From Methylocystis sp. B8 (GTDB taxonomy: Bacteria; Pseudomonadota; Alphaproteobacteria; Rhizobiales; Beijerinckiaceae), in the NCBI RefSeq assembly GCF_005771425.1, contig NZ_VBTZ01000008.1:62001-126000 (forward strand): 64,000 nt of DNA, written 5' to 3'. How positions within the stretch are numbered: the stretch's first letter is position 1; each line of letters opens with the position of its first letter. Below the pieces are notes generated by a model that was not told the DNA's origin, made no database searches, and saw nothing but the letters and a program-made list of their open reading frames with translations. Shown here in pieces: positions 1-64,000 of this stretch. The translations under genes were made by a program, and so were the position numbers.

Positions 1-1180
1 CCGCGCCGGGCGTCTGCTGGGGATTATTTCTACACATTGGCGCGCGCCGCATGCACCGACCGAAATCGATTTACGTCAGTTTGATATCCTCGCGCGCCAG
101 GCGGCGGACCTCATCGATCGCGTCGAATCGGTTCAAAGGTTGCGTGCCGCGGAACATCGCCTGCGTCTCGCCGCGGACGCCGCGCATCTAACCTATATCG
201 ACGCGGATTTCTCGCGCCGCTGCATCCGATCAGGGGAAAATTTCGCTACGGTCATGGGATACGCCCTTCCAACGCCATCCCCAGGGCAAGAGGTCGACCT
301 CTCTGTCGCTGCATCCATTCTACGCCGACATGTCGTTTCCAATGACCGGACGAAAACGAGGGCCGCGGTCATGGAACTATTGCGCGGCAAGCCGAGCGGA
401 AAGATCGAGTGCCGAGTGCTAGGCGACGACGGGATGGAACGCTGGATCGAAAGCATATGGTCTATCGAGACTGCCCACGACGGCTCACCCGTGTCCGCCT
501 TTGTGACCGGCCTCGACATAACCGAAAGAAAGCGCACGGAGGAGCAAATTCGATTACTTATGAGCGAAGTCAATCATCGATCAAAGAATCTGCTCAACGT
601 TGTGCAGGCGATTGCGCGTCTGACAGCTCGCGGCGGCGATCCTGCAACGTTCGTTGAACGATTGTCGCAGCGGATCGACTCGTTGGCGGCAAGTCAGGAT
701 CTCTTGGTCAAGAACGACTGGCGCGGGATTGATATGAGGGAGCTCGCCAAGGCGCAGCTCGCGCATCTGGGTGATTCAATCGCCCAAAGCCGGGTCCAAA
801 TGGAGGGGCTGAGCGTCCGTCTAACGCCCGCGGCGGCTCAAGGCGTTGGCATGGCTCTACATGAACTCGCGACCAATGCCGTCAAATATGGGGCGCTATC
901 TAACGCTCGAGGACTCGTGCGCATAACGTGGCGCATTGCTCGCTCGGACCAACCTACGTTCCTAGTTGAATGGAGAGAAAGAGGGGGACCGAAAACTGGT
1001 CCGCCGACTCACAAGGGTTTCGGACATACAGTCATTGAGCGGATGGCGTCATCTTCTGTCAGAGGGACGGTCGAGATGAAATATCCTCCAAGTGGACTTT
1101 GGTGGCGACTATCGGCTCCCGCCGAAAACGTGCTCGAGGGGGGAGTTCGTTCGAAGACAGCGGAGCTATCGATCCCCTGA
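1..1180 (+). CDS. HWE-family sensor histidine kinase, 5' truncated by window edge
   Basis: The reading frame is open from base 2, so the gene begins outside the window. The first ~45 visible residues resemble the end of a GAF domain (LGIISTHWRAP followed by ARQAADLI). A PAS domain follows, ending in VTGLDITERKRTEEQI, then an HWE/HisKA_2 kinase core: phospho-acceptor His in SEVNHRSKNLLNVVQAI, an N-box with HELATNAVKYGALS, and a G1-region WRERGG matching the W-x-E signature of HWE kinases. No membrane segment is visible, so it is probably a soluble sensor. HWE kinases in this class often feed PhyR-type general stress signalling or stand-alone receivers; a decayed receiver gene lies near 7.1 kb, but pairing is only inference. 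Confidence 0.9.
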   Translation, partial: RAGRLLGIISTHWRAPHAPTEIDLRQFDILARQAADLIDRVESVQRLRAAEHRLRLAADAAHLTYIDADFSRRCIRSGENFATVMGYALPTPSPGQEVDLSVAASILRRHVVSNDRTKTRAAVMELLRGKPSGKIECRVLGDDGMERWIESIWSIETAHDGSPVSAFVTGLDITERKRTEEQIRLLMSEVNHRSKNLLNVVQAIARLTARGGDPATFVERLSQRIDSLAASQDLLVKNDWRGIDMRELAKAQLAHLGDSIAQSRVQMEGLSVRLTPAAAQGVGMALHELATNAVKYGALSNARGLVRITWRIARSDQPTFLVEWRERGGPKTGPPTHKGFGHTVIERMASSSVRGTVEMKYPPSGLWWRLSAPAENVLEGGVRSKTAELSIP

Positions 1181-1278
1181 TATTCAAAGCTTTGATGCGT
1201 GCGCGCCGCAGGGTCTCAGTGTGCGCAAGGTGGTGAAGGGGTCGGAATGGATGGAGTTGCGTGGATAGGTGTTGCGAG

Positions 1279-1578
1279 ATGGCCGACGATCTAAAAACTT
1301 CGATTACGGATAACCCGCTGGTTCGCGCCCTATCCAGATGGGAGAACGAGGGTGGTCGAACCGATGCAGATCAGGAAAAGCGGGCTGATCTGGCAAAGGA
1401 TGAAGAAGCACTTATTTTGCAGTGCTTGGGAGCGGCGGTCATCAGCCGCTGGAACAAACTACCCACGGAGATTCAGCGGGAACTTTTCTCGGGCGCGGTT
1501 TCTATCGGCGCGCCGCTCCCCACAACGGACCTGAAAGAACAAATCGCCCGTTTTCTGCACAGCCACAAAGATTTGTGA
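1279..1578 (+). CDS. small conserved-looking protein of unknown function
   Basis: About 99 residues from the ATG at 1279; an in-frame GTG 18 bases upstream is possible but the ATG follows a purine-rich stretch (GGATAGG). The product is acidic to neutral and helical-looking, with no signal peptide or membrane segment. It contains the segment NPLVRALSRWENEGG near the N-terminus and a C-terminal region rich in charged residues. I do not recognise a domain. It lies 98 bp downstream of the HWE kinase on the same strand and could share its transcript. Codon use looks ordinary for the window, which supports a real gene. Confidence 0.55.
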   Translation: MADDLKTSITDNPLVRALSRWENEGGRTDADQEKRADLAKDEEALILQCLGAAVISRWNKLPTEIQRELFSGAVSIGAPLPTTDLKEQIARFLHSHKDL

Positions 1579-1729
1579 CTGCCGTGATCGTTCGCTTTCC
1601 TCCTACTTAAATATTCTCCGACTTCTTTTTTGTCCGGTCCTCTCCATATGAGGTGCTCAATCTGGGCGAGGTCCCGGATACTGTGGACACGCTAAAGCCG
1701 CAGCCGTTGCACTGATAGGAATGGAAATC

Positions 1730-1813
1730 ATGGATACCCAAACGCTCCTCCTAATTGTTATCGTTGTTCTCCTGCTTGGCGGAGGTTGGTACGGCAGGGG
1801 ACGGTGGTTTTAG
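1730..1813 (+). CDS. 27-residue hydrophobic peptide
   Basis: The open frame reads MDTQTLLLIVIVVLLLGGGW followed by YGRGRWF and a TAG stop. It has one membrane-spanning stretch and a Gly/Arg/aromatic tail, an arrangement seen in tiny single-pass proteins of rhizobia and relatives. A purine-rich sequence (TAGGAATGGA) sits just upstream of the ATG. An in-frame ATG at 1721 is an alternative start. Function unknown; it would insert in the inner membrane. Short length keeps confidence moderate. Confidence 0.45.
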   Translation: MDTQTLLLIVIVVLLLGGGWYGRGRWF

Positions 1814-1907
1814 ACGGCTGGCAGTTATCGCTGGGGGATCATATTCGAGCCTAAAACGACGCGCTGGGTAAACTGACGTTTTTGGACGCCCGTCTGAAAG
1901 CTGCAGT

Positions 1908-3242
1908 CTAAACGGTCGACGTCTGACATTGATGCTGAAACCATTCGAGATCGTCACGAACTGGAACAAATATCGGATCAAACCGGCCTTCTAAAAAGAA
2001 GCGGATCATTTCTGCTGATGCGTCCGGACCATTTGAATCCGTGTGCGAAGCCGCCGCGCAACCGCCTGACCAGGCATGGCCAAGACCTTCCACTAACCAA
2101 TGTTCAGCGTGGGGCGCACAGCTGCCGTCAAAAATGGACGTGCGAAAATATCTTCGCCCCCGCCCCTCGCCGACAAATCTTGCGCTAGAGGTCGAATCAA
2201 TACTGCAGGCCTGAGCAAAAATTGTGTTCGAGTTGCATGGATGGACTTGGCAGTCATCCGTTCCGTGAAACACTATCGTGCGCACCGGTTCCGCAAAGAC
2301 TGATCGGCAGAAGTGTTTCGTGATTACATCTCCTCGCATCGCCCTCAGCGCCGACTCCAGGTCCACCGCACAACCATAGGGGAGCCCGGAATGAATGCCT
2401 GCCGCGGCGTACAATTCGGGATATGTGGCGGTTAGAACGGCGGCCATCGCGCCCCCGGCAGACAATCCCGCGATGTAAACGTGGTCGTGATCGATTTCGA
2501 AGTCTTGAATCACTTGACGCGTAATGCCGGCGATAATCGATGGTTCGCCAGAGTCCCGACGCTGATGCCCCGGCTTATACCAGTTCCAGCACCGCATTCG
2601 ATTGGCGTCCAGAGCCTGACAAGGATAGGCGACGACGAACCCGTGTCTCTCCGCGAGAAGGTTCATGTTAGTGCCGCCGGAGAAATCGTGGGAGGTTTGG
2701 CCGCAGCCGTGCAGCATCACTATCAGCGCTGCGTTGGCCCGGATATGGTTTGGAAGGTAAAGTGAGTATTCTCGTGCTCCGTGCTCGCCATGAAATGTTC
2801 GTGTTGGGTAGGCACCGTTTGCGGGGGTGGATATAGAAGAAAACGACCGCTGGGCATCCTGATTAGGAGTGGCCAGAGCCGAGATATTTTGCAGCGGCCT
2901 CTTCCGACAGTTCTCGTCAAATTCCGTCATTCCCATCCGACCCAGCGTTGCTTGGACAGCAGCGATTGCTCCCCAACGCTCAACTGCTCCGGCGAAGACT
3001 TGTTCCTTTGTGTGAGAGCCGATGGATCGCGTCTGATCAGGAAGCGACGCTCCTCGCTTCGATTGATGAGATCTACAGTGAATGTTCGCCAACTCCGATT
3101 TGTTGGAGCAGGCCCAGAAGGTACGCTCTGCGCCCTCAACTGGGAGAGGGAGACGCAGGCGCCGCCGATAGCGCTGCGCAACCTCTGAAGCTCTGCCGAG
3201 CGGGTTGGCATGTCCAGGATCGTTCCAACTTTGGCGAGCCAA
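1908..3242 (-). CDS. PHB-depolymerase-family esterase (LpqC-like alpha/beta hydrolase)
   Basis: The C-terminal ~300 residues form an alpha/beta-hydrolase of the polyhydroxybutyrate depolymerase/esterase type: oxyanion region VMLHGCGQTSHDF, nucleophile elbow GLSAGGAM, acid residue in FHGTDD and catalytic His in GLGHAWSGG. CWNWYKPGHQRRDSGEPS is typical of this family. Expected role: hydrolysis of short-chain polyhydroxyalkanoate or other esters. The first ~140 residues match nothing I know, and another minus frame (2927-3274) is also open and begins MSFGNSRTLSAWLAKVGTI, so the true N-terminus may be in that frame with a frameshift between. No signal peptide is evident in the frame used. Confidence 0.75.
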   Translation of the reverse strand: MARQSWNDPGHANPLGRASEVAQRYRRRLRLPLPVEGAERTFWACSNKSELANIHCRSHQSKRGASLPDQTRSIGSHTKEQVFAGAVERWGAIAAVQATLGRMGMTEFDENCRKRPLQNISALATPNQDAQRSFSSISTPANGAYPTRTFHGEHGAREYSLYLPNHIRANAALIVMLHGCGQTSHDFSGGTNMNLLAERHGFVVAYPCQALDANRMRCWNWYKPGHQRRDSGEPSIIAGITRQVIQDFEIDHDHVYIAGLSAGGAMAAVLTATYPELYAAAGIHSGLPYGCAVDLESALRAMRGDVITKHFCRSVFAEPVRTIVFHGTDDCQVHPCNSNTIFAQACSIDSTSSARFVGEGRGRRYFRTSIFDGSCAPHAEHWLVEGLGHAWSGGCAAASHTDSNGPDASAEMIRFFLEGRFDPIFVPVRDDLEWFQHQCQTSTV

Positions 3243-3443
3243 GCGCTCAACGTTCTACTATTACCGAAAGACACCCTGATCTAACGCGCGCCGCTTGCGC
3301 CCCGCAGGGTCGGAACATTGACCAACGCTTTGAGTTTTAGCCGATCCCTCAATCACAATCTCTGGCTCGATGGCGATGACACAATCGCGGCTAATGCCCA
3401 ACGACGATTGCGACGGCTTCGCTTGGGACAGAAGAGGCTTTCG

Positions 3444-4270
3444 ATGAAGATTCGCGCCGGCTATGAAATCTCCTATGACTGCCCCGCAGTCGACGCCAAT
3501 GATTCTGACGCTCAGCGTTCATCCGTCACGCTTCGCAGATGTGCTGAGCGGATCGCATGCGCCTCGATCCGCACGTCACCGCCAACACCTATTACGATAG
3601 TTTTGGCAACTTTTGCCATGTCATCCGCGCTCCTGTGGGCCGGCTAACAATGTCCTCTGACTTTCTTGTGCAAGACAACGGCAAGCCTGAGCCAATCGCC
3701 GCGGAGGCCGAGCAGCATGCGCTCGAAGACCTGCCGGTGGAGGTTCTGATTTATCTGCTCGGCAGCCGTTACTGCGAGACCGATCGCTTGTCCGATTTGG
3801 CATGGTCGCTGTTTGGCCATGTTTCGAAGGGTTGGCCGTTGGTGCAGGCGATCTGCGACTATGTCCATGATCGCATCCGGTTCGATTACCAGCATGCGAG
3901 CGCAACAAGAACAGCATATGACGCCAACACAGAACAACGTGGCGTGTGCCGAGACTTCGCCCATCTGGCAGTCGCGTTGTGCCGCTGTATGAATATTCCC
4001 GCGCGTTACTGCACCGGCTATCTCGGGGATATCGGTGTGCCGGCCGACGAAGCCGCGATGGATTTCAGCGCCTGGTTCGAAGTGTATCTCGGCGGCCGTT
4101 GGCACACATTGGACGCCCGCCACAACAAGCCGCGGATCGGGCGTATTCTGATCGCGCGGGGACGCGATGCTACCGACGTCGCGATGGTAACGTCCTTTGG
4201 CCCGTGCACGCTCGCGAGCTTCAGGGTAATTTCGAAAGAGATCACTGCGTCGACGCCTGCGATGCCGTGA
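3444..4270 (+). pseudogene. transglutaminase-like protease, two frameshifts near the 5' end
   Basis: The family's usual N-terminus is spread over three frames: MKIRAGYEISYDCPA from the ATG at 3444, then PMILTLSVHPSRFADVL in the next frame (from ~3496), then RLDPHVTANTYYDSFGNFCH in the third (from ~3560). The last frame stays open to 4270 and holds the transglutaminase core with catalytic Cys in RGVCRDFAHL and the His/Asp pair in WHTLDARHN. Such proteins are cytoplasmic Cys-protease-fold enzymes of uncertain substrate. Translation from the ATG at 3557 would give a 237-residue product lacking part of the beta-sandwich N-domain. Two independent shifts suggest decay or sequence errors rather than programmed frameshifting. 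Confidence 0.75.
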
Positions 4271-4373
4271 CGCGGAAAGTCTTTATGAACTTCAGCAGAA
4301 CTTTATTTCCGCCTGAGCTAAAGAAACCGAGCCGCTTCCAAACCCGTTGTGCGTTCATCACATAAGAGGGCGA

Positions 4374-5720
4374 TCACTCAAGGCTCGAAGGACCAGTATT
4401 CTCGAGCTGTTGCTCGCGTGAAGAGGTCAGCCAAGCGAGCGTGAGAAATCCGGCCGCGGCCGAGGTGAGCGAGGCGCTAAAAACGCCAATCTTAACCGAG
4501 TCGACAAAGTGGGGCTCGAAAGCCAGTTCAGCAATGAAGATTGCCATGGTGAAGCCGATGCCAGTCAAAAGGCTGCCAGAGGCCAGCAGACCCCATGAGA
4601 GCTGGGGAGGACGGGTCGCAAGGCGCAGCGTCACGGACAGAAAGCTGAAAAGCACAATCCCGATAGGCTTGCCTACGACAAAGGCGGCAAAAACCGTGAT
4701 TGCAAGAGTTTGGTCGAAGCTGACCGACGCCAAGGACACACCCGCATTTGCCAGGGCGAAGAGCGGCAAGATCATGAATGCGACCCAGGGATGAAGGGCG
4801 AACTCAAGGCGCTCGATCGGTGACACGGCCTCGCGGGCGGCAACCCCAGCCTGACGGAGGTCGCGCCGCGCCGCACCGTCATCGCTCCAGTCTTCGCGCG
4901 GAGGATAGGCGATCACACGGTCGAGAATCGCGTGAAGGCGCCGATCGCTCACCCAGCTCCGTGCGGGCGTCATCAATCCGAGGACGATGCCAGTGAGTGT
5001 CGCGTGGATGCCCGACGCATCGAGCGCCAACCAGATGCCGGCACCTACCGCGAAATATATGAGAACGCTGCGTATGCCAAGACGCGCAATCCCAGCCACG
5101 ACGGCGAGTCCGAATCCAGCGAAGCCGATCGCGATCCAGTTCAAGGCTCCCCCATAGCCGATTGCCACCACGAGTACGGCTCCGATATCGTCAAAAATTG
5201 CCACAGAAAGCAAAAAGAGCCGCAAGCTTTGCGAAATGCGAGAACCGAGCGCTGCAAGGCACCCCATAGCAAAAGCCGTGTCTGTGGAGATAACCGCACC
5301 CCACCCGCCCGCACCAGGCCCACCGCGGATCAGCAGCAGATAAAGGCCAACAGGCGCCACCATGCCGCCAACAGCCGCCGCGAGAGGAAACGCCGCCATT
5401 CGTGGGTCGCGCAGCTCTCCCAGGATCAGTTCACGTTTCAGCTCAAGTGCAAGGACGAAAAAAAAGAGCGTCATCAGCCCGTCGTTGATCCAACTCTTCA
5501 ACGAACGAGAGAACTCGATGTCTCCCAGCCTGAACCCAGCGTTGATATTCCACATCGCCATAAATTGCATGGACCACGCCGCATTGGCGAGCGCCAAAGC
5601 AACAAGCGTGCTTAGCAACAGTACAGCCCCGGCCATAGACTCAATACGCAGGAACCGCATCAACGGCTGCGTAAACCAGTCTGCTGGCACCTCGGGAAGA
5701 CGCGTGCGGCTATCGCCCAT
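4374..5720 (-). CDS. nhaA: Na+/H+ antiporter NhaA
   Basis: A 448-residue multi-pass membrane protein of the NhaA family, which exchanges cytoplasmic Na+ for periplasmic H+ electrogenically. Hallmarks are the TDTAFAMGCLAAL segment (Asp of helix IV region) and AIFDDIGAV, carrying the paired Asp residues of the ion-binding site. Length is close to the usual 390-450. The start ATG follows a short leader and the first helix begins around residue 28. It is flanked by the transglutaminase remnant (convergent) and a decayed small membrane gene, so it appears to be a stand-alone transcription unit. It is one of the few intact genes in this eroded region. Confidence 0.95.
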   Translation of the reverse strand: MGDSRTRLPEVPADWFTQPLMRFLRIESMAGAVLLLSTLVALALANAAWSMQFMAMWNINAGFRLGDIEFSRSLKSWINDGLMTLFFFVLALELKRELILGELRDPRMAAFPLAAAVGGMVAPVGLYLLLIRGGPGAGGWGAVISTDTAFAMGCLAALGSRISQSLRLFLLSVAIFDDIGAVLVVAIGYGGALNWIAIGFAGFGLAVVAGIARLGIRSVLIYFAVGAGIWLALDASGIHATLTGIVLGLMTPARSWVSDRRLHAILDRVIAYPPREDWSDDGAARRDLRQAGVAAREAVSPIERLEFALHPWVAFMILPLFALANAGVSLASVSFDQTLAITVFAAFVVGKPIGIVLFSFLSVTLRLATRPPQLSWGLLASGSLLTGIGFTMAIFIAELAFEPHFVDSVKIGVFSASLTSAAAGFLTLAWLTSSREQQLENTGPSSLE

Positions 5721-5976
5721 TCCGTGAGACTTTCAGTACCGCCTTAAATGGGCATCGCCCGGAGTTACGCCATCTTTGCGCTTCCCCAGAAGAAACGGAG
5801 CTCGCGTTTTCGTATCCGTCTCCCGCGCGCGCGGAACCCTTGGTTATCCTAGACGAAGCAAATTGCCTTATTGCGTTTGCCGCGTTGGGCGGCGTGCACC
5901 ATCTCAGCTACGATTAGGGCGCGACCGCTGCCGCGGCCCGCCGGTTGACCCGTTCCGACAACGCGCCGGTCCCTGC

Positions 5977-6199
5977 TCAATCTTCCCGGGACGATATAAT
6001 CGAGTCTAACCGAGCCATTGCCTTGAGAAGGTAATCGCCAAAGGGCAAACCCCCGACAAATTGCTCCGTACGCTTGGGTTCTTTACCCCAAATGATGAGA
6101 AATCCCGCTAGCGCCAACAAGCACGGCGAGCAAAAATGATGTGAGGCCGGCGGAAACCGCAATCCCCAGGGCAATTCCCATCTTAGTTCTATAATTCAT
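5977..6199 (-). pseudogene. small membrane protein, probable single frameshift
   Basis: From the minus-strand ATG at 6199 the frame gives MNYRTKMGIALGIAVSAGL, then a hydrophobic run and a premature stop about 37 residues in. A second frame continues the hydrophobic stretch (ALAGFLIIWGKEPKRTEQF) into a polar tail ending SIISSRED. Joined, they make a plausible ~73-residue single-pass membrane protein, with the shift near 6100. Neither half alone is convincing. I do not recognise the family. Confidence 0.4.
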
Positions 6200-6338
6200 T
6201 ATACCCCTTCCGATCCTCGGGAAAGACTAGCACAGCAGCCGAGCTGCGGCGCAGAACGCGGCAGTGTTGTCCACGCCGTTGCCTCATCTCGGCAAGCTCA
6301 GCCAGGACGAAGACGCTGAGCACGAGCTTGGGGAGCCG

Positions 6339-6419
6339 GGCCATATCGGAATGGCGAAAGTCGAACAGCAAGAACATTACTTTAGCTTTGGAAGAGCCCA
6401 CGAATGCGTGGCTCATTAA
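6339..6419 (+). pseudogene. degenerate partial copy of the small protein at 7733
   Basis: The frame HIGMAKVEQQEHYFSFGRAHE ending in TAA parallels the start of the 70-residue protein encoded at 7733 (ADIQMAKVEQHPNGILLFN). At DNA level a 20-base stretch, ATGGCGAAAGTCGAACAGCA, is identical and the flanks remain similar. It is therefore a truncated paralogue. Confidence 0.5.
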
Positions 6420-6788
6420 CTGCCAAACCTTTGGCTGGGCGCGGTGGTTTGGCGCTCGCCGGAAAAATATGCATGGCGCTCACCATTCACGCCAAGATCG
6501 AGGAAGAGATTTTCTATCCAGCAATGCGTAAAAGCATAAATGACGAGGACCTGCTCGACGAAGCCGAAGTTGAGCACGCGAGCGCCAAACAGCTTATAGC
6601 CGAGATCGTATCAATGTCTCCCAAGGACCATTTTTTCGACGCAAAGGTCAAGGTGCTCGGCGAATATGATGCACCATGTTCAAGAAGAGCAAGAAATGTT
6701 CCCCGAGGCGCGCAAGAGCGAAGTCGACCTAAAGGCCCTAGCTGTCGAACTTTCCCGTCGCAGAGCCGAATTAAAAAAAGCTGTCTAA
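6404..6788 (+). pseudogene. hemerythrin HHE-domain protein, truncated and frameshifted
   Basis: One frame contains LAGKICMALTIHAKIEEEIF, then YPAMRKS and EVEHASAKQLIAEI, typical of hemerythrin-like HHE cation-binding helices. Near 6669 the similarity jumps one frame to MHHVQEEQEMFPEARKSE and continues to a stop at 6786-6788 (AELKKAV). The N-terminal helix carrying the first iron-ligand His (the usual D-H-x2 region) is missing; the 5' part merges with unrelated sequence. Intact homologues bind a di-iron centre or O2/NO. This copy should not make a functional protein. Confidence 0.8.
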
Positions 6789-7061
6789 TCTAATGCCCCA
6801 ATAGCGGCAGTCAGCTAGCAAAGCGTTTTCCAAGCGACTCTAATGTTGCAATTGCCTTTCGGCAACGAAGCAAGGGCCGTCACGCGTGGCGGGGCTCTAG
6901 TGGGCTGGTTCGCTAATCAAGGTATGCCGACTTCGCCGAGCCCCGTCGCGGAAGTGTCAAAAACCTGCACTCGCAACCTAGGAAACGGACGCATATGGAG
7001 GCGATCCACGTTGCCAGGCCCGTGCAATTAGGCCGACGCCCTTCGACGGCCGAGAGCTCGA

Positions 7062-7402
7062 ATGCGTATCCTGATCGTCGAAGACGAGTTTGCTATCGCC
7101 ATGGACAACAAGCTCGTGCTGGAAGATGCCGTATGCAAGGTTGACGTCGTCGCGGCCACAGTGCCAAGAGCCCCGGAACTCATCTAGGGCAACGGCCGAG
7201 ACGCCGTTGTTCTTGATGCGAACCTTAATGGACTTAGTGCAGAGCCCGTAGCAGTGCCGTTGCACAACGCCGCATTCTATTTGTTGTCCTGTCCGGTTAC
7301 AGTTCGGACCAAATGAGAGGAGCGTTCGCAGAGGCCCCGTTCCTTTCCAAGCCGAGTGTGCCGGAAACTTTGGTGTCCGCTGTCCGCGCGCTGCATCGGT
7401 TA
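7062..7402 (+). pseudogene. stand-alone receiver-domain response regulator, nonsense and frameshift mutations
   Basis: The frame starts MRILIVEDEFAIAMDNKLVL and continues to a TAG at 7185, resumes in the same frame with DAVVLDANLNGLSAEPVA (phospho-acceptor Asp in VLDANL), then shifts frame to ILFVVLSGYSSDQMRGAFAE followed by APFLSKPSVPETL, which contains the conserved Lys-Pro. Together this is one receiver domain of ~113 residues with no output domain, similar to single-domain regulators partnered with HWE kinases. One stop codon and one frameshift make it a pseudogene. Confidence 0.8.
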
Positions 7403-7732
7403 CCGCCACCCGCTTACTTTCCATCCAAGGTAAGTCGGATTGCTTTTAGAAAGCGTACGACGCCCGGCAGGTCGCGCGGCCTTGCGGTCAGAAATCTCAA
7501 TCTCATATACGTCGCTTACAACGCTGTACTTCGACCTTTGCTGGCGCTCGCTACCCCGCAGCAGTGTGGTCAGTTTTTCTCATTTCTCTGTAAATTTGCA
7601 GTCGTCGCAAAGATCTTCCGTTAATGAGATCTTGGATAGCTGTTTCAACATGGCGAGCGCGCCCCTATAACTGGAATTGGCGATAGCGACTAAGGCAAGA
7701 ATGTCCGCGCCAAGAAATCATAGAGGTTATCC
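7401..7732 (+). other. intergenic stretch, no gene recognised
   Basis: About 330 bases between the receiver-domain pseudogene and the small protein at 7733. Short open frames exist on both strands but none has a ribosome-binding site with a recognisable product. I see no hairpin or repeat of note. Confidence 0.4.
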
Positions 7733-7945
7733 ATGGCCGATATCCAGATGGCGAAAGTCGAACAGCACCCAAACGGAATATTGCTTTTCAACGTTCGCGT
7801 TCAGGCCAGCGAGGGCAGAATAGAATTTCCAATCGGGGTACACGACGAAGGAACGACGGCGGGGAATGAAGTGGCCGTCCTTCGATCTACGCTTCGCTTC
7901 GCCGAGGAATTGGCCGCGGCCGTCCGGTTACGCCTCAGATCATGA
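7733..7945 (+). CDS. 70-residue protein of unknown function
   Basis: The ATG at 7733 follows AGAGG six bases upstream, a good ribosome-binding site. The product begins MADIQMAKVEQHPNGILLFN and looks like a small beta-rich fold followed by a helix (STLRFAEELAAAVRL). It has no signal peptide or Cys. A degenerate partial copy lies at 6339. Small proteins of this appearance occur in rhizobial genomes, but I cannot name the family or give a function. Confidence 0.5.
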   Translation: MADIQMAKVEQHPNGILLFNVRVQASEGRIEFPIGVHDEGTTAGNEVAVLRSTLRFAEELAAAVRLRLRS

Positions 7946-8201
7946 GTTTCGGATCGAAGAAACAACTTTCGACGATTGCTCCCGGCCCAGTGGTTTTGCA
8001 AACATTTTCACTGGGGAGCGTGCCGTTGCTGTCTGCTTTCGCACGTTGTGGTTATGGATTTTTTGGCAAAGCGTTTGAAAAAATATGAGGGTTTCGTCGA
8101 CGGATTTGATCCCTCGTTGACGCTTTGGATTTTCCTTTTGCTTCGCCGTCTTGTCCGGCGCATACGGCTTCTAATGCTGCGGCACAGCCGCGCGATCTTG
8201 A

Positions 8202-8886
8202 ATGCAATTCCTCGACATCGAGAACACCATCCGCCACTCGCTCAAAGCCTTCGGCGTTCGGTTGAAGGGAACGTCGCGCGGCGATTTTGAGCAGGTTGTG
8301 CGCGAGTCTGTCGCCAATGATCCGCTCACCGGAGAGTTGATGGACGCCATGCTGACGGCGCGCGCAGCGCTGTGGAAGCAGTATTGCAAGCTGCACGATC
8401 TGGTCGTGAAGTTTGTCTCCCGCAGCGAACTCTGCCAGCGCTTCATGGCGATCCCGGGCGTCGGGCCGGTGACGGCGCTGAGCTTCATGACGGCGATCGA
8501 CGATCCATCGCGATTCCGACGATCACGCGACGTCGCCGCCTATTTTGGCTTGACGTCGCAACGGCGTCAGTCCGGCACGTCGATCGACGTTCAGGGCCGC
8601 ATCAGCAAGGCCGGCGATCCCGAGATGCGCCGCGCGCTGTACGAAGCGGCGAGCGCGCTGCTGACGCTTTAAGGGCAAGGACAAACTCAAATCATGGGGA
8701 TTGACGTTGGCCAAGCGCGGCCGTCGTCGCAAGGCGACGGTCGCTGTCGCCCGCAAAATGGCGGTCGTCATGCATGCGATGTGGCGCGACGGCGCCCTCT
8801 ATGTCGGCGATTCAACGGCGCGCCAGGCCGACGTCGCAGCGCGTGCGACCGTCAAGAATCGCAAGCTTCTGGGCGCGCACGCATGA
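8202..8886 (+). pseudogene. IS110-family transposase, 5' truncated and frameshifted (copy A)
   Basis: The first frame (8202-8672) encodes the C-terminal half of an IS110/IS116 transposase, including PGVGPVTALSFMTAIDDPSR, then YFGLTSQRRQSG and ISKAGDPEMRRALYEAA. It ends in a premature stop after LLTL; the missing continuation lies in another frame ([20 protein letters not shown] to MWRDGALYV) up to 8886. The RuvC-like DEDD N-terminal domain is absent. The homologous stretch in copy B begins at its residues KFLDIEN. It cannot be active. Confidence 0.9.
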
Positions 8887-8910
8887 CGCCGCGACGCGCA
8901 AAGATTTTGC

Positions 8911-8940
8911 AGACGATCATGCCAAACATGATCGTCTTTT
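8911..8940 (+). terminator. perfect hairpin plus T-run after IS110 copy A
   Basis: AGACGATCATG and CATGATCGTCT are exact reverse complements separated by CCAAA, and TTT follows. The 11-bp stem plus T-run matches a rho-independent terminator located 25 bases after the transposase remnant. Confidence 0.65.
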
Positions 8941-8952
8941 GAGCAAAGGAGC

Positions 8953-9075
8953 TCCGCGCAAGCGGATGAGAACTGGTGCAGACCAAGGACGACGGGAAGC
9001 ACGCTATCTTGCCTGTGGCCGTTCACCCGGACCACGCCGGAATGCCTGTGACGCTGCCCCGTGAATCCGATGGCA
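8953..9075 (+). repeat. flank shared by the two IS110 remnants, copy A
   Basis: Begins with the hairpin TCCGC-GCAA-GCGGA and continues GTGCAGACCAAGGACGACGG with similarity to 10527-10650. The two copies differ at many positions, so the duplication is old. Confidence 0.6.
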
Positions 9076-9308
9076 ATATGCGCCGCGACGGATCCGATGT
9101 CGTTTGGCTATTGCAGCCGAACGACGAAAAGTCAGCCGTCGATGAGCGCGGAAGAGCGCACGGCGCGCCAGAACTCTTGCCTGTCAAAGAGCTGCTTGCT
9201 GCTGAAAAGTTTAGAGAAGACTATCGTGCAAGATCGGAGAGACGACGATGTCGAAGAAGTCGACGAAAATGCGCCCGATTAAGAGGCCCGATTAAGATGC
9301 CCGCGTAA
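8976..9308 (+). CDS. possible IS110-associated small protein
   Basis: A 110-codon frame starting at GTG 8976. Its first residues (QTKDDGKHAILPVA) are matched downstream of the second IS110 remnant by MQTKGGGKHDILPVA from 10552, and DNA similarity extends for about 120 bases. In both places the frame is preceded by the same short hairpin. The second copy is frameshifted. The product is charged, without signal peptide, and I do not recognise it. It may be a passenger gene, a fragment of a neighbouring host gene, or non-coding IS end sequence that happens to be open. Confidence 0.3.
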   Translation: MQTKDDGKHAILPVAVHPDHAGMPVTLPRESDGNMRRDGSDVVWLLQPNDEKSAVDERGRAHGAPELLPVKELLAAEKFREDYRARSERRRCRRSRRKCARLRGPIKMPA

Positions 9309-9351
9309 TTGGGCTTGCTTCGAAGTTTGGGAAATTTGCAGCGGGAAAGGT

Positions 9352-9421
9352 GGCTGTCCTCCAGGATAGCGGTGCTGATTCGGGGTCGCCCAAGCGCCCC
9401 AAGCGCCAACGAAGGACAGCC
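9352..9421 (+). other. structured leader upstream of IS110 copy B
   Basis: GGCTGTCCT (9352-9360) and AGGACAGCC (9413-9421) are exact inverted repeats that bracket a nested GC hairpin (GGGGTCG ... CGCCCC). The right arm abuts the transposase ATG at 9423. IS110-group elements are known to encode their guide (bridge) RNA in the left non-coding end upstream of the transposase, so this is a candidate part of such an RNA. Boundaries are not determinable by eye. Confidence 0.4.
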
Positions 9422-9422
9422 A

Positions 9423-10495
9423 TGGAGTATTTTGCCGGATTAGACGTGTCTTTGGAAGAGACTTCCATCTGCGTGATCGACAAGGAAGGCGGACTCTTGC
9501 GCGAAACCAAGGTTGAAACAGATCCGGATGCGATTTTCGTAGCGCTTAAGGCCTACGCTGGGCGATTGCGGCGCGTTGGTCATGAGGCGGGGTCACTGTC
9601 GCCGTGGCTGCAGGTGGAACTGAGCCAGCGCGGACTGCCGGCTGTGTGCCTTTAAACGCATCACGCGCGCTCCGCACTGAAAGCGATGCGTAACAAGAAC
9701 ATATTGTGCGCACGGGATGGTTCAAGCAGGTTCACGTGAAGAGCGCTGAGAGCTATCGGCTGCGGCTCCTGCTGACGCATCGGCGCAATTTGACGCGCAA
9801 GTTTTTGGACATTGAGAACGCCATCCGGCATTCGATCAAGACTTTCGGCCTAAAGCTTGGAGCCGTCAGTCGCGGCGCATTCGAGGCGCGTGTGCGTGAG
9901 CTTGTCGCTGGCGATCCACTGATTTCTGGAATTGCCGATTGCATGCTGCGGGCGCGTGCGGCGCTATGGCAAGAATATCTCCGGCTACACAAGATCGTCA
10001 TCGCCACCGTAGCGCAGGACGAGGTGTGCCGGCGTTTTATGGGCGTTCCGGGCGTGGGACCGATTAGCGCCCTTTCATTCAAAACTTCGATCGACGATCC
10101 GCGGCGTTTTCGCCATTCGAAGACCATCGGCGCTTATCTCGGCTTGACGTCGCGACGCTGGCAGTCAGGAACGTCCATCGACGTTTCCGGTCATATCTCC
10201 AAGGCCGGTGACGGGGAAGTCCGACATCCGCTTTATGAAGCGGCGAACATTATGCTGACGCGCTTCAAAGGCTTTAGCAGCCTCAAGGCTTGGGGCATGA
10301 AGATCGCTCGAAAGCGCCGGTCACAAACGCGCCTCTGTGGCGGTCGCGCGCAAGCTCGCGGTGATCATGCACGCCATGTGGCGCGATGGTTCGACGTTCC
10401 AATTTAGAGCGCCGGCGGCGCAGAAAACGCCGCAAGGAAAGCGTGCGTTGAAGCCCCCTTGGCGCCGCCACGTGAAGCTCAATTTGCTGACTTGA
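9423..10495 (+). pseudogene. IS110-family transposase with stop, deletion and frameshifts (copy B)
   Basis: Starts MEYFAGLDVSLEETSICVID, containing the first catalytic Asp of the RuvC-like DEDD fold, and GHEAGSLSPWL with the Glu. A TAA stops it at 9653-9655 where family members have Glu. Around 9692 the segment expected to carry the DRTDARG motif (third acidic region) is deleted with a frame change; the second frame (9706 onward) carries PGVGPISALSFKTSIDDPRR and the C-terminal Ser region QSGTSIDVSG. Near 10310 a third frame takes over ([19 protein letters not shown]) up to 10495. With three lesions it is inactive. Confidence 0.9.
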
Positions 10496-10526
10496 CGGCG
10501 GACTGAGACGATTTGAATCGAGGGAA

Positions 10527-10650
10527 TCCGCGCGAGCGGAGAACAGTTCTGATGCAGACCAAGGGCGGCGGGAAGCACGATATCTTGCCTGTGGCGCGCA
10601 TACGCGCGACCACGTTGATATGTCTGTGGATGATGCCCCGCGATCCCGAT
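10527..10650 (+). repeat. flank shared by the two IS110 remnants, copy B
   Basis: Begins with TCCGC-GCGA-GCGGA, the same stem as copy A with a different GNRA loop, followed by ATGCAGACCAAGGGCGGCGG and further similarity to 8953-9075. The embedded frame is shifted here (a coherent continuation is in the +1 frame). Confidence 0.6.
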
Positions 10651-11028
10651 GCGGACATGTGCCGCAGCGTTTTTTTGACGTTGCTGAGCACAGAGGAGTG
10701 CACGGCGCTTCAGAGCTTTTCAAACGCGGGAGCGGTCCTGGCATGAGGACTTCAATAGTCCCCGCGATCAACCGAAAACGCGCGCCTTCGCGCGCGACAT
10801 CACCCTTGCTTGCGATTAACCGATGGAGAAAGATATGGAGACGAAAAAGCCGGGACGACGCCCAATTAGGAGGGCAAGATAAAAGGGACAGCCTGCGGCG
10901 TCGTTTGGCGGTCAGTTTGTCGTTGCGCATCAATGCATTCACGCAGGCTGTCAATTCCATCCGCAGCCTGCCGAACACAATAACTCATTGCGCTCACACA
11001 TTGATTTCCACCTCGCGCGACTGTTGAG
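10651..11028 (+). other. intergenic stretch without a recognised gene
   Basis: Holds the decayed tail of the IS110-associated frame and a 19-codon open frame at 10824 (METKKPGRRPIRRAR at its end). Nothing else is convincing on either strand. Confidence 0.4.
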
Positions 11029-11418
11029 ATGGCCAGCGATGACGATATCCGCATTCGTCCCGGCCGCATTCGCGAGACGAAGCGGGGAAAGGGAAAGAGT
11101 TTCGTTTCGCGCGTGTTGGCGGCGACGCAGAAGGCGGGCGGACTATATCATTCGAGTCACGCTCGAAGGGGCGCGGCCCCTTCGGCCGCGGCCGCGCCGC
11201 GAGCTTCTCCGCGCTGTGCGGCCTGAGCAGGCAATCGCAGATCGCAAGGGCGCGTCGTTCGACATCGCGCCAGGTCATGGCGCGCCGCATCGTGGGTCCT
11301 AGCGGGCGAACCGCGAAGAAGGATGGCTTCATTGATCTCCGTTCGAATGCGGATCAGCGACCGACCTGGAGCGAAGTCTGCGGGGACAATGGATCTTCGC
11401 GGAGGCCGGCGAGCGCAT
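11029..11418 (+). pseudogene. N-terminal fragment of a DUF3363/VirD2-type relaxase
   Basis: The ATG at 11029 opens MASDDDIRIRPGRIRETKRG, then KSFVSRVLAATQKAGG, the characteristic N-terminus of large relaxases found on rhizobial integrative and conjugative elements. After ~50 codons the family's next motif, FGRGRAAS, is found in a different frame and that frame closes at 11416-11418. The catalytic region (Tyr motif and the HIS-rich HVHLL-type motif) is absent. Relaxases nick DNA at oriT to start conjugative transfer, so this is a mobilisation relic. Confidence 0.65.
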
Positions 11419-11781
11419 AATTCCTGCGGAGGCACTAAATGACGGGTCGCTATGATCGATAATGATCCCGGCTGCAGTCTCGTCCCCTGGTCAGCTCGCT
11501 CAAAAGAAACTTGGATGACAAATGTTAGGCGGGATGGGCTCCCTGGAGGGCGTGGACTCGAGCTTCGGTCGCAAGAGAGAAATCGGGTTGTGGCGAATCG
11601 ACTTTAGCAAGCTTGCTGGCGTGTTCGTCCGGGTATGGGCAGCGCTTTTCCGGTCTTTACGCGCCATGACCCGCGACGCTGCCACTCTTTTCAATGCACT
11701 TGCAACTACAAGAACTGGAAGCCCTCAGTTGGCGATTATGTCGGTGCACATTCTCGAATTCATCGCGCCCGCGGAGGAAAA

Positions 11782-12027
11782 ATGTCATCGGCTACGTTTC
11801 TAGCCCCGCGCGGCGGCGGTCTACGTTCGAAAGGCGGGGCTGGTCGCGCTTCACGCGCCGTCCTCAAAAAATTCGAGGACAAATATCTGCGCCACTACCG
11901 CGCCGAACACGTCCTGTGCCTTGCGCCTATGCGTTCGCGCAAAAGCGTCGGCTTGACCGTTCCCGCGCCACTTGCTGGGCCCGGACCCCTTATCGTGCAT
12001 GACTCGAGGGCGAAAACTGGTCCCTAA
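11782..12027 (+). pseudogene. fragment of TraG/VirD4-type conjugative coupling protein
   Basis: The frame contains KYLRHYRAEHVLCLAPMRSR, then KSVGLTVPAPLAGPGPLIVHDS, closely tracking the Walker-A region of TraG/VirD4 coupling ATPases (consensus YLRH-GPEHVL-APTRSGKGVGL-VPTLL-...HD). The Gly before the P-loop Lys is changed to Arg and the protein stops ~10 residues after the Asp. Only this short P-loop segment remains. Intact proteins deliver the relaxase-DNA complex to a type IV secretion channel at the inner membrane. Its position after the relaxase fragment matches the gene order of known elements. Confidence 0.65.
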
Positions 12028-12390
12028 CGGCCAGTTGCAGTCGCTTAATAGACGCGTGCTGCTGTTACATCCGACTAACGCGGGTCGACCATGCTTTCGT
12101 TTCCATCTATCTCCTACTCGTTCCGATCTTTTTGAGTCTTTCAAATAAATTGATGGTGCGGCATCCGATTTACGCGAAAGCCTATCCATTCTTTTGATGC
12201 GCGGGCCAATCAACTTCCAGCAACGAGAGAGCGTGGCCATAATCAAATTATGGACAATGCTGGATGCAGCATACGGTCGAAGAGGGCCTCTATCGCTGGT
12301 ACGGTCTCCAAGCGAAGCGCGAACAAGCACTCATGTCCTACGAGGTACGAGGATTCGCGGCTAGATTTTCCTCGTCCACATCTTCAGCAA
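12028..12390 (+). other. intergenic stretch between conjugation relics and recombinase
   Basis: About 360 bases with no frame I can support. Open frames on the minus strand run antisense to the TraG relic and look incidental. Confidence 0.4.
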
Positions 12391-12576
12391 ATGAGCGCAA
12401 ATCAACTAGAAAAACAGGCCTTGCAAATCGAACCGGACGGCGCGATTCTTCGTCTTGCGCGCGCTCTCGCGCGCCAAGCCGCGCGAGAAGATCATGCACA
12501 CGCGTGCGCTGACAGCGCCCGAGCAAATGAAACGTGCTGCGATCTACGCCCGCTTCTCGACCGATCTTCAGGATGA
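12391..12576 (+). CDS. small ORF overlapping the recombinase start
   Basis: A 61-codon frame from ATG 12391 (MSANQLEKQALQIEPDGAIL, then RLARALARQAARED) overlapping the 5' end of the recombinase gene. Short proteins with an I-x-RLA-x-AL-x-RQ-A-R segment commonly precede large serine recombinases in rhizobial elements, so it may be the upstream partner with an extended C-terminus. It is Arg/Ala-rich, and could be spurious. Confidence 0.35.
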   Translation: MSANQLEKQALQIEPDGAILRLARALARQAAREDHAHACADSARANETCCDLRPLLDRSSG

Positions 12577-14155
12577 ACGATCGATCGAAGATCAAATCAG
12601 TCTTTGCAAAAAATACGCGGAGCGCGAAAGCCTCGATGTTGTCGCGGTCTTTGATGACCGCGCCCGCTCTGGCGCGTCCATCCTCGGACGTGATGGCCTG
12701 CTCGCGCTTATGGACAAAGCGCGTGAGCGTTCATTTGACGTAATTCTCGTTGAGGCTTTGGACCGTCTTTCTCGCGATATGGAGGACCTTGCCGGCATCC
12801 ACAAGCGCCTGTCCTTTCTAGGCCTCGAAATCCGCGCAGTTCACGAGGGCGTGGTCAACACTGTTCTGGTTGGTCTTCGCGGACTCGTCGGGCAGCTCTA
12901 CCGCGAGGACAACGCACACAAGGTGCGAAGGGGGCAGGCGGGACGTGTCGGCAAAGGCCTTAATGCCGGCGGCCTCACCTACGGTTACAAGCCCCTGGCT
13001 GGAGATCCAGGAAAGCGCTCAATCGTCGAGGCAGAAGCGGAAATCGTGCGGCGGATTTTCCGCGAATATGTCGATGGTCGCACGCCGCGCGACATTGCCC
13101 ACGATCTAAATGCGGAACGAATCATCCCACCTCGTGGTAGGGCGTGGAACGCTTCTACTATCAACGGGAACATGCTGCGCGGTAATGGGATTCTGAACAA
13201 CGAGCTTTATGCCGGCCGGCTCGTTTGGAACAAGGTCCGCATGATGAAAGATCCTGATACGGGGAAACGCATCTCTCGCCCAAACGCGGAGAGCGATTGG
13301 CAAGCCACTGATGTTCCCGATTTAGCAATTGTCAGCCGAGAACTTTTTGAAGCTGCCCAGAGGCGGAAGAAGGCGCGCAGCGTCACGCATCCGAATCAGC
13401 AACGTCGGCCTCGCCATATCTTATCAGGATTGTTGAAATGCGCGGCGTGCGGCGCCGGAATGGCAAGCAATGGCAAGGACCCGTCTGGACGCATTCGTAT
13501 CCGATGCTCGGCCGCGACGGAGAGTGGCATATGCCCTGATCCGAAGACCTTCTATCTCGACACCGTTGAATTGGCTGTCCTCAATGGACTGACCGCCGAA
13601 CTCCGCCACCCCGAAGTCATCGCCGAATACATTCGAACTTACCACGCCGAACGCAAAAGGCTCGCCGCCGAGGCTGATCGCAAGCGTCTGCGGCTCGAAC
13701 GTCGGCTCGGGGAGCTTAACCGAGAAATTGACCGTCTTGTCGATGCTATCGCGAAGGGTCAGGGTGACCCTGCCGTTTTGGGTCCGAAGTCGACGCTGTT
13801 GGACGGCGAACGCAAAAAAATATCCGCCGAACTCGCGGAGGCGGTACCGTCCACGGAGGCCGTCTCCCTGCATCCGGTCATGCTCGCCCGCTACCAGGAG
13901 CAGCTGACACGTCTCCAATCTGCTTTGTCGTGTGGAATCAGAGACGGCGACACCGAATGTTCGGAGGCGATTCGGGACTTGGTCGAGACAGTGACCGTGT
14001 TCCGGGACAAGACCCGCGCTGGCGGTGTCCGGGTTGAGATCACGGGCCGTTTAACGGCGCTACTTGGCGAACAAGCGTTCCCCAACAGGGTTCGTGGAGT
14101 GTGGGGTAAGGTGGTAGCGGAGGAGGGACTCGAACCCCCGACACAAGGATTATGA
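12494..14155 (+). CDS. large serine recombinase (site-specific integrase)
   Basis: Domain order: N-terminal resolvase catalytic domain with Ser22 in YARFSTDLQDERSIEDQ and Arg residues in the ALDRLSRDMEDL region; PF07508-type recombinase domain (GLTYGYKPL to INGNMLRGNGILNNELYAGR); zinc ribbon (LKCAACGAGM with a second Cys pair); long charged coiled coil; C-terminal tail. I chose ATG 12494 because it has AGAAG just upstream; ATG 12527 is the other candidate. Large serine recombinases integrate and excise elements at specific att sites. The last ~15 codons (VAEEGLEPPTQGL) are read through the 3' half of an oppositely oriented tRNA-Met gene, indicating that this end of the element sits in that tRNA. 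Confidence 0.93.
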   Translation: MHTRALTAPEQMKRAAIYARFSTDLQDERSIEDQISLCKKYAERESLDVVAVFDDRARSGASILGRDGLLALMDKARERSFDVILVEALDRLSRDMEDLAGIHKRLSFLGLEIRAVHEGVVNTVLVGLRGLVGQLYREDNAHKVRRGQAGRVGKGLNAGGLTYGYKPLAGDPGKRSIVEAEAEIVRRIFREYVDGRTPRDIAHDLNAERIIPPRGRAWNASTINGNMLRGNGILNNELYAGRLVWNKVRMMKDPDTGKRISRPNAESDWQATDVPDLAIVSRELFEAAQRRKKARSVTHPNQQRRPRHILSGLLKCAACGAGMASNGKDPSGRIRIRCSAATESGICPDPKTFYLDTVELAVLNGLTAELRHPEVIAEYIRTYHAERKRLAAEADRKRLRLERRLGELNREIDRLVDAIAKGQGDPAVLGPKSTLLDGERKKISAELAEAVPSTEAVSLHPVMLARYQEQLTRLQSALSCGIRDGDTECSEAIRDLVETVTVFRDKTRAGGVRVEITGRLTALLGEQAFPNRVRGVWGKVVAEEGLEPPTQGL

Positions 14156-14188
14156 TTCCTCTGCTCTAGCCGACTGAGCTACTCCGCC
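14112..14188 (-). tRNA. tRNA-Met (CAT anticodon, elongator-like)
   Basis: The minus strand folds into a cloverleaf of 77 nt including encoded CCA: D-arm GCTCAGTCGGCTAGAGC, anticodon stem GAGGA/TCCTT with loop ATCATAA (CAT), T-arm with GGTTCGAGTC, acceptor GGCGGAG/CTCCGCT. CAT could also denote tRNA-Ile2 with lysidine, but the body resembles elongator tRNA-Met of Rhizobiales. The recombinase gene overlaps its 3' 44 bases. Confidence 0.92.
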
Positions 14189-14479
14189 CCAAACCGCCTC
14201 GGCGGTCTGCAAGAATTTGCGATATAGGTTGCCGCCCTCGCGCAAGTCAAGGCGGCGCGGACGACCAAGGGACGTCCGTATCGTCCCTATTTACGTTGCC
14301 CGTCTTGACCGTCCGGCCGCTCGGGGAACGTCAGGCGGCGGCCGCTCCCGGCCTCAAGCGCGCAAGAGCGGGAGCCTTTCCTTTGCCGGCGTGGCATGCG
14401 ACAAGCCGACAAGCCCCGCCGGTCGGCGGCCGACGCCGCAGGCCGCGAGTTCGCTTGAAGATTTCCGGTTCACGCGCCC

Positions 14480-15355
14480 ATGTCGGTCAGACATCCGATC
14501 ATCTCAATCACCGGCTCGTCGGGCGCCGGCACAAGCTCGGTCAAGGCGACGTTCGAGCAGATTTTCCGCCGTGAACGCATCGAGGTCGCCTATGTCGAAG
14601 GCGACAGCTTTCACCGCTTTGATCGCGAAGAGATGAAGGCGAAGTTGTCCGACGCGCACGCTGCCGGCCATCACAATTTCAGCCACTTCGGCCCTGATGC
14701 CAATCTGCTGCCAGAGCTCGAGACGCTGTTTCGCCAATATGGCGAGACGGGTTCAGGCCGCTATCGCCATTACGCGCATGACGAAAACGAGGCGGCGATG
14801 CTTGGCGTGCCGCCAGGCACCTTTACGGATTGGGAAGAACTGCCGCCCAATACCGACGTGCTCTTCTATGAGGGGCTGCACGGCGCGGTCGTCACCGACG
14901 AGGTCAATGTCGCGCGCTACGCCGATCTCAAGATCGGCGTCGTTCCGGTCATCAATCTGGAATGGACGCAAAAGCTGCACCGCGACCGGCATTCGCGCGG
15001 CTATACGACAGAGGCCGTCACCGAGACGATTCTACGGCGCATGCACGATTATGTGCATTATATTTGTCCCCAGTTCTCCGAGACGGACATAAACTTCCAG
15101 CGCGCGCCGACGGTCGACACATCGAATCCGTTCGTCGCCCGCTCGATCCCGACGCCCGATGAATCAATCGTCGTCATCCGGTTTCGCGATCCACGAGGGG
15201 TGGACTTCCCCTATCTTGTGTCCATGATCGCGGGAAGCTGGATGTCGCGCGCCAATTCCATCGTCATCCCGGGCAATAAGCTCGATCTCGCAATGCAACT
15301 GATCCTCACTCCGAGGATTCTCGAACTGGTCAGACGCAAGAAAGGCGTGACGTGA
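14480..15355 (+). CDS. prk: phosphoribulokinase
   Basis: A 291-residue class I (proteobacterial) phosphoribulokinase, phosphorylating ribulose-5-phosphate to ribulose-1,5-bisphosphate with ATP. The P-loop GSSGAGTSS is at residues 12-20; [14 protein letters not shown] carries the substrate/catalytic Asp region; [17 protein letters not shown] and YEGLHG follow as in CbbP proteins. First gene of a tight operon: its stop overlaps the GTG start of the transketolase gene. No LysR-type CbbR gene is adjacent and no RuBisCO gene is in the window. The 290 bases upstream hold no gene and presumably the promoter. Confidence 0.96.
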
Positions 15356-17373
15356 ACGACACTATATTGACCGCGGCCCAGGAAACTTCAGCGCCGGCGG
15401 GCGCAAAATCCGATCCGCGGCGCTACGCCAACGCCATTCGCGCCTTGGCGATGGATGCGGTCGAAAAGGCGAAATCAGGCCATCCCGGCATGCCGATGGG
15501 CATGGCTGACGTCGCTGCCGTGCTTTTTCAGCGCTTCATGAAGTTCGACGCCAGCCGTCCGGACTGGCCGGACCGCGACCGTTTCGTGCTGTCGGCCGGC
15601 CATGGGTCGATGCTGCTTTATGCCCTGCTCTATCTCCTTGGCTATCCGGGAATGGGCCGCAAGGAGCTCGAAAACTTCCGCCAGCTCGGTTCGCCGACGG
15701 CTGGCCACCCGGAATATGGCCACGCCGCCGGCATCGAGACGACGACCGGTCCGCTCGGCCAAGGGCTCGCGACGGCGGTCGGCATGGCGATCGCCGAGAA
15801 GCTTGCGGCGGCGCGTTTCGGCGACGATCTCGTCGACCATTTCACTTATGTCCTCGCCGGCGACGGCTGCCTCATGGAAGGCGTCAGCCATGAGGCGATC
15901 GACCTCGCCGGCCATCTGAAGCTCTCAAAGCTCATCCTGTTCTGGGACGACAATTCCATCTCGATCGACGGGCCGACGAGCCTTGCAACCTCGATGGACC
16001 AGATGGCGCGTTTCGCCGCCGCAGGCTGGCAAGTCGCCCATATTGACGGCCACGATCCTGAGGCGATTGCGCAGGCGATCGCCGCCGCGCAGGCCGATCC
16101 GCGGCCTTCGCTCATCGGCTGCCGCACGCTCATCGGCTATGGCGCGCCGACCAAGCAGGGCAAGGAAAGCTCCCACGGCGCGCCGCTCGGCGCCGCCGAG
16201 GTCGACGCCGTGCGCGAGGCGCTCGACTGGCCGCACGCGCCTTTCGAACTGCCGGAAGAAATTTTACAGACCTGGCGTGCGGTGGGGCGGCGCGGCGTCA
16301 AGGCGCGAGAGGCCTGGGAGGCGCGGCGCGCAGCCTCACCGAAGGGCGCCGCTTTCGAGACCTTCATGAAAGGCGACGTTGCGACGGAGGTGGCGAAACC
16401 CCTTGCCGAGTTCCGGGCGGCGCTCGCCGCCGAAAAGCCGAAAGTCGCCACGCGCAAGTCTTCGGAAATGGCGCTCGGCGTCATCAACGCCGCGACGCAG
16501 GCGACGATCGGCGGCTCCGCCGATCTGACGCACTCGAACTTCACCATCACCAAAGGCATGGGCGAAGTCGCGCCCAACGATTTTTCCGGCCGCTACATCC
16601 ATTATGGCGTGCGCGAATTCGGCATGGCGGCGGCGATGAATGGCATAGCGCTCTATGGCGGCTTCGTCCCCTACGGCGGCACCTTCCTTGTCTTCTCAGA
16701 TTACGCCCGCGCCGCTATCCGCCTCTCGGCGCTCATGGGCCTGCGCGTCATCTATGTGCTCACCCATGATTCGATCGGCCTTGGCGAAGACGGGCCGACA
16801 CACCAGCCGATCGAACATTTGGCGGCGTTGCGCGCCATGCCCAATCTCAACGTCTTCCGCCCAGCCGACGCGATCGAGACCGCCGAGTGCTGGGAGCTGG
16901 CGCTCGCCAGCCGCCACACGCCCTCAATCCTGAGCCTCTCGCGGCAGAATTTGCCGACGCTCGAGCGGCCCGTCGGCGAAAACCTTTCCGCCAAGGGCGC
17001 TTATGTGCTGCGCGAAGCGGCGGGAAAGCGCGACGTCACGCTGCTCGCGACTGGATCCGAGGTTGAAATCGCCCTTGCGGCGGCCGACATTCTGGGCGCG
17101 CAAGGAATAAAGGCGGCTGTCGTCTCCATGCCCTGCTGGGAGCTCTTCGAGGCTCAGTCCGAGACTTATCGCGCCGAAGTATTGGGCGGCGCCCCGCGTG
17201 TCGCGGTCGAAGCGGCGGCGCGGCTTGGTTGGGACCGTTGGATCGGCGAGCGCGCCGCCTTTATCGGCATGAGCGGCTTTGGCGCGAGCGGGCCAGCGGC
17301 CGACCTTTACAAGCATTTTGGGGTCACGGCGGAGGCTGTGGCTCAAGCGGCCCGGACGCTAGTTAAGGCTTAA
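15352..17373 (+). CDS. tkt: transketolase
   Basis: A 673-residue thiamine-diphosphate enzyme transferring two-carbon ketol units in the pentose phosphate/Calvin regeneration reactions. Visible motifs: [12 protein letters not shown] and [12 protein letters not shown] in the N-terminal TPP domain, [13 protein letters not shown] (TPP/Mg binding) near residue 170, and [20 protein letters not shown] near residue 472 in the pyrimidine domain. It starts with GTG overlapping the prk stop (GTGA), so the two are translationally coupled, and is followed 26 bp later by fba. Confidence 0.97.
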
Positions 17374-17399
17374 GGCGTAAGAGATAGCGGAGGCGACGA

Positions 17400-18482
17400 A
17401 TGGCACTCATTACCCTGCGGCAGTTGCTCGATCACGCCGCCGAGCACGACTACGGCGTTCCCGCGTTCAACATCAACAACATGGAGCAGGGCCTCGCGGT
17501 GATGGAGGCGGCCGCGTCGGTCGACGCGCCGGTCATCATTCAGGCGTCGCGCGGCGCGCGCGCCTACGCCAACGACATCATGCTCGCCAAGATGATCGAG
17601 GCGCTCGCGGCGATCTGGCCCGACATTCCGCTCGTCATGCATCTCGACCACGGCAACGCCGAATCGACCTGCGCCAGCGCGATCCGCTTCGGCTTCACAT
17701 CGGTGATGATGGACGGTTCGCTCAAAGCCGATGGCAAGACGCCCGCCGATTACGATTACAATGTGCGCGTCACCCGCAGCGTCGTCGACATGGCGCATTG
17801 GGTCGGCGCCTCCGTCGAAGGCGAACTCGGCGTGCTCGGCTCGCTCGAGAGCGGCATGGGCGAGAAGGAAGACGGCCACGGCGCCGAAGGCAAGCTCTCG
17901 CACGACCAGCTCTTGACCGATCCGGCGCAGGCCGAGGATTTCGTCGCCCGCACCAAAGTCGACGCGCTGGCGATCGCGATGGGCACCTCGCATGGGGCCT
18001 ATAAGTTCAGCCGCAAGCCTGACGGCGCGATCTTGGCGATGAAAGTCGTCGAGGAAATTCATCGTCGTCTGCCGAGCACGCATCTTGTGATGCATGGCTC
18101 GTCTTCCGTGCCGCAGGAATTGCAGGACGCGTTCAACGCCGCCGGCGGGCAGATGCCACAGACCTGGGGCGTGCCGGTCGCCGAGATTCAGCGCGGGATC
18201 AAATATGGCGTGCGCAAGATCAACATCGACACCGACAACCGCATCGCCATGACGGCGGCGATCCGCGACGTTCTCGGCAAGAACAAGGGCGAGTTCGATC
18301 CGCGCAAATATTTGAAGCCCGCAATGGAGGCGATGCGCGCCGTCTGCAAGCAGCGCTATGAGGAGTTCGGCACGGCGGGTCAGGCCTCAAAAATCAAGCC
18401 CATCCCGCTGTCTGAGATGGCCAAGCGCTACGCCAGCGGCGCGCTCGATCCGCAGTTCGCGAGCAAGAAGGCGGCGGAGTAG
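17400..18482 (+). CDS. fba: class II fructose-bisphosphate aldolase (Calvin-cycle subtype)
   Basis: A 360-residue zinc aldolase joining dihydroxyacetone phosphate and glyceraldehyde-3-phosphate (also erythrose-4-phosphate to sedoheptulose bisphosphate). Zinc-ligand motifs HLDHG near residue 80 and [12 protein letters not shown] near 230 are present, as are [11 protein letters not shown] at the N-terminus and [11 protein letters not shown] near 275. The long insert and C-terminal extension fit the CbbA-type class IIB group. A good ribosome-binding site (GCGGAGGCG) precedes the ATG. Third gene of the prk operon. Confidence 0.97.
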
Positions 18483-18486
18483 CGTC

Positions 18487-19170
18487 ATGAATCACGGCGT
18501 CGTCATCGCGCCTTCGATTCTTTCAGCCGATTTCGCGCGGCTGGGCGAAGAGACGCGCGCGATGGCCGACGCCGGCGCCGACTGGATACATCTCGACGTG
18601 ATGGACGGGCATTTCGTGCCCAATATCACCTTTGGGCCTGGCGTCGTCGCGGCGCTGCGGCCGGTGACGACGCTCACGCTCGACGTGCATCTGATGATTT
18701 CGCCGGTCGATCCTTATATCGCCGCCTTCGCCGAAGCCGGCGCCGACATCATCACCGTGCATGCTGAGGGCGGGCCGCATCTGCATCGCTCGCTGCAAGC
18801 GATCCGCGCGCTCGGCAAAAAGGCAGGCGTGTCGCTCAATCCGGCGACGCATGAAAGCGCGCTGCAATATGTGCTCGACGACATCGATCTTATTTTGGTG
18901 ATGAGCGTCAATCCCGGTTTCGGCGGCCAGAGCTTCATCCACTCGCAGCTCGATAAGATTCGCGCCATTCGCAAAATGATCGGACGGCGCGAAATCCGCC
19001 TCGAGGTCGACGGGGGCGTGACGCCGCTGATCGCGCCACAAATCGTCGAAGCCGGCGCCGATGTTCTTGTCGCGGGCTCGGCCGCCTTCCGTGGCGGCCA
19101 GGTCTGCTACGCCGACAATATCGCTGCGCTGCGCCGCGCCGCGGCGAGCGCCGGCGCGATTGCCGTTTAA
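18487..19170 (+). CDS. rpe: ribulose-phosphate 3-epimerase
   Basis: A 227-residue TIM-barrel epimerase interconverting ribulose-5-phosphate and xylulose-5-phosphate. Motifs: [12 protein letters not shown] at the N-terminus, [17 protein letters not shown] with metal-ligand His and catalytic Asp, [12 protein letters not shown] and LEVDGGV with the second Asp. The ATG at 18487 lies 4 bp after the fba stop. It completes the regeneration of ribulose-5-phosphate for the phosphoribulokinase encoded at the head of the operon. Confidence 0.97.
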
Positions 19171-19184
19171 GCGGCCTTGGCGGC

Positions 19185-19214
19185 CGCGCCGCGGCAGTTG
19201 ATTGTCGCGGCGCG
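19185..19214 (+). terminator. GC-rich stem-loop after the prk operon
   Basis: CGCGCCGCG and CGCGGCGCG are exact inverted repeats 12 bases apart, 15 bases after the rpe stop. There is no T-run, so it may be a transcript-end stabiliser rather than an intrinsic terminator. Confidence 0.35.
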
Positions 19215-19239
19215 GCGCGCTATCGCCTCACCAGCGCAT

Positions 19240-19314
19240 TGGGGCGTCGCCAAGCGGTAAGGCAGCGGATTTTGATTCCGCCATACGGAGGTTCGAATCC
19301 TCCCGCCCCAGCCA
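19240..19314 (+). tRNA. tRNA-Gln (TTG anticodon)
   Basis: 75 nt including encoded CCA. Acceptor TGGGGCG pairs fully with CGCCCCA; D-arm GCCAAGCGGTAAGGC; anticodon stem GCGGA/TCCGC with loop TTTTGAT (anticodon TTG); T-arm GGAGGTTCGAATCCTCC. The 3' 71 bases recur at 20720-20790. Confidence 0.96.
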
Positions 19315-19479
19315 GCGCCACTTCACGACGTCAAACACCGCTACCGGCCACCGTCCGCCACGGCGGCAGGCGCAATTAACTGCCACCGATGCCGGGGCAA
19401 TGTGACCAACAGAAGCTGAAGCGGACTAAATTAAAAACGCGGCGCTACTCTTGATCGCCAGGAAAAATTGTAAGCCAAA

Positions 19480-20706
19480 ATGAGCATGCGCATAAGCATA
19501 GAAGCTCGGGAGCGTGACTTTGAGCCTGCGTTGACTTGGATCGGCGGTCTGGTCGGCGCCGCTCTGGACAAGCGTGTTGCTGCTTTCCGGGCCCAGGAAC
19601 TCAAGAACCCGCTTCTCGCTACTCATTTTCGCGAGACCTTCGCCTTGGAGTTCGCGCTCGTCAAAGCTCGCAAATACCGCCGGCAAACAGGCCGCCTGCC
19701 AAAGGGAGGCGAGTATGACCCACTTTACTGTTTTCTCATCGCGACCCAACGTATTCACGCAGCACTACCAGCGAACGTGCGAACGCCTTTCGAAGGCAGG
19801 TTACGTGATGCCTTGAATGGCGCCTATGGCCTCCGACCATTTGCCTACGAGATAAGCATTGCCACGCATCTCATGCAGCGAGGTTGGGACGTGGAATTCG
19901 CCGACTATGCCCAGATGGGACGTTTCGACTTTCTCGCACGCCAGGGCAGGCGCGAAATCGAAATTGAGTGCAAGAGCACGTCGGGCGACACCGGCCGGAA
20001 AATCCACCGCCAGGAAGTCAATCGACTTGCCGACCTGTTACTGCCGACTACCGAGCGGGTAGCGGACATCGCCGGATGTCATCGCATTTTGCTGACGATT
20101 CCTGACCGCCTCGGAAAATCGAGTGAGACACTATCGGGTGTCGCCTCGATCCTAGCGCAAGCTGTAGATCAGAAGGGTATAGCGTCGAGCGAGCTCGCGC
20201 GCGCCGAGTATACACTCGACAACATCGCCCATTGGCCGCAGCCGGGCCTGGACCCGGATGCGAAATCCTTCTTCGAAACGCGCTTTGGTTATTACAACTC
20301 GCATCTTCTGTTTCATGGCCGAAAGAATTTCTCCACTGTGGCCGTTATGATCCGAAGCGACAAGGCCGACACTGTTGTCGATGCGCTATCAAATGCCGCA
20401 AAGGAGGCGGCCGACCAATGCAGCGGAACAAGACCGGCGCTGATCGCAATGCACCTGATTGACAGAATCAGCCGGCCTGAACTCAAATCGCTGCTTGAGA
20501 CAGGTAGCGGACTACACGCGGTTATGCATGCCTTGCTCCGGAGTGGAAAGCGGCAGCATATCGATTCGGTCGCCTTTACGGTTCCGCAATACATCCGACC
20601 GGATGGCGTCGGCGCTAGGCGGCTCTCCGGCGACTTGCTCGTCCTCAACAATCCGCAACCGCTCTTCCCCTGTGATGAAATCCGCTCGATATTTCGATCG
20701 CCTTAG
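19480..20706 (+). CDS. PD-(D/E)xK-nuclease-like protein in a tRNA-flanked cassette
   Basis: A 408-residue soluble protein I cannot assign to a named family. In the middle it has D150 (QMGRFDFLA) followed by E163-x-K165 (EIEIECKS), the spacing and hydrophobic-strand context of PD-(D/E)xK nucleases, preceded by a helix-strand pair (SIATHLMQRGWDVEFADY) as in the nuclease core. The N-terminal 110 residues are helical; the C-terminal half has alternating strands and helices without recognised motifs. It fills the cassette between two tRNA-Gln copies almost completely. A role in defence or DNA processing is inference from the fold motif and location. A second ATG at 19486 is possible. Confidence 0.8.
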   Translation: MSMRISIEARERDFEPALTWIGGLVGAALDKRVAAFRAQELKNPLLATHFRETFALEFALVKARKYRRQTGRLPKGGEYDPLYCFLIATQRIHAALPANVRTPFEGRLRDALNGAYGLRPFAYEISIATHLMQRGWDVEFADYAQMGRFDFLARQGRREIEIECKSTSGDTGRKIHRQEVNRLADLLLPTTERVADIAGCHRILLTIPDRLGKSSETLSGVASILAQAVDQKGIASSELARAEYTLDNIAHWPQPGLDPDAKSFFETRFGYYNSHLLFHGRKNFSTVAVMIRSDKADTVVDALSNAAKEAADQCSGTRPALIAMHLIDRISRPELKSLLETGSGLHAVMHALLRSGKRQHIDSVAFTVPQYIRPDGVGARRLSGDLLVLNNPQPLFPCDEIRSIFRSP

Positions 20707-20715
20707 TCCAGCGAG

Positions 20716-20790
20716 TAGAGCGTCGCCAAGCGGTAAGGCAGCGGATTTTGATTCCGCCATACGGAGGTTCGAATCCTCCCGCCCCAGCCA
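20716..20790 (+). pseudogene. partial tRNA-Gln copy with damaged acceptor stem
   Basis: Identical to the tRNA-Gln at 19240 from its fifth base to CCA, but the first bases read TAGAG instead of TGGGG, giving mismatches at acceptor pairs 2 and 4. It is probably not a working tRNA and marks the right repeat of the cassette. Confidence 0.7.
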
Positions 20791-20805
20791 ATACAATAAT
20801 TAGCG

Positions 20806-21456
20806 CTAGCCCACCTTGCTGTCCTTCAGCAGGCCGACGAGCGGGTTTGGCGTCGGGGGCGCGATCCGCCGCAGGGTATTTGTGTCGTGATGGTTGAACG
20901 GCGGCGTGTTGCCGCGTAGGGCTAGATCCGTTCGCGTCAAATAGGTCCAGCTATCGTCGTCGTTGAAGTTGATGTCGATTCGGTAATAGTCGGTGCGAAA
21001 CGCCTCTTCCAGGATGCTCGTGGAGCAAATGCCGAAGCGGCTGTCGCCACGCCGCGCCTCGACCGAAATGCGCGCGTCATCGGGCTTGGCCGTGCCGCCC
21101 GCCAGCACGACTTGTCCGCGCGGGATCGCGATGGTTTGCATGATCAGGCCCGTGGCCGGCTCCCAGAGCCAATAGCCTACCTGATCGTGAAAGGTGATCG
21201 CCTCCTCCGCAGTGTTGATATGGATGTGATAGCGCAGACCATAGAGGAGCTGAGGACCGTTCGTCTGCGGGTCGATCGGGTCCATCCGGATATGCTCGCG
21301 ATAGGCGCGCGTTTCCGGACCCGCGGCCTTGGGATTGACGTCCATGCCTTGATCGGACTGCCACACGCCAGCCAGGCGGCGCAACGGACCGAGATTGGCG
21401 AGCGTGTCGGGGGAGAACTCAGGTTCGGTAAAAATATCTTCCGGAATGCTGCACAC
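20806..21456 (-). CDS. heme-binding beta-barrel (nitrobindin/DUF1794-like) protein
   Basis: About 216 residues from a GTG at 21456, chosen because AAGGA lies eight bases upstream; the open frame extends further upstream without family-like sequence. The region LGPLRRLAGVWQSDQGMDV resembles the G-x-W start of the 10-stranded fatty-acid-binding/nitrobindin barrel, and the C-terminal FNHHDTNTLRR carries the His region that binds heme in nitrobindins. Related proteins bind ferric heme and isomerise peroxynitrite; others in this family have unknown ligands. No signal peptide. It is convergent with the nuclease cassette and ends 16 bp from the second tRNA copy. Confidence 0.75.
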   Translation of the reverse strand: MCSIPEDIFTEPEFSPDTLANLGPLRRLAGVWQSDQGMDVNPKAAGPETRAYREHIRMDPIDPQTNGPQLLYGLRYHIHINTAEEAITFHDQVGYWLWEPATGLIMQTIAIPRGQVVLAGGTAKPDDARISVEARRGDSRFGICSTSILEEAFRTDYYRIDINFNDDDSWTYLTRTDLALRGNTPPFNHHDTNTLRRIAPPTPNPLVGLLKDSKVG

Positions 21457-21968
21457 TTTCCGTGTCCTTTCTCGCTCATTTGAGCCGCTTGCGATTGAAA
21501 ACTTGCTCGGACTGATTTCAAGCAACAAATTTGCCGATCTGGCGTCGGCGCTCGTCACGGCGGCTCGCTGCTGAGACATTCGTGATGCCGCCAATTTGCC
21601 GATTTCGAGAAGTTGCCGCGAGCGATATTCGCTAAGCGCGCTGCGACCATCGACGTGAACAGGCGACGGATTGACGGACCGCTGCGGACGTGAACCGCGA
21701 CGAACGCACACGTGCGCGGGCGCACTGCGTCTTCCAATGAGACGCGCAATAGTCCCAACGTTGCAAAAACCCTTAGCTTTTCGAAGCGATCGGGGCCGGC
21801 TGCTAAAGCGCCGGCCCTTTTTTGCGCTGCCTACTCGGCCTCTTTTAACGAAGCGCCGGCTGCGAGCGATATCACCCGAATGATGGCTGATCTACAGCCG
21901 ATCCGTTGCGTTGCGGCCGCATTTGTTCTCAAATCGCAATCCTTTACGCATCACGTCGGATCGCCCGC
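21457..21968 (+). other. intergenic region with an orphan terminator
   Basis: About 510 bases between divergent genes. No open frame on either strand has a recognisable product. The only clear signal is the hairpin plus T-run at 21793-21823, with no plus-strand gene upstream of it. Confidence 0.5.
21793..21823 (+). terminator. rho-independent terminator without an upstream gene
   Basis: GGGCCGGC and GCCGGCCC form a perfect 8-bp stem around a 9-nt loop, followed by six T. On the plus strand nothing coding ends here, so it may close a small RNA or isolate gldA from upstream transcription. Confidence 0.75.
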
Positions 21969-23081
21969 ATGCTGACGGTTTTCTGCTCTCCCGCGAGATA
22001 TGTTCAGGGTCGCGACGCGACGATGTCGCTCGCATCGGAGCTCTCGCGGCTCGGCATTGCGAAAAAGCCGCTGATCATCGCGAGTTCCGCCGCCCGTAAG
22101 GCGTTGGAGTCGACATGGCGCGCGACGTTTCAAGCCGCCGGATTCGACTACGCCATTATGGATTTCGGCGGGGAATGTTCCTTCGCGGAGATTTCGCGCG
22201 GAAAGGAAGAGGCGCGCCGTGTCTCCGCCTCGACGATCGTCGGCGCCGGCGGCGGCAAGACGTTGGATGCCGCCCGCGCCGTCGCCGCTGAACTCGGCCT
22301 GCCGGTCGCGTGCTGTCCAACGACCGCGTCGAGTGACGCGCCGTGCAGCGCGCTTTCGGTCGTCTATACCGAGGACGGGGTATTCGAGAAATGCCTCTAC
22401 TATCGACGCAATCCTGATCTGGTTCTGGTCGACAGCACCATCATTGCGCGCGCCCCCGTGCGCTTTTTAATCTCCGGCATGGGAGATGCGCTCGCCACCT
22501 ATTTCGAAGCGGACGCCGCGATCCGCGCCTATCGAAAGAATGTGGTTGGCGGCCTGAGCACGATCGCGGCCGCGGCGATTTCAGAACTCTGCTACAAAAC
22601 GCTACTCAAGGATGGAACGTCGGCCATCGCCGCCGCGCGGGCTGGTTCGATCACGCCGGCGCTCGAACGCATCATCGAGGCGAACACGCTGCTCTCTGGA
22701 CTGGGGTTCGAATCGAGTGGTCTTGCGGTGGCGCATTCGGTCCATAATGGGCTGACCGCCGCGCCGGAAACGCATGATCGGCTGCACGGCGAAAAGGTCG
22801 CCTTCGGCACGCTGACGCAGCTCGTGCTCGAAGGACGGCCGAGTTCGACAATTGACGAAGCTATGGGTTTTTGCCTCTCGGTCGGCTTGCCTGTGACGCT
22901 TGCCGAACTCGGCCTCCAAAATCTTCCGCGCGAGAAGGCGTGGGCGATCGCCGAACGAGCCGTTGCTCCCGGCGAGAGCGCCCACAACGAGCCTTTTGAG
23001 GTGACCGCCACGAATCTTATGGACGCAATTTATGCGGCGGACGCTATCGGCGCCGCCTTCAAGGCGCGCGCTTCGCAGTAA
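21969..23081 (+). CDS. gldA: glycerol dehydrogenase-like iron/zinc alcohol dehydrogenase
   Basis: A 370-residue member of the group III metal-dependent alcohol dehydrogenases, oxidising glycerol to dihydroxyacetone with NAD+. Motifs: GAGGGKTLDAARAVA (dinucleotide binding), PTTASSDAPCSALSVVY, and metal ligands in GMGDALATYFEAD, VAHSVHNGL and DRLHGEKVAFG. The ATG at 21969 begins MLTVFCSPARYVQGRD, the usual start of GldA proteins; an upstream in-frame start is possible but unlike the family. Stand-alone gene. The physiological substrate in a methanotroph is not given by the sequence. Confidence 0.92.
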   Translation: MLTVFCSPARYVQGRDATMSLASELSRLGIAKKPLIIASSAARKALESTWRATFQAAGFDYAIMDFGGECSFAEISRGKEEARRVSASTIVGAGGGKTLDAARAVAAELGLPVACCPTTASSDAPCSALSVVYTEDGVFEKCLYYRRNPDLVLVDSTIIARAPVRFLISGMGDALATYFEADAAIRAYRKNVVGGLSTIAAAAISELCYKTLLKDGTSAIAAARAGSITPALERIIEANTLLSGLGFESSGLAVAHSVHNGLTAAPETHDRLHGEKVAFGTLTQLVLEGRPSSTIDEAMGFCLSVGLPVTLAELGLQNLPREKAWAIAERAVAPGESAHNEPFEVTATNLMDAIYAADAIGAAFKARASQ

Positions 23082-23219
23082 GCAATCGCGCATGGGCGAC
23101 GGCGCCTACTCCTTCAAAGCGGAAGGCGGGTCTAAGTGGGTCTAAGTGCCGAGCTTGGCGAACACGCGATCGAGGAGACCATCGGTTGGATACGACCGCG
23201 AGGACGTGCACTACAAATC

Positions 23220-23498
23220 CTAAGTCCCAGCAGTCGACGCGCCGCGGGAGGCGTGGCCCCCTTTTCTGCCAGCTTGCGCCGCAAGTTCCCGGTTGACGGA
23301 AAAACTGCGTTTTGCCGCGCTCACCGCTAGACCGCCTTTGCGTCCCGCAGTCGAAGCAAGCTCCGGATTTTTGGCGAAGCTGCGCTGTTCGCTCGGCACG
23401 CTCTTGCCGCCTTTGCGCGCAATTTCACGTTGGCGCTCGGGCGTCATCAACGCGAATCCCCTTCGGGACTTGGCGGCCGCCTTAACTTTATTCATCAA
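23220..23498 (-). CDS. KGG-repeat stress-type protein
   Basis: A 92-residue basic hydrophilic protein with the repeats REIARKGGKSV, STAGRKGGLAV and AQAGRKGGHAS, interspersed with F-A-K-N-P-E-L and F-S-V-N-R-E-L. This is the KGG (con-10/GsiB-like) pattern of small general-stress proteins of unknown mechanism. No Cys, no membrane segment. The start MMNKVKAAAKSRRGFALM offers two adjacent ATGs. Alphaproteobacterial relatives are often under PhyR/EcfG control, but I see no certain promoter. Confidence 0.85.
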   Translation of the reverse strand: MMNKVKAAAKSRRGFALMTPERQREIARKGGKSVPSEQRSFAKNPELASTAGRKGGLAVSAAKRSFSVNRELAAQAGRKGGHASRGASTAGT

Positions 23499-24058
23499 TT
23501 GCGCTCCAATTTGATTTCAATGGTCGCCGCAACGAAATGAGTCGCGGAAGATCGCTCAGCATCGCCGGAAGAGAAACCAAACAAGACAACCTTTCCAAAG
23601 GAACGGTCGAGCGAATTCATTTTCGCTGAGTTTAAAATGCTGCCAAGTCAGTAATTTTACGTATAAATTTGCATCGCTGGCGGCAATCCAAATCAGGGCA
23701 TTTCATCGCGTGGCGAAGGCGTAAAACGACTCTAACCGCTCTCTAAAGTTCTTCTGAGCAAACTGCGATCCCGATCGACGTATGAAGTTCTGTTCTCCCG
23801 CTGCGGTCCTCCGGCCGGTGGCCCCACACGCCATAGACATGCGCGCGACTGCTAACCCAATACTCCAGAAATCAAAGGTCTAGGTAGGTCTACGAATTTT
23901 GCTTCGCGCGCGCGCGTGCTCTTATCTCCTCGCTGCCGATCTCTTTATGTACCTGAGCGCCAAGAGCGCCGTTGCAGCAAAACGCCAAAGGGCAATGGGA
24001 GCGTCCAATGTTGTGCGCGTCGCGCTGCCTCGAGCGATCGGGTCTCGGCCCGCGAGGA
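23499..24058 (+). other. intergenic stretch, no gene recognised
   Basis: About 560 bases upstream of the KGG gene and before a weak open frame. It is visibly more AT-rich than its surroundings in the 23.6-23.75 kb part. I see no RNA gene or repeat. Confidence 0.4.
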
Positions 24059-24379
24059 ATGATTGCTGGCGTCATACTCTCCCTCAAACAGCAACGGTTG
24101 CTCGCCAGCTATCTGCTCAACCTGCAAAGGGGCGAGCGCTTCGTGTTCGAGACGATGATCGCTGACATCCACAGGCTAGCGGACCTCGGCGCATATGAAC
24201 TCGCCACAGACGTGTTTGTCGCTCTTTGTATCTTCATGCGGGACCGACCGCGATTCAGCGCCTACGGGCGGCGCAATCGCGCGTTTAGGAGCCTGTATGG
24301 GAAGAGATCGATGCGAGCGCTCGACTCGCATCTCATCGCCAATGGCGCAAGACGGACAGCCGATTCAATACGCCCTTGA
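24059..24379 (+). CDS. hypothetical protein, uncertain
   Basis: A 106-codon frame beginning MIAGVILSLKQQRLLASYLL with well-behaved amphipathic helices (RLADLGAYELATDVFVALC) and an Arg-rich C-terminus. No family recognised. The ATG has a purine-rich run (CGAGGA) but directly abutting it, and in-frame sequence is open further upstream, so the start is doubtful. It could be a degraded gene. Confidence 0.35.
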   Translation: MIAGVILSLKQQRLLASYLLNLQRGERFVFETMIADIHRLADLGAYELATDVFVALCIFMRDRPRFSAYGRRNRAFRSLYGKRSMRALDSHLIANGARRTADSIRP

Positions 24380-24668
24380 GAGGAACAAGTCCTGGGCGTG
24401 GACTTTGCCATTTCGGCATAGGATCGCCTCGGATGGGCCAAGGAGATCGAACTCCGCCTTCCGAGCGTTCCCCAACGCAATTTCGAGAATAGCGCTTGTG
24501 CTAAGACTGAGATGCGCCCAGCGCAAATGGAATGGCGTCCTGCGCTCAGCGCTGATACGCTTGCAGCGTCACAGATCGTAAGCTGCCGGGCCTTGGCGCT
24601 CGGCGCATGCGAGCGATAGCAGCACGGGCAGACTGGATTTCACACTTGAATCAATAGGATTTCATTCA

Positions 24669-25412
24669 GTGGACGATGAAAGTCCCGATGTTTCCGGCGT
24701 CAGTCGGGGAGAGCTCGAACGCCTGAGAACGATCAGCGGAATGGTTGCGACTCTCGCCCACAACATCAATCAGCCGCTAACGGCGGCAAGCGCTTATCTC
24801 AGGGCGGCGCAGCGCCTGACAGGAGGACTTCCGAAGGAGCCCGCAACGCCGATCGTGGAAACGCTCGACAAGGCTGTAACGCAGATCGTACGCGCCGCCG
24901 AGGCCGTCCGCGCTCTCAGCGAGCTTTTTACGGACAGCGGCCCAGAAAAGACGCCTGTCAGCCTCAATTTACTAATCGAGGAGACGCTTTCTTTCATCGC
25001 CAGCGAGGCTGCCGATGCTGGAGTCTCCATTAGCAAGCGACTTACGAAAGATGACGATTGCATCGTCGCGGACCGGTTTCAGATCAAGCATGTTCTGATA
25101 AATCTTATTCAAATTGCCATGGAGAGGATGCAGAAAACGCCGCGACGCGAGCTGTTCGTTTCCACGACAACGGAAGCTGCAAGCGCGATACGCCTCACAA
25201 TTCAAGACGGCGCCGGCGGATCAGGCGAAGGCGAGGACGCCGATCTCTTCGCGTTTTTTGCGGCGCAAGAAAAAGGAATGGGGATCGGACTGTCGATTTC
25301 GCGCACAATCGTCGAAGCACATCATGGCCGACTTTGGGCTAGGGCCAACCCCGAACGGAGCGCTATATTCTCCTGTGACCTTCCCTTACGAGGGCAAGAG
25401 TCCAAGGGATGA
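24669..25412 (+). CDS. FixL-like histidine kinase without sensor domain, altered N-box
   Basis: A 247-residue soluble kinase starting at GTG after AGGAT. HisKA motif ATLAHNINQPLTAASAY with His31 as phospho-acceptor, as in FixL/DctB-type kinases. In the ATPase domain the N-box reads HVLINLIQIAMERM: Ile149 replaces the Mg-ATP-chelating Asn found in NLxxNAxEA. The G regions IQDGAGGSGE and KGMGIGLSISRTIVEAHHG are kept. There is no PAS or heme domain, so the signal must come from another protein. It overlaps the response regulator gene by ATGA, so the two are coupled. The Asn loss may reduce autophosphorylation; phosphatase activity could remain. Confidence 0.88.
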   Translation: MDDESPDVSGVSRGELERLRTISGMVATLAHNINQPLTAASAYLRAAQRLTGGLPKEPATPIVETLDKAVTQIVRAAEAVRALSELFTDSGPEKTPVSLNLLIEETLSFIASEAADAGVSISKRLTKDDDCIVADRFQIKHVLINLIQIAMERMQKTPRRELFVSTTTEAASAIRLTIQDGAGGSGEGEDADLFAFFAAQEKGMGIGLSISRTIVEAHHGRLWARANPERSAIFSCDLPLRGQESKG

Positions 25413-26083
25413 GCTCGAGAACGATCTACATCGTGGACGACGATTCGGCGGTGCGAGAAGCCCTTCAGCTTCTGCTCGAATCCGAGGGTTACGCCGTGTC
25501 GGGCTTTCCATCGGCGTCCGCTATGCTGTCGTCGTTGGGGCCGGAAAGCGCCGGATGCGTTATCGCCGACGTCCGGATGCCGGGACTAAGCGGGCTCGAC
25601 CTTATCGTCGAGATGAAGAGCCGAAATCTTCGTTTGCCGATCATTATCATTACGGGCCATGGCGACGTGCCGCTGGCGGTCGAAGCCATGAAGCGGGGCG
25701 CCGTAGATTTTCTAGAAAAGCCATTCGACGACGAAGCGCTCTTCGCGGCAGTCAAGCGCGCGCTATTACCGGACGCGACCGCACAGGAGAATCGTACCGA
25801 AGAGTCGCACGCTCCTGAAAGATTTATGTTGCTGACCAAACGCGAGCGCCAAATTCTGGAAAGGCTCGTGGAAGGCCGCTCGAACAAGGTCATTGCGCAC
25901 GACCTCGACATCAGTGTGCGCACGGTGGAAGCGCATCGCGCGAATGTCATGGCCAAAATGCGCGTCAAGAATCTCGCGGAACTCGTTAGAATGTTCCTTA
26001 ATGGTCGGAATATTTTGGTTTCTGAAAATAACTTGGAGGATCCTTCTCAAAAATCCTCGTCGTCAATCATGCGTCGCGACTAG
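25409..26083 (+). CDS. FixJ/NarL-type response regulator
   Basis: A 224-residue regulator: receiver domain with acidic pocket VDDDSAVREAL, phospho-acceptor Asp54 in IADVRMPGLSG, Thr in IITGHGDVPLAVEAMK and Lys in DFLEKPFDD, then a LuxR-type helix-turn-helix (LTKRERQILERLVEG followed by NKVIAHDLDISVRTVEAHR). The overall pattern, including GHGDVPMAVxAMK, is that of FixJ. Its start overlaps the kinase stop. The extra ~25-residue polar C-terminal tail is unusual. Target genes are unknown; the next genes run convergent. Confidence 0.93.
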   Translation: MSSRTIYIVDDDSAVREALQLLLESEGYAVSGFPSASAMLSSLGPESAGCVIADVRMPGLSGLDLIVEMKSRNLRLPIIIITGHGDVPLAVEAMKRGAVDFLEKPFDDEALFAAVKRALLPDATAQENRTEESHAPERFMLLTKRERQILERLVEGRSNKVIAHDLDISVRTVEAHRANVMAKMRVKNLAELVRMFLNGRNILVSENNLEDPSQKSSSSIMRRD

Positions 26084-26130
26084 GCCGCGGGAGAAGCGCC
26101 ACAAGTATAGACTATCCGTCAGCGCAACTG

Positions 26131-27744
26131 TTATTCTGTCAAGGAAGAGAGAACGGCGCCGGAGGCGCGAAGCGCGAGCGCGGCGATCGTCAGCGTCGGA
26201 TTTGCGGTTCCGCCGGTCGGGAATGCGGCCGCGCCAACCAGAAAAAGATTCCGGTGACCATGGGCGCGTAGGTCCTTATCGACGACCGACGTCGCCGGAT
26301 CATCGCCCATACGCGCTGTGCCCATGATGTGTCCGGCGGCCTCGGCGCCATCCTTGTGCCAAAAGCCCTCCACGCCGATCCTTCTAAACATGTCTTCATG
26401 CATATTTTTCGCATTGGCGAGCGCGCGGTCGGTATAGCTGTCGAGTTGATAGAAGATTGCCGCGCGCGGAAGGCCGGTCCTCTCGATCTGCGTTGAATCG
26501 AGCGTCACTCTGTTGCTGGCCAGAGGAAGCTGGTCCGTCAATGCGGCGACGCGGATATGCCGCGCCGTCTGTTCTTTGAGAGCTGTGTCGAGCGCCTTTG
26601 CGCGCAAGCCGCCGAGCGCCAGCTCGCGCGCCGTCGACTCGGGCGCTCCCTTCGGCCAGCTCCACCCTTCATTGCCGATTTCAAATCTCAACGCCGAATT
26701 GACGTTTCGATCCTTCAAGTCTCGAAAATTTTCGATTCCCGATGTCGCTCCCGGCCCACGATAAGGCCAGACGGGTTGACGCGTGAGCGCCCAACTGAGC
26801 TGGATCGGATGATCCATCAGATTTCGCCCGAGCTGGTCAGAGCGGTTTGCGACGCCGCCCGGAAACGCCTCGCAGATCGACGCCAGAAGGAGCCGCGGGG
26901 TTTCGACGCCGTTGGCGGCGACGACGACGATGCGCGCAAAGACGCGCCCTGTAGATCCATCCGATCGCACGAACCTGACCGCTTCGACGCGCCCGTCTTG
27001 GCGGCATTCAACGAAATTGGCGCAAGTCTCGTTCAGAAGCATCGCGCCGAAAGATTGCGCGCGCGCGACGTGAATGGTCGCGTCATATTTCGCTTGGATC
27101 GGACAGATGGGAATGCAACTGGCGCTGCCGTGACAAGATGGTCGATCGCCAGACGGCTTTGAGAGTCGCGCCTGTGGAGTCGGGCGGACTTTGTAGTTTG
27201 ATTCATCCAAGGCGTTGCGCCATGCGAGATCAAGAAAGCTTTGCGCAATTGGCGGCATTGGGTAAGGCGCGGAGCGCGGAGAGCCGAGGTCGTCCCTATC
27301 GTCTCCGGCGACCTCTAGCTCTTGTTCAGCCTGGCAATACCATGGCTCGAGATCGGCATAGGAGATCGGCCAATCAACGCCAAGGCTGAACAGCGATTTC
27401 ATCCGGAAATCGGCGGGAACCAGGCGAATGGCGGAGCCCAGCCAATGCCATGTCGTGCCGCCGACCTGGCGCAAATAGGTCGAATTGAAGGGATGGGAGC
27501 CTTTCTGCGCATAGAACGCATAGGGCTTGTCCGTTTCCGGGTGCGGCGTGAACTCGGATTGTGCGTAGGCCGACTCCGGGGTCTTTGGAAAAGCGTTCTG
27601 GAATCGTCTCACCGAGTCGACGCGGTCGACTTGAGGGCCAGCCTCCATGATGATGACTTTCGCGCCCTTGCGCGCGGTGCGATATGCGACCAACGCGCCG
27701 GCGACCCCGGAGCCTATGACCAACACGTCGGCGTGAAGATCCAT
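26131..27744 (-). CDS. GMC-family FAD dehydrogenase, large subunit (gluconate/sorbitol dehydrogenase type)
   Basis: About 537 residues from ATG 27744. FAD-binding Rossmann motif VLVIGSGVAGALVAYRTARKG at the N-terminus; GGTTWHWLGSAIRLVP matches the GMC flavin attachment region; CIPICPIQAKYDATIH is typical of the membrane-associated gluconate/sorbitol dehydrogenase branch; the C-terminal GTARMGDDPATSVVD and GTANPTLTIAALALR carry the active-site His/Asn region. It oxidises a sugar or polyol and passes electrons to the respiratory chain via a cytochrome subunit. It lies 8 bp after the small Tat-exported subunit, but no cytochrome c subunit gene is in the cluster. Confidence 0.9.
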   Translation of the reverse strand: MDLHADVLVIGSGVAGALVAYRTARKGAKVIIMEAGPQVDRVDSVRRFQNAFPKTPESAYAQSEFTPHPETDKPYAFYAQKGSHPFNSTYLRQVGGTTWHWLGSAIRLVPADFRMKSLFSLGVDWPISYADLEPWYCQAEQELEVAGDDRDDLGSPRSAPYPMPPIAQSFLDLAWRNALDESNYKVRPTPQARLSKPSGDRPSCHGSASCIPICPIQAKYDATIHVARAQSFGAMLLNETCANFVECRQDGRVEAVRFVRSDGSTGRVFARIVVVAANGVETPRLLLASICEAFPGGVANRSDQLGRNLMDHPIQLSWALTRQPVWPYRGPGATSGIENFRDLKDRNVNSALRFEIGNEGWSWPKGAPESTARELALGGLRAKALDTALKEQTARHIRVAALTDQLPLASNRVTLDSTQIERTGLPRAAIFYQLDSYTDRALANAKNMHEDMFRRIGVEGFWHKDGAEAAGHIMGTARMGDDPATSVVDKDLRAHGHRNLFLVGAAAFPTGGTANPTLTIAALALRASGAVLSSLTE

Positions 27745-27752
27745 GGAGAGCG

Positions 27753-28208
27753 TCACTTCTCGATTGGAGCGAGCGCCCAACTCGCGGCTTCGCGGAGAAC
27801 GCCGCCTGGCCGCGCAAATCCGATTGCGTCCCACATGAGCGCGCCCGTGTAATCGACGCAAATCATGCGTCCAGAATCGACGGTCTGACCAGAATACCAG
27901 TCCGCCACAATTCTACGAGCAAGACGATCCGAGTCTTCTTTGTTCAGACGGCCGAAGTCGGCGCGCGAGCCGCTGCGATCGAGTTCAAGAGCATGCAGAT
28001 AAATCCGAGCGGTATCGACGGAAAGATGCGAGCGCCCGGTAAGTTTGACGCTGAGGCGAAGAAAGTCGGCGAGACCCGAGGTCTTAGCGAAAACTGCCCG
28101 GTCTATAATGCAGGGCATGAGCGCGCCGAGCGCGCAGCCGATCATAAGCTTCCGACGTGAGAATTCATGACCCCTTGCGCGCATTCCATTCTCGCTTGCG
28201 AACGCCAT
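27753..28208 (-). CDS. sugar/polyol dehydrogenase small subunit with Tat signal
   Basis: A 151-residue protein with a twin-arginine signal (FSRRKLMIGCALGALMP) and the ADFLRLSVKLTGR ... DTARIYLHAL pattern of the FAD-sorbitol dehydrogenase small subunit family. This subunit typically escorts the GMC flavoprotein, which lacks its own signal, across the inner membrane by co-export. The gene directly precedes the large subunit on the same strand. An internal ATG nearer the RR motif (MRARGHEF) is an alternative start. Confidence 0.85.
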   Translation of the reverse strand: MAFASENGMRARGHEFSRRKLMIGCALGALMPCIIDRAVFAKTSGLADFLRLSVKLTGRSHLSVDTARIYLHALELDRSGSRADFGRLNKEDSDRLARRIVADWYSGQTVDSGRMICVDYTGALMWDAIGFARPGGVLREAASWALAPIEK

Positions 28209-28223
28209 TCGGCGGGAGGAATT

Positions 28224-28910
28224 TCATCCCTTCAGCATTTCAATTACGACCTTCTCGTCAAATCCTTCGATCGCTTCCTGCGATAGGGAGGATGTGAGCA
28301 ACTCGTCGATCACCGCAGGCGGCGCCGTGATGTCGCGACTATATCGAAGTCCGACTTCAACGGTTTGTCGATCAGCAAAGCTTGCAAGCAATAAGGTTCG
28401 TTCAGCGCTCTTGACGATCGCAGCGATGGTTTCGAGCAGCCGTTCCCAATCTCTTTCAAGCCGCATGAGCCTGCCGAGATATACCGCGACGCCGTCCGCG
28501 CCGGCCTCCATCGCGACATAGGCCTGCGTCGCCGTGAAAACGGCCGTGACCAGGGAGGCGCAGCCCATTTCCTTCAGCGCTGGACAGCAGGCGAGGCTTG
28601 TTGGCGTCGGCGCAAGTTTTACCCAAAGCCTTTTGTCGTGCGCGGCTTTCAGCTCATCGAGATAGAGCGTCGCCTGGCTCAGCGTCTCGTCTCTACCTCC
28701 AACCGCCTGAATCATCAGATGCTGAATCGCGCCGATGTCCGCCGACATTTTGCAGAGCTTGCGCGCGGCGGCAATATAGTCATCCAACGATAAGGTTTCC
28801 GCGCCAGCGGCGCGCGCCATTAACGTCGGATTGGTGGTGAACCCTTGTACGCCCGGAAATTCGAGCGCGTTCAGAATCGCCTGCTGGTCTGCCGTATCGA
28901 CGAGAAGCAT
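28224..28910 (-). CDS. tal: transaldolase (TalC/fructose-6-phosphate aldolase subfamily)
   Basis: A 228-residue small transaldolase-type TIM barrel. VQGFTTNPTLMARA at the N-terminus is the conserved TTNP motif; the Schiff-base Lys is in RLWVKLAPT; TAVFTATQAYVAMEAGADGVAVYLGRL is the typical substrate-site stretch. Reaction: transfer of dihydroxyacetone units between sugar phosphates or aldol cleavage of fructose-6-phosphate. The gene is 15 bp from the dehydrogenase small subunit gene and probably co-transcribed with it, linking sugar oxidation and sugar-phosphate metabolism. Confidence 0.88.
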   Translation of the reverse strand: MLLVDTADQQAILNALEFPGVQGFTTNPTLMARAAGAETLSLDDYIAAARKLCKMSADIGAIQHLMIQAVGGRDETLSQATLYLDELKAAHDKRLWVKLAPTPTSLACCPALKEMGCASLVTAVFTATQAYVAMEAGADGVAVYLGRLMRLERDWERLLETIAAIVKSAERTLLLASFADRQTVEVGLRYSRDITAPPAVIDELLTSSLSQEAIEGFDEKVVIEMLKG

Positions 28911-28953
28911 CGCGTCCTCATATCGGAAATTCTTTCACTACCCACGACCCTTC

Positions 28954-29694
28954 TTACACAGCCTTTCTTCGCGCGCTTAATACAATGCTTTTTGGATTGT
29001 CGAGGATCGCCTTCCAGAATTCTTCGCCATAACGCTCAATGCCCTGTTGGGAGACAGCGAAGGGCGTCCATTGGACGTCAGCAAACCCGGCCTGCTCCAG
29101 CGCGCTATCATATGCGAAACGGCTCCACTGCGTGAACTCGATCGAGAATTCCTCTGCGCCGACAAAAGTCATGCGAACGCGCAAATGCATCGGGCCTTTG
29201 CCGATCTCTTCAAGGAAGAATCCATAAGGAAGCGTATCTCTTCGACCATTGATGAAATCCGGATTGGGCACGACGGCGACCAACCTAGCGTCCGGCTTGA
29301 TGTTCGCCGCGACGGACTGGAACATTCGATTGAGCGTCTGCTCATCCTCGGCGTAATTGAACAGAAAAACGGCGGTGGCGACGTCAAATGATCCGAAAAC
29401 GGCCATCGTTGCGGCGTCAGCGACTTTGTAAACAATCCCTAGCGATTTTTCGTTTTCTTCCTGTCGCGCAGTTTCTATCATCGCGGGCGACAAATCCACG
29501 CCGAGCACATTCCTTGCGCCAAGTCTTTTTAAGAGCCGAGAGTAGTGGCCAGTCCCGCACGCGTAGTCGACGGCGCTCGCGCCTGCGACATCGCCGAGCG
29601 CCGATTGGACCGATGGCGTCTCAAGAAAATTCGTAACGTCGTCTTTTCGCGCGTGCGAATATTGCTCGCTGATTGTTTGATATTGATCCTTCAT
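28954..29694 (-). CDS. SAM-dependent class I methyltransferase
   Basis: About 246 residues from ATG 29694, preceded by GAGGCGGCT. The Rossmann SAM-binding motif I is VDYACGTGHYSRLLKRLG, motif II VLGVDLSPAMIETARQE, with KVADAATMAVFGSFDVATA following. The C-terminal half is the usual variable substrate domain (FFLEEIGKGPMH, FSIEFTQWSRFAYDSALEQAG). This arrangement is common among small-molecule methyltransferases; substrate unknown. It lies 43 bp upstream of transaldolase on the same strand and may be in the same transcription unit. Confidence 0.85.
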   Translation of the reverse strand: MKDQYQTISEQYSHARKDDVTNFLETPSVQSALGDVAGASAVDYACGTGHYSRLLKRLGARNVLGVDLSPAMIETARQEENEKSLGIVYKVADAATMAVFGSFDVATAVFLFNYAEDEQTLNRMFQSVAANIKPDARLVAVVPNPDFINGRRDTLPYGFFLEEIGKGPMHLRVRMTFVGAEEFSIEFTQWSRFAYDSALEQAGFADVQWTPFAVSQQGIERYGEEFWKAILDNPKSIVLSARRKAV

Positions 29695-29883
29695 GAGCCG
29701 CCTCAAAAAGTCGTCAAGGTCAAGTTTTGAAACACTTGCCGGCGCTGGCAATATGGGCGGCGTAGCGGTTATAGGACAAGCCCGCCGGGTCGAGTTGATC
29801 GTGGCGAACCGGGCGCTGACATTTCAATGTCATAAAACAGTCGGAAGCATGTCCGATCCTTGCGACTGGAATCGGATGATCAA

Positions 29884-30102
29884 ATGATTGACCTGAAATT
29901 CTTGGCGCTTATGGACTTCGTCGCTTGGTTGCGCGGACAATATCCGAGGAACGTCGAGAGCGGGGGCGCAGAAGAATTTGTGCCCTACGAGGACGCCCGC
30001 CAAGGGAAAGCGGAAAAGACCGACGCGTCTGGCGCTTATACCTCAGCGTCGACGTCTGTCGACGAGGCGGGCATGAGCGCGCACAGGGACGAGCCTAAGT
30101 AA
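29884..30102 (+). CDS. small hypothetical protein
   Basis: A 72-codon frame starting MIDLKFLALMDFVAWLRGQY and becoming polar and acidic (EEFVPYEDARQG). No recognised motif. A GGAT sequence upstream of the ATG is a weak ribosome-binding site. It sits alone between divergent and convergent neighbours. Confidence 0.4.
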   Translation: MIDLKFLALMDFVAWLRGQYPRNVESGGAEEFVPYEDARQGKAEKTDASGAYTSASTSVDEAGMSAHRDEPK

Positions 30103-30156
30103 GCTACGCCTCCTTAGGACGACTCGCCAGACGACAGCCCCGGGGTCCTGCTTGTC

Positions 30157-30495
30157 TCACATCCCCTGGACGACGGGGTTGCCGGCGTTGAGCCAGGCGA
30201 GAATGCCGCCGCCGAAATGCGTGTTCGCGTCGCGCCGGCCTAAAAGCCGCGCCTGCTCCATCGCGGACACGGAGCGCTTGCCGGAGCGGCAGTAGATCAC
30301 GACCTGCTGGCCCTCGCCTGGGACCGGCAGCTTGCTCGGATCGAATTTCGATAACGGATTGAACAGCGCGCCGGCGATGTGGCCCGCCGCATATTCATCA
30401 GCCTCACGCACGTCGACAAGCAAGACTCGCCCCGCCGCGAGGCCGGACTTCAACTCTTCCAGGCTGATGTCATTGAACTGACTGCCTACGCTCAT
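30157..30495 (-). CDS. rhodanese-domain sulfurtransferase
   Basis: A 112-residue single rhodanese domain: LLVDVREADEYAAGHIAGAL (CH2A-like region) and active-site loop YCRSGKRS with the catalytic Cys. Such stand-alone proteins shuttle persulfide sulfur in the cytoplasm. A standard length for the GlpE/PspE-like group without signal peptide. It is 66 bp downstream of ppc on the same strand; no functional link is evident. Confidence 0.92.
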   Translation of the reverse strand: MSVGSQFNDISLEELKSGLAAGRVLLVDVREADEYAAGHIAGALFNPLSKFDPSKLPVPGEGQQVVIYCRSGKRSVSAMEQARLLGRRDANTHFGGGILAWLNAGNPVVQGM

Positions 30496-30561
30496 GACTC
30501 ACAATCCTTTCGATGATCTCGCAGATGTCCTTGGCGCGCCCGCCGAGGACCCGTCATTTAC

Positions 30562-33363
30562 CTATCCCGTATTGCGCAGGCCCGCAGCAATGCCGTTGAT
30601 CGACATTAAGATGCCTTCACGAATGTCTTCGCCGCGCTCTCCCGCACGGTGACGGCGGATCAGCTCGACCTGCAGATAGTTGAGCGGCGCGATATAGGGG
30701 AAGCGGTGCCTGAGCGAGCGCGCGAGCGTGGGATTGTCGGCAAGCCGCTCCTTGGACCCGAGAATTTTTTCGAGCGCTTCATTGGCGCGCCCATGCTCCG
30801 CCTCGATCATGCCGAAGATGCGCGCCGCCAGCGCTTTGTTCTCAACGAGACCGGCGTAATGATGCGCGATCGACATGTCGGTCTTGGACAGGATCATGTC
30901 GATATTCGAAAGCAGCGCGCGGAAGAACGGCCATTCCTCGCTCATGCGGCGCAGCAGCGCGAGCCGCGGTTTCTCGTCCTTTTCGATGAAATGTGCGATC
31001 GCCGAACCAAAGCCGTACCATCCCGGCAGCGCCACGCGCGCCTGCGCCCAGGAAAAGCTCCACGGAATCGCGCGCAGATCTTCGATGCGTCGCGAAGGTT
31101 TGCGCGAGGCGGGACGCGATCCAATGTTGAGCGAGGCGATTTCCGAAATCGGCGTCGACGAAAAGAAGAAATCGACGAAGCCTTCGGTCCCGTAAACGAG
31201 GCCGCGATAGGCCGCCATGCCGGCCTCAGACAATTCTTCGGCCGCATCCAGAAACTCCGGCGCCGGCGTTTTTTGCTCCGAGAGCAGCGTTGCTTCGAGC
31301 GTCGCCGCGACAAGCAGTTCGAGGTTGACGTGGCCGATTTGCGGATTGGCGTATTTCGCCGCGATGACTTCGCCCTGCTCCGTCAGACGGATTTGCCCAT
31401 TCACCGTGCCCGGCGGCTGCGCGAGAATGGCGTCGTAGCTCGGTCCGCCGCCGCGCCCCACGGTTCCGCCGCGCCCATGGAAAAGACGCAGCGTCACATT
31501 CGTCAAGGATGCGAAAAATTCCGCGAGCGCGGTCGAGGCGCGATAGAGCTCCCAGATGCTCGTGAGAATGCCGCCGTCCTTGTTGGAGTCGGAATAGCCG
31601 AGCATAACGTCCTGCTGCCCGCCGGAATTGACCACGAGCTTCAAGATGCCAGGAAGCGCATAGAATTCCCGCATGATCGGCGCGGCGTTGCGCAAATCTT
31701 CGATCGTCTCGAAGAGCGGAACGATGATGAGATCGGCGATGACGGTCTGTGCGTCGCGCGGATCGAGCGTGCCGCGCATCAGCCCGCATTCTTTCTGCAG
31801 CAGCAGCACTTCCAGTAGGTCGCTGACCGTTTCGGTGTGGCTGATGATGTAATGGCGGATCGCTTCGTCGCCATAGAGACGGCGCATCTCGAGCGCGCGC
31901 TCCATGATCGTCAATTCACTCGTCGCGCGATCGCTATAGGTCACGCCCGGCAGGCGCACCGGCCGCGGATCGCTGAGCAGCTTCAGCAGCAGCGTCTGCT
32001 TTTCCGCTTCCGTCAGCGCGGCGTAATCGCCGACGACGCGCGCGACGCTAAGAAGCTCGCCAATCGTCTCCTCATGCCGATCGGAGCTTTGCCGCAGATC
32101 GAGCGTCGCAAGGTGAAAGCCGAAGACTTCAACGGCGCGGATCAGCGGCTCGAGCCGTTGCGTGGCGATGATCTCGCTGTGATGCACCCGCAAGGATTCA
32201 TCAATGGTGACGAGATCGGCGAGGAGCGCCCATGAATTGGCGTAAGGCTCGCCCGGCGCGACGGCGTGGCGCGCCGCCTGGCCGCCGGTCAGCTTCTCCA
32301 GCGTGCCGGCGAGGCGCGAATAGACGCCGATGAGCGCACGTCGATAGGGTTCGTCATCCCGGTGTGGATTGTCGTCGCCCGAGCGCGCCGCAAGCTCTTC
32401 GAGCGCTTTGGTGCACCCCGCGTAGCGGCGCGAAATCGAAAGTTCGGCGCCAAGCTCGTGCACTTCGACGAGATAGAAGCGCAGCGCCGTTTCACATTGC
32501 ATGCGCATGGCGGTCGAAAGCGAGTCCGCGGTGACGTTCGGATTGCCGTCGCGGTCGCCGCCGACCCAGGCGCCCATGCGCAGGAAAGGCGGCACGCGCA
32601 GCCCTTCAAGACGCTGTTCGATGTCGGCGTATAGCCGCGGGATCTCGCGCAGGAAGGTGCTGCGATAATAGCTCAGCGTATTCTCGATTTCATCGCGCAC
32701 CGTCAGTCGCGAATGACGCAACAACTCAGTCTGCCAAAGCTGTGAGACGCGGGCGCGAAGCTGCATCTCATTTTGCGCGCGCTCGGACTTGCCGCGCATA
32801 TGTTCGCGCGCGGCGAGGAGCTTGAAGATTGCATGTTCGGCGTCGAGGAGGCTCTTGCGGCGCACTTCGGTCGGATGCGCGGTCAGCACCGGCGAAATCC
32901 AGCCGCGCGCCAACGCCTGAGCGATCTTGCCAGCGCCGACGGAGGCCTTGCGCAGATGCGCAAGCGTGGTGGCGAGGCTTGGCGCGCCAGTGAAGGCGCC
33001 GCTCGCCTGGGCGCGGGCGCGCTGCTGCAGCGGATGCAGATCCTCGGCGATATTGGCGAGGTGCGAGAAATAGCTGAAGGCGCGGATCACGGTGCGCGCT
33101 TCTTCGGCGGTCAGCGAACGCAGCAGCGCGTCGAGATTTCTGTCGGCTTCGGCGTCGCCATTGCGGCTCGCGGCGACGGAGAGCCGCCTGATCGTCTCGA
33201 TGCGCTCGAAGGCGCCGCTCCCCTCATGTTCGCGCACCGCGTCGCCAAGCAGGCGTCCGAGAAGGCGAATGTCCTCGATGAGGGACTCGTCGCCTTTTGT
33301 CGCGTCGGGCTCCGCCGGAGCGAGCGTGACGGGCTTTTCCTGCGCCTGAACCTCAAGCTGCAT
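30562..33363 (-). CDS. ppc: phosphoenolpyruvate carboxylase
   Basis: A 933-residue PEP carboxylase forming oxaloacetate from PEP and bicarbonate, the carboxylation step of the serine cycle in type II methanotrophs. Start ATG at 33363 ([12 protein letters not shown]); the frame is open further upstream without family similarity. Diagnostic motifs: [69 protein letters not shown], and the C-terminal RNTG end that anchors allosteric effectors. A very long open frame on the opposite strand is a codon-bias shadow. Confidence 0.97.
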
Positions 33364-33530
33364 GCTGTCGCGACCTTTGAAATTTTCCGCGCCTCTGCGC
33401 GCCTCGAGGGCAGCTATAGCAGGCTTCGAACGGCTTTTCGATGCGGCGCTTGTTCGAGACCGCCCGCCCGCGTATAGACTTCGGCGCAGTGACGCCTCAT
33501 TCCGCAAATTGCGGCGCAAATGGTCAAGTG

Positions 33531-34046
33531 ATGCTCGACACTACGGAAATAGCTATCTTCGCCGCAGTCGGCGTGGTCTTTGCCTTGGGACTTATCGCGC
33601 TTTGCCGCTGGTCGGGCGTCGCCGCGCAGCGGATCGCCGCCTATGCGCTGATTGCGCTCTCCTTCCTATACGTCGGCTTCGCCTTTCGCGCCGAAGAGCC
33701 CGGCGCCTGGGTCGGCGTCGAGATGACCGGGGTCGCCGTTTTTGGTTCGCTCGCCGGCATGTCGATCATTGGCTCGCCCTGGTGGGTCGTCGCAGGCTTC
33801 GCGCTGCATCCGCTCTATGCGATTTACTTTCACTATATCGGCGCCGGATCGCAATTTGCGCCACCACCCTTCGCGATCGCCAACGCGGCTTTCGACGTCG
33901 CGATGGCGCTCTTCGTCGCTTATGCCGCCTTGCGCGGCGCCGGCAGGAAGACGACGGGCGCTGCGGACGCGCCTGCGCCGCAGCGAAAACTTGCGGCGCG
34001 CTCTCAGCACCGTTCGCAAAGCCGCGACGCTGGAGGTCCGGCGTGA
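33531..34046 (+). CDS. multi-pass membrane protein of unknown function
   Basis: About 171 residues from ATG 33531 with four to five predicted membrane helices ([72 protein letters not shown]) and a short Arg-rich tail. No recognised family. Its stop overlaps the bioB GTG start (GTGA), so the two genes are coupled; this raises, without proving, the possibility of a link to biotin synthesis or precursor supply. It is divergent from ppc. Confidence 0.7.
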
Positions 34047-35026
34047 ACGCGCCTGTCGACGTCGCGCTTCGCTATGACTGGCGCGTCGAAGAGATTGTCG
34101 TGATCCATGACCAGCCGCTGCTCGATCTTATCGCGCAGGCCAACGCCGTCCACCGACGCTTTCACGACGTCAACGACGTGCAGAAGGCGGCGTTACTATC
34201 GATCAAGACCGGCGGCTGTCCGGAAGACTGCTCCTATTGTCCGCAGTCAGCGCATCATCGCGAAGTGAAGCTCGACCGCGTCGATCTCATGGAGACGGCG
34301 GAGGTGCTCGCCGCCGCGAGAACTGCGCGAGAGGCCGGCGCCGATCGCTTCTGCATGGGCGCCGCCTGGCGCTCGGCGCCTGAGGGCAAGCGCTTCGACG
34401 CCGTGCTCGATATGGTGCGCGGCGTGCGCGCGCTCGGCATGGAGGCCTGCGTTACGCTCGGCATGATCAACGAGTCGCAAGCCAAGCGCCTAGTCGATGC
34501 GGGGCTCACCGCCTACAACCACAATCTCGACACCGGCCCCGAATTTTACGGAGAGATCATCACCACCCGCACCTATCAGGACCGTCTCGAGACGCTGAAA
34601 GCCGTGCGCGGCGCTGGATTAGAGATGTGCTGCGGCGGCATCATCGGCATGGGCGAAAGCGTCAACGACCGCGCCGGCATGCTGCAGACGCTCGCGTCTT
34701 TCGATCCGCATCCCGAGAGCGTGCCGATCAATGCGCTCGTCGCCGTCGAGGGCACGCCGCTTGCGGGACGCGCGCAGATCGATCCGCTCGATCTCGTGCG
34801 CATGATTGCGACGACGCGCATCGTCATGCCGAAGTCGCGGGTGCGTCTTTCGGCCGGACGCTCTTCGCTGTCGCGCGAAGCGCAAATTCTCTGCCTCGTC
34901 GCGGGCGCCAATTCGATCTTCTACGGCGAGAAGCTGCTGACGACCGACAACGCCGGCGTCAATGAAGACGATGCGCTCTTCGCCGCTCTCGCGGCGCGAG
35001 AGGCGCCGGCGACCGCCGCGTCTTAA
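34043..35026 (+). CDS. bioB: biotin synthase
   Basis: A 327-residue radical-SAM enzyme that inserts sulfur into dethiobiotin. The radical-SAM Cys triplet is [20 protein letters not shown] precedes it; further BioB motifs are [28 protein letters not shown] and [13 protein letters not shown] place the start at GTG 34043, preceded by GGAGG seven bases upstream and overlapping the membrane-protein stop; the open frame upstream of this is only a shadow. Convergent with lipB, the stop codons overlapping. Confidence 0.96.
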
Positions 35027-35760
35027 ACCAACTCAGTCGGGCCGAAGATCGCTTCAAAATTTTTGCGTAGAGCAGCGTCGACGGCGTGCATTTCCGCCGT
35101 CACGCCGAGGTCCGCCAGGCTTGTGACGCCAAGATGCGCCTCGCGCACGCCGCAGGGCGCGATGCCGGAAAAATGCGTCAGATCCGGCGCGACATTGAGT
35201 GCGACGCCGTGAAAGCTCACCCATTGCCGCAGGCGTATGCCAATCGCGGCGATCTTGTCCTCCGCCATCTCGCCGCCCGGCCCTTTTAGCTTATCCGGCC
35301 GCTCGACCCAGACGCCGACGCGCGCGGCGCGCCGTTTGCCCGTAACGCCGAGGTCGGCGAGAGTCGCGATAATCCAGGATTCAAGCGCGCAGACAAGCGC
35401 CCGCACGTCGCGCCGGCGGCGCGTCAAATCGAGCATGACATAGGCGACGCGCTGTTTCGGTCCATGATAGGTGAATTGCCCGCCGCGTCCCGTGCGATAG
35501 ACCGGAAAGCGCGCGTCGAGGAGATCCTGCGCCTTCGCCGAGGAGCCGCCGGTATAGATCGGCGGGTGTTCGATGAGCCACACGCATTCGCGCGCCGCGC
35601 CCGAGGCGATGGCCGCGGCGCGCGCCTCCATGAAGGCGACCGCCTCTTCATAGTCGACCAGACCTTCGCCGACGCGCCATTCGACGGGCGGCGCGCCCCC
35701 GGCCGCGCGCATCGCCGCTGCGTCCGAGGCGCGCACAGGGGAATAGGCGGCTTCGCTCAT
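35023..35760 (-). CDS. lipB: lipoyl(octanoyl) transferase LipB
   Basis: A 245-residue LipB, moving octanoyl groups from acyl carrier protein to lipoyl domains. Motifs: [36 protein letters not shown], the Lys in [20 protein letters not shown] and the acyl-thioester Cys in SGIAPCGV. Length is typical for alphaproteobacteria. Its stop shares the TTAA sequence with the bioB stop on the other strand. Confidence 0.95.
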
Positions 35761-35869
35761 CGCATGATTTTACACCAATCTAAGGGCGAAGCGTTCCGCC
35801 GCTTGTCATCCCTAAGGCGATTTGTTAGACGCAGCGCGCCGGCGCTTCGCCTTTAAGCGGAGCGCCCTT

Positions 35870-35954
35870 GCGGCCGTGGCGGAATTGGTAGACGCGCTAG
35901 CTTGAGGTGCTAGTTGGGCAACCAGTGGAGGTTCGAGTCCTCTCGGCCGCACCA
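35870..35954 (+). tRNA. tRNA-Leu (GAG anticodon)
   Basis: 85 nt with encoded CCA: acceptor GCGGCCG/CGGCCGC, D-loop AATTGGTAGACGCGC, anticodon stem CTAGC/GCTAG with loop TTGAGGT (GAG), a long variable arm (TTGGGCAACCAGT) and T-arm GAGGTTCGAGTCCTC. The variable arm is diagnostic of a class II tRNA. Confidence 0.97.
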
Positions 35955-35978
35955 AGGTTAGCGCCCCAAGAGCGCCCG

Positions 35979-37001
35979 ATGATTGCGGCGCCGCAGCGGG
36001 CAAACATCAGCCACATTTCCAATCCCACTATGCTTACGCTGGCGCTCGTTAACACGAGCGACCTGCTCAGGCTCGTCCTGCGGCGCGAAAGCGCGCCGAC
36101 GCGTGAGACCCTGAGCGTGTTCGACGCCGGCTCTTTTCGTTCGCGCCCGGAGAGCGAAGCATTGGCTGTATCGTTAAGAGAGCGCGGAGCATTGGCCAAA
36201 GAAACGATTGAAACACGCGCGCGCGCTGCATGGCAGGATATAGAAAACGATTGGCGCTTAACGGCATTGCGCCCGATCGGGTCGCCCCTTCAGGCCTATG
36301 CAGCCAAGTCCGATCGCAACTTTGAAAGGGTCGAGCGCTTTTTCTACGTCGGCGCCGGAGCGCTCGTCGTCGTCGGAACCGCGATCGTCATCACTTCGGC
36401 GTTCTGGGGAGACACGCCCAAGACAATCGATCCAGCGGACGCGCCGACGCCTCAAATGATCGCCTCTCCTTTGCACGGCGCGACGCGCCTCGGCGGCTCC
36501 GAAGCGGCGCTGACCAACTTGCGATCGCACGAACGGGCGTCGATCATCGCCGGTCCCGTGGAGCCGACGTCGAAGCAAGAGCGCGCCGCATCTCCGCAGG
36601 AAAGCGCAGGCGCCGCGCCCACCGCCCAAGCGTCAAATTCTCTGACTTCGTCGATCGCGAATCTCGACGTCGCTCCCGACTTCCTCAACGAGGACATTGC
36701 GGGAGGACGAAGGAAGGCGCGGCGCGCAGTGGAGGATAGCGCGTCTGCGACGACCGAGTCCGACGCGCGGACGGACAAATGCTACGTCAGGATCGCAGGA
36801 CGCGTCCTCAGCAGCGGCGACTGTCAAATCTCGCAAAAAGGCGGCGACGTCAGCTTCCAATATTCGGGTCAGACCCTGACGATTTCTCCGGTCAAGGGAA
36901 AGACCTGGTCCTTGACGCTCGACGGCAAAAATCTCGGAAACGTCTATAAGAGCGGTTCCTGCTGGGCTTCGAGAAGCACATATATCTGCGATCGCAGCTG
37001 A
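35979..37001 (+). CDS. single-pass membrane protein of unknown function
   Basis: About 340 residues from ATG 35979; ATG 36030 is also possible, while the frame open into the tRNA-Leu gene is incidental. A cytoplasmic N-terminal ~110 residues is followed by one membrane helix (FFYVGAGALVVVGTAIVITS), a low-complexity Ser/Ala/Pro linker and a compact C-terminal domain (CYVRIAGRVLSSGDCQISQK to SGSCWASRSTYIC) with four Cys that could form disulfides in the periplasm. I do not recognise the family. Confidence 0.65.
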   Translation: MIAAPQRANISHISNPTMLTLALVNTSDLLRLVLRRESAPTRETLSVFDAGSFRSRPESEALAVSLRERGALAKETIETRARAAWQDIENDWRLTALRPIGSPLQAYAAKSDRNFERVERFFYVGAGALVVVGTAIVITSAFWGDTPKTIDPADAPTPQMIASPLHGATRLGGSEAALTNLRSHERASIIAGPVEPTSKQERAASPQESAGAAPTAQASNSLTSSIANLDVAPDFLNEDIAGGRRKARRAVEDSASATTESDARTDKCYVRIAGRVLSSGDCQISQKGGDVSFQYSGQTLTISPVKGKTWSLTLDGKNLGNVYKSGSCWASRSTYICDRS

Positions 37002-37020
37002 GCGGCGGGCTTTCCCTCAG

Positions 37021-38043
37021 TTACGGCGCGCCGGCTTTCGGCGCCTCCGTGGCGCCCTGCGCCGGCGGTTGCTGCTCCGGCTTCATCATCCCGCCGCCGC
37101 CCTTTCCCCGAAGAGACTTTGCTCCAAGAGACTTTGCTCCAAGAGACTTTGCTCCAAGAGTCTTGGCGATGATCGGCTCTGTCGTTGACGTCCAATCCGG
37201 ACCGGCGGCGACGATCGGCGTCGGCGAATCGCCCGGCGCAATATGCACGAGCGAATAGCCGCGCTTTTTCAGTTCGCGAAGAAATTCAGGCAGCATTTGC
37301 GCAGTGATCGCCTGCGAATCATGGAAGAGCACGATGCCTTTGCGGTTCTTTTCGAGCCGCGACAGCACGAGTTCGAGTTCGGCCTTCGCCGTTATATGCG
37401 ACCAGTCTGAGGCCCATAGATCGGAGCCAAAAATCGTGTAGCCGCGCGCCGTCAAGTCGGCGACCAGAGCCGGCGTATCGGCGAAACCAGGAAAGCGGAA
37501 GAAGGGCGCAGCCGTCGCGCCCAGCGCCTTGTTGACGGCGGCGATCCCCTTCTCGATGTCCGCTTTGGCGGCCTCCTCGCTCATGAGTCTCAGCGTCTTA
37601 TCGGGATGGCTATAGGAGTGGTGGCCGATTGTGTGGCCCTCCGCGGCGGCGCGTTTCACGAGGGCGGGGAGGCCTTCGGCATTCCGGCCGATCAAAAAGA
37701 AGGTGACGCGGGCGCATTCCTTGGCGAGCGCATCGAGAACCTGTGCGGTCGTCGCGGCGGGACCATCGTCGAAGGTCAAAACCACCTCATGATCACGCAG
37801 GTCGAGCGTGCGCGGATAGCTTTGCAGGCCGATCGCCGTTCCCTTGGAGCGATCGATTTCAATGACGCGCGAAGTTCCGAGCGCGTCTGGACCACAAGTC
37901 CGCTCCTCGGCGGCCGTCGTCGGAGCGGAATAGAAGCCAGCCGTGGATAACAGGATCGCCAGCAGCATGGGCGCAAGCCGCCGGTTGAGCGCTCCGGCGA
38001 CAGGCCTTTCGGATCTTTTTAAAGTGGGCAAATTCGCGGTCAT
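37021..38043 (-). CDS. NodB-type polysaccharide deacetylase, exported
   Basis: About 340 residues from ATG 38043, or 357 from ATG 38094. After a signal peptide (RRLAPMLLAILLSTAGFYSA) comes a carbohydrate esterase 4 domain: catalytic base/metal Asp pair in VLTFDDGPAATT, metal His residues in GHTIGHHSYSHPD, RFPGFADT, and the catalytic His region IVLFHDSQ. Such enzymes remove N-acetyl groups from peptidoglycan or other amino-sugar polymers in the envelope. The C-terminus contains three tandem LGAKS units and a Pro/Gln-rich tail. Divergent from mgtE by about 70 bp. Confidence 0.88.
   Translation of the reverse strand: MTANLPTLKRSERPVAGALNRRLAPMLLAILLSTAGFYSAPTTAAEERTCGPDALGTSRVIEIDRSKGTAIGLQSYPRTLDLRDHEVVLTFDDGPAATTAQVLDALAKECARVTFFLIGRNAEGLPALVKRAAAEGHTIGHHSYSHPDKTLRLMSEEAAKADIEKGIAAVNKALGATAAPFFRFPGFADTPALVADLTARGYTIFGSDLWASDWSHITAKAELELVLSRLEKNRKGIVLFHDSQAITAQMLPEFLRELKKRGYSLVHIAPGDSPTPIVAAGPDWTSTTEPIIAKTLGAKSLGAKSLGAKSLRGKGGGGMMKPEQQPPAQGATEAPKAGAP
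37111..37160 (+). repeat. 15-bp tandem repeat inside the deacetylase gene
   Basis: AAGAGACTTTGCTCC occurs three times head to tail followed by a partial fourth copy. Read on the minus strand it encodes LGAKS repeats, so copy-number change would keep frame. Confidence 0.9.
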
Positions 38044-38114
38044 GGCGGCCTGGCGGTTTGACTTCTCGCGCGCGCGGGTTAAGAGCGCGACCATAACATA
38101 GCGCGGGACTGCCT

Positions 38115-39527
38115 ATGCCGCTCGACCATGAAGATACGGCGCCCGCCGCCGAGGACTTCCGCGACGGCGGGACGGCCTCTTTCAGCCGGGAATTCATTCT
38201 GGACGTCGAAGGCGCGATCGCGCTTGGCGACGCGGAGCGGGTTCGTGAACTCGTCGGCGACCTCCACGAAGCCGACCTTGGCGGTCTGCTGGAGCTCTTA
38301 AGCCACGATGCGCGGCCGCGCCTCGTCGAACTGATGGGCGCCGACTTCGACTTCACGGCTTTGATGGAGGTCGGCGAAGCGACCCGCGAGGAAATCCTCG
38401 AAGAGCTGCCGGTCGAGACCCTCGTCGAGGGCGTGCGTGAACTCGAAAGCGACGACGCCGTCGCCATTCTTGAAACTCTCGAGCCGAAAGAGCAGGCGGA
38501 AGTTCTCGAAGCGCTGCCGGCGCAAGAGCGCATCGTCCTGCGCCGCTCGCTGGATTATCCCGAAGACTCCGCGGGCCGTCTGATGCAGACGACTTTCGTC
38601 GCCGCGCCTCCATTCTGGACGGCGGGACGCGTGCTCGATTTCTTTCGAGAGAGCGGCGAAGAAAACCTGCCGGAGAACTTCTTCGAAGTTTTCGTCGTCG
38701 ATCCGAGCTACCACTTGCTCGGCACGGTTTTCCTCGACGCTCTGGTGCGCGCCAAGCCCAGCGTGCGGCTCGACGAGATTATGCAAGAGGATCGGCGGCG
38801 GGTGAAAGCGACCGAGGAAGGCGCCGAGGCGGCGCGGCTCTTCGAGCGCTACAATCTCGTCTCCGTCCCGGTCGTCGATGAGTCGGAACGGCTCGTCGGC
38901 GTGCTCACCATCGACGACATCGTCGACGTCATCCAAGAACAGGCCTCCGACGAAATCCTGGCGCTCGGCGGCGTTAACCCCGAAGAAGAGCTGACCGACG
39001 ATTTCTGGTGGATCGCCAGGAGCCGGTTCACTTGGCTCTCGGTCAATATGCTGACCGCCTTCATCACCTCTTCGGTGCTCAAGACCTTCCAGTCGCAACT
39101 GGAGCAGATGGTGGCGCTTGCGGTGCTGGGTCCGATCATCGCCGGGCAAGGCGGGAATTCGGCGACTCAGACCATGACGGTCGCCGTGCGGGCGCTCGCG
39201 ACCCGCGAACTGACCCGCGCCAACGCTTTTCGCATCATTTTGAGGGAGCTCGCCATCGGCGCGGTCAATGGCGCGGCCTTCGGCATGGTGACCGGCATTG
39301 TCGCGGCGAACTGGTTCCATAACGTCGGACTTGGGCCGGTTATGGCCTTGGCGATGTTCACCAATCTGGTCGCCGGCGCCCTGGGAGGCATCGTCGTGCC
39401 GCTCGCGTTCGAAAAGCTCAAGTTCGATCCAGCGGTCGCCTCCGGCCCTTTTGTCACGACGATCACCGACGTGATCGGCTACGGGTCTTTCCTTACAATC
39501 GCCAGTTTGTGGTTCCATTTGGGCTGA
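38115..39527 (+). CDS. mgtE: magnesium transporter MgtE
   Basis: A 470-residue MgtE channel. The N-terminal superhelical domain (residues ~40-150, DLHEADLGGLLELLS to SLDYPEDSAGRLM) is followed by paired CBS domains (FFEVFVVDPSYHLLG and YNLVSVPVVDESERLVGVLTIDDIVDVIQ) that sense cytoplasmic Mg2+, and five membrane helices with the pore segment PIIAGQGGNSATQTMTVAVR. It admits Mg2+ when intracellular levels are low. No M-box riboswitch is apparent in the short upstream region. Confidence 0.95.
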   Translation: MPLDHEDTAPAAEDFRDGGTASFSREFILDVEGAIALGDAERVRELVGDLHEADLGGLLELLSHDARPRLVELMGADFDFTALMEVGEATREEILEELPVETLVEGVRELESDDAVAILETLEPKEQAEVLEALPAQERIVLRRSLDYPEDSAGRLMQTTFVAAPPFWTAGRVLDFFRESGEENLPENFFEVFVVDPSYHLLGTVFLDALVRAKPSVRLDEIMQEDRRRVKATEEGAEAARLFERYNLVSVPVVDESERLVGVLTIDDIVDVIQEQASDEILALGGVNPEEELTDDFWWIARSRFTWLSVNMLTAFITSSVLKTFQSQLEQMVALAVLGPIIAGQGGNSATQTMTVAVRALATRELTRANAFRIILRELAIGAVNGAAFGMVTGIVAANWFHNVGLGPVMALAMFTNLVAGALGGIVVPLAFEKLKFDPAVASGPFVTTITDVIGYGSFLTIASLWFHLG

Positions 39528-39580
39528 GGCGCGTCGGCGCGTTTACGCTCCGTTACCGTCTGCGGAGATAATTTGACGAA

Positions 39581-40597
39581 ATGCGCTCGTTGAAATTTTT
39601 TACTTCACTTTCCACTGCCTTCGTAGGCGCCGCGCTGGCCGCGGCGACGCTCGCCGGCTGCGGCAGCTCCTATGATCCGATGTTCTCGCGCCGGCCGCGT
39701 TTCCAGACCAGCGCGCCGCTGATCAACCCCAAGCGCGACCCGAGCTTCCTCGCCTATGCGGTGCCGGAGACGGAACTTCATAATTTCCCGGCGACGCGCA
39801 GCGCCGAATTCGCCGTCCACGGCATCGACGTCTCGAAATACCAGGGCGACATCGACTGGCGGCAGGTGAAGGAGGCTGGCGTCTCCTTCGCCTTCATCAA
39901 GGCGACTGAAGGCGCCGACCGGGTCGACTCGAAATTCGCCTATAATTGGGCGGCGGCGAAAGCGGCGGGCGTGCCGCGCGGCGCCTATCATTTCGTCTAC
40001 TGGTGCCGTCAGCCGCAGGAGGAAATCGGCAATTTCAGAAGCGTCGCGCCAAACGAGCCGGACGCCCTGCCGCCCGTTCTCGACGTCGAGGCGACGCCCA
40101 CCTCGCGCAGTTGCAAACGCACGCTCTACCGCGAGGAAGTGCTCCGCGACATGAAAGCGATGCTCGTGGAAATGGAGCGCCACTACGGCAAGAGGCCGAT
40201 CATCTATTCGTCGGTCGACTTCTATCAGGCGATCCTGCACTCGGACGCTCTGTCCGAATATCCGATCTGGGTGCGCTCGACGAAGTATCACCCACAGGTG
40301 CGTTACGGCGACCGCAAATGGACGTTTTGGCAGTATCGCTCGGACGGCCGCGTGCCGGGCATCACCGGCGCGGTCGACCAGAACACGTTCAATGGATCCG
40401 CCGATCACTGGCGAAGCTGGCTCGCGCATCAGACCGGCCTGACGGCTGCGCCGATCGCGGCGCGCCCAGTCGACGACCGTGGGACGAAACAGCTCATCGA
40501 GGAAGACCCGGCGATGGTCCCCCAGGGAAGGGACGGCGGCTTGACGCCGCCCGCAGCAATAGAAGGCGGTCCAACCGCGCAGGACAGGCAGGGTTAG
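39581..40597 (+). CDS. GH25 lysozyme-like lipoprotein
   Basis: A 338-residue protein with a lipoprotein signal (AAATLAGCGSS lipobox, Cys about 27) and a glycoside hydrolase 25 domain from about residue 78: HGIDVSKYQGDIDWRQVK, FAFIKATEGADRVD, PRGAYHFVYWC and LPPVLDVEATP, with the DVE motif bearing the catalytic acids. GH25 enzymes cleave the MurNAc-GlcNAc bond of peptidoglycan. A ~50-residue Pro-rich tail follows the barrel. Likely anchored in the outer membrane facing the periplasm and used in wall remodelling. Confidence 0.92.
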   Translation: MRSLKFFTSLSTAFVGAALAAATLAGCGSSYDPMFSRRPRFQTSAPLINPKRDPSFLAYAVPETELHNFPATRSAEFAVHGIDVSKYQGDIDWRQVKEAGVSFAFIKATEGADRVDSKFAYNWAAAKAAGVPRGAYHFVYWCRQPQEEIGNFRSVAPNEPDALPPVLDVEATPTSRSCKRTLYREEVLRDMKAMLVEMERHYGKRPIIYSSVDFYQAILHSDALSEYPIWVRSTKYHPQVRYGDRKWTFWQYRSDGRVPGITGAVDQNTFNGSADHWRSWLAHQTGLTAAPIAARPVDDRGTKQLIEEDPAMVPQGRDGGLTPPAAIEGGPTAQDRQG

Positions 40598-40699
40598 CAA
40601 GGGGTAGCCATACCGGGCGAATTGGTGTATTCGCGCCCATCCTTTGAATTTTCGTCCCGCGCGCTAAGACGCCGGCGGGACGCCCCGGAGTAAGAGAAA

Positions 40700-40888
40700 A
40701 TGGCCGTTCCGAAGAGAAAAACCTCGCCGATGAAGCGGGGCTTCCGTCGCTCCGCCGACGCCCTCAAAGCGCCCACCTATATCGAGGATAAGGATTCGGG
40801 CGAGCTTCGCCGGCCGCATCACGTCGACCTGAAGACCGGCATGTATCGCGGCCGTCAGGTGCTGAAGCCGAAATCCGTCGAGGAATAA
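40700..40888 (+). CDS. rpmF: 50S ribosomal protein L32
   Basis: The 62-residue product [20 protein letters not shown] is a textbook alphaproteobacterial L32 (Cys-free type), ending [18 protein letters not shown] upstream serves as the ribosome-binding site and a strong terminator follows. Confidence 0.98.
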
Positions 40889-40945
40889 TCACTCGACGGT
40901 CAAATAATGAAAGCGAGCGCTGGACTCGCCCAGGACTACGAAATC

Positions 40946-40971
40946 CCCCCGGCCTGAGCCGGGGGTTTTTT
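40946..40971 (+). terminator. rho-independent terminator of rpmF
   Basis: CCCCCGGC-CTGA-GCCGGGGG stem-loop followed by TTTTTT, 57 bases after the rpmF stop. Confidence 0.95.
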
Positions 40972-41006
40972 AGTGGCGCAACTCGAGAGCTGCGCCGATC
41001 CTTTCA

Positions 41007-41510
41007 TTAGGCGGCCCTGCGGTTGATGCGCCCTTCGGCGAGCGAAGACAGTTTTCTGTCGGCGTTCTTCTCTTCAGCGAGCGTTTCGGAAAGAAGCTGC
41101 GCGCAATCCTCGCGGCCAAGCTCCTTGGCCCAGGCGATCAGCGTCCCGTAGCGCGTGATCTCATAGTGCTCGACGGCCTGAGCGCTCGCGATCAGCGCGG
41201 CGTCCAGCACTTGATTGTCGGCGGCCTCGCCGGAGACTTCGTCTGCCTCCTCTAGAATGCCGTCGATCGCCGGACAGTTGATGCCCTTCGGCGCGACGCC
41301 ATGCATCTGAAAAACTTTCTCGAGCCGCCGCACCTGGTTTTCCGTCTCGCCGAGATGCTGCTCGAACGCCTCCTTGAGGCGCGGATCTGAGGCTTTCTCG
41401 ACCATGTCGGGCAACGCCTTCAGGATCTGGTTCTCGGCATAGTAGACGTCGCGCAGCGTGTGCACGAACAGATCGTCGATCGTCTTGATGTCTTTCGAAA
41501 AGAATCCCAT
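41007..41510 (-). CDS. YciE/YciF-like ferritin-fold protein (DUF892)
   Basis: A 167-residue four-helix-bundle protein: KTIDDLFVHTLRDVYYAENQ at the N-terminus, then LGETENQVRRLEKVFQ and AQAVEHYEITRYGTLIAWA with Glu/His residues arranged as in the di-iron-binding DUF892 family. Members are stress-induced cytoplasmic proteins of uncertain function, sometimes called ferroxidase-like. Stand-alone gene; the 260 bases upstream contain no other gene. Confidence 0.92.
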   Translation of the reverse strand: MGFFSKDIKTIDDLFVHTLRDVYYAENQILKALPDMVEKASDPRLKEAFEQHLGETENQVRRLEKVFQMHGVAPKGINCPAIDGILEEADEVSGEAADNQVLDAALIASAQAVEHYEITRYGTLIAWAKELGREDCAQLLSETLAEEKNADRKLSSLAEGRINRRAA

Positions 41511-41771
41511 CGTTCCGCTCCGGTTTAGCGATGTTTGGGGGCCCGCGCCTCAGGCGTGCATTGGAACGCCATCGCATAGCGAATGTTCCTCTCCTAGGGG
41601 CAAGAAGCGCCCTAGCGGCAAGAAACCCCAACGGCTCTGCTTCGCTTCCTGCCGCGTCGGGGCGCCGCACGTTCTCCTGCGCTCAAGGCGTTGCCCAATG
41701 GCTTCCGCTCGTTTAGCATCAGCTTCGCGGGCGGCTTCACGCGCGCATCAGCAAGAATCGGGAGGAGCCAG

Positions 41772-41918
41772 ATGGCGAGCTTGCGCACGCCCATGGAGTC
41801 GAACGGCGATTGGGCCGAGCACGTAAAGACTTACAAGACATTTCTGTTGCTGCTGAAGATCGGGGCGGCGAGCACCGCGGCGGTGCTGCTCGCGCTGTAT
41901 TTCTTCATCGCCCGATAG
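41772..41918 (+). CDS. aa3-type cytochrome c oxidase subunit IV family protein
   Basis: A 48-residue single-helix protein (DWAEHVKTYKTFLLLLKIGA then AVLLALYFFIAR) from ATG 41772, preceded by GGAGGAG. The W-x-E-H-x-x-T-Y-x-x-F signature is that of the small bacterial aa3 oxidase subunit IV family. In alphaproteobacteria this gene is often found next to the transhydrogenase genes, as here. Confidence 0.85.
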   Translation: MASLRTPMESNGDWAEHVKTYKTFLLLLKIGAASTAAVLLALYFFIAR

Positions 41919-41990
41919 GTCCGCGTCTCCTGCCATCAACCGCTGGCGGCGACGCTGGCGGCGACGGTTTTTCCGCAACCGGAGTTCGTC

Positions 41991-43118
41991 ATGCGCATCG
42001 CCGTTTTGGCTGAAACGGATAAATCCGAGCCGCGCGTCGCGGCGACGCCCGAGACCGTCAAAAAATACGTCGGACTTGGCGCCGATGTCGCCGTTGAGGC
42101 CGGCGCAGGCGACGCAGCCGGCTTTTTCGACGCCGATTACGCCGCAGCCGGCGCGACGATCGCCAAAAACGCGGCGGCGGCGCTGGCGGGAGCCGATATC
42201 GCGCTACGCGTGCGCCGCCCTTCGGCCAAGGAGCTGTCGGGCGCCAAAACCAATCTCGCGGCGATCGCGATCATGGATCCGTTCGGCGCGGGGGCGCAAC
42301 TCGCCGAACTCGCCAAGACGGGCGCCGTCGCCTTCGCCATGGAATTGATGCCGCGCATCACGCGCGCGCAATCCATGGACGTCTTATCGTCGCAAGCCAA
42401 TCTCGCCGGCTATCGCGCCGTCATTGACGCGATGGCCGAATATGGCCGCTCATTCCCGATGATGATGACCGCCGCAGGCACCGTCCCGGCGGCGAAAGTT
42501 TTTATAATGGGCGTTGGCGTCGCAGGTCTGCAGGCGATCGCTACGGCAAGGCGCATGGGCGCGATCGTCAGCGCCACCGACGTGCGCCCCGCGACGAAGG
42601 AGCAGGTTGAATCGCTTGGCGCTAAATTCATCGCCGTCGAGAACGAAGAATTCAAACAGGCCGAGACTTCGGGCGGCTACGCCAAGGAAATGTCACCCGA
42701 ATATCAGAAGGCGCAGGCCGAACTCGTCGCTTCGCACATCGCCAAGCAGGACGTCGTCATCACCACGGCGCTCATTCCCGGCCGGCCGGCGCCCAAGCTC
42801 ATCTCGGCGCAGATGGTGCGCTCCATGCGGCCAGGCTCAGTCATCGTCGATCTTGCGGCCGAGCGCGGCGGCAACTGTGAACTGACGAAGCCCGGCGAAA
42901 CGGCGGTGGTCGACGGCGTCAAGATCATCGGCGCGCTTAACCTCGCCGGACGCATGGCGTCGACGGCGTCGAGCCTCTACGCAAAAAATCTGCTCGCCTT
43001 CATCGAGACGCTTGTTTCGAAGGACACGAAGCAGCTCGCCATCGATTGGGACGACGAACTGGTCAAGGCGACCGCGCTGACGCGCGACGGCGCCGTCGTG
43101 GATGAACGTTTCAAATAA
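41991..43118 (+). CDS. pntAA: NAD(P) transhydrogenase subunit alpha 1
   Basis: A 375-residue soluble NAD(H)-binding domain (dI) of the proton-translocating transhydrogenase, homologous to alanine dehydrogenase. N-terminal RIAVLAETDKSEPRVAATPE, nucleotide-binding fold VFIMGVGVAGLQAIATARRMG, and RQD-type loop region VVITTALIPGRPAPKLIS. In Rhizobiales the alpha subunit is split into two genes; the membrane part follows 37 bp later. The enzyme uses the proton gradient to make NADPH from NADH. Confidence 0.97.
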   Translation: MRIAVLAETDKSEPRVAATPETVKKYVGLGADVAVEAGAGDAAGFFDADYAAAGATIAKNAAAALAGADIALRVRRPSAKELSGAKTNLAAIAIMDPFGAGAQLAELAKTGAVAFAMELMPRITRAQSMDVLSSQANLAGYRAVIDAMAEYGRSFPMMMTAAGTVPAAKVFIMGVGVAGLQAIATARRMGAIVSATDVRPATKEQVESLGAKFIAVENEEFKQAETSGGYAKEMSPEYQKAQAELVASHIAKQDVVITTALIPGRPAPKLISAQMVRSMRPGSVIVDLAAERGGNCELTKPGETAVVDGVKIIGALNLAGRMASTASSLYAKNLLAFIETLVSKDTKQLAIDWDDELVKATALTRDGAVVDERFK

Positions 43119-43155
43119 CCGCCTGCCTGCACATTCAACAAAGGGGCGTTAAGCG

Positions 43156-43608
43156 ATGACCGACTCTACGCAACAATTGCTTGAGAAGGCGCAGGCGGCG
43201 GCCGAGGCCGCACGCCATCTCGCCGAACAGGCGCAGCAATATTCCGACGAACTTGCGCATACCGCCGCCGCGGCCGCCGCGCACGGGCTCGCCGGCGGCG
43301 CGATCGATCCTTTCGTCTTTCGCGTGGCGATCTTCGCCATGGCGGTCTTTGTCGGATATTACGTCGTCTGGTCGGTGACGCCAGCGCTGCATACGCCGCT
43401 AATGTCGGTCACGAACGCCATTTCCTCCGTCATCATCGTCGGCGCGCTGCTGGCGGCGGGCGTCGAAGGAATGACCGCCGCCGAAGCTTCGGGCTCCTGG
43501 TGGGCGAATCTGTTCGGCTTCGTCGCCGTCACGCTCGCCAGCGTCAACATATTCGGCGGCTTCCTCGTCACCGAACGCATGCTCGCCATGTATAAGAAGA
43601 AGGGCTGA
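43156..43608 (+). CDS. pntAB: NAD(P) transhydrogenase subunit alpha 2 (membrane part)
   Basis: A 150-residue protein with an Ala/Gln-rich cytoplasmic N-terminus and four membrane helices, including [20 protein letters not shown] and [20 protein letters not shown], typical of the second alpha polypeptide in three-gene Pnt systems. It pairs with PntB helices to form the proton channel. The pntB ATG begins 5 bases after the stop. Confidence 0.96.
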
Positions 43609-43612
43609 CGCC

Positions 43613-45010
43613 ATGAGCGCCAATATCGCAGCCCTTCTCTATCTCGTCTCCGGCATTCTGTTCATCCTTGCGCTGCGCGGTCTCTCGTCGCCGGCGACGT
43701 CGCGGCAAGGCAATCGCTACGGCATGATCGGCATGGCGATCGCCGTTGCGACGACGCTGCTGACGCATTTCCCCTCCTTCGGCGGCCTGCTGATGATCAT
43801 CGTCGGCGCCGCGATCGGCGGCGGAATCGGCGCTTACATCGCCCAGCGCGTCCCGATGACGAAGATGCCGGAGCTTGTCGCCTTCTTCCATTCGCTGGTC
43901 GGCTTAGCAGCGGTGCTTGTCGCTGGCGGCGCCTTCTTTGCGCCGCGCGCTTTCGGCATCGGCGACGCGAATGAGATTCACGCCGGCAGCCTCGTCGAAA
44001 TGTCGCTTGGCGCGGCGATCGGCGCGATCACCTTCACCGGATCGATCATCGCCTTCCTGAAACTCTCTGAACGCATGACGGGCAAGCCGATCCTGCTGCC
44101 GGAGCGTCACACCATCAACATCATGCTCGGTGTCGCGATGCTGGCGCTGACCGCGCTCTTCGTCGGCACTCAGAGCGGCGCTTGGCTGTTCCTGCTCATC
44201 CTCGCTTCATTGGCGCTTGGCGTGACGCTGATCATCCCGATTGGCGGCGCCGACATGCCCGTGGTCGTCTCCATGCTCAACTCCTATTCGGGTTGGGCCG
44301 CGGCCGGCATCGGCTTCACGCTCGGCAATCTTGCGCTCATCATCACCGGCGCGCTTGTGGGCTCGTCGGGCGCGATCCTCTCCTACATCATGTGTAAGGG
44401 GATGAACCGCAGCTTCATCTCCGTCATTCTCGGCGGTTTCGGCGGAGAGGTGGCGGGGCCCGCGGGCGGCAAGGAGACGCGCAACGTCAAACAGGGCTCG
44501 GCCGAAGACGCAGCCTATATCATGCAGAATGCCGGCAAGATCATCATTGTGCCGGGCTATGGCATGGCGGTCGCGCAAGCGCAGCACGCGCTGCGCGAAA
44601 TGGCCGATATGCTCAAAGAGGAAGGCGTCGAGATCAGCTACGCCATTCACCCCGTGGCCGGGCGCATGCCGGGCCATATGAACGTGCTGCTCGCCGAGGC
44701 GAGCGTCCCCTATGACGAGGTGTTCGAACTTGAAGACATCAATTCGGAGTTCGGACAGGCGGACGTCGCCTTCGTCATCGGCGCGAACGACGTGACAAAT
44801 CCGTCCGCGAAGACCGACAAGACCTCGCCGATCTATGGCATGCCGATTCTCGATGTCGAGAAGGCGAAGACGGTTCTGTTCCTGAAGCGCGGCATGGGGT
44901 CAGGCTATGCCGGCGTCGAAAACGAGTTGTTCTTCAGGCCCAATACGATGATGCTCTTCGGCGACGCGAAGAAGACCGTCGAGTCGATCGTCAAGTCGCT
45001 AGGCCATTAA
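43613..45010 (+). CDS. pntB: NAD(P) transhydrogenase subunit beta
   Basis: A 465-residue subunit: nine membrane helices in the N-terminal half (GIGAYIAQRVPMTKMPELVA, DMPVVVSMLNSYSGWAAAGI) and the NADP(H)-binding domain III in the C-terminal ~180 residues (IVPGYGMAVAQAQHALREMA, HPVAGRMPGHMNVLLAEA, VIGANDVTNPSA, KRGMGSGYAGVENELF). Completes the operon and is followed by a terminator. Full-length and with all family motifs. Confidence 0.97.
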   Translation: MSANIAALLYLVSGILFILALRGLSSPATSRQGNRYGMIGMAIAVATTLLTHFPSFGGLLMIIVGAAIGGGIGAYIAQRVPMTKMPELVAFFHSLVGLAAVLVAGGAFFAPRAFGIGDANEIHAGSLVEMSLGAAIGAITFTGSIIAFLKLSERMTGKPILLPERHTINIMLGVAMLALTALFVGTQSGAWLFLLILASLALGVTLIIPIGGADMPVVVSMLNSYSGWAAAGIGFTLGNLALIITGALVGSSGAILSYIMCKGMNRSFISVILGGFGGEVAGPAGGKETRNVKQGSAEDAAYIMQNAGKIIIVPGYGMAVAQAQHALREMADMLKEEGVEISYAIHPVAGRMPGHMNVLLAEASVPYDEVFELEDINSEFGQADVAFVIGANDVTNPSAKTDKTSPIYGMPILDVEKAKTVLFLKRGMGSGYAGVENELFFRPNTMMLFGDAKKTVESIVKSLGH

Positions 45011-45032
45011 GCTCTTTTACGCGCTCTAAGTA

Positions 45033-45062
45033 AAACGCCCGGGAATTTTCTCCCGGGCGTTT
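45033..45062 (+). terminator. rho-independent terminator of the pnt operon
   Basis: AACGCCCGGGA and TCCCGGGCGTT pair perfectly around ATTTTC, 22 bases after the pntB stop. The T-run is short, but the stem is strong. It could also serve the convergent TonB receptor gene. Confidence 0.85.
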
Positions 45063-45122
45063 CTACATCTGGCCTTCTCGACAGCGGGCGAAGCGCGCAA
45101 TTGTTCGCTTCGTGTTGAAGGA

Positions 45123-47744
45123 TCACCAATTCCAAGCGACTGGCTGGAGCCATGCGCCCACATCGGGCCAGCCGCCTTCGTTGCCCGTATAGAACAGACC
45201 TGGCTCGCCATGCGTTTCGCCGAATTGATAGCGCCCGGCGACATAGAAGGTTCTTTGCGGGAAGGGATGGAACAGGAAGTATCTCCAGTTGCCGATGTTA
45301 TCGACGCCGAAATCGAAGGAGAAACGATCGTTCCATTTGTAATGGATCTTGGTGTCCACGACGAAGAACGGATCGAAGGCAAAATAGATTCCGTAGGCGC
45401 GATCATTGTTCGCCAAAGTGCGCCACAGCTTGCTCTGATAGCGACCAGCGAGCGTGAACGCCCAGTGATCGTCCGGCCGATAGGTGAAAGCGAGCGTCCC
45501 GCGCCATTGCGGAACATTCGGCACGGTCTTGCCGGCGACAGACGTGGCCCAGGGAAACTCGAAGTTTCCAGTGCTTGGGATCCAGGTCGGGTCGGAAATG
45601 ACGCGGGCGTTAAGCCAGGTCGCGCTGCCGAGCACTTCAAGGCCCCTGTACCCGAAGTTGTCCTTCTGAAACGCCACCTCGACGCCGCTGTTGCGGATGC
45701 GCTCAATATTCGTCGGCGTTTGCACCGGTATGCCTGCTGATCCGGGCACAAAGACAACCTGATTGATGATCGCGTCTCGCACTTCCTCATCAAACAAGGA
45801 AACGCGCGCGGTTCCATCGAGTCCAAGCCTGCGCTCGAACGTTAGCTCTTTGCTGATCGCTGACTCAGGCCGCAAATTTGGATTTGGATTCGTCGCGACG
45901 CCGTTCGTCGCGACGGTCGCAAGATTGTAGAGCTCGCGCACTGTCGGAAAACGGTTCGCCATGCCGATCGAACCCACCACTCTCCAATCCTCGTCGAACC
46001 GATATTCGAGCGATCCTTTGGGCGAGAAGCGGGTGCTATAGAGATTGGGCTGGTAGACCGGCAGCCATGAGGCGACCGATCCTGTCAGCGCGGTCCCGAA
46101 ATTGTTGACGCCCGCCGCTTGGTTGTAACCGTCTGACGCCTGCCAATGCTCTCCGCGAAGCCCGCCGGTGAGCTTGAGGTCGGGCGTGAGGAAGAATGCG
46201 TCCTGGAACCAGAGCGCCTGTGTGCGGGTCGTGCCCTGAGCGATCGAGATCGCCGCGCCGGTGCTCGCCGCGGTCCCCGATGTCCAATTTGTCGTGAGCC
46301 AAACGGGATCGTTCAGATGGAACTGATCGCCATGCACGCCAAACGAAATGTCGTGGCCCTGCAATATTCCATCCGGCGGCCGAACGATTCCCTTCGCGTC
46401 GAAAAGCGTCCAGTAAGTGCCGGTGAAGACCGTGTTGCGGCCGGTCTGCGTATAGCCGCCGAAGGGGATTGCGGCAGACCAGGGCGAGACCTGATCGGAT
46501 TGCAGATAGGTAAAATTCGAAGCCGAAACTTCGAAGTCGAAAAGGCCCCCGCTGTTGGAGCGCACCGCGGCGGCGTTGACCATGATCTTTTCCTGGATCC
46601 GGTAACGACCCTGTGTCGCAAAGTTCTGGAGAATACTATTGCTCAGGCCCGGTGACGCCGCGTTGCTGAGCGTGTTTGACGAGGTCGTTACGCCCCAGAA
46701 CGGGCCATTGCCCGCATAAAGAAAGTTTTCTGGATAAGACTGCCCGTCATTGGACCAGAATCCAAAGGTATAGGTGCCTCGAATCGTGTTGGTGAAGTCA
46801 TAGGCGAATTTGAGTTTGGCGTTGATTTGATCATTGGCGAGATTGCCGGTGGAGCCGATGACGTTTGCGAATGTGGTGCCATAAACATTCGTCGCCAAAT
46901 AGGCCGTGGGGTAGAAATTGGGCGTCGTCACGTAAGTGAGCGGCTGCTGCGATCCGCGCTGCCAGTTACCGGAGACCGTCCATAAGAAGTCGCCGACTTT
47001 ATCGCCGACGAAAAAAGCTGTTACGTTGTTGACGAAGCCTCGCGACGTTCCCCACTGAGAGAAGTCTTGCACCGTGGTGGTGTTTCGGACGGAGACTTCG
47101 AGCTTCTCGGGCATGCGCGTGGTGATCTTCAACACGCCACCGAGCGAGTTGCCGGGATATTGCGCTGCGAAGGGTCCGTAAAGGAAATCCACGCGTTCGA
47201 TTTCTTCTGGAGCGACCAAACCCCAGCGCGGCGCGCCAATCGTGTTGTCGTTGCCGATCAGCGCGGTCAGCAGCAGATCGTCGGCATAGACGAGACTGCG
47301 CGCCGAGGAGCCTATACCCCAGGTGCGGGTCTGCAAGACCGCCTGCGTGTCGCCGCTGTTGCGTTTTCGCACGAAAAGGCTCGGCATGTATCTGACCGCA
47401 TCTTCGGTGTCGACGATGTTGATTTTGCGCTCGATCTGCTTTCGCGTGACGCTCGCGACCGTGTTGGGCAATTGCCACTTCTCGACGAAGGCCGGCCTGC
47501 CGTCGGGAAGCGTCGCCGACCAGACTGACGGCGGCGAGTCAGAAACCGGCCCAGGCGCGACATTCGTCGCCGCGCCAGGACCAGCGACATGTTCCGTTCC
47601 GCGCCGAGCGCCGCGACGATGACCGCCGACATCGATCGTCGGGAGCGATTGCTGCGCGGCGGCAGGCGTCGCCCATAGTTCGGAAAGCGCAAGGACGGTG
47701 AGAGCGCCGACGGAGACGCCGCGCAAGAGCGAGTAACGAGACAT
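45123..47744 (-). CDS. TonB-dependent outer-membrane receptor (probable metal or metal-chelate uptake)
   Basis: An 873-residue receptor: signal peptide (GALTVLALSELWATPAAAQQ), TonB-box-like SLPTIDVGG, plug domain with RYMPSLFVRKRNSGDTQAVL and LGGVLKITTRMPEKLEV, then a long barrel ending with the aromatic QPVAWNW terminus. AAGGA precedes the ATG. A neighbouring ExbB-ExbD-TonB set can energise it. Clustered small Cys-rich proteins, a CxCC propeller and a TlpA-like thioredoxin suggest a thiol-binding metal such as copper as cargo, but the receptor itself does not show the ligand; the sequence does not look like OprC or a methanobactin (MbnT) receptor by eye. Confidence 0.92.
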   Translation of the reverse strand: MSRYSLLRGVSVGALTVLALSELWATPAAAQQSLPTIDVGGHRRGARRGTEHVAGPGAATNVAPGPVSDSPPSVWSATLPDGRPAFVEKWQLPNTVASVTRKQIERKINIVDTEDAVRYMPSLFVRKRNSGDTQAVLQTRTWGIGSSARSLVYADDLLLTALIGNDNTIGAPRWGLVAPEEIERVDFLYGPFAAQYPGNSLGGVLKITTRMPEKLEVSVRNTTTVQDFSQWGTSRGFVNNVTAFFVGDKVGDFLWTVSGNWQRGSQQPLTYVTTPNFYPTAYLATNVYGTTFANVIGSTGNLANDQINAKLKFAYDFTNTIRGTYTFGFWSNDGQSYPENFLYAGNGPFWGVTTSSNTLSNAASPGLSNSILQNFATQGRYRIQEKIMVNAAAVRSNSGGLFDFEVSASNFTYLQSDQVSPWSAAIPFGGYTQTGRNTVFTGTYWTLFDAKGIVRPPDGILQGHDISFGVHGDQFHLNDPVWLTTNWTSGTAASTGAAISIAQGTTRTQALWFQDAFFLTPDLKLTGGLRGEHWQASDGYNQAAGVNNFGTALTGSVASWLPVYQPNLYSTRFSPKGSLEYRFDEDWRVVGSIGMANRFPTVRELYNLATVATNGVATNPNPNLRPESAISKELTFERRLGLDGTARVSLFDEEVRDAIINQVVFVPGSAGIPVQTPTNIERIRNSGVEVAFQKDNFGYRGLEVLGSATWLNARVISDPTWIPSTGNFEFPWATSVAGKTVPNVPQWRGTLAFTYRPDDHWAFTLAGRYQSKLWRTLANNDRAYGIYFAFDPFFVVDTKIHYKWNDRFSFDFGVDNIGNWRYFLFHPFPQRTFYVAGRYQFGETHGEPGLFYTGNEGGWPDVGAWLQPVAWNW

Positions 47745-47821
47745 ATCGAGTGTTCCTTCTAGCGCCGACCAAGGGCGGCGCGACTGATCTCAGCGGCTGA
47801 AGCCGCCGTACGCTTCGTCGA

Positions 47822-48193
47822 TCAGATGAAGGAAGGGGGACCGCGCGCAGGGGCGCCGCGGCTCGGGCGCGACAGGATAAGCGCCTGCGCGGGCGGCGCC
47901 CGCGGCGCGAGGTGGTATTCTAAGCTACCGATTAGAAAGAGATTGTCCGCTGGCGGCAGCGTGCTCCAGCCAATATGGCAGAGCGCGCAGGAGCAACCAT
48001 CGTGATTGAGTTGGCCTGAAGGCGCTTGATTGGATTCGCCCGGCGTCAGAGTCGACGTCTTCGTGAAGAGATGACACTTAGCGGTCGAAGTATTGGGCGC
48101 GCCGACCGATATCGCCTCCGCCTCGCAGGGCGAGACGAGCTTCGCGACAAGCGCAAAGAGAATAAAAAAAGTGGCGAGTCGGCGAATGCCCAT
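47822..48193 (-). CDS. small exported Cys-rich protein (DUF2946-like)
   Basis: A 123-residue protein with a signal peptide (LATFFILFALVAKLVSPCEA) and a cluster NHDGCSCALCHIGW, i.e. C-x-C-x2-C-H, that could bind a metal ion; the tail is Pro/Arg-rich. Proteins of the DUF2946 type are short, exported, and carry a C-x2-C-H-like cluster beside TonB-dependent copper receptors in other proteobacteria. It lies 77 bp upstream of the receptor gene on the same strand, divergent from the second such protein. Function unknown. Confidence 0.7.
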   Translation of the reverse strand: MGIRRLATFFILFALVAKLVSPCEAEAISVGAPNTSTAKCHLFTKTSTLTPGESNQAPSGQLNHDGCSCALCHIGWSTLPPADNLFLIGSLEYHLAPRAPPAQALILSRPSRGAPARGPPSFI

Positions 48194-48318
48194 GCAGTCT
48201 TGGCGTATCCCGCGCCGTTAACTGTAGCGGCGCCAGAGGCGGACCATGGACCGGTAAACCGTGCCTTTCCAAGCCTGCGCGCGTTGTCAAAGGTTAAAAA
48301 ATCAACTAAGAGACATTT

Positions 48319-48738
48319 ATGTCACAGTTGCGCGCCATGCGTCGGGAGTTCCGTGCGGCATTTGCCGTCGCCGCCGCTTGCGCGCTGATGTTCTCCCTAC
48401 TTTTGTCGGGCGCGGTTCGATCGGCGCATGCCTTCGCCGATGCGCGCGGCGTCGATTGCCAGCATTTTGCAGATCTTGCTGCAACGCATCCAGCCGCCGC
48501 ACAGAAGGAAAGTGCGACGCAGCGCGACCCTGCGCCCACGCATCCTGCGCATAGATGCCCGGATTGTTGCCTCAGCGCGCATGCCGCGCCCGCCGTTCTT
48601 CCCGAGCGTATCGTTTCGGTGACGCGGCCAGCGGCCGAGCAAAGCGCCACGATTCATCATGGCGCCGCCGCCGCGCGGGCGCCGGAAGGTTTCGTCTCTA
48701 ATGGCGCGAATGGGGCTCGCGCGCCGCCTTCAATTTAA
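48319..48738 (+). CDS. second exported Cys/His-rich protein (DUF2946-like)
   Basis: A 139-residue protein with an N-terminal hydrophobic signal (AFAVAAACALMFSLLLSGAV) and the motif THPAHRCPDCCLSAHAA, a His/Cys cluster typical of DUF2946-like proteins. It is encoded back to back with the other Cys-rich protein, 125 bp apart, and starts the plus-strand gene run leading into exbB. A periplasmic metal-binding or sensing role is inference. Confidence 0.7.
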   Translation: MSQLRAMRREFRAAFAVAAACALMFSLLLSGAVRSAHAFADARGVDCQHFADLAATHPAAAQKESATQRDPAPTHPAHRCPDCCLSAHAAPAVLPERIVSVTRPAAEQSATIHHGAAAARAPEGFVSNGANGARAPPSI

Positions 48739-48899
48739 GTTTTCCGAATTTGGGCCCAGAAGTCCGATGCGCGTAGCGCATGGCTCTGGCCGCGGCTTTC
48801 GCCGCGCGGGCGGCCCTTACGCGCGACAATACAAAACCATAACTGACGCTCCACCTGCACGATCGCCGCAAGCGCGTCTTCAAGAAACGAGTGAGTGAA

Positions 48900-49544
48900 A
48901 TGGATTACAATACGCTTTCCCCCCTCGCCATGTTCCTTAACGCCGGTCCCGTCGGGAAGGTCGTCATGGCGCTGCTGCTGCTCGCGTCGATCTGGACGTG
49001 GGTGCTCATCGTCGAAGGCGTCGTCGCCGTCAACCGCATCGCAAAGTCGGCGCGCTCCGCGCGCCAGGGTCGAGACGTTGGCGTGCTCGCGCCCGTGGCC
49101 GAAGCCGGCCGCGAGGCTTTTGCGCTCGATCTTCCTGACGAGACGATCGGCGACAAGCGCGCGCGCATCGCTGATCATATGAGCCGCGCCGCGCGCGAGT
49201 TCCTCACCAAGGCGGAAGGCGGTCTGCCCAACCTCGCGGTCATCTCCTCGGTCGCGCCCTTCGTCGGTCTCTTTGGCACGGTATGGGGCATCATGACGAG
49301 CTTTGCCGGCATCGCCCAATCGCAGGACACGAGCCTCGCGGTCGTGGCGCCGGGCATCGCTGAAGCGCTCGCGGCCACGGCTTACGGACTCGCCGCGGCG
49401 ATCCCCGCCTCGGTCGGCTACAACCGCATCGGCGCCGCCTTCGCGCGCGTCGGCCAGCAAGTGGCGCATTATATCGAAGACGAGTCACTTCTCATGTGCA
49501 GTGGCCATCAGGCGCGCGCGCGTCGCGATCGGGAGGCTGCATAA
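48900..49544 (+). CDS. exbB: ExbB/TolQ-family proton channel protein
   Basis: About 214 residues with three membrane helices (VVMALLLLASIWTWVLIVEG, LAVISSVAPFVGLFGTVWGI and AEALAATAYGLAAAIPASVG), the canonical TolQ/ExbB pattern with the conserved Thr/Glu pore residues. ATG 48900 is used; GTG 48891 is an alternative. Its TAA overlaps the exbD ATG by one base. With ExbD it converts the proton gradient into TonB movement to power the outer-membrane receptor. Confidence 0.93.
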   Translation: MDYNTLSPLAMFLNAGPVGKVVMALLLLASIWTWVLIVEGVVAVNRIAKSARSARQGRDVGVLAPVAEAGREAFALDLPDETIGDKRARIADHMSRAAREFLTKAEGGLPNLAVISSVAPFVGLFGTVWGIMTSFAGIAQSQDTSLAVVAPGIAEALAATAYGLAAAIPASVGYNRIGAAFARVGQQVAHYIEDESLLMCSGHQARARRDREAA

Positions 49545-50074
49545 TGGGCATGCCCTCACGCCAGCGCCAAAGCGCAACCGAAGGCCTCTATCAGCCACTC
49601 GCCGAAATCAATGTGACGCCGCTTGTCGACGTCATGCTCGTTCTGCTCATCATCTTCATGGTGACGGCGCCGCTGCTTGCCAAAGGCGTCAAGGTCAACC
49701 TGCCCCAGGCGACGACGGCCATGCCGCTCAACCAGAAGGACCCGATCGTCGTCACGGTGGGCAAGGAAGGCAAGGTCGCGCTTGGCGCGGATGAGATCGC
49801 CATTGAATCGCTTATCGAGAACATCCGAGTGATGATGGGCGAAGACCGTGGCCGAGTCGTGCACATTCGCGGCGACACTGAAGCGGTCTATGGCGAAGTC
49901 GTCGCGGTGATGGACAGACTTGCGACGAACGGCATCACGCATATTGCGATCATGACCAACTCGCGGAGCAAGACCGGCCCCGCGACGAAAGGCGCTGCTG
50001 GCCGCGCCCCTGCGCATCTGGGCGCGCCACCAGCGCCAGCTCCGGCGGCGGCGCCCGCGGGAGCGGCGAAATGA
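49544..50074 (+). CDS. exbD: ExbD/TolR-family protein
   Basis: A 176-residue single-pass protein: EINVTPLVDVMLVLLIIFMV is the conserved ExbD helix with the proton-carrying Asp; the periplasmic domain follows (VKVNLPQATTAMPLNQKDPI to GITHIAIMTN) and the C-terminus is extended by an Ala/Pro-rich tail of about 35 residues, longer than usual. The ATG overlaps the exbB stop and the stop overlaps the tonB start (ATGA). Confidence 0.95.
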   Translation: MGMPSRQRQSATEGLYQPLAEINVTPLVDVMLVLLIIFMVTAPLLAKGVKVNLPQATTAMPLNQKDPIVVTVGKEGKVALGADEIAIESLIENIRVMMGEDRGRVVHIRGDTEAVYGEVVAVMDRLATNGITHIAIMTNSRSKTGPATKGAAGRAPAHLGAPPAPAPAAAPAGAAK

Positions 50075-50787
50075 CGGATCTCGCGCTCAGTCCGCAAGGG
50101 ATGGCGCGAGAGGAGCGCCCCCCTCCCGGCGTGGAGCCGATCAAGCCGTCGTGGCTGCGTTCGGTGACGACCGTGGCGGTGATCGCGGCCCATGTGCTCG
50201 TCTTCGGCATATTGGCTTACACGACGAAGCCGACCGCGATCTCGCTTGACTCAGTCAGCATGGACCTCGTGCCTGAAGGCGATTTCGTCGAACAGGAGGA
50301 AGTCGCGGAGGCGAATGACACGCCCCCGCCCGAAGCGATCGAGGAGCCCGAGGTCGCATTGCCGCCTCCCGTGGTGATGGCACCCGACGCGGTGCCTTTG
50401 CCCGCCAAACAGGAAGAGAACGACAAGATCAAGAAGAAGGTCGAGGAGCAGCAGCAGGTCCAGCGCGCGCAGCAACGCCAGGAGGCGCAGGCGCGTCGGC
50501 GCGCAGGCGCGCCTGAAGGGCAGTCGGGAAATTCCGGCGCGTCTCAGGCGACGTGTCTTGCCCATATCGCGGCGGCGCTACGTCGGCATACGCCGGGCTC
50601 GACGAGCCTTGGACCCGGCCATGCGACTGTGACGTTCCACGTCAATCCGGGCGGCGGTCTGTCGGGCGTTTCGGCCTCTGGATCGAGTCCGGCGCATGCG
50701 GCGCTGGCGCGACGGATCGTTTCGTCTGCGCGCGGCCCCAACATGTGCGGCTCGGCCTTCCTCACGCAAGCGTTCGCCTTCCACTGA
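50071..50787 (+). CDS. tonB: TonB energy transducer
   Basis: A 238-residue TonB: cytoplasmic N-terminus, one membrane helix (SVTTVAVIAAHVLVFGILAY), a Pro/Glu-rich then Gln/Arg-rich periplasmic spacer (residues ~90-150), and a C-terminal domain with the TonB-C pattern CLAHIAAALRRHTPGS ... ATVTFHVNPGGGLSGVSASG ... FLTQAFAFH. Two Cys residues within the C-terminal domain could form a disulfide, which is unusual. It belongs to the coupled exbB-exbD-tonB unit. Confidence 0.9.
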   Translation: MTDLALSPQGMAREERPPPGVEPIKPSWLRSVTTVAVIAAHVLVFGILAYTTKPTAISLDSVSMDLVPEGDFVEQEEVAEANDTPPPEAIEEPEVALPPPVVMAPDAVPLPAKQEENDKIKKKVEEQQQVQRAQQRQEAQARRRAGAPEGQSGNSGASQATCLAHIAAALRRHTPGSTSLGPGHATVTFHVNPGGGLSGVSASGSSPAHAALARRIVSSARGPNMCGSAFLTQAFAFH

Positions 50788-50850
50788 CGCGAAGCATGGC
50801 GGACGCCCGCGCCCGCCATGTTTGATTGTTCCGGATCATTCGAGGGCACC

Positions 50851-51291
50851 ATGAAGCTCGCGCGACTCGTTCCCCTCGCTGCGGCGCTCGCCGTATGCGC
50901 AGCGCATGCGGAGGACCCCAAGCCGGCGCCGACTCCAACGCAAACTCCTGCGCCCGCGCGCGCCGCGGCGCCAAAGCCGGCCGCTCCGGCGCCACAGGCG
51001 ACCGCGCCAACGGGTGCTCCCGCGATGTCGGAGAGCAAGTTTCTTGGCGCGCTCTACACTGCAATCGCCAAGAAAACGCCTGCGGAGAGCCCCGCGGGCG
51101 AAGGCGAAGTGACAGCGAGCTTTCACGTCAATGCGCAAGGCAAGATCGACAAAGTGACGATCGACAAGACGACGAGTCCCGCGCTCGCGGAGACGGTGAA
51201 AAAGATTTTATCGAGCGTCGAAGCGCCTGCGCCGCCTGGCGGATCAATGGACGTGGGGCAAACTTTCAAGTTTCGCGCGACGCCGAAATGA
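50851..51291 (+). CDS. periplasmic protein with TonB-C-terminal-like domain (first)
   Basis: A 146-residue protein with a cleavable signal peptide (MKLARLVPLAAALAVCAAHA) instead of a membrane anchor, a Pro/Ala-rich segment (residues ~20-58) and a C-terminal domain aligning with that of the preceding TonB: FLGALYTAIAKKTP, VTASFHVNAQGKIDKVTI, LSSVEAPAPPGGSMDVGQTF. GAGGG precedes the ATG at 50851. A soluble TonB-C-like protein could bind the receptor plug, compete with TonB or stabilise it; this is inference. Confidence 0.8.
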   Translation: MKLARLVPLAAALAVCAAHAEDPKPAPTPTQTPAPARAAAPKPAAPAPQATAPTGAPAMSESKFLGALYTAIAKKTPAESPAGEGEVTASFHVNAQGKIDKVTIDKTTSPALAETVKKILSSVEAPAPPGGSMDVGQTFKFRATPK

Positions 51292-51362
51292 GTCGCTCTA
51301 ATTCGGTCCGTCGCCGGTGATCCACGCGCATGAGGCCAGCGCATTTTATAGAGGAGGAAAAG

Positions 51363-51878
51363 ATGCGGCATATTTCTCGACTGACGCTAAGCCTTTCTGC
51401 AATAGCGCTCGCCTGTGCGCTCGGCGCAAGCGGGCCGGCGCGCGCGCTCGATGAGGCGCCGAAGCCGAAAGTCGAGGAAAGCGCCGAGCCGAAGCGCGAA
51501 GAGAGTAAGGATACGAAGCGAGAGGACAAAACAGAGAAGCGCGAGGACAAGGCCGGCGCGCAGAGCGAAGAGAAGCAGAAGTCGGCGCGTGACGAAAAGG
51601 CCGCCGCCGAGAAAAAGAGCAAGGCCGACAGCGCCGCCTATCTGCGCAAGCTCGCACAACTCATACGGGCACGCTCGCCGGGCGCGACAAATCTCGGCGA
51701 GGGAAGCGCCGTCATTCGTTTTCGCCTCGGCGCCTCTGGCGCGCCGAGTGGCGTCACCGTCGTTTCCGCGTCGACGCCCAAGCATGGCGAATTGGCGCGC
51801 TCTATCGTCTCGGGTCTGCGTGCGCCGCCGCCGCCCGGCGGCTCCTATGACGGCGTGCAGAGTTTTAGATTCCACTGA
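51363..51878 (+). CDS. periplasmic protein with TonB-C-terminal-like domain (second)
   Basis: A 171-residue protein: signal peptide (LTLSLSAIALACALGASGPA, cleavage near ARALDE), a highly charged Lys/Glu stretch (residues ~35-90) likely helical, and a C-terminal domain matching the two upstream genes: YLRKLAQLIRARSPGATNLG, AVIRFRLGASGAPSGVTVVS, LRAPPPPGGSYDGVQSFRFH. A strong GAGGAGG lies upstream of ATG 51363. Third tandem TonB-C-like domain in the locus. Confidence 0.8.
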   Translation: MRHISRLTLSLSAIALACALGASGPARALDEAPKPKVEESAEPKREESKDTKREDKTEKREDKAGAQSEEKQKSARDEKAAAEKKSKADSAAYLRKLAQLIRARSPGATNLGEGSAVIRFRLGASGAPSGVTVVSASTPKHGELARSIVSGLRAPPPPGGSYDGVQSFRFH

Positions 51879-51937
51879 AGACCAGGGGCCTTTCGCGGCC
51901 TTGCCTCGGCGTCGGACGCCTAAAACAGGAGAGAAGA

Positions 51938-53215
51938 ATGAAGCGCATCGCCTTTGCCTTGCTCACTGTTTGCGCGCCCGCCGGGCTCGCCGCGGAAGAA
52001 TCGCCGGCGCCGGCGCCTGCAAATGTCGAGAAGGCTGCAGCGCCCCCGGCGCATAATATGAACCACCCTGCCTCCGCCTGCGCCGAGGCGAAGGTCAAGT
52101 GCGCCACGACCGCCGTTCCGGCCTTCGCCAAAGACGGAAGGCTGTGGGTGGCGTTTGCCGTCGGCAAGACAGTTTACGCCGCCGCCTCGTCGGACAATGG
52201 CAAGACCTTCTCCGCGCCGACAACGATCGCGACGGTCGCCGACGGCGTCATCGATGCGCATGGCGACGCGAGACCGAAAATCACGGCGCTCAGCGATAGA
52301 ACGCTGCTGGCGACTTATACGACTCGGCCCGACAAGCAGATGATCGGCACGATCTTCACGGCGCGCTCGACCGATGGCGGCAAGACGTTCTCCACGCCGC
52401 AGCCGCTTCTGACCGAAGGGGGTCAGCGATTTGATAGCATCGTCGTCAATCGAAAGGGCCGCATCTATGCGGGTTGGCTCGACAAGACGCATGCGCTCCA
52501 AGCCAAGGCCGAAGGCAAGGAGTTCCTCGGCAGCGGCGTCGCCTTCGCCTATTCCGACGACGGCGGCAAGACTTTCAACGGCAAATCAATCCTGATCGAT
52601 CACGCCTGCGAATGCTGCCGCATGTCAGGCGCGCTCGACAAGGACGGAACGCCGGCCTTCGCCTGGCGGCAGGTTTTGGATGGCAATGTTCGCGACCATA
52701 TGGCCGCGAAACTCTCTGCAGACGCGACGAAAGCAACCGCGACGCGCGTTTCGGACGATGATTGGTCAATCAATAGCTGTCCGCATCACGGACCGTCGAT
52801 TGCGATCGACGCCTCCGGCGCATGGCATGTCGTCTGGTTCACCAAAGGCAAGAAACGCCAAGGCTTGTTCTATGCACGCAGCGTGGACGAAGGCAAAAGC
52901 TTCTCGGAGCCCGAGAAATTCGGCGATGACGCGCGCGCGCCGGGACATCCCACGCTGCTCGCGGCGAAGGGCCGACTCTATCGCGTCTGGAAAGAATTCG
53001 ACGGAACGACGACGACGATCGCGATGCAAATGTCGCATGACAATGGCAAGGACTGGAGCGCGCCGCGCGTGATCGCCCAAACGTCGGACGCCTCAGACCA
53101 TCCCGAACTCATCGCCCATAAGGGCGCGGCCTATCTCTCGTGGCTCACGCATAAGGAAGGCTATCGCCTTTTGCCTCTGCCGCGGGACGAGAAAAGCGCC
53201 GCGGCGTCACGATAA
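51938..53215 (+). CDS. exported Asp-box (BNR/sialidase-like) beta-propeller with Cys-rich motif
   Basis: A 425-residue exported protein (signal peptide MKRIAFALLTVCAPAGLAAE). Five Asp-box repeats are visible: ASSDNGKTFSAP, RSTDGGKTFSTP, YSDDGGKTFNGK, RSVDEGKSFSEP and SHDNGKDWSAP, indicating a six-bladed propeller of sialidase fold. The catalytic Arg triad and Tyr of sialidases are not evident, so an enzymatic sialidase role is unlikely. HACECCRMSG (C-x-C-C), NSCPHHGP and the N-terminal HNMNHPASACAEAKVKC are potential metal sites. It follows the TonB-C-like genes on the same strand and may be a periplasmic metal-binding component. Confidence 0.82.
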   Translation: MKRIAFALLTVCAPAGLAAEESPAPAPANVEKAAAPPAHNMNHPASACAEAKVKCATTAVPAFAKDGRLWVAFAVGKTVYAAASSDNGKTFSAPTTIATVADGVIDAHGDARPKITALSDRTLLATYTTRPDKQMIGTIFTARSTDGGKTFSTPQPLLTEGGQRFDSIVVNRKGRIYAGWLDKTHALQAKAEGKEFLGSGVAFAYSDDGGKTFNGKSILIDHACECCRMSGALDKDGTPAFAWRQVLDGNVRDHMAAKLSADATKATATRVSDDDWSINSCPHHGPSIAIDASGAWHVVWFTKGKKRQGLFYARSVDEGKSFSEPEKFGDDARAPGHPTLLAAKGRLYRVWKEFDGTTTTIAMQMSHDNGKDWSAPRVIAQTSDASDHPELIAHKGAAYLSWLTHKEGYRLLPLPRDEKSAAASR

Positions 53216-53233
53216 TGCGGACCGCGCTTTGTC

Positions 53234-53339
53234 ATTCCCGGCAGGCCATAGGCCTGACCGGGAATCCAGAGCAAGTCCTATAGACTCACGTCGTGACCCT
53301 GGATTCCCGATCGCGCGCAACGCGCGCGTCTGGAATGCC
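53234..53339 (+). repeat. pair of REP-like palindromes
   Basis: 53234-53265 reads ATTCCCGGCAGGCC-ATA-GGCCTGACCGGGAAT, an almost perfect palindrome; 53301-53339 contains GGATTCCCGATCGCGCGC-AAC-GCGCGCGTCTGGAAT. The paired units look like the dispersed intergenic repeats of alphaproteobacteria. Confidence 0.6.
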
Positions 53340-53371
53340 AAGGTCCAAAAATTCGGTTCGGAATTCGCGTC

Positions 53372-53848
53372 ATGCGCCTGTTCTCTCTCGCTCTCGCCAT
53401 CACGCTCGCAGCGAGCGGCGCGTCCGCCTTCGACTTCAAGCCCTATGGCCGCGGCGCCTTCTCCCAATTGACCAAGGCGCACGCCGGCAAACCGCTGATC
53501 GTGCATTTCTGGTCGGTGACCTGTCCGGCCTGCCTCGCTGAATTGCCGCAGTGGGCGAAAATCGCCGGCGAGAAAAAAGGAATCGACATCGTCTTCGTCA
53601 ACACGGATGGCGACGAAGACCGCCCCCGCGCGCAAGCGCGTATGGAGAAGGCCGGGCTCGCAAATGCCGATCATTACGGCTTCGCCGATGATTTCGTTGA
53701 AAAGCTCTATTTCGAAGCTGACAACAGCTGGCGGGGGGAGCTGCCCTTCACGGCGCTCGTCGCGCCCGACGGCGCCGTCGTGACGGTGACAGGCGCGGTC
53801 GACGATCCGCTGATCGTCGAGTGGTTGGAGAAGCGCGCGGGCAAGTAA
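53372..53848 (+). CDS. TlpA-like thiol-disulfide protein
   Basis: A 158-residue exported thioredoxin-fold protein (signal MRLFSLALAITLAASGASAF). Active site WSVTCPACLAELP (CPAC) near residue 51 and the cis-Pro loop in GELPFTALVAPDG. TlpA/ResA-like proteins reduce periplasmic thiols, for example in cytochrome or CuA maturation. It lies downstream of the propeller gene after a palindrome-containing gap of 156 bp and may act on the Cys-rich proteins of the locus. Confidence 0.88.
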   Translation: MRLFSLALAITLAASGASAFDFKPYGRGAFSQLTKAHAGKPLIVHFWSVTCPACLAELPQWAKIAGEKKGIDIVFVNTDGDEDRPRAQARMEKAGLANADHYGFADDFVEKLYFEADNSWRGELPFTALVAPDGAVVTVTGAVDDPLIVEWLEKRAGK

Positions 53849-53878
53849 CCGCTCGCAAGCGAGCGCGCCTATTGGCGT

Positions 53879-54079
53879 TTACCAGCGGCCTCTCGCGTAA
53901 AGCACGCCAAGAACGATGAGGAGCGCGAGCAATTGCAGGCCGACGCGCCAGCGCATGAGCTTTTGCGATCTCTGCGGCGCGCCTTGGCCGCCGCGAAACA
54001 TATTGATGAAGCCGGCGACGACGACGAGAGCGACCGCTGCGACGGCGACAACGACCAACAAATTTGAAGAACTTGGCAT
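53879..54079 (-). CDS. HIG1-domain twin-transmembrane protein
   Basis: A 66-residue protein with two membrane helices (NLLVVVAVAAVALVVVAGFI and LQLLALLIVLGVLYARG) joined by the polar loop QRSQKLMRWRVG, the signature of the HIG1/hypoxia-induced N-terminal domain family in alphaproteobacteria. Relatives associate with respiratory complexes, but the bacterial role is not established. An upstream in-frame extension without family features was rejected. Confidence 0.85.
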   Translation of the reverse strand: MPSSSNLLVVVAVAAVALVVVAGFINMFRGGQGAPQRSQKLMRWRVGLQLLALLIVLGVLYARGRW

Positions 54080-54139
54080 GAGCGGCGCTTCTCCCTATCC
54101 GTTGCGCTGTAGAGAAGCGCGCGCCGCCCCGCAAGGCGT

Positions 54140-56614
54140 TTATCGCCGCAGCAGGCGCTGCAGATAGTCCAGCTCTTCCTGCGGCCGGTCCGGCTGACCC
54201 AGTCTGCGGCGCAGCTCCTCCTGCACGCGATGCGCGCGCTGCGCCGGCGGCAAGCCGAGAGGATCATATTTTCCTTGGAGGTCGGGACGATTGCCATCGC
54301 CTGACGCACGTCCAAGCGGATCGCGGCCCTTGCCGCGGCGGCCTCGCCTACCGGGGCTTCCGCCCTCTTCTTCGGCATTTTCTTCGTCGCCCTCGCCGCG
54401 CATCTGCTGCGCCAGCCTGTCGGCGCCCTTGCGCAACGCCTGCACGGCTCTGCCTTGCGCGTCGACGGCCCTGCCGCGTCCTTCTCCGGACTTGCCGAGC
54501 GCTTCTTCCGCCTCCTTCATCGCGCGGCGCGCGTCGTCGAGTTCTTCGCCGGCCTCGACGCCGCCCTTGCGGAGCGCATCCTGCTGGCGCTCCAGCCTTT
54601 CGCGAAGCGCCTGCTGACGTTTGCGTTCAGCGCCGGAATCCTCGCTCTGCGGCTGACCGCTTTGACGACGCCCGCGCGAGGGGCGCGACTCCATCGCGTC
54701 GTCCGGCGAGGACATCCCCTGGAAAGTTTCATCGCGCAATTGTTGCTCTTCGCGCGAGAGCTGATCGAGCTCGCTGAGCGCGCGGTTCATTTCACGGCTG
54801 CGCGCATGCCGCTGACCCGCGCCTTGCGCCGTCTGCACATTTTCGAGGATGTCCTGAAGTTCATCCAAGAGCCTTTGCGCCCGCGCCATATCGCCCGACT
54901 TCATAGCTCTGTTCATTTCGTCGAGCATTGACTGCAACTCGTCGGGCGTGACTGTATCTGCGCTTGCCTCCGCCTCTTGGCGCGGCGCTCCCGGCGGCGG
55001 CAATCGGCTACCAAGCTGCTGCAAGAATTTATCGAGCGCGGCGCGAAGCTCCTCGGCGCGTTGAGCGATTTCTTCCTCGCTGTCGCCGCGCGCAATGGCG
55101 TCCTTCAAATCGCGCTCGGCGGCGCGCAGATCGCGCTCGGCCTGCGAAATGTCGCCTTCTTCGAGACCCAGCGCCATCGCCCAAAGCATATCAGAGACGC
55201 CGCGCAAATCGTCGTCGCTGCGCGCGCCGTCGAGAGCGTGGAGCGCTTCGCGTAAGCCGAGATGGATGGCCGAAGGCGTATCGAAAGCTTCCGGCGCGAT
55301 CGACAGCGCCTCGAGCGCGGTGCGGACGCTCGCGCGCGACTCAGGATCGAGCGCGAGAATGCGCCTTTGTTCAGCGAGCGCACGGGCGAACGGCTTGACG
55401 AAGCGACGCTGAGGCAAGGTCATCTCAATCGATTCAGAAGCGCCTTCATTCTCTGCGGCGTCCTTGGCGACGAGGCGCATCGCGAGCTTTGCGCCGCCAA
55501 ACGGGCTATCGGCGAGATCGATCGTCGCCTTGGCGTCGCCCTGCCCGCCTCTGCCGGGCGGCAGCGCGAGGGCAAGTCGCGGCGGCTCGTAAAGCGCGCG
55601 CCGTCCTCCCGGCGGCTTGCTGAAGACGGCTTCGGCGCCGACGACGCCGTAGTCGTCCGTGGCGCGAAACGCGAGCGTCATCGAGCCGCGGACATTGTTA
55701 CGCGGCTTTTCCGTCAAGGCGATCGTCGGCGGCTGATCCGGGATGGCCGCGAGATCGAAACGGCGACCGTCGGAAAGCTCCATTCGCGCTGCGCCTGAAA
55801 GTTTGAACGCCTGCTCCTTCGCAGCCTCTTTCTGTGCGTCCCCGCCGGCCTGCTGCGCCGCGACGAGCGCGCCGGAGACGGAAACGCCGGCGTCGGGCGG
55901 TCGGATGCGGAGCATCGAATTGACGGGGGCCTCGATCGGGGCTTCGCTTTCCTTCGCGAGCACGATCGGCGGCCGTCCCGTATAGGCGGGCGGCTCAAGC
56001 CAGGCGTCGACGCGCGCGCTGGCCCCGAAGCTCGTAGCGGCGCGCCAATCGAACGCGGCGGCGACCCGAGCGCGCTTTTCATCGCCCGCCGCGAAACCGG
56101 CGGCGACCGCTGCGACAAGCGCGAGCGCGCGCAGCGCATAAGGGTCGCGCCGTGGGACTTGCGGATGCGGCGCCTCGATGGGGGTGTTCGCCAGCGCCTC
56201 CTCCAGACGCTGTCGATGCAACGCCCAGAGCGCCTCGACGCCTGCGTCGGCGTTCTGACTGGCGAGACGGTCCTCAAGCGACGATGCCGGTCGCAACGCG
56301 GCGTCGGCGCTGTGATCCAGCCGTTCGAGCGCAGCGGAGCGATGCGGCCACCCGCGCGCAATTTCGCGGGCGAGGACGTAAAGCGCCGCGAAGCCAAAGA
56401 GCGCCACGCCGGCGATGCGCGCTTCGAAAGGCGCCGCGCCCCAGAACCCCAGCCAGGAGAGCGCCAAGAAGAAGAGGACAATCGTGGCGAGCGCCAAGCC
56501 TACCCGCCAGACGCGCTCGGCGACGATCGCGAGCGCCGACTGGCGCAGCATCCCCTCGAGACGCGGCGACGTTTTCTTCCCCAAAGGCCCGACCTGATGT
56601 TGAAGCTCGTCCAT
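54140..56614 (-). CDS. TIGR02302/DUF4175 family membrane protein
   Basis: An 824-residue protein with two N-terminal membrane helices (LALATIVLFFLALSWLGFWG and IAGVALFGFAALYVLAREIA), a third hydrophobic stretch near residue 165, a beta-rich periplasmic region (LEPPAYTGRPPIVLAKE, PTIALTEKPRNNVRGSMTLA) and a long C-terminal coiled coil (residues ~480-700) rich in Gln/Glu/Arg, ending in RRLLRR. Matches the alphaproteobacterial TIGR02302 proteins, whose function is unknown; an envelope or cell-shape role is often suggested. Stand-alone gene. Confidence 0.88.
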   Translation of the reverse strand: MDELQHQVGPLGKKTSPRLEGMLRQSALAIVAERVWRVGLALATIVLFFLALSWLGFWGAAPFEARIAGVALFGFAALYVLAREIARGWPHRSAALERLDHSADAALRPASSLEDRLASQNADAGVEALWALHRQRLEEALANTPIEAPHPQVPRRDPYALRALALVAAVAAGFAAGDEKRARVAAAFDWRAATSFGASARVDAWLEPPAYTGRPPIVLAKESEAPIEAPVNSMLRIRPPDAGVSVSGALVAAQQAGGDAQKEAAKEQAFKLSGAARMELSDGRRFDLAAIPDQPPTIALTEKPRNNVRGSMTLAFRATDDYGVVGAEAVFSKPPGGRRALYEPPRLALALPPGRGGQGDAKATIDLADSPFGGAKLAMRLVAKDAAENEGASESIEMTLPQRRFVKPFARALAEQRRILALDPESRASVRTALEALSIAPEAFDTPSAIHLGLREALHALDGARSDDDLRGVSDMLWAMALGLEEGDISQAERDLRAAERDLKDAIARGDSEEEIAQRAEELRAALDKFLQQLGSRLPPPGAPRQEAEASADTVTPDELQSMLDEMNRAMKSGDMARAQRLLDELQDILENVQTAQGAGQRHARSREMNRALSELDQLSREEQQLRDETFQGMSSPDDAMESRPSRGRRQSGQPQSEDSGAERKRQQALRERLERQQDALRKGGVEAGEELDDARRAMKEAEEALGKSGEGRGRAVDAQGRAVQALRKGADRLAQQMRGEGDEENAEEEGGSPGRRGRRGKGRDPLGRASGDGNRPDLQGKYDPLGLPPAQRAHRVQEELRRRLGQPDRPQEELDYLQRLLRR

Positions 56615-56738
56615 TCAGACTCCGGCAGACGCGCTAACTACAATGGAGGTTTCATCGCGCGCAGACAATCTTGGCCATAGAAAAGTGGACAATTTCAGCG
56701 CATTGACGCATCTCAGGCGAAGCGCGGTAACATGCAGC

Positions 56739-57251
56739 ATGATCCGCAAACCCAGGGGTGACGTCATCGGCGACGTCATCTCGCCCCCTATTGGCGATCT
56801 CGCTGTTCTGCCCGCGCCCGTCGCCAGGATCCGCGACAAGATCCTCGCCGCTTGCGAGACGGGCGACGTCGAAGCGCTCCGCATTCCGATTGATTGGAAT
56901 GAGACGCGCCCGCTCTTCGCCAAGAGCGGCGCCTTCAAGGCTGGAACCGATCCGATCGAGATTTTGAAGGCGCTTTCCTTCGACCGCAAGGGCCGCGAGA
57001 CGATTGCGCTCATTCGCGCGATTTTTGCGCAGCCCTTCGTGCAAATCACACGCGGGCCAACGACGCTTTACGAATGGCCGGCCTTCGCGCGCCATTCGCA
57101 ACCGCCAAATAATGAGGATGAGGCGCGACAAAGGTGGCGCTGCGTGCGTTTCGCCGATCTCATGCGCTCCAACGCCGAAGGAAAGCCGCACGCGACGCGC
57201 ATCGGAATCGCAGCGGATGGCGTCTGGCACTACTTCTGGAGCGAAGACTAG
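56739..57251 (+). CDS. conserved alphaproteobacterial protein of unknown function
   Basis: About 170 residues from ATG 56739. It contains RIRDKILAACETGDVEALRI, then DPIEILKALSFDRKGRETIA and the C-terminal IGIAADGVWHYFWSED. I recognise this layout (GD-x-E-AL-R-x-P, RE-x-x-ALI, G-x-DG-x-WHYF) from uncharacterised, usually secreted, alphaproteobacterial proteins; here no signal peptide remains with the chosen start. The open frame extends upstream to 56643, which could add a leader but is unlike the family. Confidence 0.7.
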   Translation: MIRKPRGDVIGDVISPPIGDLAVLPAPVARIRDKILAACETGDVEALRIPIDWNETRPLFAKSGAFKAGTDPIEILKALSFDRKGRETIALIRAIFAQPFVQITRGPTTLYEWPAFARHSQPPNNEDEARQRWRCVRFADLMRSNAEGKPHATRIGIAADGVWHYFWSED

Positions 57252-57295
57252 GCCCGCCGCCGAAGCCTGCGCTTTGGCGGAAAGCGCGCCGAATA

Positions 57296-57526
57296 TTAGA
57301 TCTCGCGCTCCTGCTCATGCGGCGCGGCGTGTGAACGGCCCTTGTCTTCGGCCCGTTTCAGTTCTTCCGCCTCTTCGCCTTCGATCGCCCGCTCGGCGTC
57401 CTTGGCCGCTTTGTCGACCTTGCCGCTTTCAACGAATTTTCTCGTCGCCTCATTGTAGCGCTTGGCGGCGCTGCGGCTGCCCTCGCCTTCGTTTTTCGGC
57501 TGCATGTCTTTTTGCGCGGTCATCAC
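57296..57526 (-). CDS. small charged hypothetical protein
   Basis: A 76-residue, highly polar, Lys/Glu/Arg-rich helical protein (RYNEATRKFVESGKVDKAAK). GAGGACGTG precedes the start. Such proteins are widespread in rhizobia and relatives with no assigned function; a stress link is often assumed but not visible here. Confidence 0.6.
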   Translation of the reverse strand: MMTAQKDMQPKNEGEGSRSAAKRYNEATRKFVESGKVDKAAKDAERAIEGEEAEELKRAEDKGRSHAAPHEQEREI

Positions 57527-57560
57527 GTCCTCCTGTCGCGTTTAGAGCGATGGCGTTGCG

Positions 57561-57872
57561 CTAGCTCGCGCGCCGTTCATGGCGCTTGCGCGTGGCGGCG
57601 GCTTTCTTTGCCGATGCCGAACGCTCGGACGCTGGACGCGACGCGGAAGCTGCGCCGCCGAGCTTGCCGCCCCTATGCGCCGCCGGATTGCCCGTATGCG
57701 CGCCGCGGCCTGACCCTGACTTCTTGCCGCCGGCGTCATCCTTGTTCACTGTCGCCCAGGCGCGGCGCTCGGCTTCTTTCTCGGACACGCCACGTTTCTC
57801 GTAGCCTTCCTCAATATGCTCAGCCTTGCGTTTCTGCTTGTCGGTATAGGCCGACTTATCTCCCTGCGGCAT
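57561..57872 (-). CDS. small basic protein of the type annotated as plasmid stabilisation protein
   Basis: A 103-residue basic protein. MPQGDKSAYTDKQKRKAEHI, EGYEKRGVSEKEAERRAWAT and VNKDDAGGKKSGSGRG are the conserved blocks of a family often labelled plasmid stabilization protein in alphaproteobacteria, without experimental support. The C-terminal half is Ala/Ser/Lys-rich and probably disordered, resembling nucleic-acid-binding tails. A well-placed GGAGATGAG lies upstream of the ATG. Confidence 0.7.
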   Translation of the reverse strand: MPQGDKSAYTDKQKRKAEHIEEGYEKRGVSEKEAERRAWATVNKDDAGGKKSGSGRGAHTGNPAAHRGGKLGGAASASRPASERSASAKKAAATRKRHERRAS

Positions 57873-57968
57873 GGCTCATCTCCTTTAGCGCGCAATTGGG
57901 AATGAGCGACTAACCGCGCGCGAGGCCGCAATGTTCCTCGCGCTCACGCAAACTTTGCGAAAGGAGAG

Positions 57969-59294
57969 TTAGAGAGCGCCCCAAAAGCGCATCGGCGCGC
58001 CTTGCGAAGGCGCTACGAGCTCGCCCTCCCACATGACCTTGGCGCCGCGCACAAAAGTCCCGACCGGCCAGCCGACGACATCTTTGCCGCCATAGGGCGT
58101 CCAGCCGACGCGCGAGGCGATCCATGAATTGCGGATGGTTTCGCGTCGCCTCATGTCGACGATGGTGAGATCTGCGTCGTAACCCACCGCGACGCGCCCC
58201 TTGCCAGCGATGCCGAAGAGTCGCGCCGGGCCGGCGCTCGTTAAGTCGACAAAACGCTGCAGGGTCAATCGACCGGCGTTGACGTGATCGAGCAGCAGAG
58301 GAACGAGGGTCTGCACGCCGGTCATGCCTGAGGGGCTTTCTGGATAAGGCTTGGCCTTTTCTTCAAGCGTATGCGGCGCATGGTCGGAGCCCAGCACGTC
58401 GACGACGCCTTGCGCCACGCCGCGCCAAAGGCCTTCGCGATGGCGCGCTTCGCGCACTGGCGGATTCATCTGCGCGAGCGTTCCGATGCGCGCGTAGTCG
58501 CTCGAATCCATCGTCAGATGATGCGGCGTCACTTCGACGCTGGCGATGTCCTTATGTTCGGCGAGCAGCGCGATCTCTTCTTGCGTCGTGACATGCAGCA
58601 CATGCACGAGCGCGCCCTTTTCGCGCGCGATGTTCATCAACCGCCGGGTCGATCGCACCGCCGTCTCGACGTCGCGCCAGACCGGATGCGACGATGGATC
58701 GCCTGGAATGCGCAACGGCTTGCGCGCATTCAAACGATCTTCATCTTCGCTGTGAAATGCAGCGCGCCGGCGCGTATGCGACAGCACTTCGGCGACCCCG
58801 GCGTCGTCGGCGATGAGCAGTGAGCCCGTCGAAGACCCCATGAAAACTTTAATTCCGGCGGCGCCAGGCAAGCGCTCCAATTCGCCAAGATGGCGTGCGT
58901 TCTCATGCGTGCCGCCGACCCAAAACGCGAAATCGCAGTGCATGCGCCCCATCGCCCGCGCGACCTTGTCGGCAAGCTCCCCCTCTCCTGTCGTGAGCGG
59001 ATTGGTGTTGGGCATGTCGAAGACGCCGACGACTCCGCCGAGGACCGCGCCGCGCGATCCCGATTCCAGATCTTCCTTATGCGGCGCGCCGGGCTCGCGG
59101 AAATGCACTTGGGTGTCGATGACGCCGGGTAGAATATGAAGGCCTCGGCAGTCGATTCTTTCCCCCGCCGAGGCGCGGGAAAGGTCCCCGATCTCGGCGA
59201 TCTTGCCGCCGCGAAGGCCGACGTCGCGGGCGCCCTCGCCATCTTGGTTGACGAGTGCGCCGCCTGAAAGGATGACGTCAAAGACCTGCGGCAT
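57969..59294 (-). CDS. pyrC: dihydroorotase-family amidohydrolase, first metal His replaced
   Basis: A 441-residue class I dihydroorotase/allantoinase-type amidohydrolase from ATG 59294 (GAGG eight bases upstream). The metal-site start reads GVIDTQVHFREPG, with Gln where the canonical D-x-H-V-H has His; the carboxylatable Lys is in GIKVFMGSS, later ligands in HSEDEDR, HVLHVTTQEE and the catalytic Asp in GSDHAPHT. The reaction expected is cyclisation of carbamoyl aspartate in pyrimidine synthesis, but proteins with this His-to-Gln change occur as second paralogues in Rhizobiales, so the substrate is uncertain. Divergent from ygfZ. Confidence 0.82.
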   Translation of the reverse strand: MPQVFDVILSGGALVNQDGEGARDVGLRGGKIAEIGDLSRASAGERIDCRGLHILPGVIDTQVHFREPGAPHKEDLESGSRGAVLGGVVGVFDMPNTNPLTTGEGELADKVARAMGRMHCDFAFWVGGTHENARHLGELERLPGAAGIKVFMGSSTGSLLIADDAGVAEVLSHTRRRAAFHSEDEDRLNARKPLRIPGDPSSHPVWRDVETAVRSTRRLMNIAREKGALVHVLHVTTQEEIALLAEHKDIASVEVTPHHLTMDSSDYARIGTLAQMNPPVREARHREGLWRGVAQGVVDVLGSDHAPHTLEEKAKPYPESPSGMTGVQTLVPLLLDHVNAGRLTLQRFVDLTSAGPARLFGIAGKGRVAVGYDADLTIVDMRRRETIRNSWIASRVGWTPYGGKDVVGWPVGTFVRGAKVMWEGELVAPSQGAPMRFWGAL

Positions 59295-59389
59295 GGATGG
59301 CGCCTCGCTTGCGATGCCGTCGCCTTGTGGGGTTTTGTTGCTAATGCGCCAAAGAGGCGCGAGACTCAAGCAGCCAGAGGCGGAGGCGA

Positions 59390-60271
59390 ATGAGGCGCAT
59401 GACGACCGCGATTTTGCTTGACGATCGAGGAGTTATCGAACTTGCAGGCGAAGACGCCGGTCAGTTCCTGCACAATCTCGTGACGAACGACATCGCCGCG
59501 CTCAAGGCCGGCGAGGCCCGGTTCGCCGCGCTGCTGACGCCGCAGGGCAAGATTTTGTTCGATTTTCTGGTCTTTGCGGTCGGCGACGGCCGCTATCTGC
59601 TCGACTGTCCGCTCGTCCTTGCCGCCGATCTCCAAAAACGTCTGAACATCTACAAACTGCGTTCGAAACTTAGCGTGACGAACCGCAGCGACGAACTTGA
59701 AGCGATCGCCTTCCCTGACGCGACCGAGCCGCCGCAGGTCGAGGCCGTCGCAGTCGCCGCCGATCCGCGCGGACCTCTCGGTTTTCGCGCCATCGCGGAG
59801 AAGGGTAAAATTCCGACAAAGGACGCGCGGAAAGATTACGAGGCGCGACGCATCCATGCAGGCGTGCCGCTCGGCGGCGTCGATTTCGATTATGGCGGAA
59901 CCTTTCCCCACGAAGCGAACATGGATCTGCTCTCAGGGCTCGACTTCAAGAAGGGCTGTTATGTCGGCCAAGAGGTGGTGTCGCGCATGAAGCATCGCGG
60001 GCTGGTGCGCAGGCGAATCGCGCCCTATCGCGCGCAAGGCGAAGCGCCGCCGCCCGGCCAAGCAATCCATATCGGCGATGTGGAAGTTGGCGTGACGGGG
60101 TCGCGGCTCGCCGATGAAGGTCTGGCGCTGGTGCGACTCGATCGCCTAGCCGAGGCGAAAGAGAAAGGCCAGTCGCCGGTGGCCGCCGGCGTCGCCTTGG
60201 AGTTCGAGGCGGAAAAAGCGCCCCCTAGCCCCAAGAGGCCAGAAGGCGCGAAAGCTCGACGATTGATTTAG
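59390..60271 (+). CDS. ygfZ: folate-binding protein YgfZ (Fe-S cluster assembly/repair)
   Basis: A 293-residue YgfZ/GcvT-fold protein: VIELAGEDAGQFLHNLVTND, ARFAALLTPQGKILFDFLVF and the signature KKGCYVGQEVVSRMKHRG with the conserved Cys. YgfZ binds tetrahydrofolate and supports the activity of some Fe-S enzymes such as the radical-SAM thiolases. GGAGG precedes ATG 59390; ATG 59399 is the alternative. Convergent with pmoC. Confidence 0.93.
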   Translation: MRRMTTAILLDDRGVIELAGEDAGQFLHNLVTNDIAALKAGEARFAALLTPQGKILFDFLVFAVGDGRYLLDCPLVLAADLQKRLNIYKLRSKLSVTNRSDELEAIAFPDATEPPQVEAVAVAADPRGPLGFRAIAEKGKIPTKDARKDYEARRIHAGVPLGGVDFDYGGTFPHEANMDLLSGLDFKKGCYVGQEVVSRMKHRGLVRRRIAPYRAQGEAPPPGQAIHIGDVEVGVTGSRLADEGLALVRLDRLAEAKEKGQSPVAAGVALEFEAEKAPPSPKRPEGAKARRLI

Positions 60272-60327
60272 GGGGAGTGTGTCGGCGCGCGGACTCCTGG
60301 GATGGCCCGCGCTCCGATTTGCTGTTG

Positions 60328-61101
60328 TCAGGCGCCGGTGAGGAGTTCAACGCCTTCCTTGCCGATCACCCGGTGGATGTTGATCAGCAGTTGCAGCACG
60401 ACGCCGAAGACGCCCAGAGCCATCCAGCCGAAGAACACGAAGCCCCAATGCAGCGGGGCCACGAACAGCTCTTCCATGAACCAGAACGTGTGGCCCCATT
60501 CATTCAGGCCGACGTTCGGGATGATCATGAAAGGCCCAACCGAGACGATCAGATAGGCGAGCGAATAGCCCTTGGAGAAATAGGGAATCCGCGTCTTCGC
60601 GTGAAAGAAGCAGCCGACCGCCAGGATCGAATAGATCGGATAGCTCATATAGAACTCGATGATATGCGACGGGGTGAAGTCGGTGTCGCGGATCACCGTC
60701 ATGTGCCAGGTGCCGTCCTGCTCGGTGAAGAAGCTCGCGCCCCAATAGATCGCCGCCGCATAGACGACGAGCCACGCCGCGTTGTCGGCGACGGCCCGCA
60801 GCTCCTGACGCGGCGTCAGGCTCGACATGTCGCGCACGCGCGTCTTCCAGAGCCAGCCGGCAAGTCCGATGCCCGAGATGAGCTCCAGCGGAATTTCCGT
60901 CCACAGAATGCTCATCCAATAAGTCTGGAACTCCGGGGCGAATGAATCGAGGCCGGCGCGCCAGCCATAAATCTGCTCGTAAATGCGCACGACCAGATAA
61001 AAGCCGTTCAGGACCGCAAGCCCGATCCACATTCCCTTGAGATCGACGATCGGTTCGGCGCGATCGATTGCGCCTGCCGCCGTCTGCGAGGTTACGCTCA
61101 T
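60328..61101 (-). CDS. pmoC: particulate methane monooxygenase subunit C (orphan copy)
   Basis: A 257-residue PmoC with about six membrane helices. Both known metal sites are intact: D129 and H133 in EQDGTWHMTV plus H146 in DFTPSHIIEF (CuC ligands, matching D156/H160/H173 of Methylococcus), and N200, H204 and H218 in LNEWGHTFWF...APLHWG (CuD ligands N227/H231/H245). GGAGGAAAGGAA before the ATG gives a very strong ribosome-binding site. No pmoA or pmoB follows, so it is a monocistronic orphan as described in type II methanotrophs, where such copies add to those in pmoCAB operons. Divergent from a GlxA-type regulator. Confidence 0.97.
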   Translation of the reverse strand: MSVTSQTAAGAIDRAEPIVDLKGMWIGLAVLNGFYLVVRIYEQIYGWRAGLDSFAPEFQTYWMSILWTEIPLELISGIGLAGWLWKTRVRDMSSLTPRQELRAVADNAAWLVVYAAAIYWGASFFTEQDGTWHMTVIRDTDFTPSHIIEFYMSYPIYSILAVGCFFHAKTRIPYFSKGYSLAYLIVSVGPFMIIPNVGLNEWGHTFWFMEELFVAPLHWGFVFFGWMALGVFGVVLQLLINIHRVIGKEGVELLTGA

Positions 61102-61140
61102 TTCCTTTCCTCCATTTCGACCGAAAGGCGACTTCAGCCC

Positions 61141-61254
61141 TTCGGCGAATGTGAGCGTCGCGCGTCGGAGCCTCCTTTACAGCGTGGCGGATTCGCCATT
61201 AGGCTTGCAAAGTCAGACAGCGGATTTGCCAATATCCATGCAAAATTCGCCACA
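61141..61254. promoter_or_regulatory. repeated ATTCGCC motifs between pmoC and the AraC-type regulator
   Basis: The 176-bp intergenic region contains GGCGGATTCGCCA (61186-61198), AGCGGATTTGCCA (61219-61231) and CAAAATTCGCCA (61241-61252) in direct orientation, and GGCGAAT at 61144-61150, their reverse complement. The spacing between the second and third cores is about 21 bp, two helix turns, as is typical of AraC-family operators. Regulator binding is inference. Confidence 0.45.
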
Positions 61255-61277
61255 GCCTGATGAGTGGAGTCGGCGAG

Positions 61278-62261
61278 ATGGACATCGCAATTCTCGGCTT
61301 CGAAAGTTGTCTGGGCCTCGCCTTCGTCGGTTCGGCCGATATGCTGACCTTGAGCCGCCGCATGCTGGCGAAAAGGAATGCGCCCGAGCTCTATCGGGTG
61401 ATGAGCGTCAGCCATGACGGCAGGCCCGTCCGCGACGGCGCCGGCCGGCTCCTTGAGGTCGACGGTCGCTTCGAGGACGCCGACGGCTGCGCGGCGATCA
61501 TCGTTCCTGGCTATCTCTGCGACGGCGGCCATGCGCTGCCCGCCACCCCCGCCATAGGCGCCGCGGCCGCGTGGCTCAGACGCCAGCACGCGCTCGGCGC
61601 CATCGTCGCCGGCTCCTGCAATGGCGTCTTTCTGCTCGGCGAAGCGGGATTGCTGGACGGGCGGCGCTGCACCACCACCTGGTGGCGGCATAATGAGCTG
61701 AAAAGCCGCTATCCCCGCGCCGACGCAGCCTGGGGCGCTTCGCTCATCGAGGACGGCCGGGTCGTGACCGCCGGCGGCCCGCTGTCATGGATCGACCTGT
61801 CGCTCCATGTGATTCGCGCCCTGCTCGGGCCGGAGGCGGCCAAGAAGGCGGGGGATTTCACCGTCGTCGACGCGGCCCCCTCGACTCAGGCGATCTATAT
61901 TCCGCCCGGCCATCTCTCGGCCTCTAACCCCTTCTTGCTCGAGGCCGAGCATATCGTCCGCCAGGCTGGCGACACGCAATTGACGACAATCGATCTCGCG
62001 CGGACGCTCGGCGTCTCGGAGCGCACCCTGCATCGGCGTTTGAAGGAGGCGTCGGGCGAAACGCCCAAGCATTTTCTCGATCGCGTCCGCTTCGAGACGG
62101 CGCGCATGCTGCTGGAGACGACGCAGAAATCCGTCAAGCAGCTCGCGGCCGCCTCGGGCTATATGGACGAAACCAGTTTCAGGCGGGCCTTCCGGCGCTA
62201 TTCGGGGATGACGCCCGGCGCCTATCGCTCCTGGTCGGCCGCCCGGCGCGGCGCGAGGTGA
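61278..62261 (+). CDS. GlxA-type transcriptional regulator (DJ-1/PfpI domain plus AraC HTH)
   Basis: About 327 residues. The N-terminal DJ-1/PfpI-like domain (MDIAILGFESCLGLAFVGSA; nucleophile elbow IVAGSCNGVFLLGEAGLL with Cys) precedes two AraC helix-turn-helix motifs (LTTIDLARTLGVSERTLHRR and VKQLAAASGYMDETSFRRAF, ending FRRYSGMTPGAYR). GGAG lies nine bases before ATG 61278; ATG 61260 is an alternative without such a site. GlxA-like regulators respond to unknown small ligands. Being divergent from pmoC across a short repeat-rich region, it is a candidate regulator of that gene and of itself. Confidence 0.9.
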   Translation: MDIAILGFESCLGLAFVGSADMLTLSRRMLAKRNAPELYRVMSVSHDGRPVRDGAGRLLEVDGRFEDADGCAAIIVPGYLCDGGHALPATPAIGAAAAWLRRQHALGAIVAGSCNGVFLLGEAGLLDGRRCTTTWWRHNELKSRYPRADAAWGASLIEDGRVVTAGGPLSWIDLSLHVIRALLGPEAAKKAGDFTVVDAAPSTQAIYIPPGHLSASNPFLLEAEHIVRQAGDTQLTTIDLARTLGVSERTLHRRLKEASGETPKHFLDRVRFETARMLLETTQKSVKQLAAASGYMDETSFRRAFRRYSGMTPGAYRSWSAARRGAR

Positions 62262-62279
62262 ATGATAGACGCAAACGCG

Positions 62280-62307
62280 AAAGGCCCGCGCGAGCGGCGG
62301 GCCTTTG
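62280..62307 (+). terminator. rho-independent terminator after the GlxA-type regulator
   Basis: AAAGGCCCGC and GCGGGCCTTT are exact inverted repeats around GCGAGCG, 18 bases after the stop, with the T-run inside the 3' arm. It could work for both strands. Confidence 0.85.
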
Positions 62308-62328
62308 CCAAGTAGCTAAAGGGCGGAG

Positions 62329-62479
62329 TTAATGCACCAAGGTATCGAGCGCGACGTCCATAGCGCGGACCAGGGCTACATTGCCGAAAAGAATGACTGC
62401 AATGGCGAGCGCGACGTAAAGCACGTCGGTCATCGCAAGGTGACCGACGGTCCGCTCCCCGCTCCGTTCGTCCGTCTGC
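62329..62479 (-). CDS. small single-pass membrane protein
   Basis: A 49-residue product from ATG 62479, chosen because AAGGA lies eight bases upstream; ATG 62512 would add 11 residues. MDLQTDERSGERTVGHLAMT is followed by one helix (VLYVALAIAVILFGNVALVR) and a short tail ending DTLVH. No recognised family. It is encoded between the GlxA-type regulator and mch on the opposite strand, within a C1-metabolism neighbourhood. Confidence 0.55.
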
Positions 62480-62822
62480 AGGTCCATCTTAGCTTCCTTC
62501 CCAGTCGCAATGATTTTCATCTTCGCTTCTAATTCGAAACCCGCCTCGCCGAAGTGCGCAATCGCACACGGACGGGGCTCAACGCCTCTACAGCCGATTG
62601 GTTGCCTTAATAAACCCACAAAGATTGAAAATTTGCGACATCTTTCTTGAAAGTTCATTGCCAAGCCATTCGCATCCGCGACATGAGCTGCGACTAGGGC
62701 CCGGCTTTTGTTTCTCCGGAAAGCTCTGTAAGTTTTGCGCGAAACCGGCCGCAGGCTTGCTGCATAGAACGGCTCGGAAACGGCAATAAGCGCCACAGAG
62801 CGCACGAAGGGAGGGGCCACAA
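62480..62822. other. divergent intergenic region before mch
   Basis: About 340 bases with no gene I can support on either strand; it must hold the promoter of mch and that of the small membrane protein. No hairpin or repeat stands out. Confidence 0.5.
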
Positions 62823-63803
62823 GTGAGCGGAAACATGAACGTCAGCGGCCGCACGACCGAAAGCGTCAACGCTCTTGCGGGCGTACTGGTCGATCGTCTT
62901 GTCGCGGGAGCGGCGCAATATCGGATTTCGGTCGAGCGGGGCAGTCTCGGCGAACTGCTGATCGACGCCGGCGCCAAGGTCGTGGGCGGCATAGAGGCGG
63001 GCCTGCGGCTGACCGAAATTTGTATGGGCGGCTTAGGACGCGTGACGCTTTCCCATTCGCCGGCCGCGCCGAAATGGCCGTTTTGGCTGACCGTGACGAG
63101 CACGGACCCTGTCGTCGCCTGCCTTGCCAGCCAATACGCCGGCTGGAGCCTGAGCCATGAAAAATTCTTCGCGCTCGGTTCGGGGCCGGGCCGCGCCCAG
63201 GCCCGAGCGGAGAAGCTTTTCGACGAGCTTTCTTACCGCGACCTGGCCGACCGCGTGACCATTGTTCTGGAAAGCGGCTCGCCGCCGCCCAAGGAGGTGG
63301 TCGAGAAAGTCGCCTCGCGCTCCGGCGTGTCTCCGGACAAGGTCGCATTCATTTACGCGCCGACGCAGTCGCTAGCAGGCGGTGTCCAGGTGGTCGGACG
63401 CGTGCTCGAAGTCGCGCTGCACAAAGCGCATGAACTGCACTTTCCGCTCGACGACATTATCGACGGCGTCGCGACGGCGCCGCTCTCGCCGCCCCACCCC
63501 GACTTCGTTCAGGCGATGGGCCGCACCAATGACGCCATCATCTACGCCGGCCGCGCCCATCTTTTCGTCAAAGGTTCGGCGGCCGCCGCCAAGGAGCTCG
63601 CTGAAAAGCTGCCGAGCGGCACGTCGCGCGACTATGGCCGGCCGTTCGCCGAGATTTTCAAGGCGTATAAGGGCGATTTCTATAAGATAGACGGCAGCCT
63701 GTTTTCACCCGCGGAAGCGCTGGTGACGGCGGTGGAGACGGGCGAAACCTTCCGCGCCGGCGAGATCAATCTGGCGCTGCTGGATAAATCGTTTGGCGGG
63801 TGA
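62823..63803 (+). CDS. mch: methenyltetrahydromethanopterin cyclohydrolase
   Basis: A 326-residue Mch, interconverting methenyl- and formyl-tetrahydromethanopterin in the pterin-linked formaldehyde oxidation route of methylotrophs. Family features: [61 protein letters not shown] and [20 protein letters not shown]. The GTG start follows GGGAGGGG. Its TGA overlaps the GTG start of the next gene, a coupling seen in the archaeal-type C1 gene clusters of methylotrophs. Confidence 0.96.
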
Positions 63804-64000
63804 TCGCCGAGGCGTTTGTGACTGCGTTCGACCTGCTTGATAGACCCGGCGCCCTCTCCTCCTCGGCCGAGAAGAGAGGGCCGTCGCCGCGCGTCGCGGT
63901 CTTCACCGACAAGCTCGACTGGCACGTCGAGAAGACGCTTGCGGCGTTCCGAGCGCAGGGGGCGACGCCCGTCGCCGTGCGGCTCTCCGCTTGCAAGATC
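63800..64000 (+). CDS. RimK-like ATP-grasp protein of the H4MPT gene cluster, 3' truncated
   Basis: 67 codons are visible from GTG 63800, overlapping the mch stop by GTGA. After a short leader the sequence reads [20 protein letters not shown] followed by [18 protein letters not shown], matching the N-terminus of the ATP-grasp proteins (tetrahydromethanopterin C1-transfer or RimK domain type) that follow mch in methylotrophs. They are thought to act in cofactor biosynthesis. The catalytic ATP-grasp region is outside the window. Confidence 0.75.

Follow-up and report, generated by a model that had tools for sequence, protein, structure and literature searches.

A nuclease core of the PD-(D/E)xK type has the order alpha-beta-beta-beta-alpha-beta, and such a core is part of Shedu (SduA, DUF4263), a single-gene phage-defence protein of about 400 residues. 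Islands integrated at tRNA genes by a tyrosine integrase are recognized by one intact tRNA gene, a duplicated tRNA segment at the far end, and empty sites in relatives. A study on E. coli describes defence islands at tRNA hotspots that in most cases retain an integrase or recombinase and whose mobilisation is unclear (PMC10121019). In this study, the tRNA-Gln locus of Methylocystis sp. B8 was analysed within a 64-kb stretch of DNA, here called the window. The locus shares with the tyrosine-integrase islands the intact tRNA, the duplicated segment, and the empty sites, but its insert lacks an integrase, measures only 1.4 kb, and is bounded by a repeat that begins at tRNA base 5 and not near the anticodon loop. 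As in the E. coli islands of that study (PMC10121019), cargo is found at a tRNA site and its mobilisation is unclear; in contrast to them, neither an integrase nor a recombinase is present, and the defence role is putative. The whole is read, with a modest degree of confidence, as the remnant of a tRNA island that has lost its integrase and in which a stand-alone gene with a PD-(D/E)xK nuclease core has been preserved, most likely for anti-phage defence. The features are collected in Table 1.

Table 1. Features of the tRNA-Gln locus in the window and of the encoded 408-aa protein.
Feature	Position	Strand	Basis
tRNA-Gln(TTG), intact, attL-like	19240..19314	+	ARAGORN (ttg), Rfam, fold; after rpe as in most relatives read
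71-bp direct repeat, left copy (tRNA bases 5-75)	19244..19314	+	sequence identity
Non-coding left end of insert, probable 5' region of the gene	19315..19479	+	chance-like matches only in the family
ORF of the 408-aa protein	19480..20706	+	sole long ORF between the repeats
71-bp direct repeat, right copy, attR-like; part of tRNA-Gln pseudogene 20716-20790 with two acceptor mismatches	20720..20790	+	ARAGORN, Rfam, fold
Right flank, THAP4-like haem-binding-domain gene	20806..21711	-	directly after single tRNA-Gln in empty-site relatives
Helical N-terminus	residues 1-112		predicted model
PD-(D/E)xK core with E124, D150, E163, K165	residues about 119-207		predicted model and alignment
Alpha/beta C-terminus	residues about 208-408		predicted model

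An initial annotation of the locus had described identical 71-bp repeats that cover tRNA-Gln from base 5. This was borne out, as the two copies agree at 71 of 71 positions with a spacing of 1476 bp, ARAGORN calls a tRNA in both, and an identity of this length by chance is ruled out. The tRNA starts with TGGG in the left copy and with TAGA in the right copy; acceptor positions 2 and 4 of the latter are therefore A.C mismatches and two acceptor pairs are broken, as had also been claimed. The Rfam tRNA score is 62.6 bits for the left copy and 49.6 bits for the right one. The minimum-energy fold of the left copy keeps the seven-pair acceptor stem (-32.2 kcal/mol); this stem is lost in that of the right copy (-22.7 kcal/mol). 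A 28-base pattern of the tRNA-Gln 3' end, allowing up to two mismatches, occurs at only these two places in the host genome, and among the tRNA-Gln matches listed for 39 genomes of the genus, two are found only in Methylocystis sp. B8. Two ordinary paralogous tRNA-Gln genes were rejected as an explanation on the basis of this count and of the broken right acceptor stem. An assembly artefact was rejected as well, since it is at odds with the differing flanks and the unique insert.

The 1405 bases between the repeats contain one long ORF, on the plus strand and 408 codons long, which starts 165 bp past the left repeat and stops 13 bp ahead of the right repeat. This single gene, with D150 and E163-x-K165 at the positions given in the initial annotation, was confirmed, and so was the claim that no integrase lies inside: none is present in the ORF list between the repeats, and no integrase profile matched there. 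Because only 165 and 13 bp remain outside the ORF, the insert has no room for an integrase. Its G+C content is 57.0% versus 61.2% for the window, and the third-position G+C of the gene is 62.8% versus 71-86% in four neighbouring ORFs. Promoter and terminator scans of positions 19200-20850 found nothing.

The tRNA-Gln locus of Methylocystis sp. B8 is an insertion, at a site that is also used by other elements. Separate searches with the rpe-tRNA-Gln flank and with the THAP4-like flank were made in the 39 genomes of the genus, using the matches listed, and the locus was read in 17 relatives (L057-L073). Three of the 17 loci (G552, G549, and G553) are empty, with one intact tRNA-Gln and then directly the THAP4-like gene. 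When the flanks of the window were joined, they aligned collinearly across the junction with G552 (87.6% over 1756 columns) and G553 (89.6% over 1509 columns); with G549 they aligned in two pieces. These empty sites mean that a real insertion has therefore taken place in Methylocystis sp. B8, as supposed from the sequence alone, and that a second tRNA-Gln copy is not common to all relatives. Other DNA follows tRNA-Gln at 12 of the 17 loci, one of which (L071) ends about 110 bp on. The positions of the THAP4-like flank point to rearrangement at part of the 12 loci, not all of which need be insertions, because in G538 about 0.8 Mb separate this flank from tRNA-Gln, and in G532 the distance along the contig is about 3 Mb. 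In G535 and G536 it is found on the same contig about 51 and 56 kb from tRNA-Gln, and a 252-bp piece of it also occurs about 0.6 kb past tRNA-Gln in G535.

A large serine recombinase (Pfam Resolvase and Recombinase) is encoded close behind tRNA-Gln in G536 and G554, and the locus of G017 (L072), judged by eye, resembles these two. In G545 (L061, contig C65, about 3201-4500), tRNA-Gln is interrupted after about base 51 by an insert of about 1.25 kb, and the interrupted copy is the only tRNA-Gln(TTG) match for that genome among those listed. The 233-aa ORF of this insert matches the PADLOC candidate PDC-M30A (5.5e-21) and no Pfam family. In G557 (L060, contig C2, about 5599-5666), the tRNA-Gln copy just before the right flank carries an internal deletion, and its left side differs from the usual rpe region.

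No significant match to the 408-aa protein was found in curated libraries, with best E-values of 0.21 in Pfam, 0.072 in PHROGs, and 0.078 in NCBIfam and no match at E <= 1 in PADLOC, which agrees with its earlier designation as undescribed. PDB sequence searches with the protein and with the profile gave nothing meaningful, and no description of the family or the locus was found in the literature at title/abstract level. Homologues were detected in 2 of 149 family genomes by single-sequence search, one being its own genome, and by profile in 5 of 39 genus genomes (its own, two with distant near full-length homologues, and two with matches of fewer than 60 positions). The class yielded 8 of 385 genomes, its own and one weak 52-residue match included, and plasmids 15 of 72,556 records. 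A tblastn search of 50,697 phage records found no homologue, and in viral contigs a protein pattern likewise detected none and a 54-base piece of tRNA-Gln had no exact match. A pattern search of genome contigs gave 27 loci, the closest in Bradyrhizobium rifense (66%) and B. erythrophlei (62%). The protein family is thinly spread, mostly over proteobacterial chromosomes and plasmids.

Conservation was assessed in several alignments. Alignment A2 consists of the window protein and 11 of 23 homologues chosen by whole-protein similarity and not by motif; the interrupted G376, the short G431, and ten of the 15 plasmid hits were left out. In these 12 sequences, E124, D150, E163, K165, G172, and Q313 are invariant. 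Alignment A4 holds 24 of the 27 pattern loci (without L092, L106, and L113), and A5 also leaves out L089 and L090. As the pattern contained the ExK motif, its conservation in those rows reflects how they were selected. In the 25-row set, E124 is present in 25 of 25 and D150 in 24 of 25 rows. Among the A2 members, one matches Pfam HTH_31 (1.9e-4) and one PDDEXK_5 (0.0062); the homologue in G116 has an N-terminal extension that is helix-turn-helix-like. Interrupted homologues exist, e.g. L089, L090, and L092. Against the B. rifense gene, 118, 76, and 247 of 406 codons differ at codon positions 1, 2, and 3, with dS saturated, a pattern as would be expected under selection at the protein level. 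The gene is intact, and its predicted nuclease-like product is probably functional.

The PD-(D/E)xK assignment of the initial annotation was followed up by structure prediction. An AlphaFold model built from 25 sequences reached a pLDDT of 88.7 and a pTM of 0.87. It places helices at residues 119-133 and 177-195 and strands at 137-140, 151-155, 158-167, and 199-207, and their helix-strand-strand-strand-helix-strand order is that of the PD-(D/E)xK core. A restriction-endonuclease-like fold is accordingly predicted, and the assignment is supported by this core together with the four invariant residues listed in Table 1. In a Foldseek search against the PDB, every row with a probability of at least 0.5 among the best 50 of 390 is an archaeal Holliday junction resolvase, the top row by probability being 1gef_D (0.97, 49 columns, rmsd 1.9, with a weak E-value of 0.17 that is not bettered by any other Hjc chain). 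Rows with lower E-values have low probability and poor superposition, and the lowest E-value belongs to an unrelated carboxylase whose superposition is meaningless. None of these 50 rows matches the whole chain. In a viral structure library, the rows with a probability above 0.5 include PD(D/E)XK, VRR-NUC, and resolvase entries as well as several unnamed ones. The C-terminal domain modelled separately (pLDDT 82.8, pTM 0.53) had no convincing structural match.

The likeness to the archaeal PD-(D/E)xK resolvase Hjc consists of about 49 residues of the nuclease core that superpose in the model. The Hjc chains listed have 109-130 residues, whereas the 408-aa protein has large N- and C-terminal parts, and although Hjc is its sole Pfam match at E <= 1 (0.21), the score of 12 bits is below the cut-off of 21.1. 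With Shedu it has in common a single gene, a length of about 400 residues, and the predicted PD-(D/E)xK core; it differs in having no DUF4263 or PADLOC Shedu match and in the mid-chain position of the core. By analogy, the 408-aa protein may work like Shedu, of which it is not a member by profile. The predicted fold and the conserved residues suggest that it forms a so far uncatalogued branch within the PD-(D/E)xK superfamily. It would most likely cut DNA with a metal ion, and the helical N-terminus and the conserved C-terminal domain would control when or what it cuts.

The surroundings of the homologues were then considered with respect to defence. Nineteen hand-picked neighbour proteins from 12 of the 27 loci were scanned with PADLOC, and matches were found beside the homologue at 6 of the 12 loci, a fraction that refers to hand-picked proteins and was not compared with the rate for random genes. 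In B. rifense (L087:34-5987), PDC-M54A and PDC-M54B lie just upstream and co-directional; the homologue is possibly the third gene of a PDC-M54A/M54B candidate system. PLD_Helicase (L091) and PDC-M57B (L098) lie upstream of the homologue, an LmuB-like ATPase (L101) faces it, and a methyltransferase/PglX (L108) and SoFic (L089) are found about 2 and 3 kb away. No PADLOC match was obtained among the neighbours scanned at L088, L090, L100, L103, L104, and L112, and at L104 a serine recombinase is directly adjacent. Genes for ImmA/IrrE-like proteins and papain-like peptidases were seen near the homologues at L103, L107, L108, and L110, by Pfam in L103 and by eye in the others. A PADLOC scan of 25 members of the protein family itself gave one weak match to Cas56g (0.0063) and no other.

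The initial annotation had also raised the question whether homologues sit between tRNA repeats. None does at the 7 and 27 loci checked within 2.5-3 kb, several of which share contigs, some of which are cut by contig ends, and one of which (L106) is a fragment. Repeats of 25-34 bp in L053, L094, and L098 are away from tRNA genes. A tRNA is present on the examined stretch at 5 of the 27 loci, and the two nearest ones lie past the gene by about 220 bp (L099) and 360 bp (L095).

The genome of Methylocystis sp. B8 has 46 Rfam tRNA matches, one of them below the cut-off. The 45 tRNAs called by ARAGORN, both Gln copies among them, were compared with their 3' surroundings, taken as 43 stretches that ranged from 2 to 15 kb and in most cases measured 12 kb, to find a second copy of each; adjacent tRNAs and hits of only 12-13 bases were disregarded. 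Three tRNA genes have a downstream repeat, namely Gln (71 bp), Thr-tgt (37 bp, 1.9 kb away, L134, minus strand), and Pro-ggg (41 bp at 95%, 1.6 kb away, L163). No integrase was seen in the Thr(tgt) and Pro(ggg) inserts. The former contains an ORF with a weak YflT match, below the cut-off, and a GDSL lipase; it is mosaic, because a stretch of it has a 99% copy at another place in this genome and counterparts of 82-94% identity in several relatives. The ORFs of the Pro(ggg) insert are at most 138 aa long. A dispersed repeat of about 125 bp was observed in the Thr(tgt) insert (L134:9900-12250, minus strand, query bases 1365-1490). It has five or more additional copies in the genome of Methylocystis sp. 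B8 and numerous ones in the genus, and sequence akin to it was seen by eye in the tRNA-Pro insert.

Larger integrase-bearing islands also occur. At the Thr(tgt) site of the relative G557, about 14.7 kb end in a 47-bp repeat with a 426-aa tyrosine integrase beside the distal copy, and G530 has a 45-bp repeat about 23 kb from tRNA-Thr(tgt). In Methylocystis sp. B8, eight tyrosine-recombinase matches, probably seven genes, were found. With about 1.5 kb examined on each side, three of the eight loci have a tRNA repeat about 0.8-0.9 kb from the integrase domain, belonging to Gly-gcc (47 bp), Thr-cgt (41 bp), and Lys-ttt (23 and 16 bp), and none has a tRNA-Gln repeat. Islands of about 15, 18, and 76 kb are associated with the integrases at C23 near 136043, C26 near 17541, and C18 near 55506 (L118, L120, and L119; Gly-gcc, Thr-cgt, and Lys-ttt, respectively). 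The repeats start at tRNA base 29-30 for Gly, Thr-cgt, and Lys, at 36 for Thr-tgt, at 39 for Pro, at 30 in G557, and at 32 in G530, in comparison with base 5 for Gln. The extra 5' identity of the Gln repeat is unexplained by a crossover near the anticodon loop and is compatible with the action of another recombinase or with homologous recombination involving a tRNA copy that was almost complete.

The empty sites establish the insertion, and its course may be pictured as follows. An integrative element would have recombined into the tRNA-Gln(UUG) gene, so that the functional tRNA now lies on the left and a defective duplicate on the right; the integrase and other genes would then have been lost, with one cargo gene staying between the repeats. 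Such a later loss is suggested because this genome has two more small integrase-less inserts bounded by tRNA repeats, and because larger integrase-bearing islands occupy other tRNA genes here and in a relative. Loss of genes from a larger island is most likely, being the most economical reading of the insert. Against it, a larger island sharing these ends did not turn up, a recent insertion that had its present size from the start would likewise account for the perfect repeats and the intact gene, and the Gln repeat starts at base 5 when the other tRNA repeats start at bases 29-39. The initial annotation had favoured a minimal cassette, in which two tRNA-like att sites and one gene form a complete non-autonomous unit moved by an integrase in trans. 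This is quite unlikely, even though the perfect 71-bp repeats, the intact gene under apparent selection with 13 bp from its stop codon to the right repeat, and the presence in one genome of three small inserts alike in size would fit it. Among the matches listed for 298 family genomes, its own included, the left end has no second instance, the other 297 giving nothing but short matches of the kind expected by chance (23 bp at best, E 1e-4). Moreover, no checked homologue lies between tRNA repeats, none comes from phage records or viral contigs, and the repeats of the resident integrases are those of Gly, Thr, and Lys, with no tRNA-Gln repeat within about 1.5 kb of the eight integrase domains. 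Decay of an island is favoured over such a cassette because the two other small inserts have mosaic or short-ORF content.

Homologous recombination by a single crossover, bringing DNA with a tRNA-Gln copy (bases 5-75) and the nuclease gene into the chromosomal tRNA-Gln, would account for the missing integrase and for a repeat that spans nearly the whole tRNA, about 25 nt past the 5' edge of the other tRNA repeats. It is nevertheless judged improbable, as 71 bp is short for a RecA-dependent crossover and the serine recombinase behind tRNA-Gln in two relatives indicates that recombinase-driven insertion occurs there. Very improbable is a joint reading in which the Gln, Thr, and Pro inserts represent a class of tiny integrase-free cassettes (1.4-1.9 kb) with tRNA duplications, relying on borrowed recombinases or on homologous recombination of the whole tRNA, the Gln one with a stand-alone PD-(D/E)xK defence nuclease of an undescribed family. 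As to function, the proposal of a nuclease or defence factor stands for the nuclease part through the predicted core; defence is suggested by the homologue neighbours, but no curated defence model was matched. A mobile-element or housekeeping nuclease, e.g. for recombination, as a resolvase, or in plasmid stability, would agree with Hjc as the best core fold match and its subthreshold Pfam score, and with some homologues on plasmids near conjugation or replication genes. This alternative is rather unlikely in view of the patchy presence in genus and class, the PADLOC matches beside half of the homologues scanned, and the additional N- and C-terminal parts that are absent from Hjc. The homologue neighbours are suggestive of a putative role of the 408-aa protein in anti-phage defence.

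The insert at tRNA-Gln, with its empty counterparts in relatives, offers a clean case for studying the origin and persistence of inserts at tRNA genes that lack an integrase. It also adds an uncatalogued, predicted PD-(D/E)xK family that is sometimes found beside defence-type genes, and that is a clear candidate for phage-challenge tests.
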